NCBI GenBank assembly: GCA_030549855.1
Contig: JAUQQP010000004.1
Span: 62,001-126,000, forward strand
DNA length: 64,000 nt
Direction: 5' to 3'
DNA from: Cyanobacteriota bacterium SRBZ.bins.94.201705
GTDB taxonomy: Bacteria > Cyanobacteriota > Cyanobacteriia > Cyanobacteriales > Cyanobacteriaceae
Shown here: one piece after another, positions 1-64,000 of the stretch
Layout of the letters: each line of letters begins with the position of its first letter
How positions within the stretch are numbered: position 1 is the first letter of the stretch
The notes under the pieces: generated by a model
Seen by the model: only the letters and a program-made list of their open reading frames with translations
Databases searched by the model: none
Told to the model about the DNA's origin: nothing
Program-made: the position numbers and the translations under genes

Positions 1-834
1 AGACACCCCGAGGCCATCAAAAGGGAAATAGAAGAATTGGCGCGTCAGGGATATAAGGAGGTGACGCTACTGGGGCAAAATATAGACGCCTATGGGAGAG
101 ATTTGCCTGGTAGCACAGAAACCGGTAGACATAAATACACATTCACCGACCTGTTATATTATATCCATGATGTGGAGGGGATAGAAAGAATCCGGTTTGC
201 TACCTCCCATCCCCGTTATTTTACCGAACGTCTGATTAAGGCTTGTGCCGAATTGCCCAAGGTATGTGAACATTTCCATATACCTTTTCAGTCGGGAGAC
301 AATGAAATCCTAAAAGCCATGAGGAGGGGATACACCAGGGAGCGTTATCGGGAGATAATAGACAAGATTAGGGAATATATGCCAGATGCCGCCATCAGTG
401 CCGATGCCATTGTGGGTTTCCCTGGGGAAACAGAAGAACAGTTCGAGAATACCCTAAAATTAGTAGAGGAGATTGGCTTTGACCAGTTAAATACCGCCGC
501 CTATTCCCCTCGCCCCAATACTCCTGCCGCCACTTGGCCTAATCAAATCCCAGAGGAGGTAAAAAGCGATAGACTACAACGGTTGAATCGTCTGGTAGCA
601 CAAAAGGCTGCAGAAAGATCACAGAGATACCTGGGAAGGGTGGAAGAAATTTTGGTAGAGGATGTAAATCCCAAAGACGCCACCCAGGTAATGGGCAGGA
701 CGAGGACAAATCGTTTAACCTTCTTTAAGGGGGATTTAAAGCAGTTAAAAGGGAAAATAGTGCCAGTGAGGATAACAGAGGCTAGGGCATTTAGTCTTAC
801 GGGGGAAGTCTTGTTACCAGCAGGCTGTTGTTAA
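1..834 (+). CDS. miaB: MiaB, tRNA-2-methylthio-N6-dimethylallyladenosine synthase (5'-truncated by window)
   Basis: Radical-SAM methylthiotransferase that converts i6A37 to ms2i6A37 in tRNAs reading UNN codons. The reading frame is open from base 1, so the N-terminal UPF0004 domain and the radical-SAM CxxxCxxC cysteines lie outside the window. What remains is the rest of the radical-SAM barrel (motifs [37 protein letters not shown]) and a C-terminal TRAM domain running from about [14 protein letters not shown] to the end. The order and length of these parts fit MiaB better than the related MtaB or RimO, because the LGQNV-like and QSGDN motifs are MiaB-type. The C-terminus (VLLPAGCC) is intact. 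It converges on glnB, separated by 57 bases. The TTG at base 37 is internal, not a start. Confidence 0.93.
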
Positions 835-891
835 AGGGGAGGGGAGGAGAAGAAAGCAGTAAAAAAGAGGAATACCCTCCCTCTCTAGACG

Positions 892-1257
<366 letters not shown>

Positions 1258-1315
1258 TTATATAGGTTATACAATTTTCCTGTTCTTTTCTAACACCCCC
1301 TAAGCCCCTCTTTTT

Positions 1316-1329
1316 GTAACAATTACTAC
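1316..1329 (-). promoter_or_regulatory. NtcA-binding site upstream of glnB
   Basis: GTAACAATTACTAC matches the NtcA consensus GTA-N8-TAC exactly and sits 86-99 bases upstream of the glnB ATG. The -10 expected about 22 bases downstream would be TTAGAA on the minus strand, a weak match; a better TATA-like stretch (TATAAC, TATATAAG) lies closer to the gene and may serve a second promoter. NtcA activation of glnB is established in other cyanobacteria; its use here is inferred. Confidence 0.75.
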
Positions 1330-1350
1330 AACTTTTCCTAAATCCCCCTG

Positions 1351-1375
1351 GGTAGGGATAAGCCCTTACCCCTAC
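1351..1375. other. Near-perfect hairpin at the rluD 3' end
   Basis: GGTAGGGATAAG is followed after two bases by CTTACCCCTACC, giving an almost perfect 12-bp inverted repeat directly after the rluD stop codon. There is no T-run on either strand, so it is not a classical intrinsic terminator. It may protect the mRNA end or separate rluD transcription from the glnB promoter. Confidence 0.4.
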
Positions 1376-2320
1376 CTATCCTCTCTTTTTCCTTAGGAAT
1401 TCAATTAGTTTTTGCATTTCTGTAGGTATTGGTGCTACAAACTTAAGAGGCTTCCCGTTTTCCGGGTGAGTCAAAGTCAGCCTGAAGGCATGTAACGCCT
1501 GTCCCGTTAATTTGACGCCTATATTTTTACAAGAAGAATACAAAGGGTCTCCCACCAAGGGGTGTCCAAAATGGCTACAATGGACACGGATTTGATGAGT
1601 ACGTCCGGTTTCAAGAGAAAAATGCAGCAGGGAGTAATTACCCAGTTTCTCCACCAGACGCCAGTGGGTGATAGCCTCTTTTCCCCCCTGTAAAACCGCC
1701 ATTTTTTTCCGATGCTTTGGATGTCTTCCGATGGGCAGGTTGATTGTACCACTTTCCCCCGGAAAACAACCATGAATTATCCCAAGATACTCCCTTTTGG
1801 CTTTCCTCTCCTTGATTTGCCTTTGTAAATCCTGTAGTGCCATTTCCGTTTTCGCCACTACTATTAATCCCGTAGTATCTTTGTCTAATCTGTGCACTAG
1901 ACCAGGCCTCTGGACACCGCCTATGCCTTCCAGGTTAGGACAATGGGCAAGGAGGGCATTTACCAGTGTACTATGGGGATGTCCTGGCGCCGGGTGTACT
2001 ACAAAACCCGCCGGTTTGTTTATTACCAGGATATGTTCATCTTCATAGACGATTTCTAGGGGGATAGACTGGGGAATTATCTCTGAGGCTACCGGTGGGG
2101 GGATAGTCACAGCAATCACATCCCCCGCCTTCACTATAGTCTTTTTATCCAAACAGGGATACTGGTTGAGGGTTACCTGTCCTTCTGCTATTAATTTTTG
2201 TATCCTAGCCCGAGACAATTGTTCTATGTTTTTTGCCAGCCACACATCAATTCTTTCCCCACCCTCCTCCACCACCAATTCCTTTATTTTACTCCCATCT
2301 TCTCCTCTCTCCAACTTCAT
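1376..2320 (-). CDS. RluD-type 23S rRNA/tRNA pseudouridine synthase
   Basis: RluA/RluD family enzyme that isomerises uridines in structured RNA, probably large-subunit rRNA. An S4 RNA-binding domain occupies about residues 20-75 (ERIDVWLAKN, RIQKLIAEGQV). The catalytic domain follows, with the family motif HRLDKDTTG; Asp146 is the predicted catalytic nucleophile. The later motif TGRTHQIRVH is also intact. The S4 domain plus 314-residue length favour RluD over RluA or RluC, but RluC cannot be excluded by sequence alone. The ATG start follows GGAGAGAGGAG-like purine-rich sequence. The PAP2 gene upstream on the same strand ends 41 bases away, so co-transcription is possible. Confidence 0.9.
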   Translation of the reverse strand: MKLERGEDGSKIKELVVEEGGERIDVWLAKNIEQLSRARIQKLIAEGQVTLNQYPCLDKKTIVKAGDVIAVTIPPPVASEIIPQSIPLEIVYEDEHILVINKPAGFVVHPAPGHPHSTLVNALLAHCPNLEGIGGVQRPGLVHRLDKDTTGLIVVAKTEMALQDLQRQIKERKAKREYLGIIHGCFPGESGTINLPIGRHPKHRKKMAVLQGGKEAITHWRLVEKLGNYSLLHFSLETGRTHQIRVHCSHFGHPLVGDPLYSSCKNIGVKLTGQALHAFRLTLTHPENGKPLKFVAPIPTEMQKLIEFLRKKRG

Positions 2321-2361
2321 TTTTCTCTTGGATACCTTTCTACTATCTCCTAGGATATATT

Positions 2362-3018
2362 TTAGCTTTTTTTAGCACTTTTAAGGATAGCAATAGACAG
2401 AGAAAATATCACATATCCTAGACAATAAGAAGCCAGAATATCACTCACCCAATGGACTCTTAAATAGGCACTGCTTACTCCCATAAGGATGATTAAAAAC
2501 GTGGCCAAGGAATATAAAAATGGCTTCAGTCTAGGATAATGTTGGGAAACAAAATAACACCAAAGGAAGTATAATAGCAGATTTCCAGCCGCATGGCCGC
2601 TGGGAAAACTCTTGCCGAAGGCATTGGCTACTAGTGGTTCACTGGGGCGAGAAACCGCAAAAAATGGTTTTAAAATTCTGTCTATTAATATGAGAATGCC
2701 TAAGGTAGAAAAAGCTGTAACTTGCGCCTCCTCCCAGTATTTTTTCCTTACCAAAATAACCAGGGATATGAAGACAAATACCCCCGCTACCTCCGCTTCC
2801 CCCAAGAAATAAGATACCCTGGCTACATAGATAAACCAATCGGGCAACTTCTGCCTAATCAATACCAGTAAATTCTCATCCCACCTGCTGGCAACCCCCG
2901 TGACAACAAGGGTGGATATAAAACTAAAACAAATTAGACAAAAACTACAAGCTATTAACTGGGGTTTGTCTAGGTATTGAAGAAAATTCTTGGGTTTGAT
3001 TAAATACTTTAATCTCAT
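2362..3018 (-). CDS. PAP2-family membrane phosphatase
   Basis: Integral membrane phosphatase of the PAP2/phosphatidic acid phosphatase type 2 superfamily, 218 residues with about five or six hydrophobic segments. The three phosphatase motifs are readable: K-x6-RP at residues 117-125, PSGH at 139-142 and the C-terminal H-x3-D at 189-193. The Arg normally found in the SR part of the third motif is replaced: residues 182-183 are Ser-Ser, with an Arg displaced to 187. The substrate cannot be assigned; lipid phosphates or undecaprenyl diphosphate are typical. There is an unexplained long hydrophobic N-terminal part. The ATG start is clear but no strong ribosome-binding site is visible. Confidence 0.85.
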   Translation of the reverse strand: MRLKYLIKPKNFLQYLDKPQLIACSFCLICFSFISTLVVTGVASRWDENLLVLIRQKLPDWFIYVARVSYFLGEAEVAGVFVFISLVILVRKKYWEEAQVTAFSTLGILILIDRILKPFFAVSRPSEPLVANAFGKSFPSGHAAGNLLLYFLWCYFVSQHYPRLKPFLYSLATFLIILMGVSSAYLRVHWVSDILASYCLGYVIFSLSIAILKSAKKS

Positions 3019-3095
3019 CCTGTTATAAACACAAAAACTAGAAAGACGAAAAAGACACCAGGTGTAGATATTGTATCCCGAAAGGAGAAAAAAAA

Positions 3096-3632
3096 CTAAT
3101 ACTGAAAGCCCCCACCAAAAAATTCAAAACAGAAAAAACCAATCACAAAGGAAATAATGGCAATCAAGACGATAATACACGCCACCAGCCAGGGGGGATA
3201 ACCCAGTTTCTGTAAATCCATGCGCAACAGCAAATTAGCTGAGATGATAACCAATAAGTCAGCAAAATAGTCAAAGGAGCAAAAAATAAACACTAAAATT
3301 ACTGACCAAAATAGAATAGAAAAAAATATTTTTACGTCCGAATCGATGCTTTTTTCCAAAAACAGGGCAATAAAACTAAAAGGACTAGTCAAAAATAGGG
3401 AGAAGCCGAGAATCAGAAAAAGCAAAATCAATTTAAAAAATAAAGGAAATGCCCTCAAATATATCAAATAAGCAATGGTAATATTCTCAGCAGAAAACAA
3501 CTTTTGCCAAAAAGGGGCAGTACTGGCAATCACCCACCCTAGTACAATATAGGTGGCAACAAAGAGGATTAGAGAGACTAACAAATTGCCATAAAGCCAA
3601 GAATCCTTGGGGAAAGTCCTGTTTTTCGCCAC
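3096..3632 (-). CDS. Unknown four-helix membrane protein
   Basis: A 178-residue protein that I do not recognise. It starts at a GTG, followed by a basic, soluble first dozen residues and then about four long hydrophobic helices rich in Phe, Ile and Leu. A short charged loop (EKSIDSDVK) lies between helices two and three, and a second hydrophilic loop (MDLQKLGYPP) before the last helix. The tail FFCFEFFGGGFQY is aromatic and glycine-rich. No catalytic or metal-binding motif is visible. It sits 77 bases upstream of the PAP2 gene on the same strand, so they may be co-transcribed, but no functional link is evident. Codon use resembles the neighbours. Confidence 0.7.
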   Translation of the reverse strand: MAKNRTFPKDSWLYGNLLVSLILFVATYIVLGWVIASTAPFWQKLFSAENITIAYLIYLRAFPLFFKLILLFLILGFSLFLTSPFSFIALFLEKSIDSDVKIFFSILFWSVILVFIFCSFDYFADLLVIISANLLLRMDLQKLGYPPWLVACIIVLIAIISFVIGFFCFEFFGGGFQY

Positions 3633-3751
3633 CCTAGTCGTCTAGCAACAAAAAAAGGAAAAAAAAGGAGGAGAAAGAAAATAAGAATAAAGACAAAATC
3701 AACCAGAAACCATCAAGACAATCCACAAATAGCCACAACTGGTGGAAGCAA

Positions 3752-4237
3752 TTAAGACATGTATTGGATAATATAATCAAAATAAGGGGCAGTCTCTTCC
3801 GCCTCCTCCTTGGATAACAAGGCTAACGCCGCCTCTTTTAGACAGCGAATGGCCTCCACCATACCAGCCATAGGCACCCCAAGAGAATTATACATCTCTT
3901 TGACCCCAATAAGGCCAATTTGTTCTATAGGCTCCTTATCTCCTGCTAGTACTCCGTATGTAACTAGACGCAGATACCAGCCAAAGTCCCTTAAACACTG
4001 ATTATACTGTTTCTGGCCAGCAGCGTTGCCCCCTGGGGCGCGGAAATCGGGGCGTTTTCGGAATAATTCGCGACTGGCTTGATCTACAATTTTTTTCTCA
4101 TTTTCTGCCAGGGTTTCGGCAATTTTTATTCTGAATAATCCCGTATCTAAAAACTCTTTTATCCCCTGTAACTCACCGCTACTGGGGTAGCGCAACTCGT
4201 CATCTGCTTTTAGAATGACCTTACTGACTACACTCAT
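3752..4237 (-). CDS. apcD: Allophycocyanin-B alpha subunit ApcD
   Basis: Phycobilisome-core terminal emitter subunit that passes excitation energy to the photosystems, chiefly photosystem I. The 161-residue length and start [18 protein letters not shown] are typical of ApcD and differ from ApcA and ApcF. Cys81 in the NQCLRD motif is the phycocyanobilin attachment site. The AP-type signature [12 protein letters not shown] and the ending [11 protein letters not shown] are present. As usual for apcD, it stands apart from the apcABC cluster. An HLR1-like RpaB motif lies 74-91 bases upstream of the ATG. Chromophore supply is represented in this window by pcyA at 43.4-44.1 kb. Confidence 0.96.
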
Positions 4238-4310
4238 TTTATTAACACGTTTTACAGATTTTCTATGATTAGTTTAACCTAATTTGGTCTTTTTCTTTGA
4301 CTTTCCTTAG

Positions 4311-4328
4311 GTTACAAAATGTTGCAAA
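4311..4328. promoter_or_regulatory. HLR1-like (RpaB) motif upstream of apcD
   Basis: GTTACAAAATGTTGCAAA fits the HLR1 consensus of two (G/T)TTACA(T/A)(T/A) units separated by two bases, with one mismatch (TTGCA for TTACA). It lies 74-91 bases upstream of apcD, written on the plus strand. RpaB, the HLR1-binding regulator, is encoded in this window. Binding here is inferred. Confidence 0.5.
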
Positions 4329-4346
4329 AGACAATAAATCTTAACA

Positions 4347-4769
4347 CTAGGAGGAATGAAACAGTTGGAAGACGCCAAGACAGAAGAGTTTGAGTTTCTC
4401 GCCGGCGTCAGTGGCGGGAGGGAATTTCCCCTCTATCTGCCAGTTGTCGATGGTGGAAAGCCTCCAAGCCTCACCATTGTGGTTAAAGCCGGCGGTGTCG
4501 ATGCCGATAAAACGATGTTGATTGTCTTGTTGTCCCCGATGGAAGCGAATTTGTACTAAAATACTCCTACTCTGTAATTTTGGACTCCAGCCGGGGAAGT
4601 GAAAGCCTATGTCAATGGAATCTGGATCTACTAGTTCAAGAGTATAAGGGTCATTGTGCCATGGTTTCAAGTCTGCCTTGGCAGAGGGGAAATACTGTTT
4701 AAACAGATTAACGATGGTGGCAATCTTACTCGTTATTTCCAAGTCTATGGCTTTGTCTGCCGCATTCAT
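4347..4769 (-). CDS. Conserved-looking hypothetical protein, 140 aa
   Basis: Not recognised. A soluble, mixed alpha/beta protein without signal peptide or membrane segment. The N-terminus is helical and the middle has alternating strands with the aromatic-rich stretch DIGFHFPGWSPKLQSRS, then IDTAGFNHNGEAWRLSTIDNW, which looks like a compact beta domain. No cysteine cluster or nucleotide-binding motif is present. The ATG start is clear, at 4769. It is on the same strand as the 195-residue unknown protein upstream (94-base gap) and apcD downstream (109-base gap containing the apcD promoter), so it is unlikely to share the apcD transcript. A conserved cyanobacterial hypothetical is the best description. 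Confidence 0.65.
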   Translation of the reverse strand: MNAADKAIDLEITSKIATIVNLFKQYFPSAKADLKPWHNDPYTLELVDPDSIDIGFHFPGWSPKLQSRSILVQIRFHRGQQDNQHRFIGIDTAGFNHNGEAWRLSTIDNWQIEGKFPPATDAGEKLKLFCLGVFQLFHSS

Positions 4770-4863
4770 CTATCCTATTACTCCTTACTGTGGTGATGAT
4801 TCCCCATCATAGGAGTAATTCTGGGAAGCTGTAGTGGTTTTGGTCACCACTTCCCTATTACTA

Positions 4864-5451
4864 TCAGATGTTAATGCTACTGGGGGTGTTTTCCGTGGCA
4901 ATAAGACGATGACACCCGGATTCAGGAAATGCCCATTTGTAGATATATTCCTGTGGATTACCCCAACACAACCCTAAATAGATTTCTTCCCTGCCGGCGT
5001 CTAATTCTGCCCATTCTGCCTTTTGGTACAGTTCTTCGATTTTATCATGACTAAGGGGAGAAGAGCGTTCCTCGGAAAGGTAGTATTTATAGCCTTGGGT
5101 TACCTCTTGCCAGAAGGCCAACACTGAATCCTTTGCCTGCATTAAAATCTCTTTGTCACCCTCGATGGGGATTAATTGATTATGGACTTCTGGGAAACGG
5201 AAGGAACGTCCCTTAAAGTTGATTGTACGCCAAACAATGCCAGATACGCCATGTTTTTTCTGATATTCATGGATTTGTTGTTGGAAATCCCGAAAGGCAA
5301 ATACCCTACTTATTTTATTCGTGTCTACAGCCTTAGCCACAATAGGATTGTCTAGTTTCTCCTCCCCATTGAAAATCAGCCTTTTGCCACTCCAGGTAGC
5401 CTGTAATTCCATTTCCAGGAATCTAATCAAGTCTTCCGTGGTGTAAGTCAT
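4864..5451 (-). CDS. Hypothetical protein, 195 aa
   Basis: Not recognised. A soluble acidic protein with many aromatic residues and no transmembrane segment. An N-terminal region resembles a short beta-rich domain (ELQATWSGKRLIFNGEE), the middle has GIVWRTINFKGRSFRFPEVHNQLIP, and the C-terminal half is helical (HDKIEELYQKAEWAELDAGREEIYLGLCWGNPQEYIY). ATG start, with the purine-rich GGGAAAGGGAAT upstream. It could be a cyanobacterial-specific conserved protein, but I see no motif pointing to function. It lies 61 bases downstream of tsaB on the same strand, so it may be read through from the ftsW-tsaB group. Confidence 0.65.
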   Translation of the reverse strand: MTYTTEDLIRFLEMELQATWSGKRLIFNGEEKLDNPIVAKAVDTNKISRVFAFRDFQQQIHEYQKKHGVSGIVWRTINFKGRSFRFPEVHNQLIPIEGDKEILMQAKDSVLAFWQEVTQGYKYYLSEERSSPLSHDKIEELYQKAEWAELDAGREEIYLGLCWGNPQEYIYKWAFPESGCHRLIATENTPSSINI

Positions 5452-5512
5452 ATTCCCTTTCCCTACTCCTATTGTTGCCAGTGAGACCTTTACCCATTTT
5501 ATAATATGAGGC

Positions 5513-6145
5513 CTAGTATAGGGGCAATAGATTCTTCCAGTTGTAGGTAGTTTTTGCCTCCTGATTGTCCATTTTCAGCTGGGATATTTCCAGTAAATAC
5601 TTAGCCGTGTAGGCCAATTTTGCCGGGGATTTTAATATGACTATTCCCTCGGGATATTTTTGTTTGTACTCCTCTAGGATTTCCTGCCATTTTTCTGGTG
5701 TCATCCCACTACATCTCTTCATTTCTTCTAACGGCATTCCCCGGTTGTAACTCTTATAAATTGCGCCATAAATATCGCCGTTACTTGCAGGCATTTCTAC
5801 TGCTATAACAGCCTGTTTTTGTTGTCTTTTTGCTTCTTCCCAAGCCAGCAATTCGGTATTAGAGATGCCTACTACCGGCAGGTTTAATTGTTGGGCCAAA
5901 ATTCTGGCTGTGACTACTCCTATTCTGGTACTAGTATAACTGCCAGGGCCAAGGCTGACTGCTAAGAAATCTAGTTTATCCCAGGAGGTCACCTTATTGA
6001 CGAAGCCAGCCAAAATTTCCTGTAACAAGTCGGCTAATTCTCTCCCCAAATCCCAGGAGTTGTAGTAAAATTTTCCCTGGTAATCTACAAAAGCTAAGCC
6101 TAAATCTCCAGTAGAAGTTTGTAAAGCTAATCCCTGTTTATTCAT
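5513..6145 (-). CDS. tsaB: TsaB, tRNA threonylcarbamoyladenosine biosynthesis protein
   Basis: ASKHA-fold partner of TsaD that is needed for transfer of the threonylcarbamoyl group to A37 of ANN-reading tRNAs. The N-terminal ASKHA motif (LALQTSTGDLGLAFV) and the conserved SLGPGSYTSTRIGV loop are present, followed by GISNTELLAWE. At 210 residues it is of normal TsaB size and lacks the metal-binding and catalytic elements of TsaD. I place the start at the ATG at 6145 (MNKQGLAL, AGG about nine bases upstream) and not at the in-frame TTG two codons earlier. It lies 39 bases downstream of ftsW on the same strand and is probably co-transcribed. Confidence 0.9.
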   Translation of the reverse strand: MNKQGLALQTSTGDLGLAFVDYQGKFYYNSWDLGRELADLLQEILAGFVNKVTSWDKLDFLAVSLGPGSYTSTRIGVVTARILAQQLNLPVVGISNTELLAWEEAKRQQKQAVIAVEMPASNGDIYGAIYKSYNRGMPLEEMKRCSGMTPEKWQEILEEYKQKYPEGIVILKSPAKLAYTAKYLLEISQLKMDNQEAKTTYNWKNLLPLY

Positions 6146-6184
6146 TGACAATTACCTAGATATTCCACTAAAAAAAAAAAAGAA

Positions 6185-7339
6185 TTAGTGACTATCAGCG
6201 GTTTGTGGTGGGGGTGTTGTTTCAATAGCAAGACGAATCAATAAACCTGCTAGAATTAAACTGCTGATAACTGAACTACCACCATAACTGAGAAAGGGAA
6301 AAGGTAAACCGGTAGTTGGCAGTACACCTGTATTTACACCAATATTAAGGAAAGATTGTCCCACAAGAATAACCACAACACCAATACCCAGTAATCGTTT
6401 GACGGGATGATGACACTTTAGGGATACTAAAAAGGCAATGGTAGCATAACTTAGCAGCAACAAGAGGATAAACAGACAGCCTAACAAGCCAAATTCCTCG
6501 GCAAACACAGCAAAGATGAAATCAGTATACTGAAAAGGCAAATAAAACAGTTTCTGTTGTGACATGCCAAAACCTACTCCCAGTGTACCACCAGAGCCAA
6601 TAGCTAGTAAACTTTGGATTAACTGATAACCATCCCCCCTAGCATCTGCCCAAGGATTGAGGAAAGATGTGATACGTTTTAACTGATAGGTGTTAATGGA
6701 GACACTTACCACAGCAGTGAGAATTCCCGCCATGGCAGTCATTGCTAGGTGATTATAGGGGATGTTTCCGGCTAATGCCATCAACCACAGTGTGATTCCA
6801 CATAGTGCAGTTGTACTTAAATTAGGTTGTTTGAGGATACAGGCAAGGGTAAAAGCAAAAATACCTAGCCATGTGCCTTTAATTCGCCAGGGAAGTTTTT
6901 TCCACCTGCCAAATATAATAGCACCCTGTATAACGAGAAAAGGTTTGAGTAGTTCAGAGGGTTGAATTTGAATAGGGCCTATATTCAACCATCTTTCGGC
7001 ACCATTGATATTTTCCCCTAAACCCACTACTGTTAGCAAGATGCAAATGAGAAAAAATAGATACAACCAGCCGGAGTATTTGAAAACCAGAGAAAGGGGC
7101 AATTGGGGTAGGATTTTAAAGAAAATTAGGCCTATTAGCATCCAAAACACCTGACGTTTAAAATAATACCAGCCGTCTCCACTTTCTTGTACTCCCACGG
7201 CATAAGAGGCAGAGAAAAGAGTAATTAAGCCGATAAAAATCCATAAAAATGTCAACCAACGTAGGATTCTTGCCTCAAAACTCCAATTGTTGACGTCTGG
7301 CTGGTAAAAAGGAATAGCAAGAGTCAGAAATTTCCACAT
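6185..7339 (-). CDS. ftsW: FtsW, SEDS peptidoglycan polymerase of cell division
   Basis: SEDS-family glycosyltransferase that polymerises septal peptidoglycan from lipid II, acting with a class B PBP. The 384 residues give about nine or ten transmembrane helices. Family motifs are intact: PIQIQPSELLKPF, the loop GDGYQLIQSLLAIGSGG, AEEFG (with the catalytic-type acidic residue after the QQKLFYLPFQYTDFIF stretch) and the C-terminal TTGLPFPFLSYGGSS. FtsW is preferred to RodA because the N-terminal soluble tail and the FtsW-like P-S-E-L-L-K-P context match, but paralogues are hard to separate by eye. ATG start with GGGAAA upstream. Reads into tsaB. Confidence 0.9.
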   Translation of the reverse strand: MWKFLTLAIPFYQPDVNNWSFEARILRWLTFLWIFIGLITLFSASYAVGVQESGDGWYYFKRQVFWMLIGLIFFKILPQLPLSLVFKYSGWLYLFFLICILLTVVGLGENINGAERWLNIGPIQIQPSELLKPFLVIQGAIIFGRWKKLPWRIKGTWLGIFAFTLACILKQPNLSTTALCGITLWLMALAGNIPYNHLAMTAMAGILTAVVSVSINTYQLKRITSFLNPWADARGDGYQLIQSLLAIGSGGTLGVGFGMSQQKLFYLPFQYTDFIFAVFAEEFGLLGCLFILLLLLSYATIAFLVSLKCHHPVKRLLGIGVVVILVGQSFLNIGVNTGVLPTTGLPFPFLSYGGSSVISSLILAGLLIRLAIETTPPPQTADSH

Positions 7340-7470
7340 GGTTTCCCGGGATTAACATTAAAATCATTAACCTTAAAATTAGCTAGAAAAAATAGTAGTT
7401 AGCCAGGGATTTTACTATACTATAATCATCAGTCATTCCATGAAGGATTGCAGGATTGGCGGAGGGGAGT

Positions 7471-9288
7471 ATGAAGAAATTTCTTCTGGCTTGTCTTTGC
7501 ATTTTAGGAGTAGCCTTAGCCTTGTTAAATTTTAAGGGGTTGGCTTTCAGAGGGGAGTTTGACTCTTTTATTATAAACTTTAGGGAGGATATTTCCCAAA
7601 GGGAGTTGGAAGCCAGTCTGCAGCTAATTGCCTCTCAGATAAAATCCATGCCGGTGTTGAATAGTATTTTTTCCCACCAGGAAAGAGTTTATGTGGTAAA
7701 GGGAGATAAAAATACCTGGAAACAACTAAAAAAATTGCCCTTAAAACAGCAAGTAGAATACATTGAACCCAACTATATATATCATAGCCTAGAAGTGCCC
7801 AATGACCCGGGTTACAGTCAACAGTGGAATCTCCGTAGCATAAATGTAGAACAAGCATGGGACGAGAGTAAGGGGGAGGGAGTGATTGTAGCTGTTATTG
7901 ATACAGGAGTAACGCAAGTACCAGATTTAGCAAAAACAGAATTTGTAGAAGGTTATAACTTCATAGACGACAATAAAGATACCAGAGACGATGTAGGACA
8001 TGGGACACACGTAGCGGGTACAATAGCCCAGTCAACCAACAACAATTATGGGGTAGCGGGGATAGCCTACAAAGCCAAGATAATGCCATTGAAAGTATTA
8101 AGTAGAAATGGAGGCACAGTGGCTGACATAGCGGAGGCAATCAAATTTGCGGCCGACAGGGGTGCAGATGTGATAAATATGAGTTTTGGTGGGGGAGGAG
8201 ACAGTCGATTCCTAAGAGAAGCCATCAGATATGCCTATAAAAAGGGGGTAGTAATGGTAGCGGCGGCAGGGAATGAAAACCGCAATGCAGCTGTATATCC
8301 AGCGCGTTACCCGGAGGTGATTGCCGTCTCTGCTACTGACGCGGCTGGAAATAAGGCGCCTTATTCTAATTTTGGGGCAGGGGTAGACATATCGGCCCCA
8401 GGTGGAAGCGAGAGTGGTAAAATCATCCAAGAAACCATAAATCAGGAAAGCAAACAGCCTGAATTTATCGGCTATATAGGCACCAGTATGGCTTCTCCTC
8501 ATGTAGCCGGGGTTGCTGCTTTAATCAAAGCCACGGGGGTTGACAATCCTGACGAGGTGAGGGCAATTTTACTCCAGTCAGCGAGAAAACCAGAAAAGGA
8601 TCCCTTGAACCATTATGGGGCAGGACAGTTAGATGCGGCAAGGGCAGTGAAACTAGCTTTGAGAGGCAAAATTACCCTCAGAGACTTTCTCCGTTGGCTA
8701 AGAGACAATGGTTATCTCAACCCTGGTTTTTGGCTAGATGGTGGCGCCGTAGCCCTTTTACCTAAGATATTAATGGTAGTAGGGTCATACTTATTTGCCT
8801 GGTTTTTACGCAACTATCTTCCCTTCAACTTTAGTCTCCAAGCCGGGTTGATAGCAGGCAGTAGTGGTTTATTTTTCCTACAGGGGTTTTACATCTTCGA
8901 CTTGCCACAATGGCCTTTTCGGATAATGGGCAGTTCTATTCCAGAATTGGGTAATATACTATGGGGCAGTCCTAGTCTTAATCCCCTGTTTGCCAGTGTC
9001 TTAATACCCGCCTTGTTGATTGTAGTTTTCCTACAACATCCCACCCTCAAGTGGCTAGCCATAGGCAGCAGTCTGGGGGTTGCTTCCTGTTTGCTAGTAT
9101 CTGCCTTCACCAATCCCTGGGTATGGGGTTTAGGATATGGTGGGTTGTCACAGATATTCCTTCTGGTTAATAGCTTTGCCTGCCTAGGATTGGCCAATCT
9201 AGCTGCAAAAACAGCCACCCCCCACATCCTGGAGAAGGACAAGTCTTATCCCTCCCACCTAAGTGAAGACAAGCCCTATTCCTACTAA
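7471..9288 (+). CDS. Membrane-anchored S8 subtilisin-like serine protease
   Basis: Secreted-side subtilase, 605 residues. I start at ATG 7471, which has GGAGGGG five bases upstream; an in-frame TTG at 7456 would add five residues. An N-terminal hydrophobic segment (FLLACLCILGVALALL) is followed by an inhibitor-I9-like propeptide (to about residue 100), then the S8 catalytic domain with Asp144 (AVIDTG), His177 (GHGTHVAG) and Ser339 (GTSMASPHVAG), plus the oxyanion Asn in AAAGNENR. After the protease, about residues 405-590 form four or five hydrophobic helices, an unusual C-terminal membrane domain. A TATAAT at 7421-7426 probably drives it. The tail shares its stop tetranucleotide with gntR. 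The target is unknown. Confidence 0.92.
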   Translation: MKKFLLACLCILGVALALLNFKGLAFRGEFDSFIINFREDISQRELEASLQLIASQIKSMPVLNSIFSHQERVYVVKGDKNTWKQLKKLPLKQQVEYIEPNYIYHSLEVPNDPGYSQQWNLRSINVEQAWDESKGEGVIVAVIDTGVTQVPDLAKTEFVEGYNFIDDNKDTRDDVGHGTHVAGTIAQSTNNNYGVAGIAYKAKIMPLKVLSRNGGTVADIAEAIKFAADRGADVINMSFGGGGDSRFLREAIRYAYKKGVVMVAAAGNENRNAAVYPARYPEVIAVSATDAAGNKAPYSNFGAGVDISAPGGSESGKIIQETINQESKQPEFIGYIGTSMASPHVAGVAALIKATGVDNPDEVRAILLQSARKPEKDPLNHYGAGQLDAARAVKLALRGKITLRDFLRWLRDNGYLNPGFWLDGGAVALLPKILMVVGSYLFAWFLRNYLPFNFSLQAGLIAGSSGLFFLQGFYIFDLPQWPFRIMGSSIPELGNILWGSPSLNPLFASVLIPALLIVVFLQHPTLKWLAIGSSLGVASCLLVSAFTNPWVWGLGYGGLSQIFLLVNSFACLGLANLAAKTATPHILEKDKSYPSHLSEDKPYSY

Positions 9289-10250
9289 TTTCTAATCCCT
9301 AATTCCCGTTTGAGGGCATCAAGGGATTTTTTACTAATATAACTGTTACTGCGAAGAAGACGGGTAGGGCGAATTAAATGGGGAGATAGCCTTAAGAGGA
9401 TGTCTTTCACTCGGGGGTAACTGGGGGGGTCACAGATGATAAGATCACAATAACGGACAATATAGTCCAGTTGACTAGGATTGTCGACGGTGGCAGTGAT
9501 GACAGAAATGTCGTCGCCTCGGAGGCTGTGAATGAGGGTGTAGGCTGCCCTTATTATCCCCTCCCCTACACTCACTATTCCCAGATAAGAATCCCTAGGC
9601 AGCTGTTTGATGATGTCCAATTCTGTCTGATAATCATATATGTCAATGGGGATAACATGGGCGGAATCTGGGGGGATAGTCTCTTTTAGGCGGGGGAGAA
9701 AATAACGACTGGTAATGACGGTGGCATAGTTTTTCTGCCGGAGAAACTGGGGTAACTCCTCAATGGCCACTAACTGAATGGGACGTGCTAATATAGGCTC
9801 TAATTCTGTTACAATCAGTCTACCAGTGCCTAAGTCTGATTGAGGCAGGGAGACTATCACTAACTCCCGACAAGCTAGACGCCACTGTATCTCCTCCAAA
9901 AACCACTGTCGGACTTCCTCCACCCTGTAACCTTTTTGGAGCATTTTATCTATAAACCCCCGCATCATCCCCCTGGGGGAGTTTCCCTTTCCTGGAACTT
10001 CATCGCACTTTTGTAATTTTACATAAATACCAGAACCTGGGATGGCCTCCACTAAACCCAACTGTTTAAGGGTTTTATAGACTTTGGTTATAGTATTACG
10101 GTGTAGGCCAGTGAGTAGTGAAAGTTGTCTAGTGCTGGGCAAACGGCCGCCTGGGGGGTATTTACCAGTGGCTATGGCAAACTGAATCTGCTCAACCAAC
10201 TGTTGGGAGGGAGGGATGGGGCTATCAGTTTGGATGTGAAAGTGGAACAT
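9285..10250 (-). CDS. GntR-family transcriptional regulator with atypical effector region
   Basis: DNA-binding regulator. Residues 1-75 form a GntR winged helix (QLVEQIQFAIATGKYPPGG, LPSTRQLSLLTGLHRNTITKVYKTL, GSGIYV), close to the YtrA/MocR type N-terminus. The remaining 245 residues are not an aminotransferase domain, so this is not MocR/PdxR. They include LRQKNYATVITSRYFLPRL, GIVSVGEGIIRAAYTLIHSL and LDYIVRYCDLIICDPPSYPRVKD, which read like an alpha/beta ligand-binding fold, possibly a periplasmic-binding-like domain, but I cannot name it. ATG start. Three tandem GTCAAC(T/C) heptamers lie 18-38 bases upstream of the start and could be its own operator. No co-transcribed target gene is evident. 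Confidence 0.85.
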   Translation of the reverse strand: MFHFHIQTDSPIPPSQQLVEQIQFAIATGKYPPGGRLPSTRQLSLLTGLHRNTITKVYKTLKQLGLVEAIPGSGIYVKLQKCDEVPGKGNSPRGMMRGFIDKMLQKGYRVEEVRQWFLEEIQWRLACRELVIVSLPQSDLGTGRLIVTELEPILARPIQLVAIEELPQFLRQKNYATVITSRYFLPRLKETIPPDSAHVIPIDIYDYQTELDIIKQLPRDSYLGIVSVGEGIIRAAYTLIHSLRGDDISVITATVDNPSQLDYIVRYCDLIICDPPSYPRVKDILLRLSPHLIRPTRLLRSNSYISKKSLDALKRELGIRN

Positions 10251-10267
10251 AGTGTAGCCGAGGAAGG

Positions 10268-10288
10268 GTCAACTGTCAACTGTCAACC
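10268..10288. repeat. Three tandem GTCAAC(T/C) heptamers upstream of gntR
   Basis: GTCAACT, GTCAACT and GTCAACC follow each other without spacing, 18-38 bases upstream of the GntR start codon. On the minus strand they read as repeated TTGACA-like hexamers, so the array could be an operator overlapping a promoter or a chance simple repeat. Confidence 0.5.
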
Positions 10289-10310
10289 ACTGGTGCAACG
10301 ATAGGTTAAG

Positions 10311-10332
10311 TATGCCCACTAGGAGGCATACC
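10311..10332 (-). terminator. Hairpin after the CAAD-domain gene
   Basis: GTATGCC and GGCATAC form a perfect 7-bp stem with an 8-base loop, 12 bases past the stop codon of the CAAD-domain gene. The following minus-strand bases are not a clear T-run, so termination efficiency is uncertain. Confidence 0.4.
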
Positions 10333-10343
10333 CATACCGTTTT

Positions 10344-10775
10344 CTAGTTGTTTTTATCCCCAACTACCTGCTTTTTGAAACTCTCAATTTCTGCCCATAA
10401 TTCTTGACGAGTGGAGGCTTTTAACAGATAACGCCAGACAAACCAGATGCTATATCCCAACCCCACCAATTCCAGAATGGGGGAGAGTAGGGGGATTTGC
10501 TCGATAGCCTCCAAGACGGCTAAAGTTATATATACAGTAATAGCCGCCACGATAATCAAACCAGTGGTAGTCAGGGGTTTTTGGTAACTAGAGAAGAAAT
10601 TGGTTACCAACTCAGGCAACTGGGCAATATAGTCAATTACCAAATCCACATACTCCTGCCAATCCCCTTCTTGTGGGGTGGTGACAGGGGTAATCATGCC
10701 TGGCTTCTCGCTGCTAACCTTCTCCAGTTTCTCTGTCTGCCCAGATTTTGTTTCTACTTGTGGTTTAGACTCCAT
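10344..10775 (-). CDS. CAAD/CURT1-like thylakoid membrane protein
   Basis: Small membrane protein of the cyanobacterial CAAD (aminoacyl-tRNA-synthetase appended) / CURT1 type, 143 residues. The first 50 residues are hydrophilic and lysine/glutamate/proline rich. An amphipathic stretch (VDLVIDYIAQLPELVTNFF) leads into two close transmembrane helices (TTTGLIIVAAITVYITLAVL and LLSPILELVGLGYSIWFVW), followed by a C-terminal amphipathic helix YLLKASTRQELWAEIESFKK. That topology is the CURT1/CAAD hallmark, linked in plants and cyanobacteria to membrane curvature or thylakoid organisation. Here it is a stand-alone protein, not fused to a tRNA synthetase. ATG start with AGGAGAG upstream. Confidence 0.82.
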   Translation of the reverse strand: MESKPQVETKSGQTEKLEKVSSEKPGMITPVTTPQEGDWQEYVDLVIDYIAQLPELVTNFFSSYQKPLTTTGLIIVAAITVYITLAVLEAIEQIPLLSPILELVGLGYSIWFVWRYLLKASTRQELWAEIESFKKQVVGDKNN

Positions 10776-10977
10776 ATAAACTCTCTCCTATAACAAACAT
10801 TTTAGCCCACTAGGGACTATTGCTCATATTATCAAAGAGTTCCCTTTTTAATTTTCAATGTTTTTTTGTTGCTTTGTCTATACCCTACGAGAATAACAGA
10901 GATACTCTAAAAGACTTGTAGTTGTATATAATGGTTTCCCGGTAGTAATTGCTGATTTCCGGCTAGTTTTCCCATTC

Positions 10978-11538
10978 ATGAGCAAATCTCGGGCAGTTTC
11001 TCCTCTTTTATCCTTAAAAGACATCATACGGGAGAATGTACCCATAATCGTCATAGGCCTGTTAGTGGCACTGTTTGTGAGAATATTTATAGCAGAGCCT
11101 CGTTTCATCCCTTCAGAGTCCATGTTACCCACCCTGGCAGTAGGGGACAGGTTAGTGGTGGAGAAGGTGTCCTATCATTTTACTAAACCTAAAGCCAGGG
11201 ATGTTATTGTCTTTACCCCTCCCCCACAACTACAAATGCTGGGGTATAAGAAAAACCAAGTGTTCATCAAGAGGATTATAGCCCAAGAGGGGGACACGGT
11301 GGCAGTAAAAGACGGCCAAGTCTACGTTAATGGCAAACCCCTTCAGGAGGATTATATCCTAGAACCACCCCGATATGAATTTGAGCCGGTAAAAGTGCCG
11401 CCGGGATGTGTGTTTGTGATGGGGGATAATCGCAACAATAGCAATGACTCCCACATTTGGGGCTTTCTGCCAAGAGAAAACATAATCGGGAAGGCCGTTT
11501 TTACCTTCTGGCCCCCCGAACACATTAAAATTATATAG
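10978..11538 (+). CDS. lepB: Signal peptidase I LepB
   Basis: Membrane serine protease that removes Sec/Tat signal peptides on the trans side of the plasma or thylakoid membrane. The 186-residue protein has one N-terminal transmembrane segment (VPIIVIGLLVALFVRIFIA) and the S26 motifs: SESMLPTL with the nucleophile Ser48, IKRIIAQEGD with the general base Lys98, and the C-terminal box GDNRNNSNDSHIWG. ATG start; a TATAAT at 10927-10932 lies about 45 bases upstream. It is divergent from the CAAD gene and convergent with pgk, 11 bases apart. Cyanobacteria often carry two LepB copies; only one is in this window. Confidence 0.95.
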   Translation: MSKSRAVSPLLSLKDIIRENVPIIVIGLLVALFVRIFIAEPRFIPSESMLPTLAVGDRLVVEKVSYHFTKPKARDVIVFTPPPQLQMLGYKKNQVFIKRIIAQEGDTVAVKDGQVYVNGKPLQEDYILEPPRYEFEPVKVPPGCVFVMGDNRNNSNDSHIWGFLPRENIIGKAVFTFWPPEHIKII

Positions 11539-11549
11539 TACTCTGGGGA

Positions 11550-12752
11550 TTAGGCATCGTCAAGGGCGGCAATACCAGGCAACACCTTCCCCTCTAACAA
11601 TTCCAGACTGGCACCACCACCAGTGGAGATGTGACTCATCTTGTCGGCTACCCCCACCTTCTCTACTGCCGCTACGGAGTCACCTCCACCAATAATAGTA
11701 GTAGCGCCTTTTTCTGTCAATTCAGCCAGGGTGCGGGCTATGGCTTCTGTGCCTTTGGCAAACTGGTCAAACTCAAACACCCCCATGGGGCCATTCCAAA
11801 CCACCGTCTGACAGCCTTGTAAGGCCTCCTGGAAGGCTTTTACGGTATTTGGCCCTATGTCTAACCCCATCCACCCTGAGGGGATGTTGTTTATGTCTAC
11901 CACCTGGGAATTGGCATCTGGGGCGAATTTATCTGCTACAACTACGTCCGTAGGCAACAGTAACTCCACCCCTTTCTCTTTAGCCTTGGCTTCCAGAGAG
12001 CGTGCTAGGTCTAGTTTATCATCTTCTACTAGGGAATTGCCAACATTTAACCCCCGGGCTTTAAAAAATGTAAAAATCATCCCGCCACCCAACAGGAGTT
12101 TGTCGCATTTTTCCAACAAAGCTTCAATAACACCGATTTTACTAGAAACCTTTGAGCCACCGATAATAGCTACTAGGGGGCGTCTGGGGGATTCAATGGC
12201 ACTTTGCAAAAATTGTAACTCTTTTTCTATCAGATAACCAGCCACACAGGGAGAGAGATAATGGGTTACCCCCTCAGTAGAAGCATGGGCGCGGTGGGCA
12301 GTGCCAAAGGCATCATTTACATATAAATCGGCGTTACTGGCCAGTTTTTTGGCGAATTCCGGGTCATTTTCTTCTTCTTCCTTGTGGAAACGGAGATTCT
12401 CCAACAATAAGACATCCCCGTTTGCCATGGAATTCACCGCTTGGGTAACCTCATCCCCAATACAGTCGTTACATTTGACAACCTTTTTGCCCAATAATTC
12501 CGAAAGACGTTCAGCGACAGGAGTAAGACGGAGTTCCTCCTTGACTTGGCCATTGGGACGTCCCATATGACTACATAATATCACTTTTGCCCCCTTAGAA
12601 ATTAAATCATTGATAGTAGGCAAGGCGGCACGAATGCGGGTGTCGTCAGTAATTTTACCGTTATCCATGGGCACGTTGAAATCCACCCGCACTAACACTC
12701 TTTTCCCTTCTACATCAGCCCTAGTCAGGTTTGCAACAGTTTTTTTAGCCAT
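11550..12752 (-). CDS. pgk: Phosphoglycerate kinase
   Basis: Catalyses 1,3-bisphosphoglycerate + ADP to 3-phosphoglycerate + ATP and the reverse step, which feeds the Calvin cycle in photosynthesis. It is 400 residues, the usual monomeric size. The N-terminal signature [19 protein letters not shown], the substrate-binding region [21 protein letters not shown] and the C-terminal nucleotide site WNGPMGVFE and [13 protein letters not shown] are all present. ATG start at 12752; divergent from the universal stress gene with about 100 bases between the starts. No neighbouring Calvin-cycle genes. Confidence 0.98.
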
Positions 12753-12854
12753 AGTGATATTTTCGGATACTTATCAGAAAATAAAAAATAGAGGGAGTAA
12801 AAAAATTTGCTCTTTGCCGATTTTACCCGACTGTTGTCACGGGAGGTAAGTATT

Positions 12855-13250
12855 ATGTTCAAAAAGATTCTATTCCCCATAAACCAAAGTCGAGAATCCA
12901 GAGAAGCAGTATCCCTGGTGGCTAACGTGGTGAAAACATATAATAGTGAACTATATATCCTCTCCGTGGTAGAAACTAACAATGGGAATCCGGTGATGAG
13001 TGACGCCGCCGCGGTGAGAAAACTACTAGAAAATGCCCGGGAAATCTTTGCCTCTCAGGGAATCTCGGCTGAGACTATTGAAAGGGAAGGCTTACCTCCG
13101 TTTGTCATCTGTGACGTGGCTGAGGAAATTGAAGCTAACCTCATTATAATGGGTTGTCGGGGTTTAGGCTTGACCCAGGAAGGCGCCGAAGAAAGTGTCA
13201 CCAACCGTGTTATTAACCTTTCCCCTTGTCCGGTGTTAGTAGTTCCCTAG
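12855..13250 (+). CDS. Universal stress protein, UspA family
   Basis: Single-domain Usp protein of 131 residues with a Rossmann-like fold. The start is the ATG at 12855 (MFKKILFPIN), which has GGGAGGTAAG four bases upstream; the reading frame is open further but without support. The ATP-binding type signature near the C-terminus (IIMGCRGLGLTQEGAEESVTNRVINLSPCPVLVV) is a variant of G-x2-G-x9-G-(S/T), so it may bind ATP. Such proteins act in stress survival; a specific role is not visible. Usp-like domains recur in this window, fused to the antiporter at 18.3-20.4 kb. Confidence 0.9.
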   Translation: MFKKILFPINQSRESREAVSLVANVVKTYNSELYILSVVETNNGNPVMSDAAAVRKLLENAREIFASQGISAETIEREGLPPFVICDVAEEIEANLIIMGCRGLGLTQEGAEESVTNRVINLSPCPVLVVP

Positions 13251-13303
13251 TATTATAGTGGCCGCTGCCCCCATTAATAGACTATTATTCTGCCATAGCC
13301 CCT

Positions 13304-14173
13304 ATGACTAAAAAGGCATTACTGCTTATCAACCGTTATTCCCGTAAAGGGGAAAAATTCCTCCCCCAGGCAGTGGAATACTTCTACTCCCACGACTTCG
13401 AGTTAATTATCAAACCCCTGAAACACCCCAGGGAATTAGGTTTGGTAGTCCAAGAGTACCACAAACAGGTAGACTGTGTTATAGTAGGTGGTGGGGATGG
13501 GACTCTCAATGGGGTAGTAGATAGTCTGGTAGAAACCAAACTGCCCTTAGGTATTTTACCACTTGGGACTGCCAATGATTTAGCCCGTACTCTCAATATT
13601 CCCTTTAGCATCAAGCAAGCCTGTGAAGTCATCACCAGAGGAAATCTCAAAGCCATTGATTTGGGTTGGGTTAACGGCAAACATTTTTTCAATGTAGCTA
13701 GCATTGGTTTGAGTGTAGAAATTACTAGGCAACTCTCGCGGGGTTTAAAACGACGTTGGGGGGTTTTCGCCTATGCCATTACTGCTTTACAGGTGATTGG
13801 CAAAGCCCGTCGTTTTCCTGCTACTATTGTTGTGGATGGCAAAGTCTTCTCCGTCAAGACTATTCAAATAGCTGTAGGTAATGGCAGATATTATGGTGGG
13901 GGGATGCCCATTGCTCATGATGCCGCCATTGACGACCAGCGTCTAGACCTGTATAGTATCGAATTAGAACGTTGGTGGCAAATCTTTCCCCTTGTCTGGC
14001 ATTTACCCCGAGGCCAACAACACCTGTTAAAATGGGTGAGGACTGTAGAGGGTAGGGAAATAGAAATTCATACCAGTAAAGCCTATAAAGTCAACACCGA
14101 CGGTGAAATTACTACCATCACTCCGGCTAAGTTTCGCGTCATCCCCAACGCCCTTCAGGTTTTTGTGCCCTAA
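13304..14173 (+). CDS. Diacylglycerol kinase-type lipid kinase (YegS/DgkB-like)
   Basis: Soluble lipid kinase of the DAGK catalytic superfamily, 289 residues. The nucleotide-binding motif VIVGGGDGTLNGVV is intact, as are LGILPLGTANDLARTL and the later GNGRYYGGGMPIAHDA, which is a YegS/YtlR family hallmark. Substrates are diacylglycerol, phosphatidylglycerol or related lipids; which one applies is not determined. ATG start with only weak upstream complementarity. It shares its stop tetranucleotide with the convergent glycosyltransferase. 53 bases separate it from the stress protein gene upstream, so co-transcription is possible. Confidence 0.88.
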   Translation: MTKKALLLINRYSRKGEKFLPQAVEYFYSHDFELIIKPLKHPRELGLVVQEYHKQVDCVIVGGGDGTLNGVVDSLVETKLPLGILPLGTANDLARTLNIPFSIKQACEVITRGNLKAIDLGWVNGKHFFNVASIGLSVEITRQLSRGLKRRWGVFAYAITALQVIGKARRFPATIVVDGKVFSVKTIQIAVGNGRYYGGGMPIAHDAAIDDQRLDLYSIELERWWQIFPLVWHLPRGQQHLLKWVRTVEGREIEIHTSKAYKVNTDGEITTITPAKFRVIPNALQVFVP

Positions 14174-15354
14174 ATTGGCTCAAGATAGCCGTATTTCTTC
14201 ACTCTAAATCGTCTCCCTCTCCACATAATTTCTCTCTTTGACAACGCCAATATCCAGGTGTAAAAATTTAAAAAATCGCTCACTATCACTAGCCATATGT
14301 ATCTGGATGACTTCTGGTTTTTAAGGAATACGACTCCCACCGTATATGCCAGGGTTATCCTCAACAATAACGTCAAAAACATCAGGAAAATGCTGAGAGG
14401 ATTTTGGGGATTAATTAAAACTAGGAGAGTACTAGTGATTGTTCCTTGGGTAAAAATCAGGCCCAAATAGCTTAGTAATCCCTGGGAGAGGATGCATTTT
14501 TGCCAGCGAATTTGTCTATTTATGTAGTCCTTAAAGTTTTCTTCTCCCTGGTGATGTCTCACAAAATAGTTAACTAATTCCCCCCTATAACCAAGTTGGT
14601 GAGGTAGAAAGCCTAACAAAAAATCGTCGGCCAAGTTGTTAGCAATAGCCCCAAAACCTCCTATGGCCTCTAAGACTTTTCTCCTGATTATAATTGTAGA
14701 GCCAAAGGCAAAATTTACACCCCTTGTTTGCACTGCCGTTAAGACTTTCGGTATAAAGTCGCCCATGACATTTAAAGACTCTATTATTCCCAACCAATTG
14801 GTGGCCACCGGCTGATATAAACAAGTTGCTACCCCCACTTTTTCGTCTTTAAAAGGCTGGATAACAGTCTTCAAATAGTCAGGTTTTACCTCGATGTCAC
14901 TATCTGCTATTAAAATAAAATCATAATCACAAAAAGCAAAACCATTGGCCATGTTACTTACCTTGTAGTTGTAGCCAATTTTTCTGTCACTTACAACCAA
15001 ACGTAGGTCTTTATCCGGGAAATTTTTTATTAATTCTTTAACGATGGGGATGGCGGCATCAGTGGGATTCTGGACACAAAAAACAATCTGGTATTGGGGA
15101 TATTCCTGGTGAATAAAGGATGTGAGATTGGCTTTTAAATTGTCCTCTAAGCCGCACAGGGGTTTTATAATAGAGACTGGGGGATGAAAATTGTCATCAG
15201 TAGTAGGATTATCGTTGAAAAATAAAGAGGAATAATACAGAGAAAAAATGTAGTAAAAAATAGAGGCAAAAACGAGAGGAAGGAAGAGGGATTGGAGGAG
15301 AAAAAGCCAAAGGGAAGGGGGAAGGGGATGACAAAAGAAATGAAAACAGGACAT
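14170..15354 (-). CDS. Membrane GT2/GT21 glycosyltransferase, ceramide glucosyltransferase (HpnI)-like
   Basis: Processive-type lipid glycosyltransferase. I start at ATG 15354; an in-frame TTG lies eight codons upstream and the start is not certain. An N-terminal transmembrane helix is followed by the GT-A domain starting at PPVSIIKPLCGLEDNL, with the DxD-type DSD (ILIADSDIEV), the acidic pair NLADDFLLG and the (Q/R)xxRW motif RQIRWQK, which is the pattern of ceramide glucosyltransferase. Two or three C-terminal membrane helices follow. The bacterial relatives HpnI act on hopanoid or other lipid acceptors; here the acceptor is unknown. The convergent neighbour is a lipid kinase, which may hint at a common lipid theme. 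Confidence 0.85.
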   Translation of the reverse strand: MSCFHFFCHPLPPSLWLFLLQSLFLPLVFASIFYYIFSLYYSSLFFNDNPTTDDNFHPPVSIIKPLCGLEDNLKANLTSFIHQEYPQYQIVFCVQNPTDAAIPIVKELIKNFPDKDLRLVVSDRKIGYNYKVSNMANGFAFCDYDFILIADSDIEVKPDYLKTVIQPFKDEKVGVATCLYQPVATNWLGIIESLNVMGDFIPKVLTAVQTRGVNFAFGSTIIIRRKVLEAIGGFGAIANNLADDFLLGFLPHQLGYRGELVNYFVRHHQGEENFKDYINRQIRWQKCILSQGLLSYLGLIFTQGTITSTLLVLINPQNPLSIFLMFLTLLLRITLAYTVGVVFLKNQKSSRYIWLVIVSDFLNFYTWILALSKREIMWRGRRFRVKKYGYLEPI

Positions 15355-15414
15355 AATTGTCAAAAGTACCAAAACCAAATATCATACCACTGGTAATAGT
15401 ATTTCAGCGCTAAG

Positions 15415-16767
<1,353 letters not shown>

Positions 16768-16811
16768 AGGGGGGCAGAAAGAAATATCAACCCACTGGCC
16801 TTTTCCCCCCA

Positions 16812-16913
16812 CTAAAGTCCACTGGGATTATCTTTTTTTGTCCAGTTAGCCAGGGTCAACAGCAGTATGTATACCAGTAATATATATAGAGTAGCAACCA
16901 AAGGCACCAACAT
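16812..16913 (-). CDS. Possible short single-helix membrane protein, 33 aa
   Basis: An ORF from ATG 16913 to the TAG at 16812 encodes a hydrophobic helix (PLVATLYILLVYILLLTLA) followed by a short polar tail NWTKKDNPSGL. GGGGGGG sits three bases before the ATG, and the frame continues upstream through SYYVGGN to a TGA, so a GTG or TTG start is also possible. The shape is that of a small thylakoid subunit (Psb/Pet/Ndh type), but I do not match it to a named one. It lies in the gap after accC. I infer it is real only with modest confidence. Confidence 0.35.
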   Translation of the reverse strand: MLVPLVATLYILLVYILLLTLANWTKKDNPSGL

Positions 16914-17000
16914 GTTCCCCCCCACGTAATAAGAAACCAACGCCTGGACTGAAAATCAAAACCTCCCCACACCCAGCGCGGTATAACCGGCCGCCAATGT

Positions 17001-17009
17001 TGTTATAAT
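17001..17009 (+). promoter_or_regulatory. Extended -10 promoter of the candidate RNA
   Basis: TGTTATAAT carries a perfect TATAAT at 17004-17009 and the TG of an extended -10 at 17001-17002. Initiation would fall at about 17016, at the base of the long inverted repeat. No good -35 is visible, which fits an extended -10 promoter. Confidence 0.5.
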
Positions 17010-17015
17010 TTTCGG

Positions 17016-17148
17016 AGTGCTAGTCTAGGGCCTCATCCTTGGGAGCACTTAGATACCAAGAGGGCCCCCCACCAGCAGTCACCATGGCTGCCCTGCCCCT
17101 CCAGGTTGAGGCCTAGAGGAAACCACTTAAGCAATAACTAGCACAGAA
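17016..17148 (+). ncRNA. Candidate structured RNA in the accC-sds gap (6S-like or leader)
   Basis: A long irregular hairpin. The closing stem is GTGCTAGT (17017-17024) with ACTAGCAC (17137-17144), a perfect 8 bp. Next, CTAGGGCCTCATCCTTGG (17025-17042) pairs with CCAGGTTGAGGCCTAG (17101-17116), leaving a 20-base bulge on the 3' side. Inside, GAGGG/CCCTC and GCAG/CTGC extend the stem. An alternative exists: CTGCCCCTC (17093-17101) is perfectly complementary to GAGGGGCAG (17161-17169). An extended -10 box lies immediately upstream. It could be a stand-alone RNA with 6S-like architecture, or part of a roughly 300-base sds leader able to switch fold. I cannot assign a family. The rest of the gap, to 17333, holds no protein gene. 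Confidence 0.4.
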
Positions 17149-17333
17149 CCGTTCCAGACAGAGGGGCAGTCTCCAGGCGTAGACATGGCCCCCCAATTAA
17201 TACCATAACACACTAAGGAACCGACTTGGCAACGGTGGTCAGGAAAAAATTTGGCCACAAAACAAACCATAGCTTAAAATAACAATAAGATATGTAAACT
17301 TTCGTAAACTACCATTAGGGATTAGACCCGTCC

Positions 17334-18305
17334 ATGACGACAACAACCTCAATATTCGCCCCCGTAGAAGAGGATTTGTCAATCCTCGTGGCCAATCTGA
17401 CCAGTCTGATTCAAGCTCAACATCCAATATTGGGGGCAGCGGCGGAACATTTGTTTAGTGCTGGTGGGAAGAGGATCCGTCCGGCAATTGTATTATTGTT
17501 GTCTAAGGCCACTCTAAAGGGAAAAGATTTAACCCCCCGTCACCGTCGTTTGGCAGAAATTACCGAAATGATCCACACCGCCAGTCTTGTCCATGATGAT
17601 GTGGTGGACGAAGCCCAAATACGTCGTCAGGTGGCCACCGTCAACAGTCTCTTTGGCAATAGGGTAGCCGTGTTAGCGGGGGATTTTCTCTTTGCCCAGT
17701 CGTCATGGTATTTGGCCAATTTGGATAACCTGGAGGTGGTAAAGCTTTTATCTGAGGTGATTAGAGACTTTGCCGAAGGGGAAATACAGCAGGGATTAAG
17801 TTGCTTTGACACCAGTATCACCCTGGAGAAGTATCTTCAAAAAAGTTACTATAAAACCGCCTCTCTCATGGCCAACAGTGGGAAAGCCGCCGCCATTCTC
17901 AGTAACGTGGAAGAAGAAGTAGCTAACGAGGTGTATAACTACGGGAAAAACTTGGGGTTGGCCTTTCAGATTGTGGATGACATTTTGGATTTCACCTCCC
18001 CCACAGAGGTGTTAGGGAAACCCGCCGGTAGTGACTTGGCTAGTGGCAATCTCACTGCCCCGGTTTTATTTGCCATGGAGGAAAAACCCCAGCTAAAGGT
18101 GTTAATTGAGAGGGAATTCAGTCAGGAGGGAGACTTGGAAAAAGCCCTTCAGTTGGTGCATGAAAGTAACGGCATCGAAAGGGCAAGACAGTTAGCCCAC
18201 CACTATAGTCAATTGGCGGCAGAAAGTCTCCAATGTCTTCCCCCCTCTCCTGCAAGAGACTCCCTCCACGAGTTAACCCACTACGTGGTTAGCCGGGTAA
18301 AATAA
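17334..18305 (+). CDS. sds: All-trans polyprenyl (solanesyl) diphosphate synthase
   Basis: Prenyl elongase that makes the C45 solanesyl side chain of plastoquinone-9. The 323 residues fit the Synechocystis enzyme. The two aspartate-rich motifs are visible: LVHDDVVDEA (first) and QIVDDILDFT (second), with GGKRIRPAIV, the IPP-binding segment, before them. The block NSLFGNRVAVLAGDFLFAQSSWYLANLDN is typical of cyanobacterial Sds, which separates it from GGPP synthase (CrtE), where the residues before the first DDxxD are bulkier. The ATG follows an approximately 300-base untranslated region containing the candidate RNA. Confidence 0.92.
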   Translation: MTTTTSIFAPVEEDLSILVANLTSLIQAQHPILGAAAEHLFSAGGKRIRPAIVLLLSKATLKGKDLTPRHRRLAEITEMIHTASLVHDDVVDEAQIRRQVATVNSLFGNRVAVLAGDFLFAQSSWYLANLDNLEVVKLLSEVIRDFAEGEIQQGLSCFDTSITLEKYLQKSYYKTASLMANSGKAAAILSNVEEEVANEVYNYGKNLGLAFQIVDDILDFTSPTEVLGKPAGSDLASGNLTAPVLFAMEEKPQLKVLIEREFSQEGDLEKALQLVHESNGIERARQLAHHYSQLAAESLQCLPPSPARDSLHELTHYVVSRVK

Positions 18306-18316
18306 TCTCCCTTGTA

Positions 18317-20374
18317 CTACTGTGCCTCCCCGAAGATTATAACTGACCTGTCCAGTTTCCCTATTACCTCGGTGGTGATGTCACTAACTGCTAGTCCTCC
18401 CGCTGTGCGATAGTGTACATTTTTAAGTATTACTAAGTCGGAATTCTCCTCCACCGCCGCCCGAATAACAGTTTCCGCCCCAGATGCACTGGCTTTCATT
18501 GTTATCTGTGCCTCCAGGGGACAGCTAAAACTCTTTAGAGTAGCCTTCAAGGCATTTTCCAGTGTCTCTGTGTTGTCTATACCCCCTTGCTGAAGGTATA
18601 GTACTGTAACAGTCCCCCCATTGTGTTGTGCCAGCAAACTGCCCAGGGCAATCATCTTCAGTGTTTTTTGTTCCAGGTTTTCCACAGGCACCAGAATTTT
18701 CCTCCAACTGGCGGGGGAGGTCAACAATTTTACCACGGCTACGGGACAGTGGGAAGACCATAATACCTTATCTACAATATTGCCAAAAATTCTAGCCTGG
18801 AGACTGGCTGAACTTGGACTCCAGCCAATGACAATCAAATCCCCCTCTTTCTCTCTGGCCACCCGACAAATGCCCTCGGCAAAGTCATCATCAATCCGAA
18901 TAACCGGCTCCATCACTACACCGTACTCATTACCATACTTCAAAGCCCTTTTGAGCAAACGTTCACTGGCTCGTAGTTCTTCCTGTAGCATGGGGTCATC
19001 AAGATGGGCCCTGGCCCTCACCACCGACAAGGCGATAATCCTGCCCCCCTGGAAAGAAGACAAAATGGCCGCCAGTTCAATGAGTTCTTTTTGTGTTTTA
19101 GGATTGGATAATGGTAAGACAATATTCTCCAGTTTCAAAACAGAAGTCTCCCCGTCTTCAGAAGGCCTTCCCGACTCCCCCACTCTGGCCAGTTTTTCTA
19201 TCTCTGCCAATTTGGGGGCAAACCTACTAGTTAAAATAGGCCCTCCCACAGAAGTTACCAACATCATCACGATTACAGAATTAAATACGGCCTTGGGAAG
19301 TATCCCCGCCTGAATCCCTACTACCGTAGCCGCCAGGGTAGCCGCCACCTGGGGCAAAGATAGTGACCACATGGTCAAACACTGGGCCCAGCTGTAGTTA
19401 AATATAAACTTGGGGATCAAACTGGCAACAAACTTGCTGAAAATCAATGTGCTGACAATCCCGGTGGTGAGTAAAAAGTTTTCCCCAAAAATAGTCAGAA
19501 ACTCCGATACCTCCAACAGCAAGCCTATATAAACAAAAAAACAGTGAATAAACAGAGTACTACCTACAAATTCTATTTTCTCCTTTACTACCCCCTGGCC
19601 CACTACCCTGTTTACTGCCAAGCCAGCCAAAAAGGCGCCCACAATCTGGTCAATGTGAATTATTTGCGCCCCCACCGATGCCAGAAATAGGGCTAACAAC
19701 ACAAACAGAAACTGGTTATTCTCTTCCTCCCCTGTGCGACGGAAATACTCCCTGCCAGCGTAGGCAAAACCAAACAAAACCACTACACAATAAATGGCCA
19801 AGTTGAACAACAACCCTATCAGGGTTGCCAGGGTAAATTGCCCACCCCCTATCGCCACACAAATGGCCAACACCAGCAACGCCCCAATATCCGTGAAAAT
19901 AGTTGCCCCAATAGAGGCTATCACCGCTTCATTGTTTACTATCCCCAAACGGGTGACAATAGGATAGGCCAAAAGAGTATGAGACGCCAGGAGGGAGCCC
20001 AACAAAATCGACGCATTCCACCCCATTTTAAAGGCTAACCCCAGTAATGTGCCCATTGACAGGGGGACAATAAAAGTAGTAAAACCGAAAACCAGCGACT
20101 GATTTCTAGTCTTGCGAAAATCCTCTAAATCAATCTCTAAACCGGCGACAAACATCAAATAGATTTTGCCTATATCCGCCAACAGTTTTACCGATTCACT
20201 GTTTTTATCTAGTAATCCCAATCCCTCCTCGCCGAAAACTACCCCAGCAAACAACAATCCCACCAAGCCAGGCAGCCTTATTCTCTCGAAAATGGGGGGG
20301 AATACCAGAATGAGTAACAGCAGGATGGTAAAACTGGCCAAAGGTGCCTTTAGTATGGTACTGGCAAATAACAT
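18317..20374 (-). CDS. CPA2-type cation/proton antiporter with C-terminal Usp domains
   Basis: Membrane antiporter of the monovalent cation:proton type, 685 residues. The first ~390 residues form about 12 helices with GLVGLLFAGVVFGEEGLGLL and VGAFLAGLAVNR typical of KefB/NhaS-like Na+/H+ or K+/H+ exchangers. After a linker, the last ~290 residues form two tandem universal-stress domains (ENIVLPLSNPKTQKELIEL and WRKILVPVENLEQKTLK), each with Usp-like Rossmann features. The fusion suggests regulation by nucleotide or stress signals. A single domain Usp is nearby at 12.9 kb. Which of the cyanobacterial NhaS paralogues it represents I cannot tell. Ends 11 bases after sds, convergently. Start ATG; weak ribosome site. 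Confidence 0.88.
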   Translation of the reverse strand: MLFASTILKAPLASFTILLLLILVFPPIFERIRLPGLVGLLFAGVVFGEEGLGLLDKNSESVKLLADIGKIYLMFVAGLEIDLEDFRKTRNQSLVFGFTTFIVPLSMGTLLGLAFKMGWNASILLGSLLASHTLLAYPIVTRLGIVNNEAVIASIGATIFTDIGALLVLAICVAIGGGQFTLATLIGLLFNLAIYCVVVLFGFAYAGREYFRRTGEEENNQFLFVLLALFLASVGAQIIHIDQIVGAFLAGLAVNRVVGQGVVKEKIEFVGSTLFIHCFFVYIGLLLEVSEFLTIFGENFLLTTGIVSTLIFSKFVASLIPKFIFNYSWAQCLTMWSLSLPQVAATLAATVVGIQAGILPKAVFNSVIVMMLVTSVGGPILTSRFAPKLAEIEKLARVGESGRPSEDGETSVLKLENIVLPLSNPKTQKELIELAAILSSFQGGRIIALSVVRARAHLDDPMLQEELRASERLLKRALKYGNEYGVVMEPVIRIDDDFAEGICRVAREKEGDLIVIGWSPSSASLQARIFGNIVDKVLWSSHCPVAVVKLLTSPASWRKILVPVENLEQKTLKMIALGSLLAQHNGGTVTVLYLQQGGIDNTETLENALKATLKSFSCPLEAQITMKASASGAETVIRAAVEENSDLVILKNVHYRTAGGLAVSDITTEVIGKLDRSVIIFGEAQ

Positions 20375-20413
20375 ATTTTGTCACAAAAAAAAGCGGCCGG
20401 CTCTCAACGAGGC

Positions 20414-20433
20414 ACTAGTTTATACTAGTCTAT
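20414..20433. repeat. 10-bp tandem repeat ACTAGTTTAT/ACTAGTCTAT in a divergent promoter
   Basis: Two direct 10-bp copies with one mismatch lie between the divergent antiporter and coiled-coil genes. They also make ACTAGT palindromes one helical turn apart, so they may be a regulator site. A TATTAT -10-like element overlaps the second end. Confidence 0.4.
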
Positions 20434-20453
20434 TATGATGGGAAAAAGTTTCC

Positions 20454-20465
20454 TTTGTTAACAAA
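20454..20465. promoter_or_regulatory. Palindrome TTTGTTAACAAA upstream of the coiled-coil gene
   Basis: A perfect 12-bp palindrome, 12 bases upstream of the ATG at 20477. The same element, extended to the shared 14-mer TTTGTTAACAAAAG, also occurs upstream of sasA at 28191. A shared regulator is possible but unproven. Confidence 0.4.
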
Positions 20466-20476
20466 AGTCCAGTCTC

Positions 20477-21520
20477 ATGCCCGAGTTTATCAGCGAGTCG
20501 GAGTTACAGTCTATATACCAAAAGTTACAACAACTCCAGCAAAAAGTAAACCAATTAGAACAAAGATACCAAACAACAATTGTAGCCGGAGGAAGCTCCA
20601 ATATACAACCCCAACCTCTAACAATTGGCTGGAAGGAATTAGTTAATATCTACAATTATGCCCCACAAATCCTTCTGGCCTATGTCACTCCCGTTGCTGT
20701 CACCGCCGAAACCTATCGACAACAAAACCCCCAGGAAGTTGTACTGGAATATAGTGTTAATGGCTACTATTGGGCAGTTTTAACGGAAACCGATGCTGGC
20801 AAATCCTACTGGCTTTTCCCCCATGGTGGCAAGAGAATCAATTTTAACCGTCTCAGACACCATCTAGAATTATTGTTTGACCTTCAGGGAGATAGCCGTT
20901 ATCTTAACATCAACTTCAGTCTAGAAAAACCAGCCCAACTCCGCATCCTCCCCAGTGGTACCTCTTGGCAACTAGTGACAAAAGGGTATATCATCTCCGG
21001 GAAGATTTCCCCTGCCCAAAAAATCCTCTCCGAAATAGAAAATATACGAGATTCCCAGGGCAAAATCCCTACTTCCCTTAATTCCCTCATAGAAGCTTTG
21101 CAGCAATACCACCATCTCAATAGAGACATAAACGAGGAAATAGAAAAACTAAAAGGCGACACAGAAAAACTAAAAGACGCTTTAGCCAAGGCAGTTGATA
21201 AACTCATTGAACAGAAGTCGTCTCTGGGAAAATTGCAGGATTTCCTCGAAGAAAAAATCAGAGAAGGGTTAGATAGGGCGGAAAAAAGTGTCCAATTGTT
21301 ATCTAGTAACCAGGAAATAGCTTTGACGGCAATAACTCGACAATCCAGCGAATTGGAGAACAAAATTGTGCAATTAGATTACCAGCTGGCTGCTAAATTG
21401 CAACAACAGGACAGGCTGATTCAGAGTCTTAAAAAAAGCCTTCAGGGTTTATTTTTTCTGATAATGTTCCTCCTGGCCTTGATGCTGGCAGTGGGAGTGG
21501 CAATATTTTTAGGGGGTTAA
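20477..21520 (+). CDS. Unknown coiled-coil, tail-anchored protein, 347 aa
   Basis: Not recognised. Residues 5-35 form a short coiled coil (QSIYQKLQQLQQKVNQLEQRY). Residues 50-180 look like a globular beta-rich domain with many aromatic residues (ILLAYVTPVAVTAETY, YYWAVLTETDAGKSYWLFP). Residues 190-310 are a long, charged coiled coil ending with the run LQQQDRLIQSLKKSLQG. A single C-terminal hydrophobic helix (FFLIMFLLALMLAVGVAIFL) follows, so the protein is probably C-tail-anchored with the bulk in the cytoplasm. ATG start, with little Shine-Dalgarno but a palindrome just upstream. Monocistronic as far as can be seen; acsF begins 125 bases later with its own promoter region. No function proposed. 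Confidence 0.7.
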   Translation: MPEFISESELQSIYQKLQQLQQKVNQLEQRYQTTIVAGGSSNIQPQPLTIGWKELVNIYNYAPQILLAYVTPVAVTAETYRQQNPQEVVLEYSVNGYYWAVLTETDAGKSYWLFPHGGKRINFNRLRHHLELLFDLQGDSRYLNINFSLEKPAQLRILPSGTSWQLVTKGYIISGKISPAQKILSEIENIRDSQGKIPTSLNSLIEALQQYHHLNRDINEEIEKLKGDTEKLKDALAKAVDKLIEQKSSLGKLQDFLEEKIREGLDRAEKSVQLLSSNQEIALTAITRQSSELENKIVQLDYQLAAKLQQQDRLIQSLKKSLQGLFFLIMFLLALMLAVGVAIFLGG

Positions 21521-21645
21521 CATAGGGCTCTTTACAAGTCTTAACAAAATTAAGCTAACAGAGACAGGGGATTCTGTTAAACTGAAATACAACTAAAATA
21601 AAAGACACAAACAGGGTAAAAAACTTAAACCACAAGCAGGAGAAT

Positions 21646-22722
21646 ATGGTAACAACCGTAAAAACGCCAGAATTCGAGGAAATCCGTCCGGGTGTTAAAG
21701 CGCCAGCCAAGGAAACTATCCTCACTCCTCGTTTCTACACCACCGACTTCGAGGAAATGGAAAAAATGGACATTAGTGCCAATGAGGAGGAGTTGAAGGC
21801 TATTCTCGCCGAATTTAGGGAGGACTATAATCGTAATCACTTTGTAAGAACGGAAGAATTCAACCAGTCATGGGATCATATTGATGGAGAAACCCGTCGT
21901 CTGTTTATCGAATTTTTGGAAAGATCATGCACTGCCGAGTTTTCCGGCTTCCTGTTGTACAAAGAATTGGGAAGACGCCTAAAAGACAAAAATCCCATCC
22001 TAGCAGAGTGTTTCACCCTGATGTCACGGGATGAGGCGCGTCATGCGGGCTTTTTAAACAAGGCCATGTCTGATTTTAATTTAACCCTGGATTTAGGCTT
22101 TTTAACAAAAACCCGTAAGTACACCTTCTTTAAACCTAAATTTATCTTCTACGCTACCTACTTGTCTGAAAAAATCGGTTATTGGCGTTATATTACCATC
22201 TACCGTCATTTGGAACAACACCCCGAACACCGCATCTACCCCATATTCAAGTTTTTTGAAAACTGGTGTCAGGATGAAAACCGTCATGGAGACTTCTTCG
22301 ATGCCATTCTCCGCGCCCAACCCCAGTTTTTAAATGACTGGAAGGCCAAACTGTGGTGTCGTTTCTTCCTCCTGTCCGTATTTGCCACTATGTATCTCAA
22401 CGATCAACAAAGGGCAGGTTTCTACAAAGCTATAGGCCTCGATGCCAAAGAATATGATAAACATGTTATCAAGAAGACCAACAACACCGCCGCCAAAGTC
22501 TTCCCCGTCATCCTGGATGTGGACAATCCCAAATTCTACGAGCTTTTAGACGTTTGTGTGCGCAACTGTGAACAATTAAGGGCTATCGACGCCAGCAACG
22601 CCATCGCCCCCATCAAATTCCTCCGCAAGTTGCCTCTCTACGTTTCCAATGTAGTCCAATTCCTTCGTCTCTACCTCATGAAACCCATCGAAGTTAAACA
22701 CAAGGAAGGCTACGTAGCATAG
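21646..22722 (+). CDS. acsF: Mg-protoporphyrin IX monomethyl ester oxidative cyclase (aerobic)
   Basis: Diiron oxygenase that closes the isocyclic ring of chlorophyll precursors. The 358 residues match AcsF/ChlA (CycI). The diiron ligands are in two E-x-x-H-type helices: [17 protein letters not shown] and DEARHAGF, and [10 protein letters not shown] further on. The N-terminal 30 residues ([19 protein letters not shown]) are typical of the cyanobacterial enzyme. ATG start with CAGGAGAAT five bases upstream. An intrinsic terminator follows 22 bases after the stop. Cyanobacteria often have two paralogues (constitutive and low-oxygen); the neighbours do not include hemN or ho2, so this is probably the aerobic form. 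Confidence 0.97.
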
Positions 22723-22743
22723 GGAGAAGATAATCTCCTACCC

Positions 22744-22772
22744 ATACCCCCGGTGTGGGGGTATTTTTTTTT
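22744..22772 (+). terminator. Intrinsic terminator of acsF
   Basis: ATACCCCC (22744-22751) and GGGGGTAT (22757-22764) form a perfect 8-bp stem with a 5-base loop, followed by a run of nine T. This is a textbook rho-independent terminator, 21 bases after the acsF stop. Confidence 0.9.
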
Positions 22773-22982
22773 CTTCACTGGGGAAATATAAAGATTGGAT
22801 GAAGATATTGGGTTTTTGGGTAAAATCCCCAGGGAGAGGCTGTGCTATAATGGAAACTAGAATAGCCCAGTTGAGCTATAAGTTATACTAAACCAACGGC
22901 TGAAATCCAGTCCTCCGGCGGTTTCTCGTCATTGTTACCCTCTTTTTCCAGTCTGTTTGTGTGTATATCGGGAGTGACTCAA

Positions 22983-23426
22983 GTGATTTCCATCGCGCTG
23001 CCCATAAGAATAGGTAACTGGAAAACCGTAAGTTTCCCCTCCACCCTCTACCTCTCTCCCGTACTAGATATACTCCTAAGTAAAGTGCCTAAACAGATAC
23101 GGGCAGAAATTAGGCTAGGATTACAAGAAGCCCTAGTCAATGCTGCTAAACACGGTAATAAGCTTGACCCCAGTAAACCAGTGGTGGTCAAGTTTTGTTA
23201 TAAAAGGGGTGAATACTCCTGGATAGTGTGTGATCAGGGGGAGGGTTTCCCACAATCCCGTAGTTACCCCCTAAACCAGCCCGACTTACCCCCAGAAGAG
23301 GCAGAAAACGGACGGGGCTTGTGTATCCTCCATCAGATTTTTGACAAAGTCCACTGGGATAGACAGGGTCGTCGGGTTAAACTCTCTAAATATGTTCCTT
23401 TTTCATCCCTCCTCAGGTTTCTCTGA
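22983..23426 (+). CDS. Anti-sigma regulatory factor-type serine kinase (RsbW-like ATPase)
   Basis: Soluble GHKL-family protein, 147 residues, with the N-box LGLQEALVNAAKHGNKLD and G1 box CDQGEGFP and a G2-like NGRGLCILHQI. These are HATPase_c_2/RsbW features: such proteins phosphorylate an anti-anti-sigma factor or bind a sigma factor in a partner-switching cascade. I take the GTG at 22983, which has GGGAG 8-9 bases upstream; a TTG at 22932 would add 17 residues with weaker context. No anti-anti-sigma gene is adjacent. The last 24 bases overlap the convergent 101-residue gene. Confidence 0.85.
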   Translation: MISIALPIRIGNWKTVSFPSTLYLSPVLDILLSKVPKQIRAEIRLGLQEALVNAAKHGNKLDPSKPVVVKFCYKRGEYSWIVCDQGEGFPQSRSYPLNQPDLPPEEAENGRGLCILHQIFDKVHWDRQGRRVKLSKYVPFSSLLRFL

Positions 23427-23708
23427 GTTTTTTTTGTTTCCATGATTAGGACAAGGTAGGGGATGGACAGTCTTATTCAACCATCCCTGTGCCTGGTTGA
23501 TTCTCGCCAAAGCCTCCTCTGTTTCCCCCTTTAGCAAGTATATCAGGGCCGCTGTCAGTTGTTGTAGGGCTTGGGCTTGTCTGTCATTCTTCAGTCGATG
23601 CCAATGGCTAGGACTAATGGCAGTACGCTGTGCTAGAATTCGAGCTAGCTCCAAATTGCTCATGTTTTCCAGCACATCAGAAGTTTTGGTTTCCAAAGGC
23701 CAATTCAT
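23403..23708 (-). CDS. Small conserved cyanobacterial protein (probably DUF6439)
   Basis: 101 residues, soluble. Helical: LENMSNLELARILAQRTAISPSHWHRLKNDRQAQALQQLTAALIYLLKGETEEALARINQAQGWL looks like a compact helical bundle with a TPR-like second half. The tail is polar with CPNHGN. I believe it corresponds to the cyanobacterial DUF6439 family, from memory and not by search. ATG start. Overlaps the convergent anti-sigma kinase gene by 24 bases and is separated from the next divergent gene by about 65 bases. No function known to me. Confidence 0.6.
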   Translation of the reverse strand: MNWPLETKTSDVLENMSNLELARILAQRTAISPSHWHRLKNDRQAQALQQLTAALIYLLKGETEEALARINQAQGWLNKTVHPLPCPNHGNKKNSEKPEEG

Positions 23709-23773
23709 ATCCTATAATTCCCCTTAGGCCCATTTCTGACTATTATACTTGTATTGTCACTATTGTATGTAGA

Positions 23774-24133
23774 ATGTCCCGCCGAGAAGAACAAGACTCC
23801 CAGCCTGTAGACTTAGCTGAGGCCATCAGCCAGGTGGAGGCACAACTGGAAAGACTAAAACAACGTTATCAACAGGTTATCACAGATAAGGCCCGAAAAC
23901 AAGAACTACTTGCCAGGAAAAAAGAGATAGAAGGCCAAATAAAGGAAAATCGTCATGAATCCCTCAAAAGCGAATTGTATTATCTACAAAAGGAGTTGGA
24001 AGAAATTGAGGTGCGTCTGGAAAGTGAACTATTTAAGTGGAGTAGTCTAAGTGAACCTTTTTGGCAAGCAGTGCGTTTTCTGGGGTTGGGCATAGTCTTG
24101 GGCTGGATTCTCAAAAGTTTGGCAGGAAGTTGA
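23774..24133 (+). CDS. Hypothetical coiled-coil protein with C-terminal membrane helix, 119 aa
   Basis: Starts at ATG 23774 (MSRREEQDSQPVD); the frame is open further upstream without support. Residues 10-95 are a charged coiled coil (VEAQLERLKQRYQQV, ELEEIEVRLESEL) and the last 25 residues contain a hydrophobic helix WQAVRFLGLGIVLGWILKSLAG. It looks C-terminally anchored. The stop is three bases before dprA, so the two are co-transcribed. Similar short coiled-coil genes often precede other genes in cyanobacteria, but I know of no function. The DUF identity cannot be given. Confidence 0.65.
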   Translation: MSRREEQDSQPVDLAEAISQVEAQLERLKQRYQQVITDKARKQELLARKKEIEGQIKENRHESLKSELYYLQKELEEIEVRLESELFKWSSLSEPFWQAVRFLGLGIVLGWILKSLAGS

Positions 24134-24136
24134 ATC

Positions 24137-25309
24137 ATGAATGACAACGAAAAAATCTACTGGTTAGCCTGGTCAAAAGTTAAGGGCGTCGGGGCCTCCT
24201 CCATCAAAAAAATATACGACCACTTTGGCAGTCTTGAAGTAGCCTGGAGCAAAAACCCAAAAGAATTCGCCTGTATACCGGGTATAAGCCAGAAAATTCT
24301 TAACAGCATTAGTGAGGGAAAACCTAAAATAAATCCGGAAAAATTATATAGAGAACACCTGAAAAAAAATCCCAAATTTTTAACTCCCGTAGAGCAACAA
24401 TACCCGCAATTGTTGTTAGAAATCCCTAGCCCGCCTCCAGTATTGTATTATCAAGGAGAGAATAAAGCCTGTCTTTATGGGCTATCTTGCCCAGCAATAG
24501 CCATAGTAGGCACCAGAAGCCCCTCAGAACACGGAAAACGTTGGACCTATAATGTAAGTAAAGTCCTAGGCCAAAAAGGGTTTACCATAGTCTCGGGAAT
24601 GGCAGAAGGTATCGACAGTTGCGCCCATCGGGGCTGCCTAGACGGCGGGGGAAAGACAGTGGCAGTGTTAGGAAACGGACTAGATAGGGCATACCCCCGC
24701 AGCAATGAAAGACTAATGGCAGAAATAGCAGCAAAAGGACTGATTTTGACAGAATATGAGTGGGGAAGCCCCCCAGAAAAAGGCAACTTTCCCAGCCGTA
24801 ATCGCATTATAGCCGGCATGTGTAGGGCAGTGTTGATAATGGAAGCCCCAGAAAAATCAGGCGCCCTCATTACTGCCCACTACGCCAATGAATTCAACCG
24901 GGATGTATATGTCCTCCCCAATAGTCCAGAGGAACCAAAAGCAAAGGGCTGTCTTACACTAATCCATAAAGGGGCAGAAGTCATAGTAGGATTAGAGGAA
25001 TTGCTGGCAAGTTTAGGGGCAATCCCCCAAATACCACCACAGTTGCCCCTTTTTCCCCCAGAAAACGGCAACCCCCAGAGGGAAAAACCAAGAGAGGCAA
25101 ATGACTATGTCCACCCACTAACCCCCACAGTCTCCCTTAACCCCAAGGAGGAACAGGTGTATAGTATAATACAGGAAGACCCCCTCCCCCTAGACTTGAT
25201 TGTCCAAAAATCGGGGCTAGAAGTGGGGGAAGTGTCCAGTATCCTCCTCCAACTGGAATTGGCAGGTTTAATCAGTCAACTACCCGGCATGATGTACTGT
25301 CGTTGTTGA
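24137..25309 (+). CDS. dprA: DNA-processing protein DprA
   Basis: Recombination mediator that loads RecA on incoming single-stranded DNA during natural transformation. 390 residues: an N-terminal helical SAM-like region, a Rossmann-fold SLOG domain with [59 protein letters not shown] and [12 protein letters not shown], and a C-terminal winged helix (about residues 335-390). All features fit DprA. ATG start with tight coupling to the upstream small gene. The last 30 bases overlap the convergent carA. Whether this organism is naturally competent is not shown here. Confidence 0.95.
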
Positions 25310-26458
25310 GGATTGACGTTGGCGATACTCCCGCATCATTTTTACAAACTGTTCAAAAAGGTAATCGGCATCATGGGGGCCAGGACTAGCCTCTGGATGG
25401 TATTGTACAGAGAAGAAGGGGAGTTTTTTGTGTCTGATGCCAGCTACCGTGAGGTCATTTAAGTTAAAATGAGTGATCTCCACATCCTCGGGGAGAGACT
25501 CTTGGGAAACAGCAAAGCCGTGATTCTGACTAGTGATTTCCACTTTTTGTCGCAAACCAGCAGGATGATTTAAACCCCGATGGCCAAATTTTAACTTAAA
25601 AGTCTCAGCCCCCAGGGATAAACTCAGAATCTGATGCCCCATGCAAATACCAAAAATCGGCTTTTTCGCCTCCAGTAAAGCCTTTACCGTGGCAATCCCC
25701 TCCTGTACCGCCGCCGGGTCTCCCGGCCCATTGGACAGAAAAATTCCATCAGGATTGTATGCTAGAATCTCTTCTGGGGGAGTATCTGCCGGTACTACTA
25801 TAACTTTGCAACCATAACTGGCAAGACGGCGGAGAATATTACGTTTGATTCCGAAGTCTACAGCAACTACAGTGTATTGCTCTCTTTCCGCAAGGGCAGC
25901 CTTGGGATTGAATTCCCACTGGGGACTAGTAGGCTCTGTCCACTCGTATACTTCTTTGGTAGTGACATTACCTACTAGATTTAAACCGGCCATAGGAGGA
26001 ACATCTTGTAACTTGCGCAATAGTTCCTCCCCGTCCAATATCTCCGTAGAAATGGCACCATTCATGGCACCATAAATACGAATACGACGAGTTAAATCCC
26101 GGGTGTCTATGCCAAAAATGCCTACAATGTTGTGTTGTTTAAGATAGTCGGGTAAAGACTGGGTGGCGCGCCAGTTGCTGGGACGAAAACAGATATTACG
26201 GGCTACAATACCTCTTACCTGTGGCCTATTTGACTCCTCGTCCTCCCCGTTAACCCCCGTATTCCCCAATTCAGGATAGGTAAAGGTTACAATCTGTCCA
26301 CAGTAGCTAGGATCAGTTAAAACCTCCTGATAACCCGTCATGCCAGTGTTGAACACTACCTCCCCCATGGTAGTCCCAGTGGCGCCACAAGAAAAGCCCC
26401 TATATACACTTCCATCCGCCAGCACCAGGATAGCAGGTTTATAATTCAAAAGTTGCAT
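25280..26458 (-). CDS. carA: Carbamoyl-phosphate synthase small (glutaminase) subunit
   Basis: Supplies ammonia from glutamine to CarB for arginine and pyrimidine synthesis. 392 residues with an N-terminal small-subunit domain ([34 protein letters not shown]) and a C-terminal class I glutamine amidotransferase: nucleophile Cys in [10 protein letters not shown], and His/Glu in [14 protein letters not shown]. The ATG is followed by [16 protein letters not shown], the usual start. Its promoter region lies in the 243-base gap shared with the divergent HTH gene. carB is not adjacent. The 3' 30 bases overlap dprA. Confidence 0.97.
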
Positions 26459-26626
26459 GGTCTGTTATGACTTTTTTTTTGACCGTGAAAGAATTCCCAT
26501 TATAAGATACAATATAGGCTAACAATGGGCTAATAGTGTCCTTATAATTTCAGCCATCCTTGACAAAAGGCTCCTTTGGTATAGGCCACTAATTCTGCTA
26601 CCATAAGAAAACGGACACTAGACAAA

Positions 26627-26663
26627 GGGAACAATGCAGATGCCTTTTACATAACTTGTTCCC
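26627..26663. repeat. Inverted repeat GGGAACAA/TTGTTCCC upstream of the HTH gene
   Basis: A perfect 8-bp inverted repeat with a 21-base spacer, about 40-75 bases upstream of the HTH protein start at 26702. It could be an operator, possibly autoregulatory; no known LexA-type match. Confidence 0.4.
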
Positions 26664-26701
26664 ACTTGTAGGCTCAATGGCTAGTGGATAGGGTAAAAAT
26701 C

Positions 26702-27550
26702 ATGAGTCCCAGAAGACTGTCTGAACAAGAGCGTCAGGAGATAATTCAATTGTACCGCCAAGGGCCGGATACCTCTTCCACCCTGGCAGAGCGTTTTGGG
26801 GTAACTCCCGCTACTATTAGTCGTATTCTAAAAAAAAGCCTCCCGCCGGAGGAATATGAAAATCTAATAAAGGAAAAACGTCTCCTCCGTCACGGACAAC
26901 CCTATAAGCCCAACGATGACGGCAACGGCCAACAGTTATCCCTTCTGGGGCCTTCTCAACCCTCAGACAATCCCCCTATCCCACAAGACACACAATCCCC
27001 CTCTTTTGAGGCAGAAACCCATCACCCACTAGAACAAATCTGGGATACCATCTACCAAGAGGAAATTCCCTCCCTCCAGGAAGAAGAAAAGATGGAAGAA
27101 AAAGGGGAAGAGGGAGATATAGAGGCAGAAGAAGAATTACCCCATCCCCAAAAACACGACTATATTTTAAACTTCAACTGGGAGGTGGATTTTGGCCTCT
27201 CTGACACCCCAACCCCCCCAGAAGAAAAGGAACAACTCACAATTCTACCACTAAAAGACGCCATTTTCCCCAAAACCTGTTATCTGGTAATCGATCAGTC
27301 TTCCGAATTGATTGCTAGGCCATTGAAAGACTTTGCCCATCTTGGGGAAATACCAAAAGAGGAAGTGTCCCAACTAACACTGCCTGTTTTTGACAATCAT
27401 AAGGCCGCTAAGCGATTCTGCCAAGACAGGGGGAAGGTAATCAAAGTTCCTGACGCCAAAATCCTCCAAAAAACTTCATCCTATCTGTTAGCCAAAGGTA
27501 TTAGTTGTATTCTCATGGATGGCAAAGTCTACTCCCTGGCAGAAAGCTAA
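26702..27550 (+). CDS. HTH-domain protein with acidic linker and C-terminal unknown domain
   Basis: 282 residues from ATG 26702; a GTG six codons upstream is possible. Residues 1-60 contain a resolvase/Xre-like helix-turn-helix (LSEQERQEIIQLYRQG, TLAERFGVTPATISRILKK), similar to transposase or sigma-like HTH modules. Residues 85-165 are a highly acidic, proline- and glutamate-rich, probably disordered linker. Residues 175-282 form an alpha/beta C-terminal domain (LTILPLKDAIFPKTCYLVIDQ, AKRFCQDRGKVIKVPDAKIL) that I do not recognise. It may be a cyanobacterial transcription factor; no transposase catalytic domain is present, so it is not a mobile element remnant as far as can be seen. Shares its stop tetranucleotide with ycf51. 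Confidence 0.7.
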   Translation: MSPRRLSEQERQEIIQLYRQGPDTSSTLAERFGVTPATISRILKKSLPPEEYENLIKEKRLLRHGQPYKPNDDGNGQQLSLLGPSQPSDNPPIPQDTQSPSFEAETHHPLEQIWDTIYQEEIPSLQEEEKMEEKGEEGDIEAEEELPHPQKHDYILNFNWEVDFGLSDTPTPPEEKEQLTILPLKDAIFPKTCYLVIDQSSELIARPLKDFAHLGEIPKEEVSQLTLPVFDNHKAAKRFCQDRGKVIKVPDAKILQKTSSYLLAKGISCILMDGKVYSLAES

Positions 27551-28071
27551 CCTTCCGACAACAAAGACTCTAGTCTAGCAAATCCATCCTGGAATATAGT
27601 AATTTCCGGATTCGGGTCATCCCTTCTGGCTAGGGAGCGTTTAATTTGACCAAGATATATGGGTATGGTCTTCTTGTCTTGATGGACTTGTACTCTCGCC
27701 CTAATGGTCAGACTGTCCTCCCCCTTAGTAGCCATCCTCCCATAGGAGAATAAATCCATGGCCGCCTGTCTCAGAGTTGCTTCTAATACTGACGGTGTAA
27801 TATCTGTACTCACCGCAATCACTGCTTGTGTAGCTCCATTGTCATATACAAGATTATACTTTGCCGCATTGGGGATTTCCACCCGCTGAAACAAACCTAA
27901 ACTAAGGGCAAACAAACCTCCTGTTAACACTGCCATAAAGGCTGTCACCCCCACCAGGCGGAAACGAAATCCCCATTGGAACACAAAGGCCAATGAGGTC
28001 AAAATCAGAAAACCTATAGTAATATAAAGGCCCCACAGACTGTACTGACCAAAATCCAATGAAAATTCCAT
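27547..28071 (-). CDS. Ycf51-family (DUF2518) membrane protein
   Basis: 174 residues from ATG 28071, which has GTGGGA upstream; the frame is open 20 codons further but the next methionines have poorer context. Two transmembrane helices (LWGLYITIGFLILTSLAFVF, GVTAFMAVLTGGLFALSLGL) flank a short loop FQWGFRFRLV, and the rest is a soluble domain facing one side (TLRQAAMDLFSYGRM, KKTIPIYLGQIKRSLARRDD). These features fit the plastid/cyanobacterial Ycf51 family. Function unknown. Shares the stop tetranucleotide with the HTH gene. Confidence 0.75.
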   Translation of the reverse strand: MEFSLDFGQYSLWGLYITIGFLILTSLAFVFQWGFRFRLVGVTAFMAVLTGGLFALSLGLFQRVEIPNAAKYNLVYDNGATQAVIAVSTDITPSVLEATLRQAAMDLFSYGRMATKGEDSLTIRARVQVHQDKKTIPIYLGQIKRSLARRDDPNPEITIFQDGFARLESLLSEG

Positions 28072-28190
28072 GTTTCCCACAAATCCCATTTTTGCCCTCC
28101 ATTTTACCCCGTACCGGCCCATCCTCATCAACCCTTAGCCCCATTCCCCAATCTCCCTATTGTAAGATAGTAGGAGGAGGCATTTTAGGA

Positions 28191-28202
28191 TTTGTTAACA
28201 AA
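28191..28202. promoter_or_regulatory. Palindrome TTTGTTAACAAA upstream of sasA
   Basis: Perfect 12-bp palindrome 69-80 bases upstream of the sasA ATG. It is part of the 14-mer TTTGTTAACAAAAG also found at 20454 upstream of the coiled-coil gene. Candidate binding site for a common regulator. Confidence 0.4.
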
Positions 28203-28270
28203 AGGTCGACCTAGGGGTGTATTGCCCCCCCCCCGAGGGGATTGCCACAGCTGTCTACATCCTGGAGGAT

Positions 28271-29440
28271 ATGAGTCTGTCAGAGAATATCACTAATACC
28301 CCCACTTTCAGTACCAAGGAGGCCACCCTCAAACTCCTATTGTTTGTGGATAATCCTTACAGTTCAGAGAAAAATATAAGGCAAATCACCGAGTATTTAA
28401 AAACTTTAAGTCAAGATTATCAGTTCGAATTACAAGTATTAGAAATAAGCAAATACCCCCATCTAGTGGAGCATTTTAAATTAGTGGTTACCCCAGCTTT
28501 GGTGAAAGTTTGTCCTCCCCCTCAGCAAATTTTAGCCGGAACTAATCTCACCGCTAAACTGCGTAAGTACTGGTATCAATGGCAGACTTCCCTTGAAGAG
28601 TATAAGAAAAATCATCCCCACGCTCCCCCTCAGGATTCTCCCTGGGATGCCTGTCTCCCCTCCTCAGAATTGATACGCCTCCAGGATGAAATTTTCTACC
28701 TAAAAAAAGAGGTGGAACAGTTGAGGGAACAACTAAAATTCAAAGACCAAATGCTGGCCATGCTGGCCCACGATTTACGTACTCCTCTTACCGCCGCCTC
28801 CATCGCTATAGAAACCTTGGAAATCTATCACAGCGCCCAAGAAGAAAACAAAGATGACAAAAATAAAAACATAATAAGAAAGATATTTAAGCAGGCAAAA
28901 AGCCAATTTTTTATCATGAACAAGATGATAGAAGAGTTAATAAAAATCACGAGAGAAAATACTGGTAAACTTCAGATAAATCCGGTAAAAACAGACTTAA
29001 TTAGTCTGGCTGAAGAAGTTATAAATACCTTGCAACCTAAATTGGCAGAGAAGAAACAATATATAGTTAAAGATATACCCCACGATTTACCCCCAGTTTA
29101 CAGTGACCCAAAATTGATTAGACAGGTGCTGATAAATCTTTTAGATAATGCCATAAAATATAGCCCGGAAGGAACCCCCATTACTGTATCCATGCTCCAC
29201 AAAACCAGCCAAAAAGTAGAAGTTAGTATAATAGACTTGGGCCCTGGTATCCCCGACAGTCAAAAGGAAAGAATTTTTGAGGAAAACTACAGACTGCCAA
29301 GGGATGGGAAAAAGGACGGCTTTGGCATAGGCTTGAGTTTCTGTCGTCGGATTATCCATGCCCACTACGGACAAATATGGGTAGACGATAATGGGAGTCA
29401 GGGCAGTTGTTTTCGTTTTACCCTACCTATATACCGTTAA
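28271..29440 (+). CDS. sasA: Circadian input-output histidine kinase SasA
   Basis: Sensor kinase that binds KaiC through a KaiB-like thioredoxin domain and phosphorylates RpaA, carrying circadian output. 389 residues: the N-terminal KaiB-like domain is residues 18-105 (LKLLLFVDNPYSSEKNIRQ), then a helical linker, HisKA with the phospho-accepting His167 (MLAHDLRTPL), and the HATPase domain with N-box NLLDNAIKYS, DLGPGIPD and GFGIGLSFCRRI. I place the start at ATG 28271, although the GGAGG is only two bases upstream; a GTG at 28217 would add 18 residues. rpaA is not in the window, but RpaB, which shares this kinase network, is at 46.0 kb. Confidence 0.93.
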   Translation: MSLSENITNTPTFSTKEATLKLLLFVDNPYSSEKNIRQITEYLKTLSQDYQFELQVLEISKYPHLVEHFKLVVTPALVKVCPPPQQILAGTNLTAKLRKYWYQWQTSLEEYKKNHPHAPPQDSPWDACLPSSELIRLQDEIFYLKKEVEQLREQLKFKDQMLAMLAHDLRTPLTAASIAIETLEIYHSAQEENKDDKNKNIIRKIFKQAKSQFFIMNKMIEELIKITRENTGKLQINPVKTDLISLAEEVINTLQPKLAEKKQYIVKDIPHDLPPVYSDPKLIRQVLINLLDNAIKYSPEGTPITVSMLHKTSQKVEVSIIDLGPGIPDSQKERIFEENYRLPRDGKKDGFGIGLSFCRRIIHAHYGQIWVDDNGSQGSCFRFTLPIYR

Positions 29441-29517
29441 ATCCCTACAAGACACCCACAGGCCCCCCACTGTAATCCATGTTACAATGGTAATAGGAAG
29501 TAAGGGGGCTAGGTACC

Positions 29518-29961
29518 ATGAAAAGACTAATTCTGGCCAGTTTTGTCGCCCTGTTGTCCCTCAACACCCTAGTGCCTGTAAGTAAAGCAGAAAATGTCGA
29601 AGCCGTCAAGCAACTGTTGCAGACAAATCAATGTCAGGGATGTGACTTGAGAGGCGCTAATCTGGAAGAAGCCCATCTTATTGGGGCAGACTTGAGAGGT
29701 GCGGATTTGCGGGGCGCCAACCTAAAAGGTGCTATTTTAGAGGGGGCAGACTTAGACGGTGCTAATTTGGAAGGGGCTAACCTAAGTGGGGCTTTTCTCA
29801 CTAATGCTACTTTTAATCATGCTAACCTAACAGATGTGGACCTGAGCTATGCCATTATTGTGGATGCCCAGGCGGATGGCGCTACTATCAGCTACAGGAA
29901 TATTGAGGGGGCTGTTATTGTAGAAACCCCCATTGGCATCGGTGGTGAATATCCTCACTAA
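29518..29961 (+). CDS. Secreted pentapeptide-repeat protein
   Basis: 147 residues. A signal peptide (MKRLILASFVALLSLNTLVP, with probable cleavage after SKA) directs it to the periplasm or thylakoid lumen. A run of A(D/N)LxX pentapeptides from about residue 40 to 115 (GANLEEAHLIGADLRGADL and so on) predicts a right-handed quadrilateral beta-helix of three to four coils. Just before it lies CQGCDL, a cysteine pair that could form a disulfide. The tail is IVETPIGIGGEYPH. Lumenal pentapeptide proteins are common in cyanobacteria; function unknown. ATG start with GGGGG upstream. Confidence 0.88.
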   Translation: MKRLILASFVALLSLNTLVPVSKAENVEAVKQLLQTNQCQGCDLRGANLEEAHLIGADLRGADLRGANLKGAILEGADLDGANLEGANLSGAFLTNATFNHANLTDVDLSYAIIVDAQADGATISYRNIEGAVIVETPIGIGGEYPH

Positions 29962-29964
29962 GGA

Positions 29965-30004
29965 GAGTTTTAAGTTTTTTTAAGGAAGTTTAAGTAAAAT
30001 TAAG
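29965..30004. repeat. Four TTAAG units in exact 10-bp phase upstream of the pterin synthase gene
   Basis: Four consecutive 10-bp units each end in TTAAG (29970, 29980, 29990, 30000). Read on the minus strand they give CTTAA at 10-bp spacing, one helical turn. A TACAGT box at 30014 would make a -10 with the last repeats over the -35 position, as in activator sites of the Pho-box kind. The gene downstream starts at 30048. Confidence 0.5.
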
Positions 30005-30047
30005 AAAAAAATGGTACAGTGGTAAGAAACCAAAAACCTAGGCCATC

Positions 30048-30920
30048 ATGAGGTGTATTGTAAAGCGCAGAGCCCAATTTAGTGCCTCTCACCGGTATTG
30101 GCTGCCGGAGTTGAGTGAGGCAGAAAATGAGAGGCTTTTTGGGGCTAATGCTCGTTTTCCAGGCCATGGACACAATTATGTGCTATATGTCTCCTTGGTG
30201 GGGGAGTTGGATGAATATGGCATGGTGACAAACCTTTCCGAGGTGAAAAAAATTATCCACCGGGAGGTAGTTAGCCAATTGGATTATAGTTATCTCAATG
30301 ATACCTGGCCGGAATTCCAACAAACCCTCCCCACCACCGAATACATTGCTAAAGTCATCTGGCAACGTTTAATACCCTATTTGCCTCTAGTAGACATCCA
30401 ACTGTACGAACATCCGCAACTGTGGGCTAATTATCAAGGGAAAGACATGGAAGCTACACTTACTATTGGAACACATTTTAGTGCCGCACACCGTTTGGCT
30501 TTACCGGAATTGACTTTGGAAGAAAATACTAAAATCTATGGTAAATGTGCTCGTCCCAACGGTCATGGACACAATTATCACCTAGAAGTGTCCGTTACTG
30601 GCCAGATTCACCCTCGCACCGGTATGGTTGTGGATTTAGTTACCCTTCATAAGATAGTGGCGGAGTATGTAGTTGAACCCCTGGATCATACCTTCCTCAA
30701 TAAAGATATACCCTATTTTACCCAAGTAGTCCCCACTGCTGAAAATATAGCCATTTATATAGCCAAAATACTACGAGACCCTATTGCTCAGTTGGGCGTA
30801 GAATTAACTAGGGTAAAACTGATAGAAAGTCCCAATAATTCCTGTGAAATCGACTGTCGTCAACTCTTTTCCCAACAACAAGAAACTATTTCTATCTCTG
30901 ACTCATTAGTTCTCGTCTAG
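30048..30920 (+). CDS. Tandem 6-pyruvoyl-tetrahydropterin-synthase-like (QueD-type) protein
   Basis: 290 residues containing two PTPS/QueD domains. Domain 2 (about residues 136-285) has the complete site: zinc ligands His148, His173 and His175, catalytic Cys167 (YGKCARPNGHGHN) and the His of PLDHTFLN. Domain 1 (1-130) keeps the zinc ligands His15, His40 and His42 but has Asn34 in place of the Cys and Tyr80 (QLDYSYLN) in place of the His, so it is probably inactive. The substrate is dihydroneopterin triphosphate or a derivative; 6-carboxytetrahydropterin (queuosine), BH4 or cyanopterin pathways are all possible. Single gene, with a phased repeat array upstream and a terminator downstream. Confidence 0.9.
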   Translation: MRCIVKRRAQFSASHRYWLPELSEAENERLFGANARFPGHGHNYVLYVSLVGELDEYGMVTNLSEVKKIIHREVVSQLDYSYLNDTWPEFQQTLPTTEYIAKVIWQRLIPYLPLVDIQLYEHPQLWANYQGKDMEATLTIGTHFSAAHRLALPELTLEENTKIYGKCARPNGHGHNYHLEVSVTGQIHPRTGMVVDLVTLHKIVAEYVVEPLDHTFLNKDIPYFTQVVPTAENIAIYIAKILRDPIAQLGVELTRVKLIESPNNSCEIDCRQLFSQQQETISISDSLVLV

Positions 30921-30932
30921 ACTTTCATTACA

Positions 30933-30996
30933 GCCCATGTTGGGATTCTCTTCTTCCTCCTTAATTCCCGACACCCTCCATGGGCCTTTTTTGTTT
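30933..30996 (+). terminator. Intrinsic terminator after the pterin synthase gene
   Basis: GCCCATG (30933-30939) pairs with CATGGGC (30979-30985), with an inner TTGGGA/TCCCGA stem and a loop, followed directly by TTTTTTGTTTTT. The long loop makes it imperfect, but the T-rich tail and position 12 bases after the stop support termination. Confidence 0.65.
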
Positions 30997-31067
30997 TTAT
31001 TGGTAAATATTGTCAAAGAGAATGAGGATATAATTGACTGTAAGTATCCACAGGAAGATATGAGACA

Positions 31068-31379
31068 ATGATTACAGGGGAACAATTACGACGGCTAATA
31101 CAGGAAAAATGGGGCTATTCCTATGACGTACAGATACTAAGAATCCGAGATAGAATCTATTTTCAGGTGATGTGGAAATATTTAGAACAAGCCTCTTTTC
31201 ACTATACCGAGGCAGAATACCTAGAAAATCTGGAAAACATAGCCCAATATCTAAACCATTGGGGGGTAGTCAGTCAAGTCATTGAGGGGATAAGGGAGAC
31301 AAAAAGTAAACCCCGTCTGGGGAAAGCAGTAAGCATCCCCCTCTCTTTGGGCGAAAGGGCGTCAGAATGGATTGTATAG
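31068..31379 (+). CDS. DUF3067-family protein
   Basis: 103 residues, soluble, with the DUF3067-like start [43 protein letters not shown], which I recognise from cyanobacterial and plastid genomes. The C-terminal 25 residues are basic and poorly conserved-looking. No catalytic motif known. ATG start with CAGGAAG upstream. It lies 20 bases upstream of the Nudix gene and may form a small operon with it. Identification from memory of the family. Confidence 0.75.
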
Positions 31380-31399
31380 ACACAAAAGAGGAAGGGATT

Positions 31400-31837
31400 A
31401 TGAGCAATTATAAGAATCCTGTGCCCACTGTGGACATTATCATCGAAATGGAGGAGGAGGGACAAGAGGGAATTGTACTCATCCAAAGGAAAAACCCTCC
31501 CCTAGGCTGGGCTATTCCCGGCGGTTTTATCGACTATGGCGAGACAATAGAAGCCGCTGCTATCCGTGAGGCAAAAGAGGAAACCGGCCTGGAGGTCACC
31601 CTTAAAGACCTATTGTACGTCTATTCTGACCCAAAACGAGACCCCCGTCAACACACTGTGAGTATTGTCTTCATTGCAGCCGGCAGAGGAAAGTTACAGG
31701 CAGCTGATGATGCCACTGATGCTGCTATTTTCCCCCTAAACCAACTGCCATCCCCTCTCTGTTTTGACCACCACTCCATTCTACAAGACTACATCCGTTA
31801 CCGGCAAACTGGCATCCGCCCATTACCCCGGTTATAA
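31400..31837 (+). CDS. Nudix hydrolase
   Basis: 145 residues from ATG 31400 ([17 protein letters not shown]), with GAGGAAGGG just upstream; an earlier in-frame start lies inside the preceding gene. The Nudix box is complete: G in PGGFIDYG, E in [20 protein letters not shown], fitting G-x5-E-x7-REUxEExGU. Such enzymes hydrolyse nucleoside diphosphates linked to another moiety, such as ADP-ribose or NADH. The substrate cannot be deduced. Its C-terminus ([13 protein letters not shown]) is short. Translationally close to DUF3067. Confidence 0.92.
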
Positions 31838-31851
31838 CTACAGTGCCCCCT

Positions 31852-31880
31852 TTGACTTATCACCTGTTTAGGGCTATAAT
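31852..31880 (+). promoter_or_regulatory. Consensus-like sigma70 promoter of the SpoU methyltransferase gene
   Basis: TTGACT at 31852-31857 and TATAAT at 31875-31880 are separated by exactly 17 bases. Transcription would start at about 31887, roughly 23 bases before the ATG at 31910. Confidence 0.7.
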
Positions 31881-31909
31881 GGTTAGAATCGGTCCAGGTA
31901 GTCCCCACA

Positions 31910-32749
31910 ATGCCCAAAGTCAACCCCCAGCATAGGCAGTTACAACGGAAGGAGAGTAAGAAACAGTCGCCTGCCTCCCCCTCCTTTACCAACCAGTCGG
32001 ATGATTTAATTTACGGTTGCCATCCCGTTTTAGCCGCCATCTCTGCCAATCAACAGCTTAATCGTCTTTACATTACCGCCAAACTGGCCCAGGATAAGCG
32101 TTTTGAGCCCCTAATCCCTCTGTTAAAAGCCAGAGGCACAGTGGTAGACATAGTAGACGTTAACAGACTCAATCAGTTGACTAATTTTGCCAATCACCAA
32201 GGCGTCGCTGCCAAAATTGCCCCTTATGAGTATATTGATTTGCAAGATTTGATAACACAAGCGAAAGAAAAAACAGCCCACCCAGTAATTCTAATAGCTG
32301 ATGGTATTAATGATCCCCACAACTTAGGGGCTATTATTCGCACAGCAGAGGCATTGGGCATGCAGGGATTAATAATACCTCAGAGACGGGCAGTAGCAGT
32401 TACCTCCACGGTGATGAAAGTGGCAGCTGGTGCCTTGTCTTACTTTCCCGTAGCCAGGGTGGTGAATATAAGTCAGGCCATTTCCCGGTTGAAGGAAGAA
32501 GGTTTCTGGATTTATGGTACTATAGCTCAGGGAGGCCAATGGTTACACCAAGCTAAATTAGAAGGTGCCATCGGTTTAGTGATAGGTGCGGAAGACAAGG
32601 GAATAAGCCAGTCTGTATTAAAAGCCTGTGATTTCCTCCTGTCCATTCCCATGGCGGGAAAAACTCCTAGTCTTAATGCCTCCGTTGCCACTGCCATTTG
32701 TTTGTATGAAATCCGTCGTCAACAACTCCTTGCCAGTGTGTCGGCATAA
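31910..32749 (+). CDS. rlmB: SpoU/TrmH-family 23S rRNA 2'-O-ribose methyltransferase (RlmB-like)
   Basis: SPOUT-class methyltransferase, 279 residues. A basic N-terminal extension of about 30 residues precedes a substrate-binding L30e-like domain (IYGCHPVLAAISANQQLNRLYI), then the catalytic knot with motif 1 ILIADGINDPHNLGAIIRTAE, motif 2 GLVIGAEDKGIS and motif 3 LSIPMAGKTPSLNASVATAI. These are the three SpoU motifs. RlmB modifies G2251 in E. coli 23S rRNA; the exact site here is inferred. It has its own promoter. Confidence 0.9.
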   Translation: MPKVNPQHRQLQRKESKKQSPASPSFTNQSDDLIYGCHPVLAAISANQQLNRLYITAKLAQDKRFEPLIPLLKARGTVVDIVDVNRLNQLTNFANHQGVAAKIAPYEYIDLQDLITQAKEKTAHPVILIADGINDPHNLGAIIRTAEALGMQGLIIPQRRAVAVTSTVMKVAAGALSYFPVARVVNISQAISRLKEEGFWIYGTIAQGGQWLHQAKLEGAIGLVIGAEDKGISQSVLKACDFLLSIPMAGKTPSLNASVATAICLYEIRRQQLLASVSA

Positions 32750-32831
32750 AGAGTGTAAGTAAAATCCCCCTTGTCAAAATTTGATAACAGAGCCACACTA
32801 GTAGCAAAGACCTATGGGAGGGGGGATAAAA

Positions 32832-33083
32832 GTGAGAGAGTTACTTATTGACTTGTTAGACTCCCTGGGGTGGGCAGTATGGCTAGAAATAATCACGGAA
32901 AGGCCCCAGTGTATCTACTATTTTGGCCCTTTTCTTACCCAACAGGAGGCTATTTCTCACCAGGAAGGCTATCTGCAAGACTTAAAAGAGGAAAAAAGCG
33001 TTGGCATCACCGTAAGGATTGTGCGTTGTAAGCCGAGGGAATTGACCATATGTAGTGATGTACCACCGGATGATTGGATTTGA
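32832..33083 (+). CDS. DUF1816-family protein
   Basis: 83 residues. I start at GTG 32832, which has the strong GGGAGGGGGG six bases upstream; an ATG at 32814 would add six residues but overlaps that site. The sequence VRELLIDLLDSLGWAVWLEI, TQQEAISHQEGYLQDLKEE and RCKPRELTIC matches my memory of DUF1816, a small cyanobacterial family sometimes linked to phycobilisome or stress genes. No catalytic motif. Convergent with the ABC permease gene, 25 bases apart. Confidence 0.75.
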   Translation: MRELLIDLLDSLGWAVWLEIITERPQCIYYFGPFLTQQEAISHQEGYLQDLKEEKSVGITVRIVRCKPRELTICSDVPPDDWI

Positions 33084-33108
33084 CCGTTGCCACAGTTGCA
33101 GATAGTCT

Positions 33109-34794
33109 TTAGGGTTGCCGATAGTCTTCTGCGCCTTTGGCAATACGATAACTGAGGAAACAAACAGGAATTAAGCCCACTAGAATAATAACAATAGCGG
33201 GGGCGGCGGCGTCTGCCAGTCTTTCGTCAGAGGCATACTGGAATACCCTCACTGCTAGGGTATCAAAATTAAAGGGGCGCAACACAACAGTAGCAGGTAA
33301 TTCCTTCATCACATCTACAAAAACCAATAAAAAGGCAGTCAATATACCACCTCTCATCAGAGGCAAGTGTATTTTTAATAGGGTAGCCAGGGGATTATAA
33401 CCCAGACTGCGGGAGGCTTCGTCTAAATGGGGTTTAATTTTGCCTAGACTAGATTCCACGGTGTTAAGGGAGACAGGGAAAAATCTGACCAAATAGCCAT
33501 AAATCAAAGCTATAACGGTGCCACTGAAGATTAAGCCCACAGAGACATTAAAATTTTTCTCCAACCAGTCAGCAAGGGCATTGTCAACAGTCCCCAGGGG
33601 TATTAAAATACCCACAGCTATAACCGACCCTGGGATGGCATAACCCATAGAGGCAATGAGGGCAGAGGTATTGAGGAAGGGATTAGGGAAAAGACGTTTA
33701 CCATAGGCCATGAGTAGACTAAACACCACAGCAACAAAACCAGTGGCGATGGCTAGGAAAAGACTATTTTGGGCAATAAACCAAAAATTCTCACCCCAAG
33801 TTTCCTCCCAGTGGATAATAGTCAGATAGATGAGATAAATCAGGGGTATAAAAAAACCAAAGACAACAGGAATAGCACAAGCCATAAAAGCCAAACCCCC
33901 CCGCCACCAATTGAGACGATAACGAGAAGAAGCCTTTACTCCCCTGCCTATCTGATAATAACGGGCTTGAAGACGGGATAGTTGCTCCAGAATAATCAAG
34001 ACTAGCACAAATACCATCAGACAGAAAGCCAATTGGGCTGCTGCCACCCTTTCCCTCATGTTTATCCAGGTGCGATAAATGCCCGTAGTGAATGTATTAA
34101 CTCCGAAGTATTGAACAGTACCAAAATCATTGAGAGTCTCCATGAGGGCAAGTGCCAAGCCAGCGACAATGGAGGGACGTGCCAAAGGCAAAGCCACAGA
34201 GAAAAAACTCTTCCAGGGGTTACATCCTAGACTTCTACTAGCTTCTATACTACAAACAGATTGCTCTAAAAAAGCAACCCGGGCTAACATGTAGACATAG
34301 GGGTATAACACCAGGGTTAACATGACTATAGCCCCCCCCAAGTGGCGAAGGGAGGGAAACCAGTAGTCTCGGGCAGTCTCCCAGCCGAAAATAGTCCGCA
34401 GGAAAGTCTGTACTGGGCCATAATATTCCAACATGTCAGTATAACTATAAGCCAGGAGGTAGGAGGGGGCCGCCAAAGGCATCAACAACAACCACTGCCA
34501 CCAGTTAACCCCCCAAAAGTCACACATGGTAACCAGCCAGGCGCAACCCACACCAATCACAGTGACGCCCACCCCCACTCCCAACATCAACCAGAGGGTG
34601 TTGAGGATATAGTCTGTTAAAACCGTTTCTGCCAGGTGTTGCCACACCTCTTTTTTGTCAGCCAAAATACTACTGGCCACCGCCAAGATTGGGAGGGCAA
34701 TAGCCAGGGCAACCAATCCCAGAAACAGATGCCAAAGATAAACGGACAGTTTTGGCCCATTGAGTTTATCCTGGGGCTTGAGAATACTAACCAT
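33109..34794 (-). CDS. futB: Iron(III)-type ABC transporter permease (FutB/FbpB-like)
   Basis: Two-fold permease with two BPD-transport cores in one chain, 561 residues from ATG 34794 (MVSILKPQ), which has AGGTAAGG upstream; the open frame extends 23 codons into the preceding gene. Two EAA-type loops are visible: EASRSLGCNPWKSFFSVALPLARPSIV and EASRSLGYNPLATLLKIHLPLMRGGIL, each for an ATPase contact. About 12 transmembrane helices. It resembles ThiP/FbpB and cyanobacterial FutB. Neither the binding protein nor the ATPase is next to it; they would be elsewhere, as in Synechocystis. Starts 10 bases after the Omp85 gene. Confidence 0.8.
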   Translation of the reverse strand: MVSILKPQDKLNGPKLSVYLWHLFLGLVALAIALPILAVASSILADKKEVWQHLAETVLTDYILNTLWLMLGVGVGVTVIGVGCAWLVTMCDFWGVNWWQWLLLMPLAAPSYLLAYSYTDMLEYYGPVQTFLRTIFGWETARDYWFPSLRHLGGAIVMLTLVLYPYVYMLARVAFLEQSVCSIEASRSLGCNPWKSFFSVALPLARPSIVAGLALALMETLNDFGTVQYFGVNTFTTGIYRTWINMRERVAAAQLAFCLMVFVLVLIILEQLSRLQARYYQIGRGVKASSRYRLNWWRGGLAFMACAIPVVFGFFIPLIYLIYLTIIHWEETWGENFWFIAQNSLFLAIATGFVAVVFSLLMAYGKRLFPNPFLNTSALIASMGYAIPGSVIAVGILIPLGTVDNALADWLEKNFNVSVGLIFSGTVIALIYGYLVRFFPVSLNTVESSLGKIKPHLDEASRSLGYNPLATLLKIHLPLMRGGILTAFLLVFVDVMKELPATVVLRPFNFDTLAVRVFQYASDERLADAAAPAIVIILVGLIPVCFLSYRIAKGAEDYRQP

Positions 34795-34804
34795 GGCCTT
34801 ACCT

Positions 34805-36853
34805 CTAGAATCTCTCACCAATGCCAAAGTGGATACGGCTGTCTCCCCTATCATTAACCCCATAGTCGATTCTAATAGGGCCGAGGGGGGATTGTACCCT
34901 TAGCCCCACCCCATAACCAAAACCATCCCCTTTTAAACCTCTTACCTTAGCCGGCTGTCCTATCACCGCCCCCTGGGAGCCCAAGGTGGTGGCATAATCG
35001 AAGAATAATACCCCCCCCAAGAAGGAGAGGACAGGAAAACGATATTCGGCTGTAGCCTGGAGGTAAGACCGGCCATTACCCAAGTCTCCCTCCCCATAAC
35101 CCCTCACCGAGTTGGCACCACCAATGACAAAGGCTTCATAGGGAGGTAAATCTCCCAAAACAGTGCCCCCTTGGACGTTAAAAGCTAGTGCCTGAGGGCC
35201 TTCTCCATTGGTAAAATCAATAAACTTCACCGGCATATAGTAACTATAACTAGCCCTTAGTCTATTAAACACCACATTGGTCAGTGGCAGAGTCTGTTCC
35301 ATCCCCAACAGCAGGAGACTACCACTAGTAGGATTAAGGGCATCATTTCTCCTATCCCGGGAGGCAGTAAAACGGAAGGTAAGCAACTGGTCTACGCCGC
35401 TGTCATTAAAGGCCAACTTGCGTCTCCCAAATGCAAGACTTGAGCGAGGGGCACGATTGCCGTCCGCATCTTGTATTTCCACCTGTTGATATTGTAATCC
35501 AGCAGAAAGGACCCATTCTGGCCTAGAAAGAGGATCATCAGAAAGAGGGCGAGAGAAGGAAAAACCGCCGCCAGTGCGTACTACTCGAGGTGTGTCTTCT
35601 TGTAACTCGGTACGGATAGTTTCTGTATCTGTGCCGTCAAACACCAGCGAAATAGTGCGACGACGGAAGAAATTGGCAGTAAAAGAGGTACGATAGGGAT
35701 CACCGGCAATCCAGGGGTTTTCAAAACTCAAGTCGAACAGCAAATCCCTTTCTCCCACCTGAAACTCGGCGCCCAGAATTTGATTATTGCCCCCCAAATT
35801 CCGCTCCTGATAGCTGATAGTACCAAAAAAACCACTCACCGAGCTTACCCCCGCACCAGCCGCCAAAGAGCCAGTACTTGTCTCCACTATGTCTACATTC
35901 ATAATTACCTGGGAGGGATCTGGGGCTGCGTCGAAGGAGATTCTAACATCCTTAAAAATCCCCAAACCGTAAATCCGTTGCAAATCCTCCTGTGCCGTAC
36001 GTCTATTGAAAATATCCCCAGGTTTAAGCCTCATCTCCCGGGTGACAATAAAATCCCTAGTTTTACCCTTCACCTCCTCCTGATCAGCATTGAAAAAACG
36101 GACTTTTATCTGGGCAATTTCTCCCTCCGCCACAATCAGAGTCACCACCCCATCTTCTTGCACCTGGGGCGCCCCCACCACCTGGGCCAAATCGTAGCCG
36201 TTGTCGGTGTACCACTTGTTCAACTGGGTAATACCGTTTTGTAATTCCCTGAAGTTGATTATCTTTCCATACTGCTCCCGGAATACCTGCTGTACTACCT
36301 CCGGCGGTAATAGGGGGGCCCTTGGTTGAGGCTTTTCCGGCAGAGTCTTGATTTCCACCCTTGTCAACACCGGATTTGGCTGCACCTGATAGGTTATTCT
36401 TACCCCCAAGGGCGTATCTTCTGGTGTTACTCTAACATTACGAAAGAACCCGGTGGCAAAAATGGCATTCACATCCTCCTGCAATCGTGAGCGGGTGGTG
36501 GGACGGCCTGGCTTAGTGCTTATGGTATTGTATACCAAGTCTTGTAGTTCTCCCTCTACCCCCTCCACTACCACCTCCGCCACCAATACTCTTGGTTCTT
36601 CCTCTGTAGTTTCTGGTGTGCTCTGGGTCCTTTGAGCTACCACCTCTCCAGTATTTACTGTAAGTGAATTTACTGAGGAGTTGGCTAATACCGGCAGAGA
36701 AGTAGTCAATCCTACGTAAAGGGGAATCACAGTGAGGGTGAGAGATTTTTGCCACCCCCCACCGCTAATGCCTCTCCCTTTGGTAAATTGACCCCAAGAA
36801 ACAGACAAAAGTGGATTGTTTTCCCGATTCACTGCCACACACCCAATTCTCAT
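34805..36853 (-). CDS. Omp85/BamA-family outer-membrane assembly protein
   Basis: Outer membrane beta-barrel insertase, the cyanobacterial relative of Toc75/BamA. 682 residues from ATG 36853; a TTG at 36865 is possible. An N-terminal signal-like hydrophobic stretch (LTLTVIPLYVGLTTSLPVLA) is followed by three POTRA domains at about 85-330 (VLVAEVVVEGVEGELQDLV, RVEIKTLPEKPQP, IAQIKVRFFNADQEEVKGK), and a 16-strand barrel with the VRGY motif (GGANSVRGYGEGDLG). The end FGIGERF is a typical C-terminal strand with terminal Phe. Essential for outer membrane proteins. In cyanobacteria three POTRAs are standard. Confidence 0.93.
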   Translation of the reverse strand: MRIGCVAVNRENNPLLSVSWGQFTKGRGISGGGWQKSLTLTVIPLYVGLTTSLPVLANSSVNSLTVNTGEVVAQRTQSTPETTEEEPRVLVAEVVVEGVEGELQDLVYNTISTKPGRPTTRSRLQEDVNAIFATGFFRNVRVTPEDTPLGVRITYQVQPNPVLTRVEIKTLPEKPQPRAPLLPPEVVQQVFREQYGKIINFRELQNGITQLNKWYTDNGYDLAQVVGAPQVQEDGVVTLIVAEGEIAQIKVRFFNADQEEVKGKTRDFIVTREMRLKPGDIFNRRTAQEDLQRIYGLGIFKDVRISFDAAPDPSQVIMNVDIVETSTGSLAAGAGVSSVSGFFGTISYQERNLGGNNQILGAEFQVGERDLLFDLSFENPWIAGDPYRTSFTANFFRRRTISLVFDGTDTETIRTELQEDTPRVVRTGGGFSFSRPLSDDPLSRPEWVLSAGLQYQQVEIQDADGNRAPRSSLAFGRRKLAFNDSGVDQLLTFRFTASRDRRNDALNPTSGSLLLLGMEQTLPLTNVVFNRLRASYSYYMPVKFIDFTNGEGPQALAFNVQGGTVLGDLPPYEAFVIGGANSVRGYGEGDLGNGRSYLQATAEYRFPVLSFLGGVLFFDYATTLGSQGAVIGQPAKVRGLKGDGFGYGVGLRVQSPLGPIRIDYGVNDRGDSRIHFGIGERF

Positions 36854-36870
36854 TAGTGTTTCCAAGTATA

Positions 36871-37629
36871 TTAACTATTCCTTAGCCTTTCAATTTGAGC
36901 CAAGACTCTTTCCCGCACTCGTTGATAGGCGGCTTCCACGTCTCCCAAGTCTTGACGAAAACGGTCTTTATCTAGGACTCTTTTTTGGGTATCTTGTTCC
37001 AAAGCATCCCATAAACGACAGGTATCTGGACTGATTTCATCGGCAAGAATCACCTGATTGGAAGCATCCAGCCCAAACTCTAATTTAAAGTCCACCAGAA
37101 TTATGTTACAGTCTCGGAAAAACTCTTGTAAATACTGATTTATCCTCAGGGCGTATTCTTTTATTTGCCGCAACTGGGATAGGGAGACTATATTAAAAAC
37201 CCCATTAAGAATTTGTAACCTCTCCTCCGTCAAAAGAGGGTCCCCCAATTCGTCATTTTTCAGATAGAATTCCACTAGGGGGAAAGGCAACTGATACCCC
37301 CAGGGTAAACCGGTTTGTTTACACAGACTACCGGCAGCAATATTTCTGACTACCACCTCTAAGGGGATAATCCTCACCGCCTTCACCAACATCTCCCTGG
37401 GAGAAACCTGGGCGATAAAATGAGTGGGAATCCCCTTAGTTTCTAACCATTGCATCAAAGCCGCACAAATGGTACAATTGACCTCCCCCTTACCCAAAAT
37501 GGTGCCTCGTTTTTGTGCATTAAAAGCGGTGGCATCATCCTTGTAGTAGGTAAGATACTCATCTTCTTTATCTGTGGCATAGACGATTTTTGCCTTGCCC
37601 TCGTATAATTTAGAGCCAGTAGACATCAT
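36871..37629 (-). CDS. purC: Phosphoribosylaminoimidazole-succinocarboxamide synthase
   Basis: SAICAR synthetase of purine synthesis, joining aspartate to CAIR with ATP. I start at ATG 37629 (MMSTGSKLYEGKAK), with GGGGAG six bases upstream; a second ATG one codon on is equally acceptable. About 252 residues, usual size. Motifs: LYEGKAKIVYATD, KDDATAFNAQKRG, PLEVVVRNIAAGSLCKQTG, LVDFKLEFGLD and LADEISPDTCRLWD are all SAICAR-synthetase. Follows Omp85 downstream (17-base gap). Divergent from holB, about 70 bases between starts. Confidence 0.97.
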   Translation of the reverse strand: MMSTGSKLYEGKAKIVYATDKEDEYLTYYKDDATAFNAQKRGTILGKGEVNCTICAALMQWLETKGIPTHFIAQVSPREMLVKAVRIIPLEVVVRNIAAGSLCKQTGLPWGYQLPFPLVEFYLKNDELGDPLLTEERLQILNGVFNIVSLSQLRQIKEYALRINQYLQEFFRDCNIILVDFKLEFGLDASNQVILADEISPDTCRLWDALEQDTQKRVLDKDRFRQDLGDVEAAYQRVRERVLAQIERLRNS

Positions 37630-37696
37630 TGGATACTCCCCAACAACTGTTCCCACTATCACCTTACCATAGGGGGATTGTTTTATTATCTCACCC

Positions 37697-38641
37697 ATGC
37701 GACCCTTAGCTAAGTTGGTTGGTCAACCCCTAGCGGTAGAATTGTTAGAAAGGGCAGTAGCTACTAATCGTATTGCCCCTGCTTACTTATTTGTAGGCCC
37801 TTTTGGGGTAGGTAAGGCATTAGCCGCTGGCTGTTTTGCAGAAATGTTGTTAATTTCTCCCCATCAGGACTATCAAAAAGCCTGTCAACGATTGTATCAT
37901 GGCAACCATCCTGACTTTTTATGGGTGGAACCTACTTACAACGACAGGGGAGAATTAATCACAGCCAAACAAGCAGAAGAAAGGGGTTTAAAACGGAAAA
38001 CTACACCACAAATCCGCATTGAACAAATCCGTGGTATTGTGGATTTTTTGAGTCGCCCCCCCCTAGAAACTAAAAGAAATGTGGTAGTCATTGATGGGGC
38101 TGATTACATGGCTGAAGCAGCAGGAAATGCCCTTCTAAAAACCCTAGAAGAGCCAGGAAATGCTACTATAATCCTAATCGCTAACAGCACCAATTCCCTC
38201 CTCCCAACCCTCGTTTCTCGCTGTCAAATTGTGCCCTTTTTCCGCCTCAGTGAAGAGGATTTAAAATATGTTTTATGTCGCGCCCACTACCCCGAAATTT
38301 TGGACTATCCCCATCTAATACAACTAGCAGAAGGTTCGCCTGGCAAGGCTATTTCTGACTGGCAAAAACTCAAAACTATCCCCCAAGATTTGATGTCTAA
38401 ACTAGTCAGGTTACCAGAGAAAATTGTGGAAGCCTTTCTCCTTGCCAAAAGAATCAGTAGTGAGTTAGAATTAGACCTCCAAATCTGGTTGGCCGACTAC
38501 CTCCAATCAGTTTACTGGGAAAAAGAAAGAAAGCCAGAAATAATTTACCGTCTGGAAAAGGTAAAAAAACTTCTGCTAAGATATGTCCAACCCCGTCTAG
38601 TATGGGAATGTTTCTTCCTAGAAAATATCCCAGACACCTGA
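37697..38641 (+). CDS. holB: DNA polymerase III delta' subunit HolB
   Basis: Clamp-loader subunit, 314 residues. The AAA+ fold is visible: LVGQPLAVELLERAVA, Walker A-like GPFGVGKALAAG, the sensor/Walker B region VVVIDGADYMAEAAGNALLKTLEEPGN and SRCQIVPF. The zinc-binding cysteines of HolB/DnaX are reduced, as often in delta'. Cyanobacterial HolB of this size is normal. ATG start. Its C-terminal half is helical. Followed 78 bases later by recR, a common replication/repair neighbour, suggesting a co-transcribed pair. Confidence 0.88.
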   Translation: MRPLAKLVGQPLAVELLERAVATNRIAPAYLFVGPFGVGKALAAGCFAEMLLISPHQDYQKACQRLYHGNHPDFLWVEPTYNDRGELITAKQAEERGLKRKTTPQIRIEQIRGIVDFLSRPPLETKRNVVVIDGADYMAEAAGNALLKTLEEPGNATIILIANSTNSLLPTLVSRCQIVPFFRLSEEDLKYVLCRAHYPEILDYPHLIQLAEGSPGKAISDWQKLKTIPQDLMSKLVRLPEKIVEAFLLAKRISSELELDLQIWLADYLQSVYWEKERKPEIIYRLEKVKKLLLRYVQPRLVWECFFLENIPDT

Positions 38642-38719
38642 GACAATAACTGGCCTGCTGACCGAAAAAGAGTGCTAAAATTCTAATATGATGGTCCATT
38701 GTAACAAGGGAGAAGAGCT

Positions 38720-39316
38720 ATTTACACACCACCTTTGGCAAGACTAATCGAACAATTACAAAAATTACCAGGCATAGGCCCTAAAAATGCCCAAAGACTG
38801 GCATTGCATATCATCAAACGTCCAGAAAAAGAGGTAGAAAATCTGGCAGAAGCTATCCTCAATGCTAAACGCAAAATCGGCTTCTGTCAACGCTGTTTTC
38901 ATCTTACCTCCGATACTATTTGTGAAATTTGTCGTAATCCGCACAGAGATCAGACCACCATTTGTGTGGTGGCAGACTCCAAAGATGTTATAGCCATAGA
39001 AAAGACCAGAGAGTACCAGGGGTTGTATCATGTATTAGGTGGGGTAATTTCCCCTATGGATGGTATAGGCCCAGAACAACTACATATAAAACAACTAATA
39101 CAACGAGTAAACCAGGAGAAAACCGCCGAGGTAATTTTAGCCATCAACCCCACTGTAGAGGGGGAAACCACTACTCTTTACATTGCCAAACTCCTCAAAC
39201 CCTTTACCAAGGTTACTAGGATTGCCTTTGGTTTACCCGTGGGTGGGGATTTGGAATATGCAGATGAAATCACCCTCGCCAAAGCCTTGGAAGGCAGAAG
39301 GGTTGTTGAAGACTAA
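38720..39316 (+). CDS. recR: Recombination protein RecR, probable ATT start codon
   Basis: Clamp-like protein of RecFOR repair, 198 residues with the ATT at 38720 as start. HhH motif [23 protein letters not shown], zinc finger [21 protein letters not shown], Toprim domain [28 protein letters not shown] and the C-terminal [15 protein letters not shown] are all present. Homologues as I recall them begin with a short YTxPLAR segment, and the upstream bases encode YTPPLAR only after an ATT codon. No ATG, GTG or TTG exists between the in-frame TAA at 38702 and the TTG at 38735. GGGAG lies seven bases before the ATT but 22 before the TTG. Confidence 0.9.
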
Positions 39317-39336
39317 TCCCCCAGTGAAGACAATCC

Positions 39337-40260
39337 CTATTCCCGTTTTTGATAGTCTAATATTGCCTGGATAAATTCTTCTTTTCTTTTCATTCTCGAA
39401 CACTCCTTTATTTTCAACTGTTTTGCCAAGTTTTTCAACTCAGCTACTCTCTTTTTCTCTAAACTTTCTCTTGTAAATATTTCCCCTATAAATCCTTCTT
39501 GTTTTTCCGGTTGTGTGGGTAAAACTGTGGCTGGTTGTTGTGGAATTTGTGTGCCTACCAATTGAATCCTGATTTCCCCTCTTATGTCTGATAGTTTCTG
39601 AGTAAAGGTAGACAATTCGCCTAAATGCTGTTGAAGGCTTGCCAATTGCCTCCTTATTTCGGAAATTTCTTGATTCAAACCTTTTAATTCTGACATAAAT
39701 ATCTGGGACAAGGAGGAGACAATATTTTTATTACTAGCTGCTATTTGCTGGGTAACTTCAGTTACGATTGCCCTTTTAAAATGCTCCAAATCTTCTGAAA
39801 AGCTAGGAGGGTAATTCTTAACTTCCCTTTCTTCTTCATTAGCCTTCTTTCCCCCTTCTTCTAAGTTAGTTTTTCTAGAAAGAATACCTGTGTCTTTTCT
39901 AGCTGTTGGGGGTAGGGAAAGCAGTTGTAAAAACTCCTGTTTTACTGCGGCTGCTTGTTGGTCATCTAAATCGAAAACCCAAGCCCAAAGTCTTTCTATG
40001 TCTAGTTTTTGAGCCACAAATGCTATATCTTCTCCATACACTATTTCATAATCCTTGTCTTGGCCATACTTGTCAGTGCGTCGTAAAATTAGAGGCAGCA
40101 GGTTGCTATTGTGTTGTTTCAAACTTTCCTCTAAAATTTTTCTCCTTTCTTCGGTTAAATCCACCCTATCTGGTATGACAATCTGACAGGTGTATACCTC
40201 CCCATGATTTAGGGGTTTAATGGCCAATATTCTTCTGATTTTTGCCTCCCTCTCATCCAT
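39337..40260 (-). CDS. ParB/sulfiredoxin-like protein with coiled coil and SAP/Rho-N-like tail
   Basis: 307 residues encoded two bases downstream of the ParA-like gene. Residues 10-115 resemble a ParB N-terminal (Srx-type) domain: LAIKPLNHGEVYTCQIVIP, LPLILRRTDKYGQDKDYEIVYGEDIAFVAQKL match the ParB pattern of a promoter region followed by YEIVxGExRxxAAK, though the canonical GERRWRA is altered to GEDIAFVA. A central spacer is polar, then a coiled coil (FMSELKGLNQEISEIRRQL). Residues 265-305 (LEKKRVAELKNLAKQLKIKECSRMKRKEEFIQAI) look like a SAP or Rho N-terminal DNA/RNA-binding fold. No ParB helix-turn-helix is visible. Probably the DNA-binding partner of the ParA. Confidence 0.75.
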   Translation of the reverse strand: MDEREAKIRRILAIKPLNHGEVYTCQIVIPDRVDLTEERRKILEESLKQHNSNLLPLILRRTDKYGQDKDYEIVYGEDIAFVAQKLDIERLWAWVFDLDDQQAAAVKQEFLQLLSLPPTARKDTGILSRKTNLEEGGKKANEEEREVKNYPPSFSEDLEHFKRAIVTEVTQQIAASNKNIVSSLSQIFMSELKGLNQEISEIRRQLASLQQHLGELSTFTQKLSDIRGEIRIQLVGTQIPQQPATVLPTQPEKQEGFIGEIFTRESLEKKRVAELKNLAKQLKIKECSRMKRKEEFIQAILDYQKRE

Positions 40261-40262
40261 AA

Positions 40263-41702
40263 TTACCTCTTAACACCCCGTAAAATTTGTAGTAAATGTT
40301 TTGCCAAAGCCAAGTAACATTCTCTGGCGTCTTCAAGGGAATTTTGTTCCCCCTGGATGGGTTGGTAGTCAAAAATAGGACATCCTTTTTCGGCAGAAAG
40401 AGAAACCACATTTAGCCTGGGAATCCAAGTATATTCGGGGAATAACAGGTTATTAGAATCCTCTTCTTCACACCTTTCTAACATTTCCAGAAGTCTATTT
40501 TTCATGTTAGTATTGAAGGTGGAAGAACGTTTATCATACATGCTAATAGCAACCCCCAAAAAAACTAAATCATCACCCCTAAAACTTTGTACCTCCTTGA
40601 GTCTCTTGATAACATATTCAATAGCCCTAATAGGATAAGGAGAAAGCTGGGTGGGAATCAAAACCCCATCAGCCGCCATAAGGGCAATACTGTTGACTTT
40701 GCCAAAGGACGGCGGGGCATCTATGAAAATAAAATCGTAGTCGTGGTTGTTTCCTATTTTTCTCTGTAGCACTCTATCAATATCAAGTGTTCTAATTAAA
40801 TCAGGCTCCTTATCACTGAGACGAATATGAGAAGGCACCAAGTCTAAACGGGTATTGGGCCATTCTTTTCTGATGACTACCTGTGAGAGGGTGACTTTGG
40901 GATTGAGCAGAAGGTCAGTAACATCCTTGTATCCTTTTTCCTCTACATCCTGGAGGGGATCCAATCCTAAACCCATAGTGAGATTGGCTTGGGCATCAAT
41001 GTCAATAAGCAACACCCGGTAGCCGAGTCTATTTAAGGCTGCCCCTAAATTGATGGTGAGAGTAGTTTTCCCCACACCTCCCTTGTTGTTAAACACTGTA
41101 ATAATCATGGACTTCTTTCCTCTCTCGTTTTCTGTGACAACAGGAGACTGCTGGCGCAATAGAGATGAAATATCCCGCCCCACAACCTTAGAGATGGCCT
41201 GTGTTAGCCCGACAAAATTTAGTCGCCGTTGGGCAAGGGCATTAATAGTCTTTATAGCAGACTTCTTCCACAAAAGGGTCTTGAATCTGTCAAAGTAAGA
41301 CGGTTGTAATAATTCAGTCTGGGAACATTCTAAAATGGGAACAATATTGCCCTCATGGTTAAAAAAAATTTGGAAATCATAGCCGTTGGTGAGTAAGCCA
41401 AAAAGTGCCCCACTAGTTTTTAGATATTGCCGTAACTGCCAGCGATGTTTACTGATTCTGCCATTGGCGGCCTTTACCTCTATAATCAGGTAGGGGGGAT
41501 AGGTACCAAGGGCACTTTTGGGGTGGACATAAAAATCCGGACGACTAGATTTTACTTTTGGCTGTTGTTGCCAGTCCTGTTCATTGTAACCCAAAATTTC
41601 CTGCAACAGGGGAATTACTAGGTTTTCTTCCACCTCCAACTCCCTACTGTTGCGCCGAAGGCTACGGAAACATCTTTCTAAAATCCTTCTATCCCTCGAC
41701 AT
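40263..41702 (-). CDS. ParA-family ATPase with N-terminal PD-(D/E)XK (HsdR-N-like) nuclease domain
   Basis: 479 residues with a clear two-part architecture. Residues 20-150 are an HsdR N-terminal-type domain: Glu25 in ELEVEENLVIPLLQEILGY, Asp56 (RPDFYV), Glu75-Val-Lys77 (YLIIEVKAANG) and Gln89/Tyr93 (QLRQY) match the E-PD-(D/E)XK-QxxxY pattern of type I restriction R subunits and RecB-like nucleases. Residues 198-475 are a ParA/MinD ATPase: deviant Walker A KGGVGKTT at 207-214, LIDIDAQANLTMGLG and the later DFIFIDAPPSFGKVNSIAL. Such fusions are unusual. The ParB-like gene follows two bases after it, so they form an operon. ATG start. It could position a nuclease on DNA, act in plasmid/phage defence, or be a partition system with a dead nuclease fold. 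Confidence 0.82.
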   Translation of the reverse strand: MSRDRRILERCFRSLRRNSRELEVEENLVIPLLQEILGYNEQDWQQQPKVKSSRPDFYVHPKSALGTYPPYLIIEVKAANGRISKHRWQLRQYLKTSGALFGLLTNGYDFQIFFNHEGNIVPILECSQTELLQPSYFDRFKTLLWKKSAIKTINALAQRRLNFVGLTQAISKVVGRDISSLLRQQSPVVTENERGKKSMIITVFNNKGGVGKTTLTINLGAALNRLGYRVLLIDIDAQANLTMGLGLDPLQDVEEKGYKDVTDLLLNPKVTLSQVVIRKEWPNTRLDLVPSHIRLSDKEPDLIRTLDIDRVLQRKIGNNHDYDFIFIDAPPSFGKVNSIALMAADGVLIPTQLSPYPIRAIEYVIKRLKEVQSFRGDDLVFLGVAISMYDKRSSTFNTNMKNRLLEMLERCEEEDSNNLLFPEYTWIPRLNVVSLSAEKGCPIFDYQPIQGEQNSLEDARECYLALAKHLLQILRGVKR

Positions 41703-41799
41703 AGATACAAAACACTCTACCCCGAGACTACTATAATTCTCTCGTACTTCCTCCCCAATTACAAGGCTCTCGGTTTAGTTATTTTTTTTTGTCAACCCC

Positions 41800-41840
41800 T
41801 TGTTAAAAATCTTAACTTATTGTTATAATTCTTAACATAG
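41800..41840 (+). promoter_or_regulatory. Promoter of hli overlapped by a 20-bp tandem repeat
   Basis: Two 20-bp copies run from 41801 to 41840: TGTTAAAAATCTTAACTTAT and TGTTATAATTCTTAACATAG, identical at 16 of 20 positions. Each contains a GTTA...TTAAC dyad. A -35 TTGTTA at 41800-41805 and -10 TATAAT at 41824-41829 are 18 bases apart, so the repeats cover both. A regulator could block or assist polymerase here. The hli ATG is at 41870. Confidence 0.6.
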
Positions 41841-41869
41841 AAGGAATCATAGAGCAAATAAAAGCAATC

Positions 41870-42082
41870 ATGAATAGGAATAGTTACGTAACCGAGGACA
41901 GAGGCCGTTTGAACAATTATGCCATCGAGCCTAAGATGTATGTAGATTCCACCCAGCAGTTTGGCTTTAACAAGTATGCCGAATTGTTAAATGGCCGTTT
42001 AGCGATGATTGGCTTTGTCTCCCTGATTGGCTTTGAGTTAATCACCAAACAGGGGTTAATTAGCTGGTTTGCCCATCTATAG
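41870..42082 (+). CDS. High-light-inducible protein (Hli/Scp)
   Basis: 70-residue one-helix LHC-like protein that binds chlorophyll and carotenoid and protects photosystem assembly under stress. The hallmark ELLNGRLAMIGFVSLIGFE (ExxNGRxAMIGF) lies at residues 39-57. The N-terminal 35 residues are polar with a tyrosine-rich part, typical of HliA/C-type proteins. ATG start; no good ribosome site. Promoter with a 20-bp tandem repeat upstream and a strong hairpin downstream. HliD/HliC assignment not possible by eye. Confidence 0.95.
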   Translation: MNRNSYVTEDRGRLNNYAIEPKMYVDSTQQFGFNKYAELLNGRLAMIGFVSLIGFELITKQGLISWFAHL

Positions 42083-42108
42083 GGTGTAGACGGTTTCCAT
42101 AGCCTTCC

Positions 42109-43332
42109 TTATTCCCCCGCGGGGGGATATTTTTGTGTCTCCCAGTGGGATAGAATAAGGGCATTAACAGCATTGCCAATCACATTGATAACGGTTTTAA
42201 AGCCATCGGTAAGACGGTCGACTCCTGCTACAATAGCAATTCCCTCTACTGGTAAGCCAGCGGCTGACAAGACGGTAGCCATAGTAATTAAGGCTGAACC
42301 TGGTACTCCTGGGGTACTAAAAGATACAAAAAAGCTACTGACAGCAATAGAAGTAATGAGGGGGAAGGTGATGGGGATGTGATAGATTTGGGCGATGAAA
42401 AGGGCATTAAAACCCTGTAGAATAGCAGAACCATCTCGTTTTAAGGCGGTGCCTAGAGGGAGGGCAAAAGAGGCTATTTCCTGGGCAATTCCGTATTTGT
42501 TTTGGATATTGTCCATCAAAACGGGCAAAACGGCATTGGAGCTAGCGGTACTAAAGGCTAAGACAAGAGACTGTGTCATGGCGTGAAATAGTTTCAGAGG
42601 TTTTTCCCCCACCAGTAGTAGAATCAGGATGTATACCCCCACCATCACAAGACTAGCAAGAAGTAGCCCAAATATATAAAGTAGCAGTTGGAAGAGGATG
42701 TCAATGCCTTGGGTGGCAATCACCGAGGCGATAAGGGCGAAAACGCCGACGGGGGCATAGTATAGGATTACAAAGAGGGCTTTTTCGCTGAGGCTGTAGA
42801 GACTGTCCATCAAATCCACAAAGGGGCGAGACTTTTCCCCTGCTAGCGGTATGGCAATGGCAAACACTGCCGCCGAGAAGATAACCTGTAAAAGATTTCC
42901 TTCCGTCAATGCCGCCAGGGGGTTGGTGGGGATGATTTGGAGTAGCCACTGGATGATAGAGGGATGAGAGGAAGTGACTGTCTGGGGTTGGGGCAATTCT
43001 AAACCTGTTATTCCCTTGCCCGGTTGTAACACCAGGGCGGTTACTATGCCAATAAATAGGGCAATGGCAGTGGTAAGGGCATAACTTACTAGTAGTTTGA
43101 CGGTATAACGCGCCAGCTGAGAGGCATTTTGGACTTTAGAGAAGCCTACAATAAGGGAGGAGAAAACTAAGGGCACTACCAAAAACTGAATCAAACGCAG
43201 AAAAGAATCCCCCGCCGGTTGGAGGAAGTATTTTTCTATCCCGGGGATTTGACTGGGGAAGTAGCTGTTTAGAATATATCCTACTACAATACCAAGACCC
43301 AGGGCTGCCAGAATTAGTGTCGATAGAGGCAT
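42109..43332 (-). CDS. Dicarboxylate/amino acid:cation symporter (GltP/DctA family)
   Basis: Secondary transporter of the DAACS family, 407 residues. It has eight transmembrane helices and two re-entrant loops. Hairpin motifs are visible: ALTTAIALFIG, SLVLAFSTASSNAVLPVLMDN (serine-rich HP1), then GTALKRDGSAILQGFNALFIAQIY (the substrate site), SFSTPGVPGSALITMATVLSAAGLP (HP2) and AGVDRLTDGFKTVINVIGNAV. Substrate is probably glutamate or C4-dicarboxylates, coupled to Na+ or H+. ATG start. Convergent with hli. The terminator of hli lies inside its 3' end. Confidence 0.92.
   Translation of the reverse strand: MPLSTLILAALGLGIVVGYILNSYFPSQIPGIEKYFLQPAGDSFLRLIQFLVVPLVFSSLIVGFSKVQNASQLARYTVKLLVSYALTTAIALFIGIVTALVLQPGKGITGLELPQPQTVTSSHPSIIQWLLQIIPTNPLAALTEGNLLQVIFSAAVFAIAIPLAGEKSRPFVDLMDSLYSLSEKALFVILYYAPVGVFALIASVIATQGIDILFQLLLYIFGLLLASLVMVGVYILILLLVGEKPLKLFHAMTQSLVLAFSTASSNAVLPVLMDNIQNKYGIAQEIASFALPLGTALKRDGSAILQGFNALFIAQIYHIPITFPLITSIAVSSFFVSFSTPGVPGSALITMATVLSAAGLPVEGIAIVAGVDRLTDGFKTVINVIGNAVNALILSHWETQKYPPAGE
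42111..42134 (+). terminator. Intrinsic terminator after hli
   Basis: ATTCCCCC and GGGGGGAT form a strong GC stem with a minimal loop, followed by ATTTTT. It overlaps the last codons of the convergent symporter gene, which ends at 42109 on the minus strand. Confidence 0.7.
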
Positions 43333-43380
43333 AAATAGCCATGAAGGGGTTTTGTTGCTTCAGTTTTAGATCATAACCAA

Positions 43381-44127
43381 TCATTCATTGGCCGCTACTG
43401 GAATATCAAATAATACATTTGTCATATATTTTTCAGCCCATTCGGCACCAAAGGCTTTTTCTAAGACACGACGAGTTTTATCATTTTGTTGTTGTTGGAG
43501 ACAGTAATTCTTTTGTCCTTCCAGATAGATCAGTTTTTCCGAGGAGGAAACAGGGGTAGACTTGACGGCAATACGGCAGTGAATTGTCAGAAAATCTTGA
43601 ACTCTTTGGAGGAATGACTCTTCTTCTTGGGCATTAGTGGGGCGAATAAACAGACAATAGGGAGAGAAAATATCACCCCAGGGAGGCAATTGTCGGATGT
43701 CTTTGAATGCCAGGGGTGTCAACTGGGACAATTCCCGTTGATATTCCACCGGTAGAGTCTTATCGGGGGTAGTGGGAGACAAATCCACTATTGCCGCACT
43801 AATACCCGCCTTGCCTGCCACTATATCACAACCAAACATAGGGAGGGGATAGTCAGCCCGGGGAAACATGACACAGTGGAGGATGTCTAGACTTTTTCCT
43901 ACCTTGGCCAATTCCAGGTGCATTTTCCGGAATTGAGGGGTGTGATAACAGCGATTTTGGATAGTCAACTTTTCCCCTTCTAATTTCCCCTCCACATAAC
44001 CCAACCCCTCTGGCAACTCATAGGGAGACAGAGACAGGTATTCCTTCCAGGTTTTGACAATGATACCAGCCAGTTGCTCGATGAGGGGATGTAGTTGGTT
44101 GTTAAAATCAGAAGCAGAATTAGTCAT
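43381..44127 (-). CDS. pcyA: Phycocyanobilin:ferredoxin oxidoreductase PcyA
   Basis: Four-electron reductase of biliverdin IXalpha to phycocyanobilin, using ferredoxin, required for phycobilisome and phytochrome chromophores. 248 residues, normal size. Conserved motifs: the catalytic block [22 protein letters not shown] holds the His and Asp (FGCD) that donate protons, with the earlier region [12 protein letters not shown]-terminus typical. ATG start. Its product supplies the chromophore bound by ApcD at 3.8-4.2 kb. Upstream the gltP gene starts 49 bases away in the same direction from downstream; transcription is probably separate. Confidence 0.95.
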
Positions 44128-44268
44128 AAAATCCTATAATCAGTGTGAGTTTCCCTACAATCAAGTCTCACCTGAGAACAAATACTAGCACCTAGTGTAC
44201 CATTGAATTATGTTTAATTTCGGCCCCCCGAGGAATTATAGCCCCTTTTTGACTGTTTTTGTCTTTTT

Positions 44269-45231
44269 CTAAACCCGTTTCAGGGCTTCTGCCACTAGGA
44301 TAGCAATCCCAAAGGCGAAACGATACCAGACAAAAATCCAGGTGTTTTGTTTTTGCAGGTAACGGATTAGCCAGGCAATAGAAAGATAGGAAAAGATAGT
44401 AGAGGAGAGAAGGGCTACTAGTAGGGGGAAAATTTGATGAGAGGGGAAACTAGTAGCAAAAACCTCCTTCAATTCTACCAAGCCGGCCAGGGTGATAGCA
44501 GGGATGCCCAGGAGGAAGGAGAAACGGGCGGCGGTGCTTCTTTGTAAATTTAGAAATAGTGCAGCCGTAATCGTGGAGCCGGAGCGAGAGACACCGGGGA
44601 TTAAAGCCAGAGTTTGGGCCAAACCGATTAAAATCCCATCCCATGCCGATAGACTTTCCCAGGTGCGTTTAGGCTGGGCGAATTTTTCTGCCAAAGCCAG
44701 AAGACTAGCCATCAAAAGGGAGGCAAGGGCAATAGTGGTCATGCTGCGGAAGGCGGAATTGTCCAAGTCTTTCACCAACAGCTTTAACAGCAGCCCTCCT
44801 ATTACAATAGGGATAGTCCCCACCACAATCCCCACCCCCATTTTAAACTCCAGGGATTCGTATCTCTTTTGCGCTACAGATTTTATTACCCCCTTTACCA
44901 CCTGGGTTAAGTCTTCCCAGAAATACCAGAGGACAGCCACGATACTACCTAGTTGGATGATAGCACTAAAGGTGACACCAGGATCACCCCAGCCCAATGC
45001 CACTGGGATAACTTTCAGATGGGCGGTGCTGCTGATAGGTATAAATTCCGTTAGCCCCTGCACCATACCCAAGACAAAGGCTTGAAAGACATTCATATTA
45101 TCTTTCACTGTCTCGCCAACTCCATTAGCTGCGGAAAAGACGAGGGGTTGGCAAAACAAAGCCAACAGGATACCACCAGCAATACCTGACACCAATGTAT
45201 AAGCCACAGAAACAGAAAAAAACCTAAACAT
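44269..45231 (-). CDS. uppP: Undecaprenyl-diphosphatase UppP (BacA)
   Basis: Membrane enzyme that dephosphorylates undecaprenyl diphosphate for recycling of the cell wall lipid carrier; confers bacitracin tolerance. 320 residues with an N-terminal hydrophobic signal-like extension and eight helices. Key motifs: GLTEFIPISSTAHL and PGVSRSGSTITAALFL, the BacA signatures with (E/Q)xxE and PGxSRSxxT. The N-terminal 50 residues are longer than in E. coli, common in cyanobacteria. ATG start. Monocistronic between promoter regions. Confidence 0.95.
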   Translation of the reverse strand: MFRFFSVSVAYTLVSGIAGGILLALFCQPLVFSAANGVGETVKDNMNVFQAFVLGMVQGLTEFIPISSTAHLKVIPVALGWGDPGVTFSAIIQLGSIVAVLWYFWEDLTQVVKGVIKSVAQKRYESLEFKMGVGIVVGTIPIVIGGLLLKLLVKDLDNSAFRSMTTIALASLLMASLLALAEKFAQPKRTWESLSAWDGILIGLAQTLALIPGVSRSGSTITAALFLNLQRSTAARFSFLLGIPAITLAGLVELKEVFATSFPSHQIFPLLVALLSSTIFSYLSIAWLIRYLQKQNTWIFVWYRFAFGIAILVAEALKRV

Positions 45232-45317
45232 GAGTTGCTAAGGAGGAGGCAGCAATGACATTATATGCCAAAGCCCCACCCTTGCCTAGATGGTAAACTA
45301 TTAACCTCCAAATACCA

Positions 45318-45989
45318 TCAACACTCACCGGCAGACTGTAAAGTTACTGCCACCCTTTCACAGATACCCTCAATCCACCTTTCATCCTGTTTAGTGTAAC
45401 TGCGGGGGATATTGGTAGCCACAATAAAAACCCCCTCTTTGGTAAGAGGGAGACAGATTAAACCCTGGATGTTAGGGGGGAGATAGTCAAATTCAATTTT
45501 TCCAGGATAATGTTTCAAGTCTACCAGATAAACCGGCTTTTGGCTTTCCATCACCCGTTTAACGATACTCCCCTCTTTGACGGTATCTGCTTTGCCCAAA
45601 ATTCCCCTTCTTAAAAGAGTTTTCCCCCGATAGTACACCACCACCGACTTAGTTACCGTATTGGTGAGGATAAGATGACTTGCCCAAGCCAAATCAGTTT
45701 TTACTGCTGGTGGCAAATCCGGCGCCAAGAAAAACCCCTCCTCTCCTTCCAACACCACACTTTCGGGGGGAGTCGGGTTAATTTGCCGCAGCAAAATGGC
45801 AGTCACCAGCAAAGCCGCAGATAGTATAATCCCTAGGGCATCTGAGCGGGCCTGAGAGTCAGATACATAGGGAGTAGTGAGCCGATTGAGCAAAAGTGCG
45901 ACTCCCCCCACCACTCCCGCCACCAGGGGAAAATTCTTCAGCCACTGATTTTCTTCCCTTCTTGCCATAGCCATTAGCACAGATGCCAT
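45318..45989 (-). CDS. Cofactor assembly of complex C subunit B (CCB2/CCB4-like)
   Basis: 223 residues resembling the plant CCB2/CCB4 factors that attach haem ci to cytochrome b6. Two N-terminal transmembrane helices (LVAGVVGGVALLLNRL and LGIILSAALLVTAILLRQI) are followed by a soluble GAF-like domain (VKTDLAWASHLILTNTVTKSVVVYYRG, GLICLPLTKEGVFIVATNI, WIEGICERVAVTLQSA). I recall the same annotation in cyanobacteria for a protein of about this size. The start ATG at 45989 has GGGGGG only two bases upstream; ATG at 45974 or 45968 is possible. Sits next to rpaB, 44 bases apart, and would be in its transcript. Confidence 0.7.
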   Translation of the reverse strand: MASVLMAMARREENQWLKNFPLVAGVVGGVALLLNRLTTPYVSDSQARSDALGIILSAALLVTAILLRQINPTPPESVVLEGEEGFFLAPDLPPAVKTDLAWASHLILTNTVTKSVVVYYRGKTLLRRGILGKADTVKEGSIVKRVMESQKPVYLVDLKHYPGKIEFDYLPPNIQGLICLPLTKEGVFIVATNIPRSYTKQDERWIEGICERVAVTLQSAGEC

Positions 45990-46033
45990 TTCCCCCCAGT
46001 GACAGGGGTAGTTAACCTTAGAAACATCTTATA

Positions 46034-46780
46034 CTACTTGTTATTATTATTTTTCTTGTCCCCAGGTTCTGTAATACGTTGGAACAGATAACCAGTACCC
46101 CTGGCGGTGAGGATTAGTTCTGGGTTACTGGGATCATCCTCCAGTTTCGCCCGTAGACGGGATATATGTACGTCTACTACACGTGTATCTACATGGCGTT
46201 CTGGAGTATAACCCCATACTTCTTGTAGGATTTCAGCCCGGGAGAAAGGCTCACCTGAGCGACTTACGAGCAATTCTAGGAGGCTAAACTCCATGCCGGT
46301 AAGGCGGATACGTTGATCCCCTTTATAAACCTGTCTCTTATTGGTATCAATTCTGAGAGAATTAATACAGATAACCCCTGAACTAGGAATACCGGCATTG
46401 TTGGACTTGTCTACCCGCCGCAAAACCGAACGGATACGGGCCTCCAACTCCTTGGGGGAGAAGGGCTTGACCACATAGTCATCAGCACCCAGTTCTAGCC
46501 CCGTAATACGGTCAGCTACATCCCCCAGGGCCGTCAACATGATTATAGGAATGTCCGACTCCTTCCGCAACTCCTGACATACCCCATAACCGTCCAGTTT
46601 AGGCATCATCACGTCCAATACCACCAAATCCGGCTGGGTTTTGCGGAAGACGGCCAAGGCTTCCTCTCCGTCGGCGGCAGTCACCACGTCATACCCAATC
46701 ATAGACAGACGGGTTTCCAAAATCCGACGGATGCTGGCTTCGTCGTCCACTACTAAGATTTTCTCCTTGCGGTTTTCCAA
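46034..46780 (-). CDS. rpaB: OmpR-type response regulator RpaB (Ycf27)
   Basis: Essential high-light/redox regulator that binds HLR1 sites and controls photosystem and hli genes. 248 residues, with receiver phospho-acceptor Asp56 in VLDVMMPKLDG, Lys in VVKPFSPKE, and the DNA-binding winged helix at 145-235 (LLELLVSRSGEPFSRAEILQEVWGYTPERHVDTRVVDVHI). The near-identity to remembered Synechocystis RpaB makes it certain. The start is a TTG at 46780 (MENRKEKILVV by homology) with AGAGG eight to twelve bases upstream and AGGAAG adjacent. An HLR1-like element precedes apcD in this window. Its kinase is likely Hik33/NblS, elsewhere. Confidence 0.97.
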   Translation of the reverse strand: MENRKEKILVVDDEASIRRILETRLSMIGYDVVTAADGEEALAVFRKTQPDLVVLDVMMPKLDGYGVCQELRKESDIPIIMLTALGDVADRITGLELGADDYVVKPFSPKELEARIRSVLRRVDKSNNAGIPSSGVICINSLRIDTNKRQVYKGDQRIRLTGMEFSLLELLVSRSGEPFSRAEILQEVWGYTPERHVDTRVVDVHISRLRAKLEDDPSNPELILTARGTGYLFQRITEPGDKKNNNNK

Positions 46781-46951
46781 CTTCCTACACCTCTCACCAA
46801 TCTACTACACTCCTTTCAGGATCTAGTGTATAAGAAAAAAAGCCTGGTTGAAAACAAACGGGTTTCTCTCCCGCAGCAATAAAAATTAAAAGTCCAATGC
46901 CAGCAAATAGTGTTAACCTAGAAGTAGAAGCCCCCAAGGTATGTCAAAACC

Positions 46952-47254
46952 ATGTCCCCATCAGACGCCGTCTCCAGAAGCAGCAGTAGGGACTTGGAGC
47001 AGGAGGCATTAAGGCGTTTTCGGCTTCTTGCCCCCGTTATACCCCCCGAGTGTATAGTTTATCGAGAAACCTGGAACAATAACACTGCTGTCTGTCTGGA
47101 CTTCCAACACTGTCCCTTACAATTAGAAAGGGTAAAGGAAAACAGCCCCATCCTCATGACTGCCCTAGAAACCCTAGGATTGGGCAAGTCCATCATCTTC
47201 CGGGAAGGCAATCATATAAGAGGCTGGCGTAACCTTCTCAACTCTTCCCCTTAA
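46952..47254 (+). CDS. Hypothetical protein, 100 aa
   Basis: Not recognised. Soluble, compact. N-terminal 20 residues are polar and serine/arginine rich, followed by [67 protein letters not shown], which looks like a small helical/strand domain. Two cysteines (39 and 54 or so) are not in a metal motif. ATG start at 46952. It is divergent from rpaB by 171 bases and lies in front of der, 107 bases away. Probably a conserved cyanobacterial protein; no function seen. Confidence 0.6.
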
Positions 47255-47293
47255 ATCCCCCCAATCTTAGCTTGAATCTTACACCGTCGCACC

Positions 47294-47324
47294 CCCTTTT
47301 GCCAAGGGGAGGTTGGGGTATAAT
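47294..47324 (+). promoter_or_regulatory. Inverted repeat and TATAAT promoter before der
   Basis: CCCCTT/AAGGGG forms a dyad around TTGCC at about 47293-47309, and TATAAT lies at 47319-47324, with TTTTGC as a weak -35 (16-base spacer). der starts 38 bases further. The dyad may be the terminator of the upstream small gene. Confidence 0.45.
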
Positions 47325-47361
47325 AATATACCTGCTCTTAGTCGTATTCCTTGTCACCACC

Positions 47362-48723
47362 ATGCTTCCAGTAGTAGCTGTAATCGGCAGGCCCAATGTA
47401 GGAAAGTCTGCCCTCGTCAACCGTCTGTGTGGGGAAAGGGAGTCCATCGTCTTCGATGAACCCGGCATTACTAGAGATCGTACCTACAGACGCGCCTTTT
47501 GGCAAGACCGAGAATTCCAAGTAGTAGACACCGGTGGACTAGTCTTCGACGATGATACCGAATTTTTCCCCCTAATTCGAGAACAAGCGGAATTGGCGCT
47601 AAAGGAAGCAAGTGTGGCTATCTTCGTGGTAGACGGCCAAATGGGCCTTACCCCCGGTGACATGGAAATCGCCGACTGGTTACGCCATCAACCAGTTCCT
47701 GTAGTTGTTGCTGTAAACAAATGTGAATCAGAAAAACAAGGAGCCCTCCAGGCAGCAGAATTCTGGAATTTGGGACTAGGGGAGCCAATACCCATCTCTG
47801 CTATCCATGGTAGCGGCACCGGGGAACTTTTGGACGCCGTAGCCAAGTATCTCCCCCCCGTAGACGAATTGCCAGAGGTAGAAGAAACCAAAGTAGCCAT
47901 TATAGGCCGTCCCAACGTGGGCAAGTCCAGTCTGTTGAATGCCCTCACCGGCGAAAAAAGGGCCATCGTCAGCCCCATCTCCGGCACCACCAGGGATGCC
48001 ATTGATACCCTAGTAGAAAGAAACGGCAAAGTCTATCGTCTCATCGACACCGCCGGCATCCGTCGCAAGAAAAACGTGGAATATGGCCCAGAATTTTTCG
48101 GCATCAACCGCGCCTTTAAAGCCATCCGTCGTGCCGATGTGGTTCTCTTGGTTATAGATGTATTAGAGGGAGTTACCGACCAAGACCAAAAACTGGCAGG
48201 TAGAATCATTGACGAGGGCAAAGCCTGTGTTATCGTCGTCAACAAGTGGGATGCTGTGCCCCATAAGGACTCTTATACCATCTATCAGTATGACCAGGCC
48301 ATCGCCACCCGTCTCTATTTCATGGATTGGGCCGATCGCATTTTCGTCTCCGCCCTCACCGGCAAACGGGTTGAAAAAATCCTAGACTTGGTCGATGCCG
48401 CCGCCGAAGGCCATAAACAACGGGCCAGCACCTCTGTAATCAACGATGTTATCGAAGAGGCAGTCCGCTGGCGTACACCCCCCACCAACCGTCAGGGAAA
48501 ACAGGGTAAAATCTATTATGGCACCCAGGTGGCTACCAAACCCCCTACTATTACCCTATTTGTCAATGATCCTGACCGTTTTGATGACAACTATCGTCGC
48601 TATCTAGAAGGCCAATTCCGTCAAAATCTCGGTTTCCATGGCACCCCCATCCGCCTAATTTGGCGTGGCAAAAGTCAAAGAGAAGGCGAAAAGATGAGTA
48701 AAAATCGTGCCACCAAAGTCTAG
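47362..48723 (+). CDS. der: Ribosome-assembly GTPase Der (EngA)
   Basis: Double-GTPase factor for 50S subunit maturation, 453 residues. Start at ATG 47362 ([16 protein letters not shown]), matching the family N-terminus; no Shine-Dalgarno seen. GTPase 1: [17 protein letters not shown]. GTPase 2: [24 protein letters not shown]-terminal KH-like domain from about residue 350 ([23 protein letters not shown]). All complete. The stop shares a tetranucleotide with the convergent Ap4A phosphorylase gene. Confidence 0.97.
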
Positions 48724-49646
48724 TCTTCCCCCTCTATTTCCTCCTCCCAATCCTCCCTCTCTACCCCCACTTTCCCTAATATCTTCAAGGGCTTATGTTT
48801 CTCCACCGTCGCCAATTGTTCCTCGTTTTTTACCAGCAAATTCCCAGCAAACCCCAGCGAATTAACAGAGATTGACTTAAATTTTTCCTTCCTCCTCGGC
48901 ACCAACATCATCCACTCTTGAGTCACCAACAGATTATAGTCTTTTTTCGGCTTATTCCTTTTTACCTCTATTGACAAATCCTCCAACATTCTGCGATAAT
49001 ACTCATAGCTAATTCTCCCCATTACCTCCGGCGAATTGTTCCCAATCTCCCGGGAGAAGAAGGTAATTTTATGGACAAAACTTAGTTCCCTGATGGTAAT
49101 AAATCCTTGTTTTTCCCGGTAAAAATCCAAAACTTTGTTGATAGGTATGTTGCTCAAATTTCCCTCAGAAAACTCCGGTATCCACTGGAGATGTTTATGG
49201 GATTGCGACGCCCCAGACAGCTTACCACCGTTATAAAATCCTAACCCCCTCACCTCCCCTAAAATCGTCCACAAAGCTACAAAGTCCAACTCTGTCAACA
49301 ACTCCCATTGGGATTCAAATTCCCTAGTTATAATCAACACATGATGATTCACCACATTAAACTTGTTGAGGATAGCCACATGTTTTTCCCCCACATCCCC
49401 CACATATAAATCCCTGTCGTAGGGCAAAAACGGATTGAAGGTAGGATTCTTTTTCTGTTCCTCTTTTTGTCGTTTTTTCGCCTCTTCCTTCCTCGCTAAA
49501 TTCTCCACTACCCTTACCACAAAAGGAATACCATTTTCTTCTATAATCCTAGGTATACAAGGTATAGAATTGATAGCCTTTAACTCTATAGCCTTCTTAG
49601 TAGCTTCTGTTATTTTCTGCCACCAATTTCCCCTATTATCAACCAT
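48720..49646 (-). CDS. Diadenosine tetraphosphate (Ap4A) phosphorylase / ATP adenylyltransferase
   Basis: HIT-superfamily enzyme that cleaves Ap4A phosphorolytically to ATP/ADP. 308 residues. The HIT-like active site is in [20 protein letters not shown] (HxHxQ) and the N-terminal [20 protein letters not shown] is typical of the Apa1/Apa2 class. Related sequences are conserved in cyanobacteria. ATG start. The C-terminal 50 residues are acidic ([13 protein letters not shown]). Shares its stop with der. Function in stress-nucleotide control is known for the family. Confidence 0.88.
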
Positions 49647-49839
49647 TTTTATACTCCCAATAGCCGGTTATATAAGCTCAGTATATATGAGAAGGATATT
49701 AACTGAAAATACCTGTTTAAATCCCCAGCCATCAACCCAAGACAATATAGTCTCATATAATATAGCCTCCCGAAATGCCCCTATCACCGATGAAAATCCC
49801 ATTAGCTAAAATTAAACTAAAGTCTGAGGTTATACTGCC

Positions 49840-51561
49840 ATGAAGGCTTCCACTTCCACCTCACCCCCCCGTCACAATCCTTTTGGCTATTTCGCCTTCT
49901 TTCTTTTGGGAATTGTCGTTGCCGGCGGTACCTACTATTGGGGGCGTAAATATATAATGGGAGAAGAATTAACCCCCCTCACCACTGCTAAACTAGTACC
50001 CCAATCCACTTATACTACTGTCTTTGTTTCTACCTCATCCCAGAAGTGGCAAAAATTAGCCCAATTCGGCAATGCCTCTGTTTCCCTAAATAATGTCCTT
50101 ACCGATACCATTGATAACCTACTCAAAGATAATCTCGGAAACCAACAAAACCCTCTGGATTTAAGAAAGGATATTCTCCCTTGGTTGGGAGGCGTTTCTT
50201 TTGCCGTTTTCCCCTCCCCCAACACAAAAGACAATGTCAACATTGCCATTATCGGTGGCATAAAAAATCGGTTGCGCGCCTATCTTTTTTTCCGCAAATA
50301 CCAGAAACAAATGTCAGAAAAACCCTCCTGCAACAAGTATGAGAAAATTGACGTATGTCGTCTAAAACTGAAAGAGGAAGGGGATATATATGTGGCCACT
50401 TTTGGTAACTATCTCGTCTTGGGAGATGAACAAGAAACCGTAGAATCTGTCCTATCAGCCTATCAAAAAGGCAACAATCTCGCAGATAAATACCCAGATA
50501 ATTCCCTCCAAGATCACAGTAACTCCCTAGTTTCTATTTACTTTCCTCAATACGGGAACACACTAATTGAAACCCTTCAAAAATTTCAACCTAGCCAGAA
50601 ACAAATTGAGCCATCAATCCAAGATATTCTCCTCAGAATTAAGACGGTTTCTGCCGATTTAAAAGTCGAAAATCATGGCCTAAAAGCAACAGTGACTGTC
50701 CTCCATGATGGGGGAGTTTATAATAATTTTGCCCCTAAGCCAGTCTCGCCAAATGTGTTAGCTAATATCCCTAATTCTGCCCTGCTTGTATTAACCGGAG
50801 GAAACCTAAAAAATTCTTGGGATTCTCTCCAAAAAAGAAGGGATACTATACCTGATTTGGAATCCTTACTCACTCAGGCAGAATTGTTAGGGCTTCAGAG
50901 ATACAATCTGGATTTAAACAAAGACATCTTCAGTTGGCTAGATGGGGAATTTGCCTTAGCTATAGTCCCTGATAACAGGGAGAAGTCTATCCTAAATAAT
51001 TTGCGGCTATTGGTGTTAATAAAAACTGCTAATAAACCCCAAGCAGAGAAGACTATTGCCAAACTGGAAGAAAGGGCAAAGCTTAATCCCCTTATCCTCC
51101 TAGAAAACCGCAAGGAAAAAAATCTCAACATCACCGATTGGAATTTGTCTAAAAAGACTATTCTTTCCCACACCTGGTTGGATAATAACAGTCTGTTACT
51201 CTTCTTTGGTAAACAATTAGATACCTCTAATATACCCCCTGGGAATAATGACTCTATACTCCAGGATTCTAATTTTAAAACTGCCACACAATCCCTTGCC
51301 AAAAATAACTATGGCTACTTTTATCTAGACTTGGAAAAAACTCGTATTGCACTTCTCAAATTCAATCCCTACATACTCGAAACTCTGCCAGAAGATGCAA
51401 AAGTCCTATTAGAATCCGTCAAGGCAATTGCCGCCACCACCACTAGTCCAAATAATAATACAACTAAACTAGAATTTAGCCTATCTTTGGCAAGAAAAAA
51501 CTCGGAAAAATCAAAACAAAGGGCTTATAATACTACCCCTAGTGAACAATTGCAACCTTAA
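49840..51561 (+). CDS. DUF3352 domain protein, single N-terminal membrane anchor
   Basis: 573 residues. An N-terminal transmembrane helix (GYFAFFLLGIVVAGGTYYWG) follows a short proline- and serine-rich tail, then a large soluble domain likely in the periplasm. The region LVPQSTYTTVFVSTSSQKWQKLAQFG, LRKDILPWLGGVSFAVFPSP and ANIPNSALLVLTGGNLKNSWDSL, with two related halves (also FSWLDGEFALAIVP), matches DUF3352 as I recall it. Function unknown; the two halves look like an internal duplication. ATG start. 12 bases before ligA, so probably co-transcribed. Confidence 0.8.
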   Translation: MKASTSTSPPRHNPFGYFAFFLLGIVVAGGTYYWGRKYIMGEELTPLTTAKLVPQSTYTTVFVSTSSQKWQKLAQFGNASVSLNNVLTDTIDNLLKDNLGNQQNPLDLRKDILPWLGGVSFAVFPSPNTKDNVNIAIIGGIKNRLRAYLFFRKYQKQMSEKPSCNKYEKIDVCRLKLKEEGDIYVATFGNYLVLGDEQETVESVLSAYQKGNNLADKYPDNSLQDHSNSLVSIYFPQYGNTLIETLQKFQPSQKQIEPSIQDILLRIKTVSADLKVENHGLKATVTVLHDGGVYNNFAPKPVSPNVLANIPNSALLVLTGGNLKNSWDSLQKRRDTIPDLESLLTQAELLGLQRYNLDLNKDIFSWLDGEFALAIVPDNREKSILNNLRLLVLIKTANKPQAEKTIAKLEERAKLNPLILLENRKEKNLNITDWNLSKKTILSHTWLDNNSLLLFFGKQLDTSNIPPGNNDSILQDSNFKTATQSLAKNNYGYFYLDLEKTRIALLKFNPYILETLPEDAKVLLESVKAIAATTTSPNNNTTKLEFSLSLARKNSEKSKQRAYNTTPSEQLQP

Positions 51562-53601
<2,040 letters not shown>

Positions 53602-53619
53602 ATAAGTAGTGGTAATCCC

Positions 53620-54123
53620 CTAATCGAAAAAAAACCGAGTGACTACTTTTCGTTGTTCATCGGCTTCCTTACAGGTTTGCAGCAGGGTATGACTGTCATG
53701 GAAGGCAAAACAAATCAGCTGTTGACAACGGGAAATAATTTCTCGATTGCAGATGGCACTAGCCTCGCCCAGGGAAAGATGGTCGTTTTGCGGGTTTTCC
53801 ACTAAGTGAATTACCTGTTTTAGTTGCTCTTGGGATTCCTTGGGCTGGCGAGACAGACTCTGGGGTAAAATAACGGTAAGCATGTTGGGGTCAGCCCGCA
53901 TGGCCCCCCGGATGGCGGCGGCATTTGTGCCTGCTGCCCCAGAGGTAATAATCCTATTACCTTGTAATACAAGAGCATAACTCATCATCTCGATGAGGTA
54001 CTGATGAGTAATTGGCACATGACGGGAACCAAGGATGGCTATTTTCTTCCCGCCCGTCTGTTGAATGGCCGCCAACTCCTGTGCCAAAGTGTCGATTTTG
54101 GGAATCTCTAGTGATTGACTCAA
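53620..54123 (-). CDS. SLOG/DprA-like Rossmann protein
   Basis: 167 residues with a lysine decarboxylase/DprA-like nucleotide-binding fold: KKIAILGSRHVPITHQ, NRIITSGAAGTNAAAIRGAMRADPN, LGEASAICNREIISRCQQLICFAFHDSHTLLQT. Annotated in some cyanobacteria as a DNA recombination-mediator A-like protein, from memory. The start appears to be a TTG at 54123 (MSQSLEIPKIDTL), since the frame is closed by a TAG upstream and no ATG or GTG is available. Convergent with ligA, 18 bases apart. Role may be nucleotide sensing or DNA processing; not proven. Confidence 0.7.
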   Translation of the reverse strand: MSQSLEIPKIDTLAQELAAIQQTGGKKIAILGSRHVPITHQYLIEMMSYALVLQGNRIITSGAAGTNAAAIRGAMRADPNMLTVILPQSLSRQPKESQEQLKQVIHLVENPQNDHLSLGEASAICNREIISRCQQLICFAFHDSHTLLQTCKEADEQRKVVTRFFFD

Positions 54124-54203
54124 CGACTGTCCACTGAACGAAGGTGTTTTCCTGATATTCTACCACAAGGGGCACCAGTTTGACCCTTTTCCCGACTCCT
54201 CTG

Positions 54204-54233
54204 TTGCTTTTCCCGCTATGCAGGTGTTATAAT
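54204..54233 (+). promoter_or_regulatory. Promoter of the tRNA-Val gene
   Basis: TTGCTT at 54204-54209 and TATAAT at 54228-54233, spacer 18 bases. The tRNA begins 13 bases after the -10. Confidence 0.65.
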
Positions 54234-54245
54234 AGGGAAGTGCTA

Positions 54246-54319
54246 GGGCGTATAGCTCAGCTGGTTAGAGTGCATCGTTGACATCGATGAGGTCGCCCGT
54301 TCGAGCCGGGCTACGCCCA
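54246..54319 (+). tRNA. tRNA-Val (anticodon GAC)
   Basis: 74-base cloverleaf. The acceptor stem GGGCGTA pairs with TACGCCC, discriminator A54319; D-arm AGCTCAGCTGGTTAGAGT; anticodon stem CATCG/CGATG with loop TTGACAT, so the anticodon is GAC for valine (GUC/GUU); T-arm with the TTCGAG core. The 3' CCA is not encoded. A run of T follows directly. Confidence 0.95.
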
Positions 54320-54345
54320 TTTTTTTTTTATGGGGGAAAGGTAGA

Positions 54346-55467
54346 ATGCTAGTCCATGGGAAACACTACCGCACCATCTGGCTGAAACCGGAGGAGCCAA
54401 CTGTAGTACAGGTAATAGATCAGCGGCATCTACCCCATCAGTTCGTCATTAAAGACTTGACCACCCTGGAAGAGGTTTGTGTTGCCATCCAGCAAATGCA
54501 TGTGAGGGGTGCGGGGGTAATAGGGGCGACAGCAGCCTTTGGCATGTATCTTGCCAGTTTAGAGGCACAGAAAAAGGGCATTAGCCAGGTGCAGTCTTTC
54601 CTCCAAGAAGCAGGCAACCTCTTGAAGGCTACCCGCCCTACTGCCGTAACCCTGTCTTGGGCAGTAAATCGTCAGTTGGCTGCTATCGCCTCCCTAGGCA
54701 ATGATATAGAGGCCATCATAGATACTACCCTTACGGTAGCCAAAGACATAGCCGAAGAAGATGTAGACTGTTGTCGTCGTATAGGGCAACACGGTGTCCA
54801 AATCATTGAGCAAATCAGCAGAAAAAAAGGGGGTGACACGGTTAACATCCTCACCCACTGTAATGCCGGCTGGTTGGGTTGTGTGGACATTGGCACCGCT
54901 ACTGCCCCCATCTATCACGCCCATAACCTGGGCATTTCAGTCCATGTGTGGGTGGATGAAACTCGCCCCCGCAACCAAGGCGCCAGCCTCACTGCCTGGG
55001 AGTTGGGGCAACAGGGCGTCCCTCATACCGTAATACCTGATAATACGGGCGGCCATCTCATGCAACACCGCATGGTCGATCTCGTAATAACAGGATGTGA
55101 CAGAGCTACATATACAGGAGATGTGGCCAACAAGATAGGCACTTATCTAAAAGCCCTTGCCGCCAAGGACAACAATATCCCTTTTTATGTAGCCCTCCCC
55201 TATTCCGCCTTTGACTGGGATATTGCTGACGGTCTTACACAGATACCTATTGAACAGAGAGACCCTCGGGAGGTAAAATACGTCCGCGGTTTGTGTGCCG
55301 ATGGCCTCATCCGAGAGGTTTTGATTACTCCTCCCTTCTCCCCCGCCGCCAACTACGCCTTTGATGTCACCCCTGCCCGTCTAATTACTGGTCTTATCAC
55401 AGAAAGGGGCATTTGTCCAGCTACCCCCGAAGGCATTTTTAGTCTCTACCCGGAAAAACGTCGGTAA
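54346..55467 (+). CDS. mtnA: S-methyl-5-thioribose-1-phosphate isomerase MtnA
   Basis: Isomerises methylthioribose-1-phosphate to methylthioribulose-1-phosphate in the methionine salvage pathway. 373 residues. eIF2B-like fold motifs: MHVRGAGVIGATAAFGMYL, LTHCNAGWLGCVDIGTA (catalytic Cys), VWVDETRPRNQGA and ITGCDRATYTGDVANKIGT (catalytic Asp). The remaining salvage genes are not near. ATG start, 26 bases downstream of tRNA-Val; probably read from its own or a read-through transcript. Confidence 0.95.
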   Translation: MLVHGKHYRTIWLKPEEPTVVQVIDQRHLPHQFVIKDLTTLEEVCVAIQQMHVRGAGVIGATAAFGMYLASLEAQKKGISQVQSFLQEAGNLLKATRPTAVTLSWAVNRQLAAIASLGNDIEAIIDTTLTVAKDIAEEDVDCCRRIGQHGVQIIEQISRKKGGDTVNILTHCNAGWLGCVDIGTATAPIYHAHNLGISVHVWVDETRPRNQGASLTAWELGQQGVPHTVIPDNTGGHLMQHRMVDLVITGCDRATYTGDVANKIGTYLKALAAKDNNIPFYVALPYSAFDWDIADGLTQIPIEQRDPREVKYVRGLCADGLIREVLITPPFSPAANYAFDVTPARLITGLITERGICPATPEGIFSLYPEKRR

Positions 55468-55501
55468 TTGGGGTAGGGCTGGGGGTTGGCCTCCCCCTCT
55501 T

Positions 55502-57022
55502 TCACCTGGTGTCCCAGGGGTCTGTGGGAAAATCCCTTCTCTCCTGGTCTGGTTTTTCCTCTCTTTCTATTATTTTTTCCTCTTTTTCTGCTATTTTTTC
55601 CTCGTTTTCTTTCCTAAATTTGTAATCTTGTAGGGGAATAACATTATTTTTTTCTCCTGCCTCCAGGTATTCTAATAGTAGTCTTTTGTTGTGTTTAGCT
55701 TGTACTAAATCCGGGGCAAATTCACAGGCTCTTTCGTAGTGGTGTAATGCCATTTTGTACTCCCCTCTCTCCATATAAATTAGTGCCAAGTTGTAGTGGG
55801 CTTTTGCATAAGATGGCAACAATTCTATCGCTTTTTGGTAGTAGGATACTGCCCTTTCATTTTCTCCCAAATCTCTGTAAACCTTCCCTATATTGTAATA
55901 GGCTTTTGCCAGAGATGGGTTCAGTTTTAGGGCCTGTTGATAGTCAGCTAAAGCCCCTTCTTTATCCCCCAATTCGTAGCGGATGTTTCCACAGTTATAG
56001 AAGGCCTGATAGAGATTCCTATTCAGTCTTATTACCTGGAGATAGTCTTCGAAGGCCTTTAACAAATTCTTGCTTTTTTCATAGGCTAAAGCCCTCCTAT
56101 AATAGGCATAAGCCGACACAGGATTTATCCTTATTTCTTCGGAAAAATCTGCAACAGCCCCCTGATAATCTTTGAGATTATACTTGATAAAACCCCGCCA
56201 ATGATAGGCTAATTCGTAGTTGGGATTTAGTTCAATTGCTCTGTCTAAATCCTCCAAAGCCTTCCTCTCCTCCCCCAGTCGCCAATAGGCAATAGCCCTT
56301 AGCAAATAGGTTTTATAATCCCTACTGTGACTTTCCAGAATCTTATTGTAACAGTAAACTGCTCCCCTGTAATCTCCCTTTGAATTGCAAAAATTTGCCC
56401 TCTCCAAATAGTTATTAGTCTCTAGCAACAGTGATGATAAATAAGGCCTCAATCCCCCGGCATATAACAAGTCATTCACCGACAAAGATAGAGGAAATGT
56501 CTCTCGGCCGTATAGCAAATATTCCGAACAGTTAAAACCGGCAAAAATAACAGTTATTTGCTGGGCGTCTAGGGAAACATAATTAGGGGAATATAGGCAG
56601 AATACCATCTGATTCTGACCTAAATCATCAGCATTAAAAACCCATCTTGTCTCTGAAATATCCCCGCTACAAAGTTTCACTATGATGCGGAAACGACGAC
56701 TATCTTTTAGGGCTACAACCAGATAATCATTGACTATGTTTTTCTCTGGATTTACCTCGACAAGTAAGTCTCCGTATACAAGGGAAAGGACATGTCTCGC
56801 CAAACGGTTTTTGAAGATATTTTGGGCTACAATAGACTCAGAAAATGACTCATCATCTGCCTTCAGAATTTCCAAAGAATCCACAATGGAGGCAATAGTT
56901 TCCGGAGAAATAATCACATATTCTCCAAAAACATACTTATCTTTGTAAGGCAAGAGATTTCCCTTGTTAAGACGGGAAATAAAGTCCTTTTGTTGTTCCC
57001 TTAAAATGGCCCTTCCTTCCAT
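55502..57022 (-). CDS. TPR-repeat protein with unrecognised N-terminal domain
   Basis: 506 residues. About residues 1-200 form a globular domain that I do not recognise (LLPYKDKYVFGEYVIISPETIASIVDSL, DDLGQNQMVFCLYSPNYVSLDAQ). Residues 205-450 contain seven or eight TPRs in series with the usual pattern (DYKTYLLRAIAYWRLGEERKALEDLDRAIELNPNYELAYHWRG). The last 60 residues are highly charged Glu/Lys repeats (EEKIAEKEEKIIEREEK). Likely a protein-interaction scaffold; the partner is unknown. No signal peptide. ATG start. Confidence 0.8.
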   Translation of the reverse strand: MEGRAILREQQKDFISRLNKGNLLPYKDKYVFGEYVIISPETIASIVDSLEILKADDESFSESIVAQNIFKNRLARHVLSLVYGDLLVEVNPEKNIVNDYLVVALKDSRRFRIIVKLCSGDISETRWVFNADDLGQNQMVFCLYSPNYVSLDAQQITVIFAGFNCSEYLLYGRETFPLSLSVNDLLYAGGLRPYLSSLLLETNNYLERANFCNSKGDYRGAVYCYNKILESHSRDYKTYLLRAIAYWRLGEERKALEDLDRAIELNPNYELAYHWRGFIKYNLKDYQGAVADFSEEIRINPVSAYAYYRRALAYEKSKNLLKAFEDYLQVIRLNRNLYQAFYNCGNIRYELGDKEGALADYQQALKLNPSLAKAYYNIGKVYRDLGENERAVSYYQKAIELLPSYAKAHYNLALIYMERGEYKMALHHYERACEFAPDLVQAKHNKRLLLEYLEAGEKNNVIPLQDYKFRKENEEKIAEKEEKIIEREEKPDQERRDFPTDPWDTR

Positions 57023-57202
57023 TGTAAACCCACCAACAATTTAGCCCAAGCCCCATTGTGTTTATGTTTGTCACTAATGGGATCCTTGATAAGAAATCAT
57101 AGCAAATAATAGGATGGCTGGTAACATAATTTTCCCGCTAAACCTAGACGAGGATTCTGGTAAAATAGGCAGGAGAGTAAAAGGGGAATTAGAAGGGAGC
57201 CC

Positions 57203-58282
57203 ATGGTGTATAACAAACAGGAAAAGACTTTAACAGAAGAAGAAAAACAAAAAATAATTGAAACGCTACTCCATAAAGAAGGATGTTGGGTAGACTGGGG
57301 GAAAGCCTGCCAGCAACTACAAGAAAATGGCATGACAGAAGAGGAGATTTTCGAGAAGACAGGATTCCAAAGCAGTTATCAAAATCTAGTAATGGTAGCC
57401 AGCAAGGTGTATGATAGTCTGGTAAGGGCAGAAGCAGAAGAAGTATTGTTGGAATACTATAGAGGCCCCCGCAGTGATATACTGTATGAACTAAGGATTT
57501 TAAACCAACAAGAGCGACTAGCCGCCGCCCGTTTCATTTACGAGAAAAAACTGGATGTAGATGCCGCCAAGGAAGTAGCTAAAGCCATAAAGGAATTTTC
57601 CCGTCTCAGCCAACCACCAGCAGGTTTTAGTTTTCACCCAGGAGATGCCGTTGCCTACCAATACTGGAAAATGGCGCGTCAGAAGAAGGAGGTAGGGGAA
57701 AAGGCGCGTCTGATTGCCGAGGGGTTGAAATTTGCCCACACCGAAACCGCTAGACAGAAAATCGAAACCCTGTTGACGGAGTTGAATGTAGCCACCCCTA
57801 AAACCCCCTCCCCGCCACTATTACCCGTCTACCGTCTGGAAAGTGATGAGGAGTTGCCCTGTATTTTACCAGTAGTAGGAAGATTCCCCCTAAAAGCCGA
57901 TGCCCTCAATAATATACCCCATTTAAAGCCAAAAGGACCATTTGGGGTAGTATTGGTGGAAAACAATACCGCGGTGGTGACTATCCCCAGTTGGCAAGCA
58001 ATACTCAAGGCAGAAAAACCAGTAGTCATCTTCTGTCAGGGGAAAGACTTGCCTGGGGGTGTAAAAAACGAAACAGAGGAGTTGTTGGTGGTGGTAGACT
58101 TAGCCATAACCCAGTGGGACATTAATCGTTATTTCCTAGTAGAAGGGGAGGAAGAAAAATTACAATTAAAATGGTTGTCTTCCCCCACCCAGAAAATATA
58201 TGGACAGGTGGTGGTAATAGTCAAACCGAGGAAAATCCTGGATGAGGACAATCTCATCCAACCCTGGCAAATGGACGATTAG
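57203..58282 (+). CDS. raf1: Rubisco accumulation factor 1 (Raf1)
   Basis: Assembly chaperone that brackets RbcL dimers into L8 cores. 359 residues. An N-terminal alpha domain (LTEEEKQKIIETLLHKEGCWVDWGKACQQLQENGMTEEEI) and the helical YEKKLDVDAAKEVAKAIKEF, a flexible linker at about 200, and a C-terminal beta domain (LPVVGRFPLKADAL to IVKPRKIL) match Raf1 as recalled. ATG start with AGAAGGGAG upstream. The last codons interlock with the divergent-strand K+ channel stop. Strongly cyanobacterial/chloroplast family. Confidence 0.93.
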   Translation: MVYNKQEKTLTEEEKQKIIETLLHKEGCWVDWGKACQQLQENGMTEEEIFEKTGFQSSYQNLVMVASKVYDSLVRAEAEEVLLEYYRGPRSDILYELRILNQQERLAAARFIYEKKLDVDAAKEVAKAIKEFSRLSQPPAGFSFHPGDAVAYQYWKMARQKKEVGEKARLIAEGLKFAHTETARQKIETLLTELNVATPKTPSPPLLPVYRLESDEELPCILPVVGRFPLKADALNNIPHLKPKGPFGVVLVENNTAVVTIPSWQAILKAEKPVVIFCQGKDLPGGVKNETEELLVVVDLAITQWDINRYFLVEGEEEKLQLKWLSSPTQKIYGQVVVIVKPRKILDEDNLIQPWQMDD

Positions 58283-59400
58283 CCTTCTGAAGCCAGGGTG
58301 TCCTTCTTTTTGGGTATCCTGGGCACAGCTGGAGTATAAATAGATACACCTGTACTTAAAATTTGATTAAGAGCCCTTAGTTGTTCAGCAGTGCCCATAC
58401 AAATAAGGGTATCCCCAGCTTCTAAAATAGTACCACCAGTGGGGCCAGCAATCAAGATGCCATTGCTCCGACGAATGGCCACCACTAAAGCCCCGGTTTT
58501 AGCCCTTAATCCTGCCTCCATAAGGCTTTGGCCTAGGAAAGGACAGTTATCCTCCAGGCGGAATTCCTCCAGATAAAAGGATTTTTCTGTACCACTTATG
58601 ATGCCATCCACAAAATCCATCACCTGAGGGCGTAAGGCGGCGGCTGCCAGTCTCTTTCCTCCTGTAATATAAGGAGATACAACAGCATCAGCACCGGCCC
58701 TCTGGAGTTTTTTCACCGCCTCCTCGGTACTGGCACGGGCAATAGCTCTAATATTAGGATTAAGGGTTTTAGCGGAAATAACAGTATACAGGTTATCAGC
58801 ATCAGAGGTAAGGGCGGCAACAATACAGGCGGCGGTGTCAATCTTGGCCAACAACAGATACTCGTCTAGGGTAGCATCCCCCTGAATGGCAAGATAGCCC
58901 ATTTGGGTAGCCTTCTCTACCTCTTCCCTCTCGGAATCGATTACGATGAAGGGAATTTTCTCGGCGGCAAATTCCTGGGCTACCACTGTTCCCATCCGCC
59001 CGAAACCACAGATGATATAATGTCCACTGAGTCTTTCTATCACTTTTCTCTTCTGTCTTAGACGTATGCCTTCCTGAAAATAACCCTGGATGACGGCTTC
59101 TGTAAACCGGTTGACCATGTAGCCAATAGTAACAACGCCGGCTACAATCAATACCATGGTAAACAAACGAGAATGGGGTTTGAGAGGGCGAATTTCCCCG
59201 AAACCCACCGTGGACAAGGTTATCATGGTCATGTAGGCGGCATCCAGAAAGGGCCACCTGTCCACCAGCCAAAACCAAACAGTACCAGTTATAAACAACC
59301 CGGCGAGAATCACGACACTACCAATCAATTCCCGCCTGATTCTCTGATAGTCTGGAGTTACAAAGTATTTATGCTCGTAGTCCCGCCGTTTTCGCCTCAT
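58279..59400 (-). CDS. Potassium channel with RCK (TrkA-N/C) domains
   Basis: Two-TM pore protein of the MthK/Kch type, 373 residues. TM1 ELIGSVVILAGLFITGTVWFWL, pore helix and filter TMITLSTVGFGEIRP (TVGFG), TM2 LFTMVLIVAGVVTIGYMVN, then RCK_N (HYIICGFGRMGTVVAQEFAAEKI with the Rossmann G-x-G-x-x-G) and RCK_C from about 260 (LEEFRLEDNCPFLGQSL). The filter TVGFG differs from classical TVGYG but is common. Gated by nucleotide or divalent cations in the family. ATG start after GGGGGAGAGGGG. Confidence 0.92.
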   Translation of the reverse strand: MRRKRRDYEHKYFVTPDYQRIRRELIGSVVILAGLFITGTVWFWLVDRWPFLDAAYMTMITLSTVGFGEIRPLKPHSRLFTMVLIVAGVVTIGYMVNRFTEAVIQGYFQEGIRLRQKRKVIERLSGHYIICGFGRMGTVVAQEFAAEKIPFIVIDSEREEVEKATQMGYLAIQGDATLDEYLLLAKIDTAACIVAALTSDADNLYTVISAKTLNPNIRAIARASTEEAVKKLQRAGADAVVSPYITGGKRLAAAALRPQVMDFVDGIISGTEKSFYLEEFRLEDNCPFLGQSLMEAGLRAKTGALVVAIRRSNGILIAGPTGGTILEAGDTLICMGTAEQLRALNQILSTGVSIYTPAVPRIPKKKDTLASEG

Positions 59401-59523
59401 CCCCTCTCCCCCATTTATAGCTCACCATATTTTATATTTGCAAAACAACATGAGAAAATAGACCCATATGGGGCCACTAGGGGCTTATAATTGTAAACCC
59501 CAACGGAAGGAAGAAAGAGAAAA

Positions 59524-61209
59524 ATGAGCGACAATTGGAGAAGTAAAGTCATCACCCAGGGGGTAGAAAGGACACCCAACCGTGCTATGTTAAGGGCACT
59601 GGGTTTTGGGGATGAAGACTTCCAAAAGCCCATCGTCGGCATAGCTAACGGCTACAGCACCATCACTCCCTGCAACATGGGGTTGAATGATTTGGCCAAA
59701 ACCGCCGAAGTCGTATTGAAAGAGGCGGGCGCCATGCCACAAATGTTCGGTACCATAACTGTAAGCGATGGTATTTCCATGGGCACGGAGGGGATGAAAT
59801 ACTCCCTGGTGTCAAGAGAGGTGATTGCCGATGCCATCGAAACCGCCTGTAACGCCCAAAGCATGGACGGGGTAATTGCCATCGGCGGCTGTGACAAGAA
59901 TATGCCCGGCGCCATGATTGCCATCGCCCGCATGAATATCCCCGCCATCTTCGTCTATGGAGGCACCATTAAACCCGGCCATTACAAGGGAAGAGACTTA
60001 ACTATTGTCAGCGCCTTTGAAGCCGTAGGGGAATATAGTGCTGGTAAAATAGACGAAACGGAATTGCGGGAGATTGAGAAACACGCCTGCCCAGGGGCCG
60101 GTTCTTGTGGTGGCATGTATACTGCTAATACTATGGCCTCCGCCTTTGAAGCTATGGGCATGAGTCTCCCCTATTCCTCCACCATGGCAGCGGAGGATCA
60201 GGAAAAAGTCGATAGTACAGCTGCCTCCGCCCGTGTTTTAGTAGAAGCCATCCGCCGACAAATCCGCCCCAGTGACATCCTCACCCGCAAAGCCTTTGAA
60301 AATGCCATCGCTGTCGTCATGGCCGTTGGCGGCTCCACTAACGCTGTATTGCACCTGTTGGCTATAGCTAATACGATGGGAGTCCCCCTCACCATCGACG
60401 ACTTTGAGACCATTAGACAAAAAGTGCCCGTCCTCTGCGACCTTAAACCCTCAGGACGCTATGTTACAGTAGACCTACACCAAGCGGGGGGAATACCTCA
60501 GGTGATGAAAATACTACTGGAACACGGTCTGATTCACGGGGATGCCCTCACCATCACCGGGAAAACCATCGCCGAGGTATTGGCAGATGTGCCTCCCTCC
60601 CCCCCAGCAAACCAGGATGTCATCCGCCCATGGGACAATCCTGTATACAAGGAAGGACACATAACCATCCTCAAGGGAAATCTTGCCACGGAAGGGGCTG
60701 TGGCCAAAATCAGTGGCGTCAAAAACCCTGTAATCACCGGCCCTGCAAGAGTATTCGACTCCGAAGAGGAGTGTTTGGCAGCAATAATGGCAGGCAAAAT
60801 CCAAGCAGGAGATGTGATTGTAATACGATATGAGGGACCGGTAGGAGGCCCAGGGATGAGGGAAATGTTGGCCCCCACCTCTGCCATCATAGGGGCAGGT
60901 TTGGGGGACAAGGTAGGCTTGATTACCGATGGACGTTTCTCCGGCGGCACCTATGGTATGGTAGTAGGACATGTGGCACCAGAAGCTGCTGTAGGTGGTA
61001 CTATCGCTTTAGTACAAGAGGGTGATAGCATTACCATCGATGCCCACCGTCGCCTATTGCAGTTAAATGTCTCCGAAGAGGAATTAAACCGTCGTCGACA
61101 ACACTGGAAGCCTCCACAACCCCGTTATCGTCGTGGAGTTTTGGCTAAATACGCCTCCCTAGTATCCTCCAGCAGTGTCGGCGCCGTCACCGATTTAAAT
61201 CTCTTCTAA
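59524..61209 (+). CDS. ilvD: Dihydroxy-acid dehydratase IlvD
   Basis: Iron-sulfur dehydratase of branched-chain amino acid and pantothenate synthesis. 561 residues. Cluster cysteines: [15 protein letters not shown] and [16 protein letters not shown], together with the C-terminal [21 protein letters not shown] (active-site loop). Full length. ATG start. Its own promoter region lies in the 120-base divergent space with the K+ channel. 31 bases before the acyl-CoA ligase gene, which may be in the same transcript. Confidence 0.97.
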
Positions 61210-61240
61210 CCGGTAAAAACAAGCCCCCACCTGGATTGCC

Positions 61241-62749
61241 ATGAATCTACCGCTGATAACCAACGCCCAAACCTACGGCAACAAAACCGCTATTGTCGCC
61301 CAGGAGGGGGTTTTTAGCTATAATGACCTCCTGGACGTCTCCCACCGGGTGGCAACCCTCCTGTTACAAGGGGAAAGGGATTTGAACTGCCAACGGGTAG
61401 CCTACATTATCCCCTCCGGTTTCACCCACGTGGCAGTACAATGGGGCATATGGCGCAGTGGCGGTATAGCAGTACCCCTCTCCCCCTCCCACCCCCTGCC
61501 AGAATGGGAATATGTCATCGATAACGCCCAAGTGTCCATCCTCCTCTGTTGCCCCTCCCTCCTGGCCACCTGTCAAGACTTGGCTAGCCGCAAGGGATTG
61601 CGCCTTCTCTCCACCGCAGAAATCCCCCGGGTGGCCACCCCCTCTCCCCTCCCCTCCCTCCACATCCACAGGGGCGCCCTTCTCCTATATACCAGCGGTA
61701 CTACGGGCAAACCCAAGGGCGTGTTACACACCTTCAAAAGTCTCCTCGCCCAGGTAAACAGTCTTGTCACCGCCTGGGAATGGAGTAGTAATGATAGTAT
61801 TTTACATGTACTACCGTTAAATCACATACACGGCATAGTAAATGCCCTCACCTGCGCCCTATACAGTGGTGCCACCTGTCATCTGTTGCCTTCTTTTGAG
61901 GCAGAAACTGTTTGGCATCTCCTGGCCCAGGGGAATTATACCCTCTTTATGGCCGTGCCTACTATCTATTTCAAACTGATAAACTACTGGCAACAGGCAG
62001 ACGCCTCCACCCGCCGCCAACTGTCCCATGGCTGCAAATCCATGCGTCTGATGGTATCAGGCTCAGCACCTCTGCCAGTTTCTATACTACAAAAGTGGCA
62101 GGAAATCACCGGCCATTTTATCCTTGAACGTTACGGGATGACGGAAATAGGCATGGCCCTGTCTAATCCCCTTCACCGCCGTCTGGCTGGTTATGTGGGT
62201 ATCCCCCTGCCAGGAGTCTCAGTGCGCCTGGTAGCCGAAAATGGCCAGGTGATACAACAAGACAATATCCCCGGCGAAATACAAGTAAAGGGAGATACTC
62301 TCTTCTCCTGCTATTGGGACAACCCAGAAGCCACCCGCCAAGCCTTCCAAGACGGCTGGTTTCGCACCGGTGACATGGCCGTCAGGGAAAATGGCTATTA
62401 TCGCATCCTGGGCAGAATTTCTACAGACATCATCAAAACCGGGGGTTACAAGGTGTCTGCCCTAGAAATAGAAGAAGTCTTGCGCACCCACCCCTCCATT
62501 ATAGACTGTGCCGTCTTTGGGGTGCCAGACGCCGAATGGGGAGAAAGAGTCTGTGTGGCAGTTATCACCCACGATAAACAGCTTACCCTGGAAAACCTCA
62601 GAAACTGGGCCAAAGAAAGACTGGCTGTCTACAAAGTCCCCACCAGGATGGCTATTGTCTCTGACTTTCCCCGCAATTCCATGGGCAAAGTATTTAAACC
62701 TGCCCTAAAACAACTTTTTGCCCCTCCTACCACCACCCCGACGGAATAA
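61241..62749 (+). CDS. AMP-forming acyl-CoA synthetase, malonyl-CoA ligase (MatB/ACSF3)-like
   Basis: ANL-superfamily ligase, 502 residues. P-loop LLYTSGTTGKPKGVLHT, AMP-binding LERYGMTEIGMAL (Y-G-M-T-E-x), WFRTGDMAVRENGYYRILGR and the catalytic Lys in NSMGKVFKPAL. The region RYGMTEIGMALSNPL is close to MatB and ACSF3, which activate malonate or methylmalonate; this substrate is inferred from the similarity of the motifs only. ATG start. Overlaps the convergent GGCT gene by 23 bases. Confidence 0.87.
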   Translation: MNLPLITNAQTYGNKTAIVAQEGVFSYNDLLDVSHRVATLLLQGERDLNCQRVAYIIPSGFTHVAVQWGIWRSGGIAVPLSPSHPLPEWEYVIDNAQVSILLCCPSLLATCQDLASRKGLRLLSTAEIPRVATPSPLPSLHIHRGALLLYTSGTTGKPKGVLHTFKSLLAQVNSLVTAWEWSSNDSILHVLPLNHIHGIVNALTCALYSGATCHLLPSFEAETVWHLLAQGNYTLFMAVPTIYFKLINYWQQADASTRRQLSHGCKSMRLMVSGSAPLPVSILQKWQEITGHFILERYGMTEIGMALSNPLHRRLAGYVGIPLPGVSVRLVAENGQVIQQDNIPGEIQVKGDTLFSCYWDNPEATRQAFQDGWFRTGDMAVRENGYYRILGRISTDIIKTGGYKVSALEIEEVLRTHPSIIDCAVFGVPDAEWGERVCVAVITHDKQLTLENLRNWAKERLAVYKVPTRMAIVSDFPRNSMGKVFKPALKQLFAPPTTTPTE

Positions 62750-63125
62750 ATACCCCCCCCAACGACAATATCTTTTCCCTTTTCATCACGTAACACCAGG
62801 CTAACCGCCACTCCTGCATTTCTTCATCATAAGCCATCACCTCCTCCCTCTCATACTCGTTGAGGGGAGAATTTTTCATCCCCGTATACCCCTCCAAATG
62901 ATCTAATTTTCTCAACTGCCCCTCCCCATTGGCAAAGTATAACAAATAACCATACACCCTCCCCTCCTCCCCCTCCTCCCTTGTCATCGCCGGATAACCA
63001 AAGGGCAAATGATACAATTTCCCCCTTGTCCAGGATTTGTGTTCAGCCGTAGTCCTCCCCTCACAGTACACTCTATAATACACCCCACCCGGCTTTAAGG
63101 TGCCATACACAAATACCGGTAACAT
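62727..63125 (-). CDS. Gamma-glutamylcyclotransferase-fold protein (AIG2/BtrG-like)
   Basis: 132 residues, soluble beta-barrel. N-terminal FVYGTLKPGG is the GGCT substrate loop, LYHLPFGYPAMT and GYLLYFANGEGQLRKLDHLEGY with the catalytic-type Glu (D-H-L-E-G-Y), and EVMAYDEEMQEWRLAWCYVM. Such enzymes cleave gamma-glutamyl amides or bind polyamine-type adducts; the substrate is unknown. ATG start. Overlaps the ligase gene by 23 bases at the 3' ends. Confidence 0.87.
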   Translation of the reverse strand: MLPVFVYGTLKPGGVYYRVYCEGRTTAEHKSWTRGKLYHLPFGYPAMTREEGEEGRVYGYLLYFANGEGQLRKLDHLEGYTGMKNSPLNEYEREEVMAYDEEMQEWRLAWCYVMKREKILSLGGVFIPSGWW

Positions 63126-63353
63126 ACCCTTTTCACCCTCTTTTGGCTACGATTATAAATTCTTGGCTATTTTCCTCCCCTAATTGGTATCAAAAAACAC
63201 CATCTATTTGCCAGTAAAACCCTCAGTGTTTAAGAAATGTAAAAAAAAGCAGGGGCAAATACTAAGAGAAGTTTAAATCCAGCAACTACAAGCAACAGCA
63301 ATCTTATTATGCACAATAGAATAAAAAAAATAGCTAAGGACTGTTAGGGAAAA

Positions 63354-64000
63354 ATGACTGCCACTGTAACGGAAAAAACAGAAACAAAAACTGTCAGCAA
63401 ATCCCTCAAAATAGGCATCCCTAAAGAAATATACCCCAATGAGCGAAGGGTAGCCGCTACCCCAGATACCGCAAGTAAACTACAAAAACTGGGCTTTACT
63501 GTCTTGGTGGAAACAAAAGCCGGAGAAAATGCCGACTTCGATGACCGTCTCTACGAAGAGGTAGGATGTAAAATTGTCAAAAGTAGAGAACAACTGTGGC
63601 AAGAAGCAGATATAATCCTAAAAGTGCGCCCGCCACAACCAGAAGAGGTAAACCTATTAACCCCCGGCAAAACCCTCATCGGCTTCATCTACCCCTCCCA
63701 ACACCCAGAATTACTACAACAGCTGAAGGAAAAACAAGTCACCGTATTAGCCATGGATACCATCCCCCGCATCAGTAGGGCACAAAAAATGGATGCCCTC
63801 TCCAGCATGGCTAATATCGCCGGGTATCGCGCAGTTATCGAGGCGGCTAACCACTTCGGCAGATTCTTCACTGGCCAAATCACCGCCGCCGGCAAAATCC
63901 CCCCCGCTAAAGTGTTGGTAATTGGGGCAGGTGTCGCTGGTTTGGCAGCTATCGCCACCGCTAAAGGCTTGGGCGCTATTGTAAGGGCTTTTGATACCAG
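63354..64000 (+). CDS. pntA: NAD(P) transhydrogenase alpha subunit, N-terminal part (truncated by window)
   Basis: The first 215 codons of the NAD(H)-binding dI subunit, running off the window edge. Starts at ATG 63354, preceded by AGGGA, with a 16-residue polar leader and then KIGIPKEIYPNERRVAATPDTASKLQKLGFTVLVE, LLTPGKTLIGFIYP and the dinucleotide loop VLVIGAGVAGLAAIATAKGLGA. These are AlaDH/PNT motifs; transhydrogenase is preferred to alanine dehydrogenase because of the RAQKMDALSSMANIAGYRAV segment. In cyanobacteria pntA is followed by short pntA2 and pntB, which would lie outside. The 228-base upstream gap holds only a plausible promoter. Confidence 0.9.
   Translation, partial: MTATVTEKTETKTVSKSLKIGIPKEIYPNERRVAATPDTASKLQKLGFTVLVETKAGENADFDDRLYEEVGCKIVKSREQLWQEADIILKVRPPQPEEVNLLTPGKTLIGFIYPSQHPELLQQLKEKQVTVLAMDTIPRISRAQKMDALSSMANIAGYRAVIEAANHFGRFFTGQITAAGKIPPAKVLVIGAGVAGLAAIATAKGLGAIVRAFDT

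Follow-up and report, generated by a model that had tools for sequence, protein, structure and literature searches.

A nuclease-ParA fusion with a ParB-like partner forms a recurrent two-gene system in cyanobacteria

Among described systems, ParABS (Soj/Spo0J and the ParA/ParB pairs of plasmids) resembles the gene pair analysed here in having a Soj-like ParA half, a partner with a ParB_N/Srx domain and adjacent genes. Unlike ParABS, the first protein of the pair (P1) has a nuclease domain ahead of ParA, partners of the type of the second protein (P2) lack the helix-turn-helix and the CTP motif of ParB and end in Rho_N/SAP, HhH or unnamed tails, and no parS-like site was found near the operon (39300-41900). 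The nuclease domain of P1 shares its profile family (PF13588/PF04313) and catalytic residues with the N-terminal nuclease of type I restriction HsdR, whereas an SF2 translocase is absent from P1 and P2 according to Pfam, and the nuclease is fused to a ParA ATPase. PadC is a ParB-like adaptor of Myxococcus, and we know of no nuclease partner of PadC. It is similar to P2 in carrying a ParB/Srx domain apart from a full ParB (6ryk; Foldseek E 1.5e-3). McdAB, which positions carboxysomes in cyanobacteria, likewise combines a ParA-family ATPase with an adjacent partner; compared with McdAB (PMC6328274), the pair differs in that P1 has both K207 and K212 and P2 is ParB_N-like. No nuclease-ParA fusion of this kind was found described in the open-licence PMC literature, as covered by titles, the beginnings of abstracts and best matches.

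The window, a stretch of 64,000 nucleotides from a contig of Cyanobacteriota bacterium SRBZ.bins.94.201705, carries the pair between two flanking open reading frames (Table 1). P2 lies downstream of P1 on the same strand with a gap of 2 bp, just as the first-pass annotation had described it.

Table 1. Positions in the window of the two genes, their parts and the flanking ORFs
Feature	Position	Strand	Details
P1, fusion of PD-(D/E)XK nuclease domain and ParA ATPase	40263..41702	-	479 aa; ORF list of the window, profiles, AlphaFold2 model
HsdR_N-type PD-(D/E)XK domain, P1 residues 1-160	41223..41702	-	HSDR_N_2 above cutoff; AlphaFold2
Soj/ParA-type deviant Walker ATPase, P1 residues 197-479	40263..41114	-	K207, K212, D236, D328; AAA_31
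Catalytic stretch D56-K77 of P1	41472..41537	-	D56 41535-41537, E75 41478-41480, K77 41472-41474
E25 of P1	41628-41630	-	88/92 A/B proteins
P2, ParB-like partner	39337..40260	-	307 aa; ORF list of the window; AlphaFold2 pLDDT 80.8
N-terminal helix (low confidence) and ParB_N/Srx domain, P2 residues 1-118	39907..40260	-	Profiles, AlphaFold2, Foldseek
Single long helix, probably coiled coil, P2 residues 153-236	39553..39804	-	AlphaFold2 model
Rho_N/SAP-type three-helix tail, P2 residues 264-306	39343..39471	-	Rho_N; pLDDT above 90
Flanking ORF, putative recR	38735-39316		ORF list of the window
Flanking ORF, putative hli	41870-42082		ORF list of the window

P1 is an HsdR_N-type PD-(D/E)XK domain joined to a complete Soj-like ParA ATPase, and the fusion proposed in the first-pass annotation was thereby borne out. 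The Pfam profile HSDR_N_2 matched residues 32-114 with 28.9 bits (curated cutoff 25) and was found at E ≤ 0.01 in all 22 N-domains of alignment A1, P1 included; AAA_31 matched residues 200-373 with 149 bits. The AlphaFold2 model of P1 (35 sequences; pLDDT 90.1) consisted of an alpha-beta N-domain, with pLDDT of 79-98 per 10-residue block, a linker of low confidence at residues 185-195, and a Soj-like ParA domain. Strands were modelled in the N-domain at residues 57-59, 72-76, 101-105, 109-116 and 119-127 and helices at 21-36 and 83-97, with D56 just ahead of the first of these strands and E75 within the second, and the E, D, E-x-K active site was located in the expected places of the PD-(D/E)XK fold in both the alignments and the model. 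The ParA part, which carries the Walker A sequence KGGVGKT, aligned with Soj from the Soj-DNA-Spo0J structure (8jmj_A; VIA) with a Z of 33.9 and an rmsd of 1.9 over 254 residues. In a fold search with the whole model, the matches were all ParA chains and the N-domain fold was not reached, and searching the PDB sequences with a profile was uninformative for the nuclease domain. In the ParA of four D-type loci (L266, L267, L268 and L269), the Walker A sequence is KGGVAKT instead of KGGVGKT.

The relatives of P1 and P2 were sorted into four subfamilies (A-D) of one two-gene system, where A is the type of the window, with a ParA part close to that of P1. Cyanobacterial genome samples of 386, 373 and 373 were used. 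The P1 N-domain matched 68 of 386 genomes, namely 16 with subfamily A, 47 with subfamily B (counts that include split, truncated or contig-edge frames, e.g. G073, G132, G293, G307, G027, G093) and five others, two of which (G220, G381) were counted as C and three were without ParA. Type C, found via plasmid matches, was matched in 46 of 373 genomes and counted in 42, as four with frames of another size were dropped (G062, G100, G162, G163); its fusion was read in 37 loci of 36 genomes, and in the remaining six genomes the locus was broken, lay at a contig edge or was not read again. Type D was matched in eight of 373 genomes and counted in six, of which two are in broken frames (G096, G297); the C loci G218 and G220 were left out. 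Together, A-D occur in 82 cyanobacterial genomes, and 28 of these have two or more types. The neighbourhood survey suggested in the first-pass annotation revealed a recurrent pair with its catalytic residues intact. With expectations that take the total as 373 and ignore genome size and kinship, A was found with C in nine genomes (1.8 expected), B with C in 15 (5.3 expected), and A with B in none (2.0 expected, p 0.24); despite the last count, an A pair and a B-type pair, the latter lacking HsdR_N, are neighbours in G132. The N-domain profiles of A matched those of B at 99.7% (E 1.6e-25) and those of C at 98.4% (E 4.5e-15), and the partner profiles of A and C matched at 97.5% (E 5e-12). In the tree, the ParA parts of A and B formed separate groups on long branches, which is compatible with HsdR_N and ParA having been joined either once or several times. 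The coverage of other phyla was limited to plasmid, phage and viral collections and to one pattern scan built on subfamily A, which gave 39 loci, 38 of them cyanobacterial and one from a Streptococcus without ParA.

Conservation was assessed in 92 A and B proteins, comprising full-length fusions only, with identical proteins taken once, picked by their match to the P1 N-domain. D56, E75 and K77 were each present in 92 of 92 and E25 in 88 of 92, all at the places first predicted, and the Walker residues K207, K212, D236 and D328 were likewise each present in 92 of 92, in keeping with the complete ParA ATPase originally noticed. The motif Gln89-x3-Tyr93, also read as part of the nuclease signature, held only for its second half: Tyr93 was Y in 91 of the 92 proteins, whereas Gln89 was Q in 44 and R or K in 47, and the Gln89 part of the motif is therefore subfamily-specific. 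In a C/D alignment of 44 rows, in which P1 is included and one plasmid protein appears twice, the equivalents of these E, D, E and K residues were found in 43, 42, 44 and 43 rows, respectively. A chance motif was ruled out by the profile match and the invariance of D, E and K, and the PD-(D/E)XK site of P1 is apparently intact. In comparison with the same-genus orthologue (77% identical), dN/dS in P1 was lowest in ParA (0.14), intermediate in the nuclease domain (0.26) and highest in the linker (0.51); in P2, the Srx domain (0.19) and the tail (0.17, with a saturated dS near 2) were both below the middle (0.48). The pair is under purifying selection. A PD-(D/E)XK fold that only binds DNA and does not cut it is very unlikely, given that the catalytic residues remain invariant even in domains only 21% identical to that of P1, and that D, E and K together are not expected as a requirement of binding alone; such a role would nevertheless agree with the fact that ParA positioning needs no nuclease and that some B-type ParAs of about 290 aa are without the domain (e.g. 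G134, G025, G254).

The reading of P2 as a ParB/Srx domain followed by a long helix and a SAP/Rho_N tail was confirmed, with the qualification that in the window protein ParB_N scored 20.2 bits, under its Pfam cutoff of 26.3. The ParB_N assignment is supported by matches at E ≤ 0.01 in 79 of 104 partners, P2 included, and by a Foldseek search with the AlphaFold2 model of P2, in which Noc/ParB structures came top (best E 1.1e-6). The long helix spans 84 residues in this model, and Rho_N matched with 25.2 bits, barely over its cutoff of 24.9. As first observed, the usual ParB helix-turn-helix is missing from P2, according to both Pfam profiles and the model, and HTH_ParB occurs in at most one of the 104 partners, being absent from the best 25 of 62 Pfam families ranked by members. 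GERRxRA is the CTP-binding motif of ParB; it was present in the Noc alignment and in none of the 104 partners. Pfam gave the names Rho_N, HHH_3 and SAP to 28, 9 and 6 of the partner tails, and single-linkage clustering of the last 85 residues gave clusters of 41, 33, 23, 3, 2, 1 and 1. The three large clusters each mix subfamilies (37 B and 4 A; 30 A and 3 B; 14 A and 9 B), and the tails thus cross subfamilies and are exchangeable. Two further observations concern the partners. Some A- and B-type partners have in common a domain of about 70 residues at the C terminus (L079:7518-8336 and 22 others), and the L079 partner had no Pfam match at E ≤ 0.01. Long A-type ParB-like partners of about 362 aa do not directly follow a fusion (L092:11272-12363, L093:9635-10720, L150:8304-9389), and some of them are near a complete pair.

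Of 91 distinct full-length A/B fusions, 89 have a partner at one of the next two ORFs, the exceptions being L086, where the partner is about 1 Mb off in the same genome, and L142, which was counted as C; in C and D, the partner was the next ORF in 35 of 41 fusions, with none at L227, L257 and L260-L263. This pairing of a ParA gene with a ParB_N gene would also be expected of a partition or stability module for replicon maintenance, in which the nuclease domain replaces the N-terminal helix-turn-helix of type Ia ParA and which would act in partition, multimer handling or post-segregational killing. The first-pass annotation placed the pair away from any plasmid gene, which is correct for the window locus and does not extend to its relatives, as named cyanobacterial plasmids carry C or D types in seven cases: five were matched by the D query (two of Pseudanabaena, two of Leptolyngbya boryana and one of Nostoc UHCC 0870), and the other two also belong to Nostoc UHCC 0870. 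In the full-length plasmid search, the relatives were among the best 12 of 4170 matching records, and more may exist; a match on pANACY.02 was rejected as a relative, as it is an ordinary ParA/ParB pair. Different types also reside on different replicons of one strain, since G056, which matches Nostoc UHCC 0870, has B on a 6.4-Mb contig, C on plasmids 4 and 9, and D on plasmid 10. The fusion is the only ParA-type gene annotated on ABRG53g (12.6 kb) and the only annotated par-type gene in the stretch 28000-77793 of pLBA, and because of these two cases we retain the maintenance explanation as a rival. However, on the three Nostoc UHCC 0870 plasmids the fusion is accompanied by ordinary ParA/ParB or ParM genes (50 kb were read of the plasmid of 55 kb), which weakens the interpretation as a normal plasmid partition locus, and contigs above 2 Mb hold at least 7 A, 18 B and 17 C loci. 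Also unfavourable to maintenance, repeats of 12 nt or longer are absent from 41600-41900 and only short repeats occur across 39300-41870; the AATTCTTAACTT-like copies at 41807 and 41827 are in the part of the promoter region that faces the other gene, and the P1 side is not conserved in the same-genus orthologue. Considering also the absence of the CTP motif from the partners, a role in replicon maintenance appears rather unlikely.

In phage collections, the N-domain query gave six records, none annotated as ParA, the P2 query gave no match, and full-length P1 gave 86 records, of which the best 12 cover the ParA part only. No relative was found in viral contigs by scans that reach close relatives only.

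On chromosomes, the pair recurs in particular places and behaves as an accessory element, with patchy spread and decayed copies. A stand-alone ParA of one clade is located within 4 kb in 31 of 101 loci (12 A and 19 B; three contigs appear twice among the 101), which suggests stable chromosomal residence. It is on the opposite strand in 29 of 30 measured loci, with L113, a split fusion, left out. At E ≤ 1e-60, this ParA was detected in 46 genomes out of 146, of which 45 belong to the order of the window. The stand-alone ParA at L116:5439-6320 has 294 aa, and its clade is widespread in the order of the window and often beside the pair. The ileS and threonine synthase families are each near the pair in 14 loci. 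These recurrent places, the conserved ParA and the purifying selection would agree with chromosome handling, in which a nuclease positioned on the nucleoid would serve repair or the disentangling of DNA in polyploid cyanobacteria. We consider this improbable, as A and B are present in only 16 and 47 of 386 genomes and, among 15 genomes of the family of the window, type A is found in only two (G000, G006), both of the genus of the window, and decayed copies exist. Elsewhere in the family, B occurs in G012 and C in G007 and G009; of the 15 genomes, 13 yielded a RecR, and in the 11 of these that fall outside the genus, nothing matching P1, P2 or hli lies within 1.5 kb of recR.

Decay is visible in the genome of the window itself. 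One decayed locus (L003; G000:C23:7212-10838), whose placement in B rests on a long branch, has a 288-aa ParA without a nuclease domain adjoining a partner broken over two frames. At L147:12187-12351 (G000:C19), a fragment of an A-type ParA is 82% identical to P1 residues 344-398 and lies mostly inside a 60-aa ORF, with no other convincing part of P1 in the 14-kb stretch. In G132 (L084:4079-10985), an A-type pair with a split P1 is under 2 kb from a B-type ParA that is preceded, in place of HsdR_N, by an SF1 helicase in one frame with one stop; the N-terminal part of the helicase showed weak, below-cutoff matches to the nuclease families DUF559 and MTES_1575. A DUF2779 gene is located upstream at L084. 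No second helicase-ParA fusion was found in 291 genomes in which the best five candidates per genome were scored.

The first-pass annotation suggested that the operon serves defence, anti-plasmid action or chromosome handling, a proposal that gained no support from the PADLOC comparison of flanking genes. With PADLOC 2.0, no single system matched both proteins; the ParA region of P1 matched PDC-M28B (best E 4.8e-6) and weaker models, and P2 matched LeoBC (E 0.028). PADLOC matches were no more frequent in the flanks of 20 loci than in 20 control stretches (46 families/112 proteins vs 87/120). This comparison was uninformative. Kinase models raised the control figure, and 7 of the 119 test proteins, for the most part ParA or partner genes, had been removed before scanning. 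A methylase or other self-mark was not noticed beside the pair in the window, and HsdM and HsdS were absent among the annotated neighbour families, as judged from representatives of recurrent neighbours only.

Considering all the above results, we propose that P1 and P2 may form a two-component, nucleoid-roaming nuclease that is gated by ParA dimerisation and a ParB-like adaptor and is most likely used in replicon conflict, with a probability of roughly 0.4. In this model, which takes nucleoid binding, dimer gating and the adaptor role from ParA/ParB biology, ATP would cause the ParA part of P1 to dimerise and to bind the nucleoid without sequence preference, bringing two PD-(D/E)XK domains together. 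P2 would contact the ParA part through its ParB_N domain and N-terminal helix, a contact modelled on the published work on ParB N-terminal peptides (PMC12462528), and would read DNA through its exchangeable Rho_N/SAP (or HhH) tail. By resetting the ATPase, this contact may set where and when the nuclease is allowed to cut. The use might then be conflict between replicons, in which plasmids, phage or other DNA in the cell would be cut or blocked; arguments for such a use are the patchy occurrence, the turnover, the exchangeability of parts and the presence of par genes on the same plasmids. Several findings weaken this reading: defence genes are not enriched, the same chromosomal places recur, on some plasmids no ParA other than the fusion was seen, and some B-type ParAs have no nuclease domain. 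It is conceivable, if doubtful, that the pair represents a distinct class of conflict system, with a ParA-dimer-switched nuclease, a CTP-independent ParB-like adaptor with exchangeable tails and an exchangeable effector. In such a class, the adaptor tails would supply the target, and the effector would be HsdR_N or, at one locus, a helicase with a DUF559-like match.

If P1 cuts DNA, the best-studied bacterial DNA-positioning machine and a DNA-destroying enzyme would be combined in one protein. The fusion is common in cyanobacteria and could bear on the barriers to plasmid transfer there.
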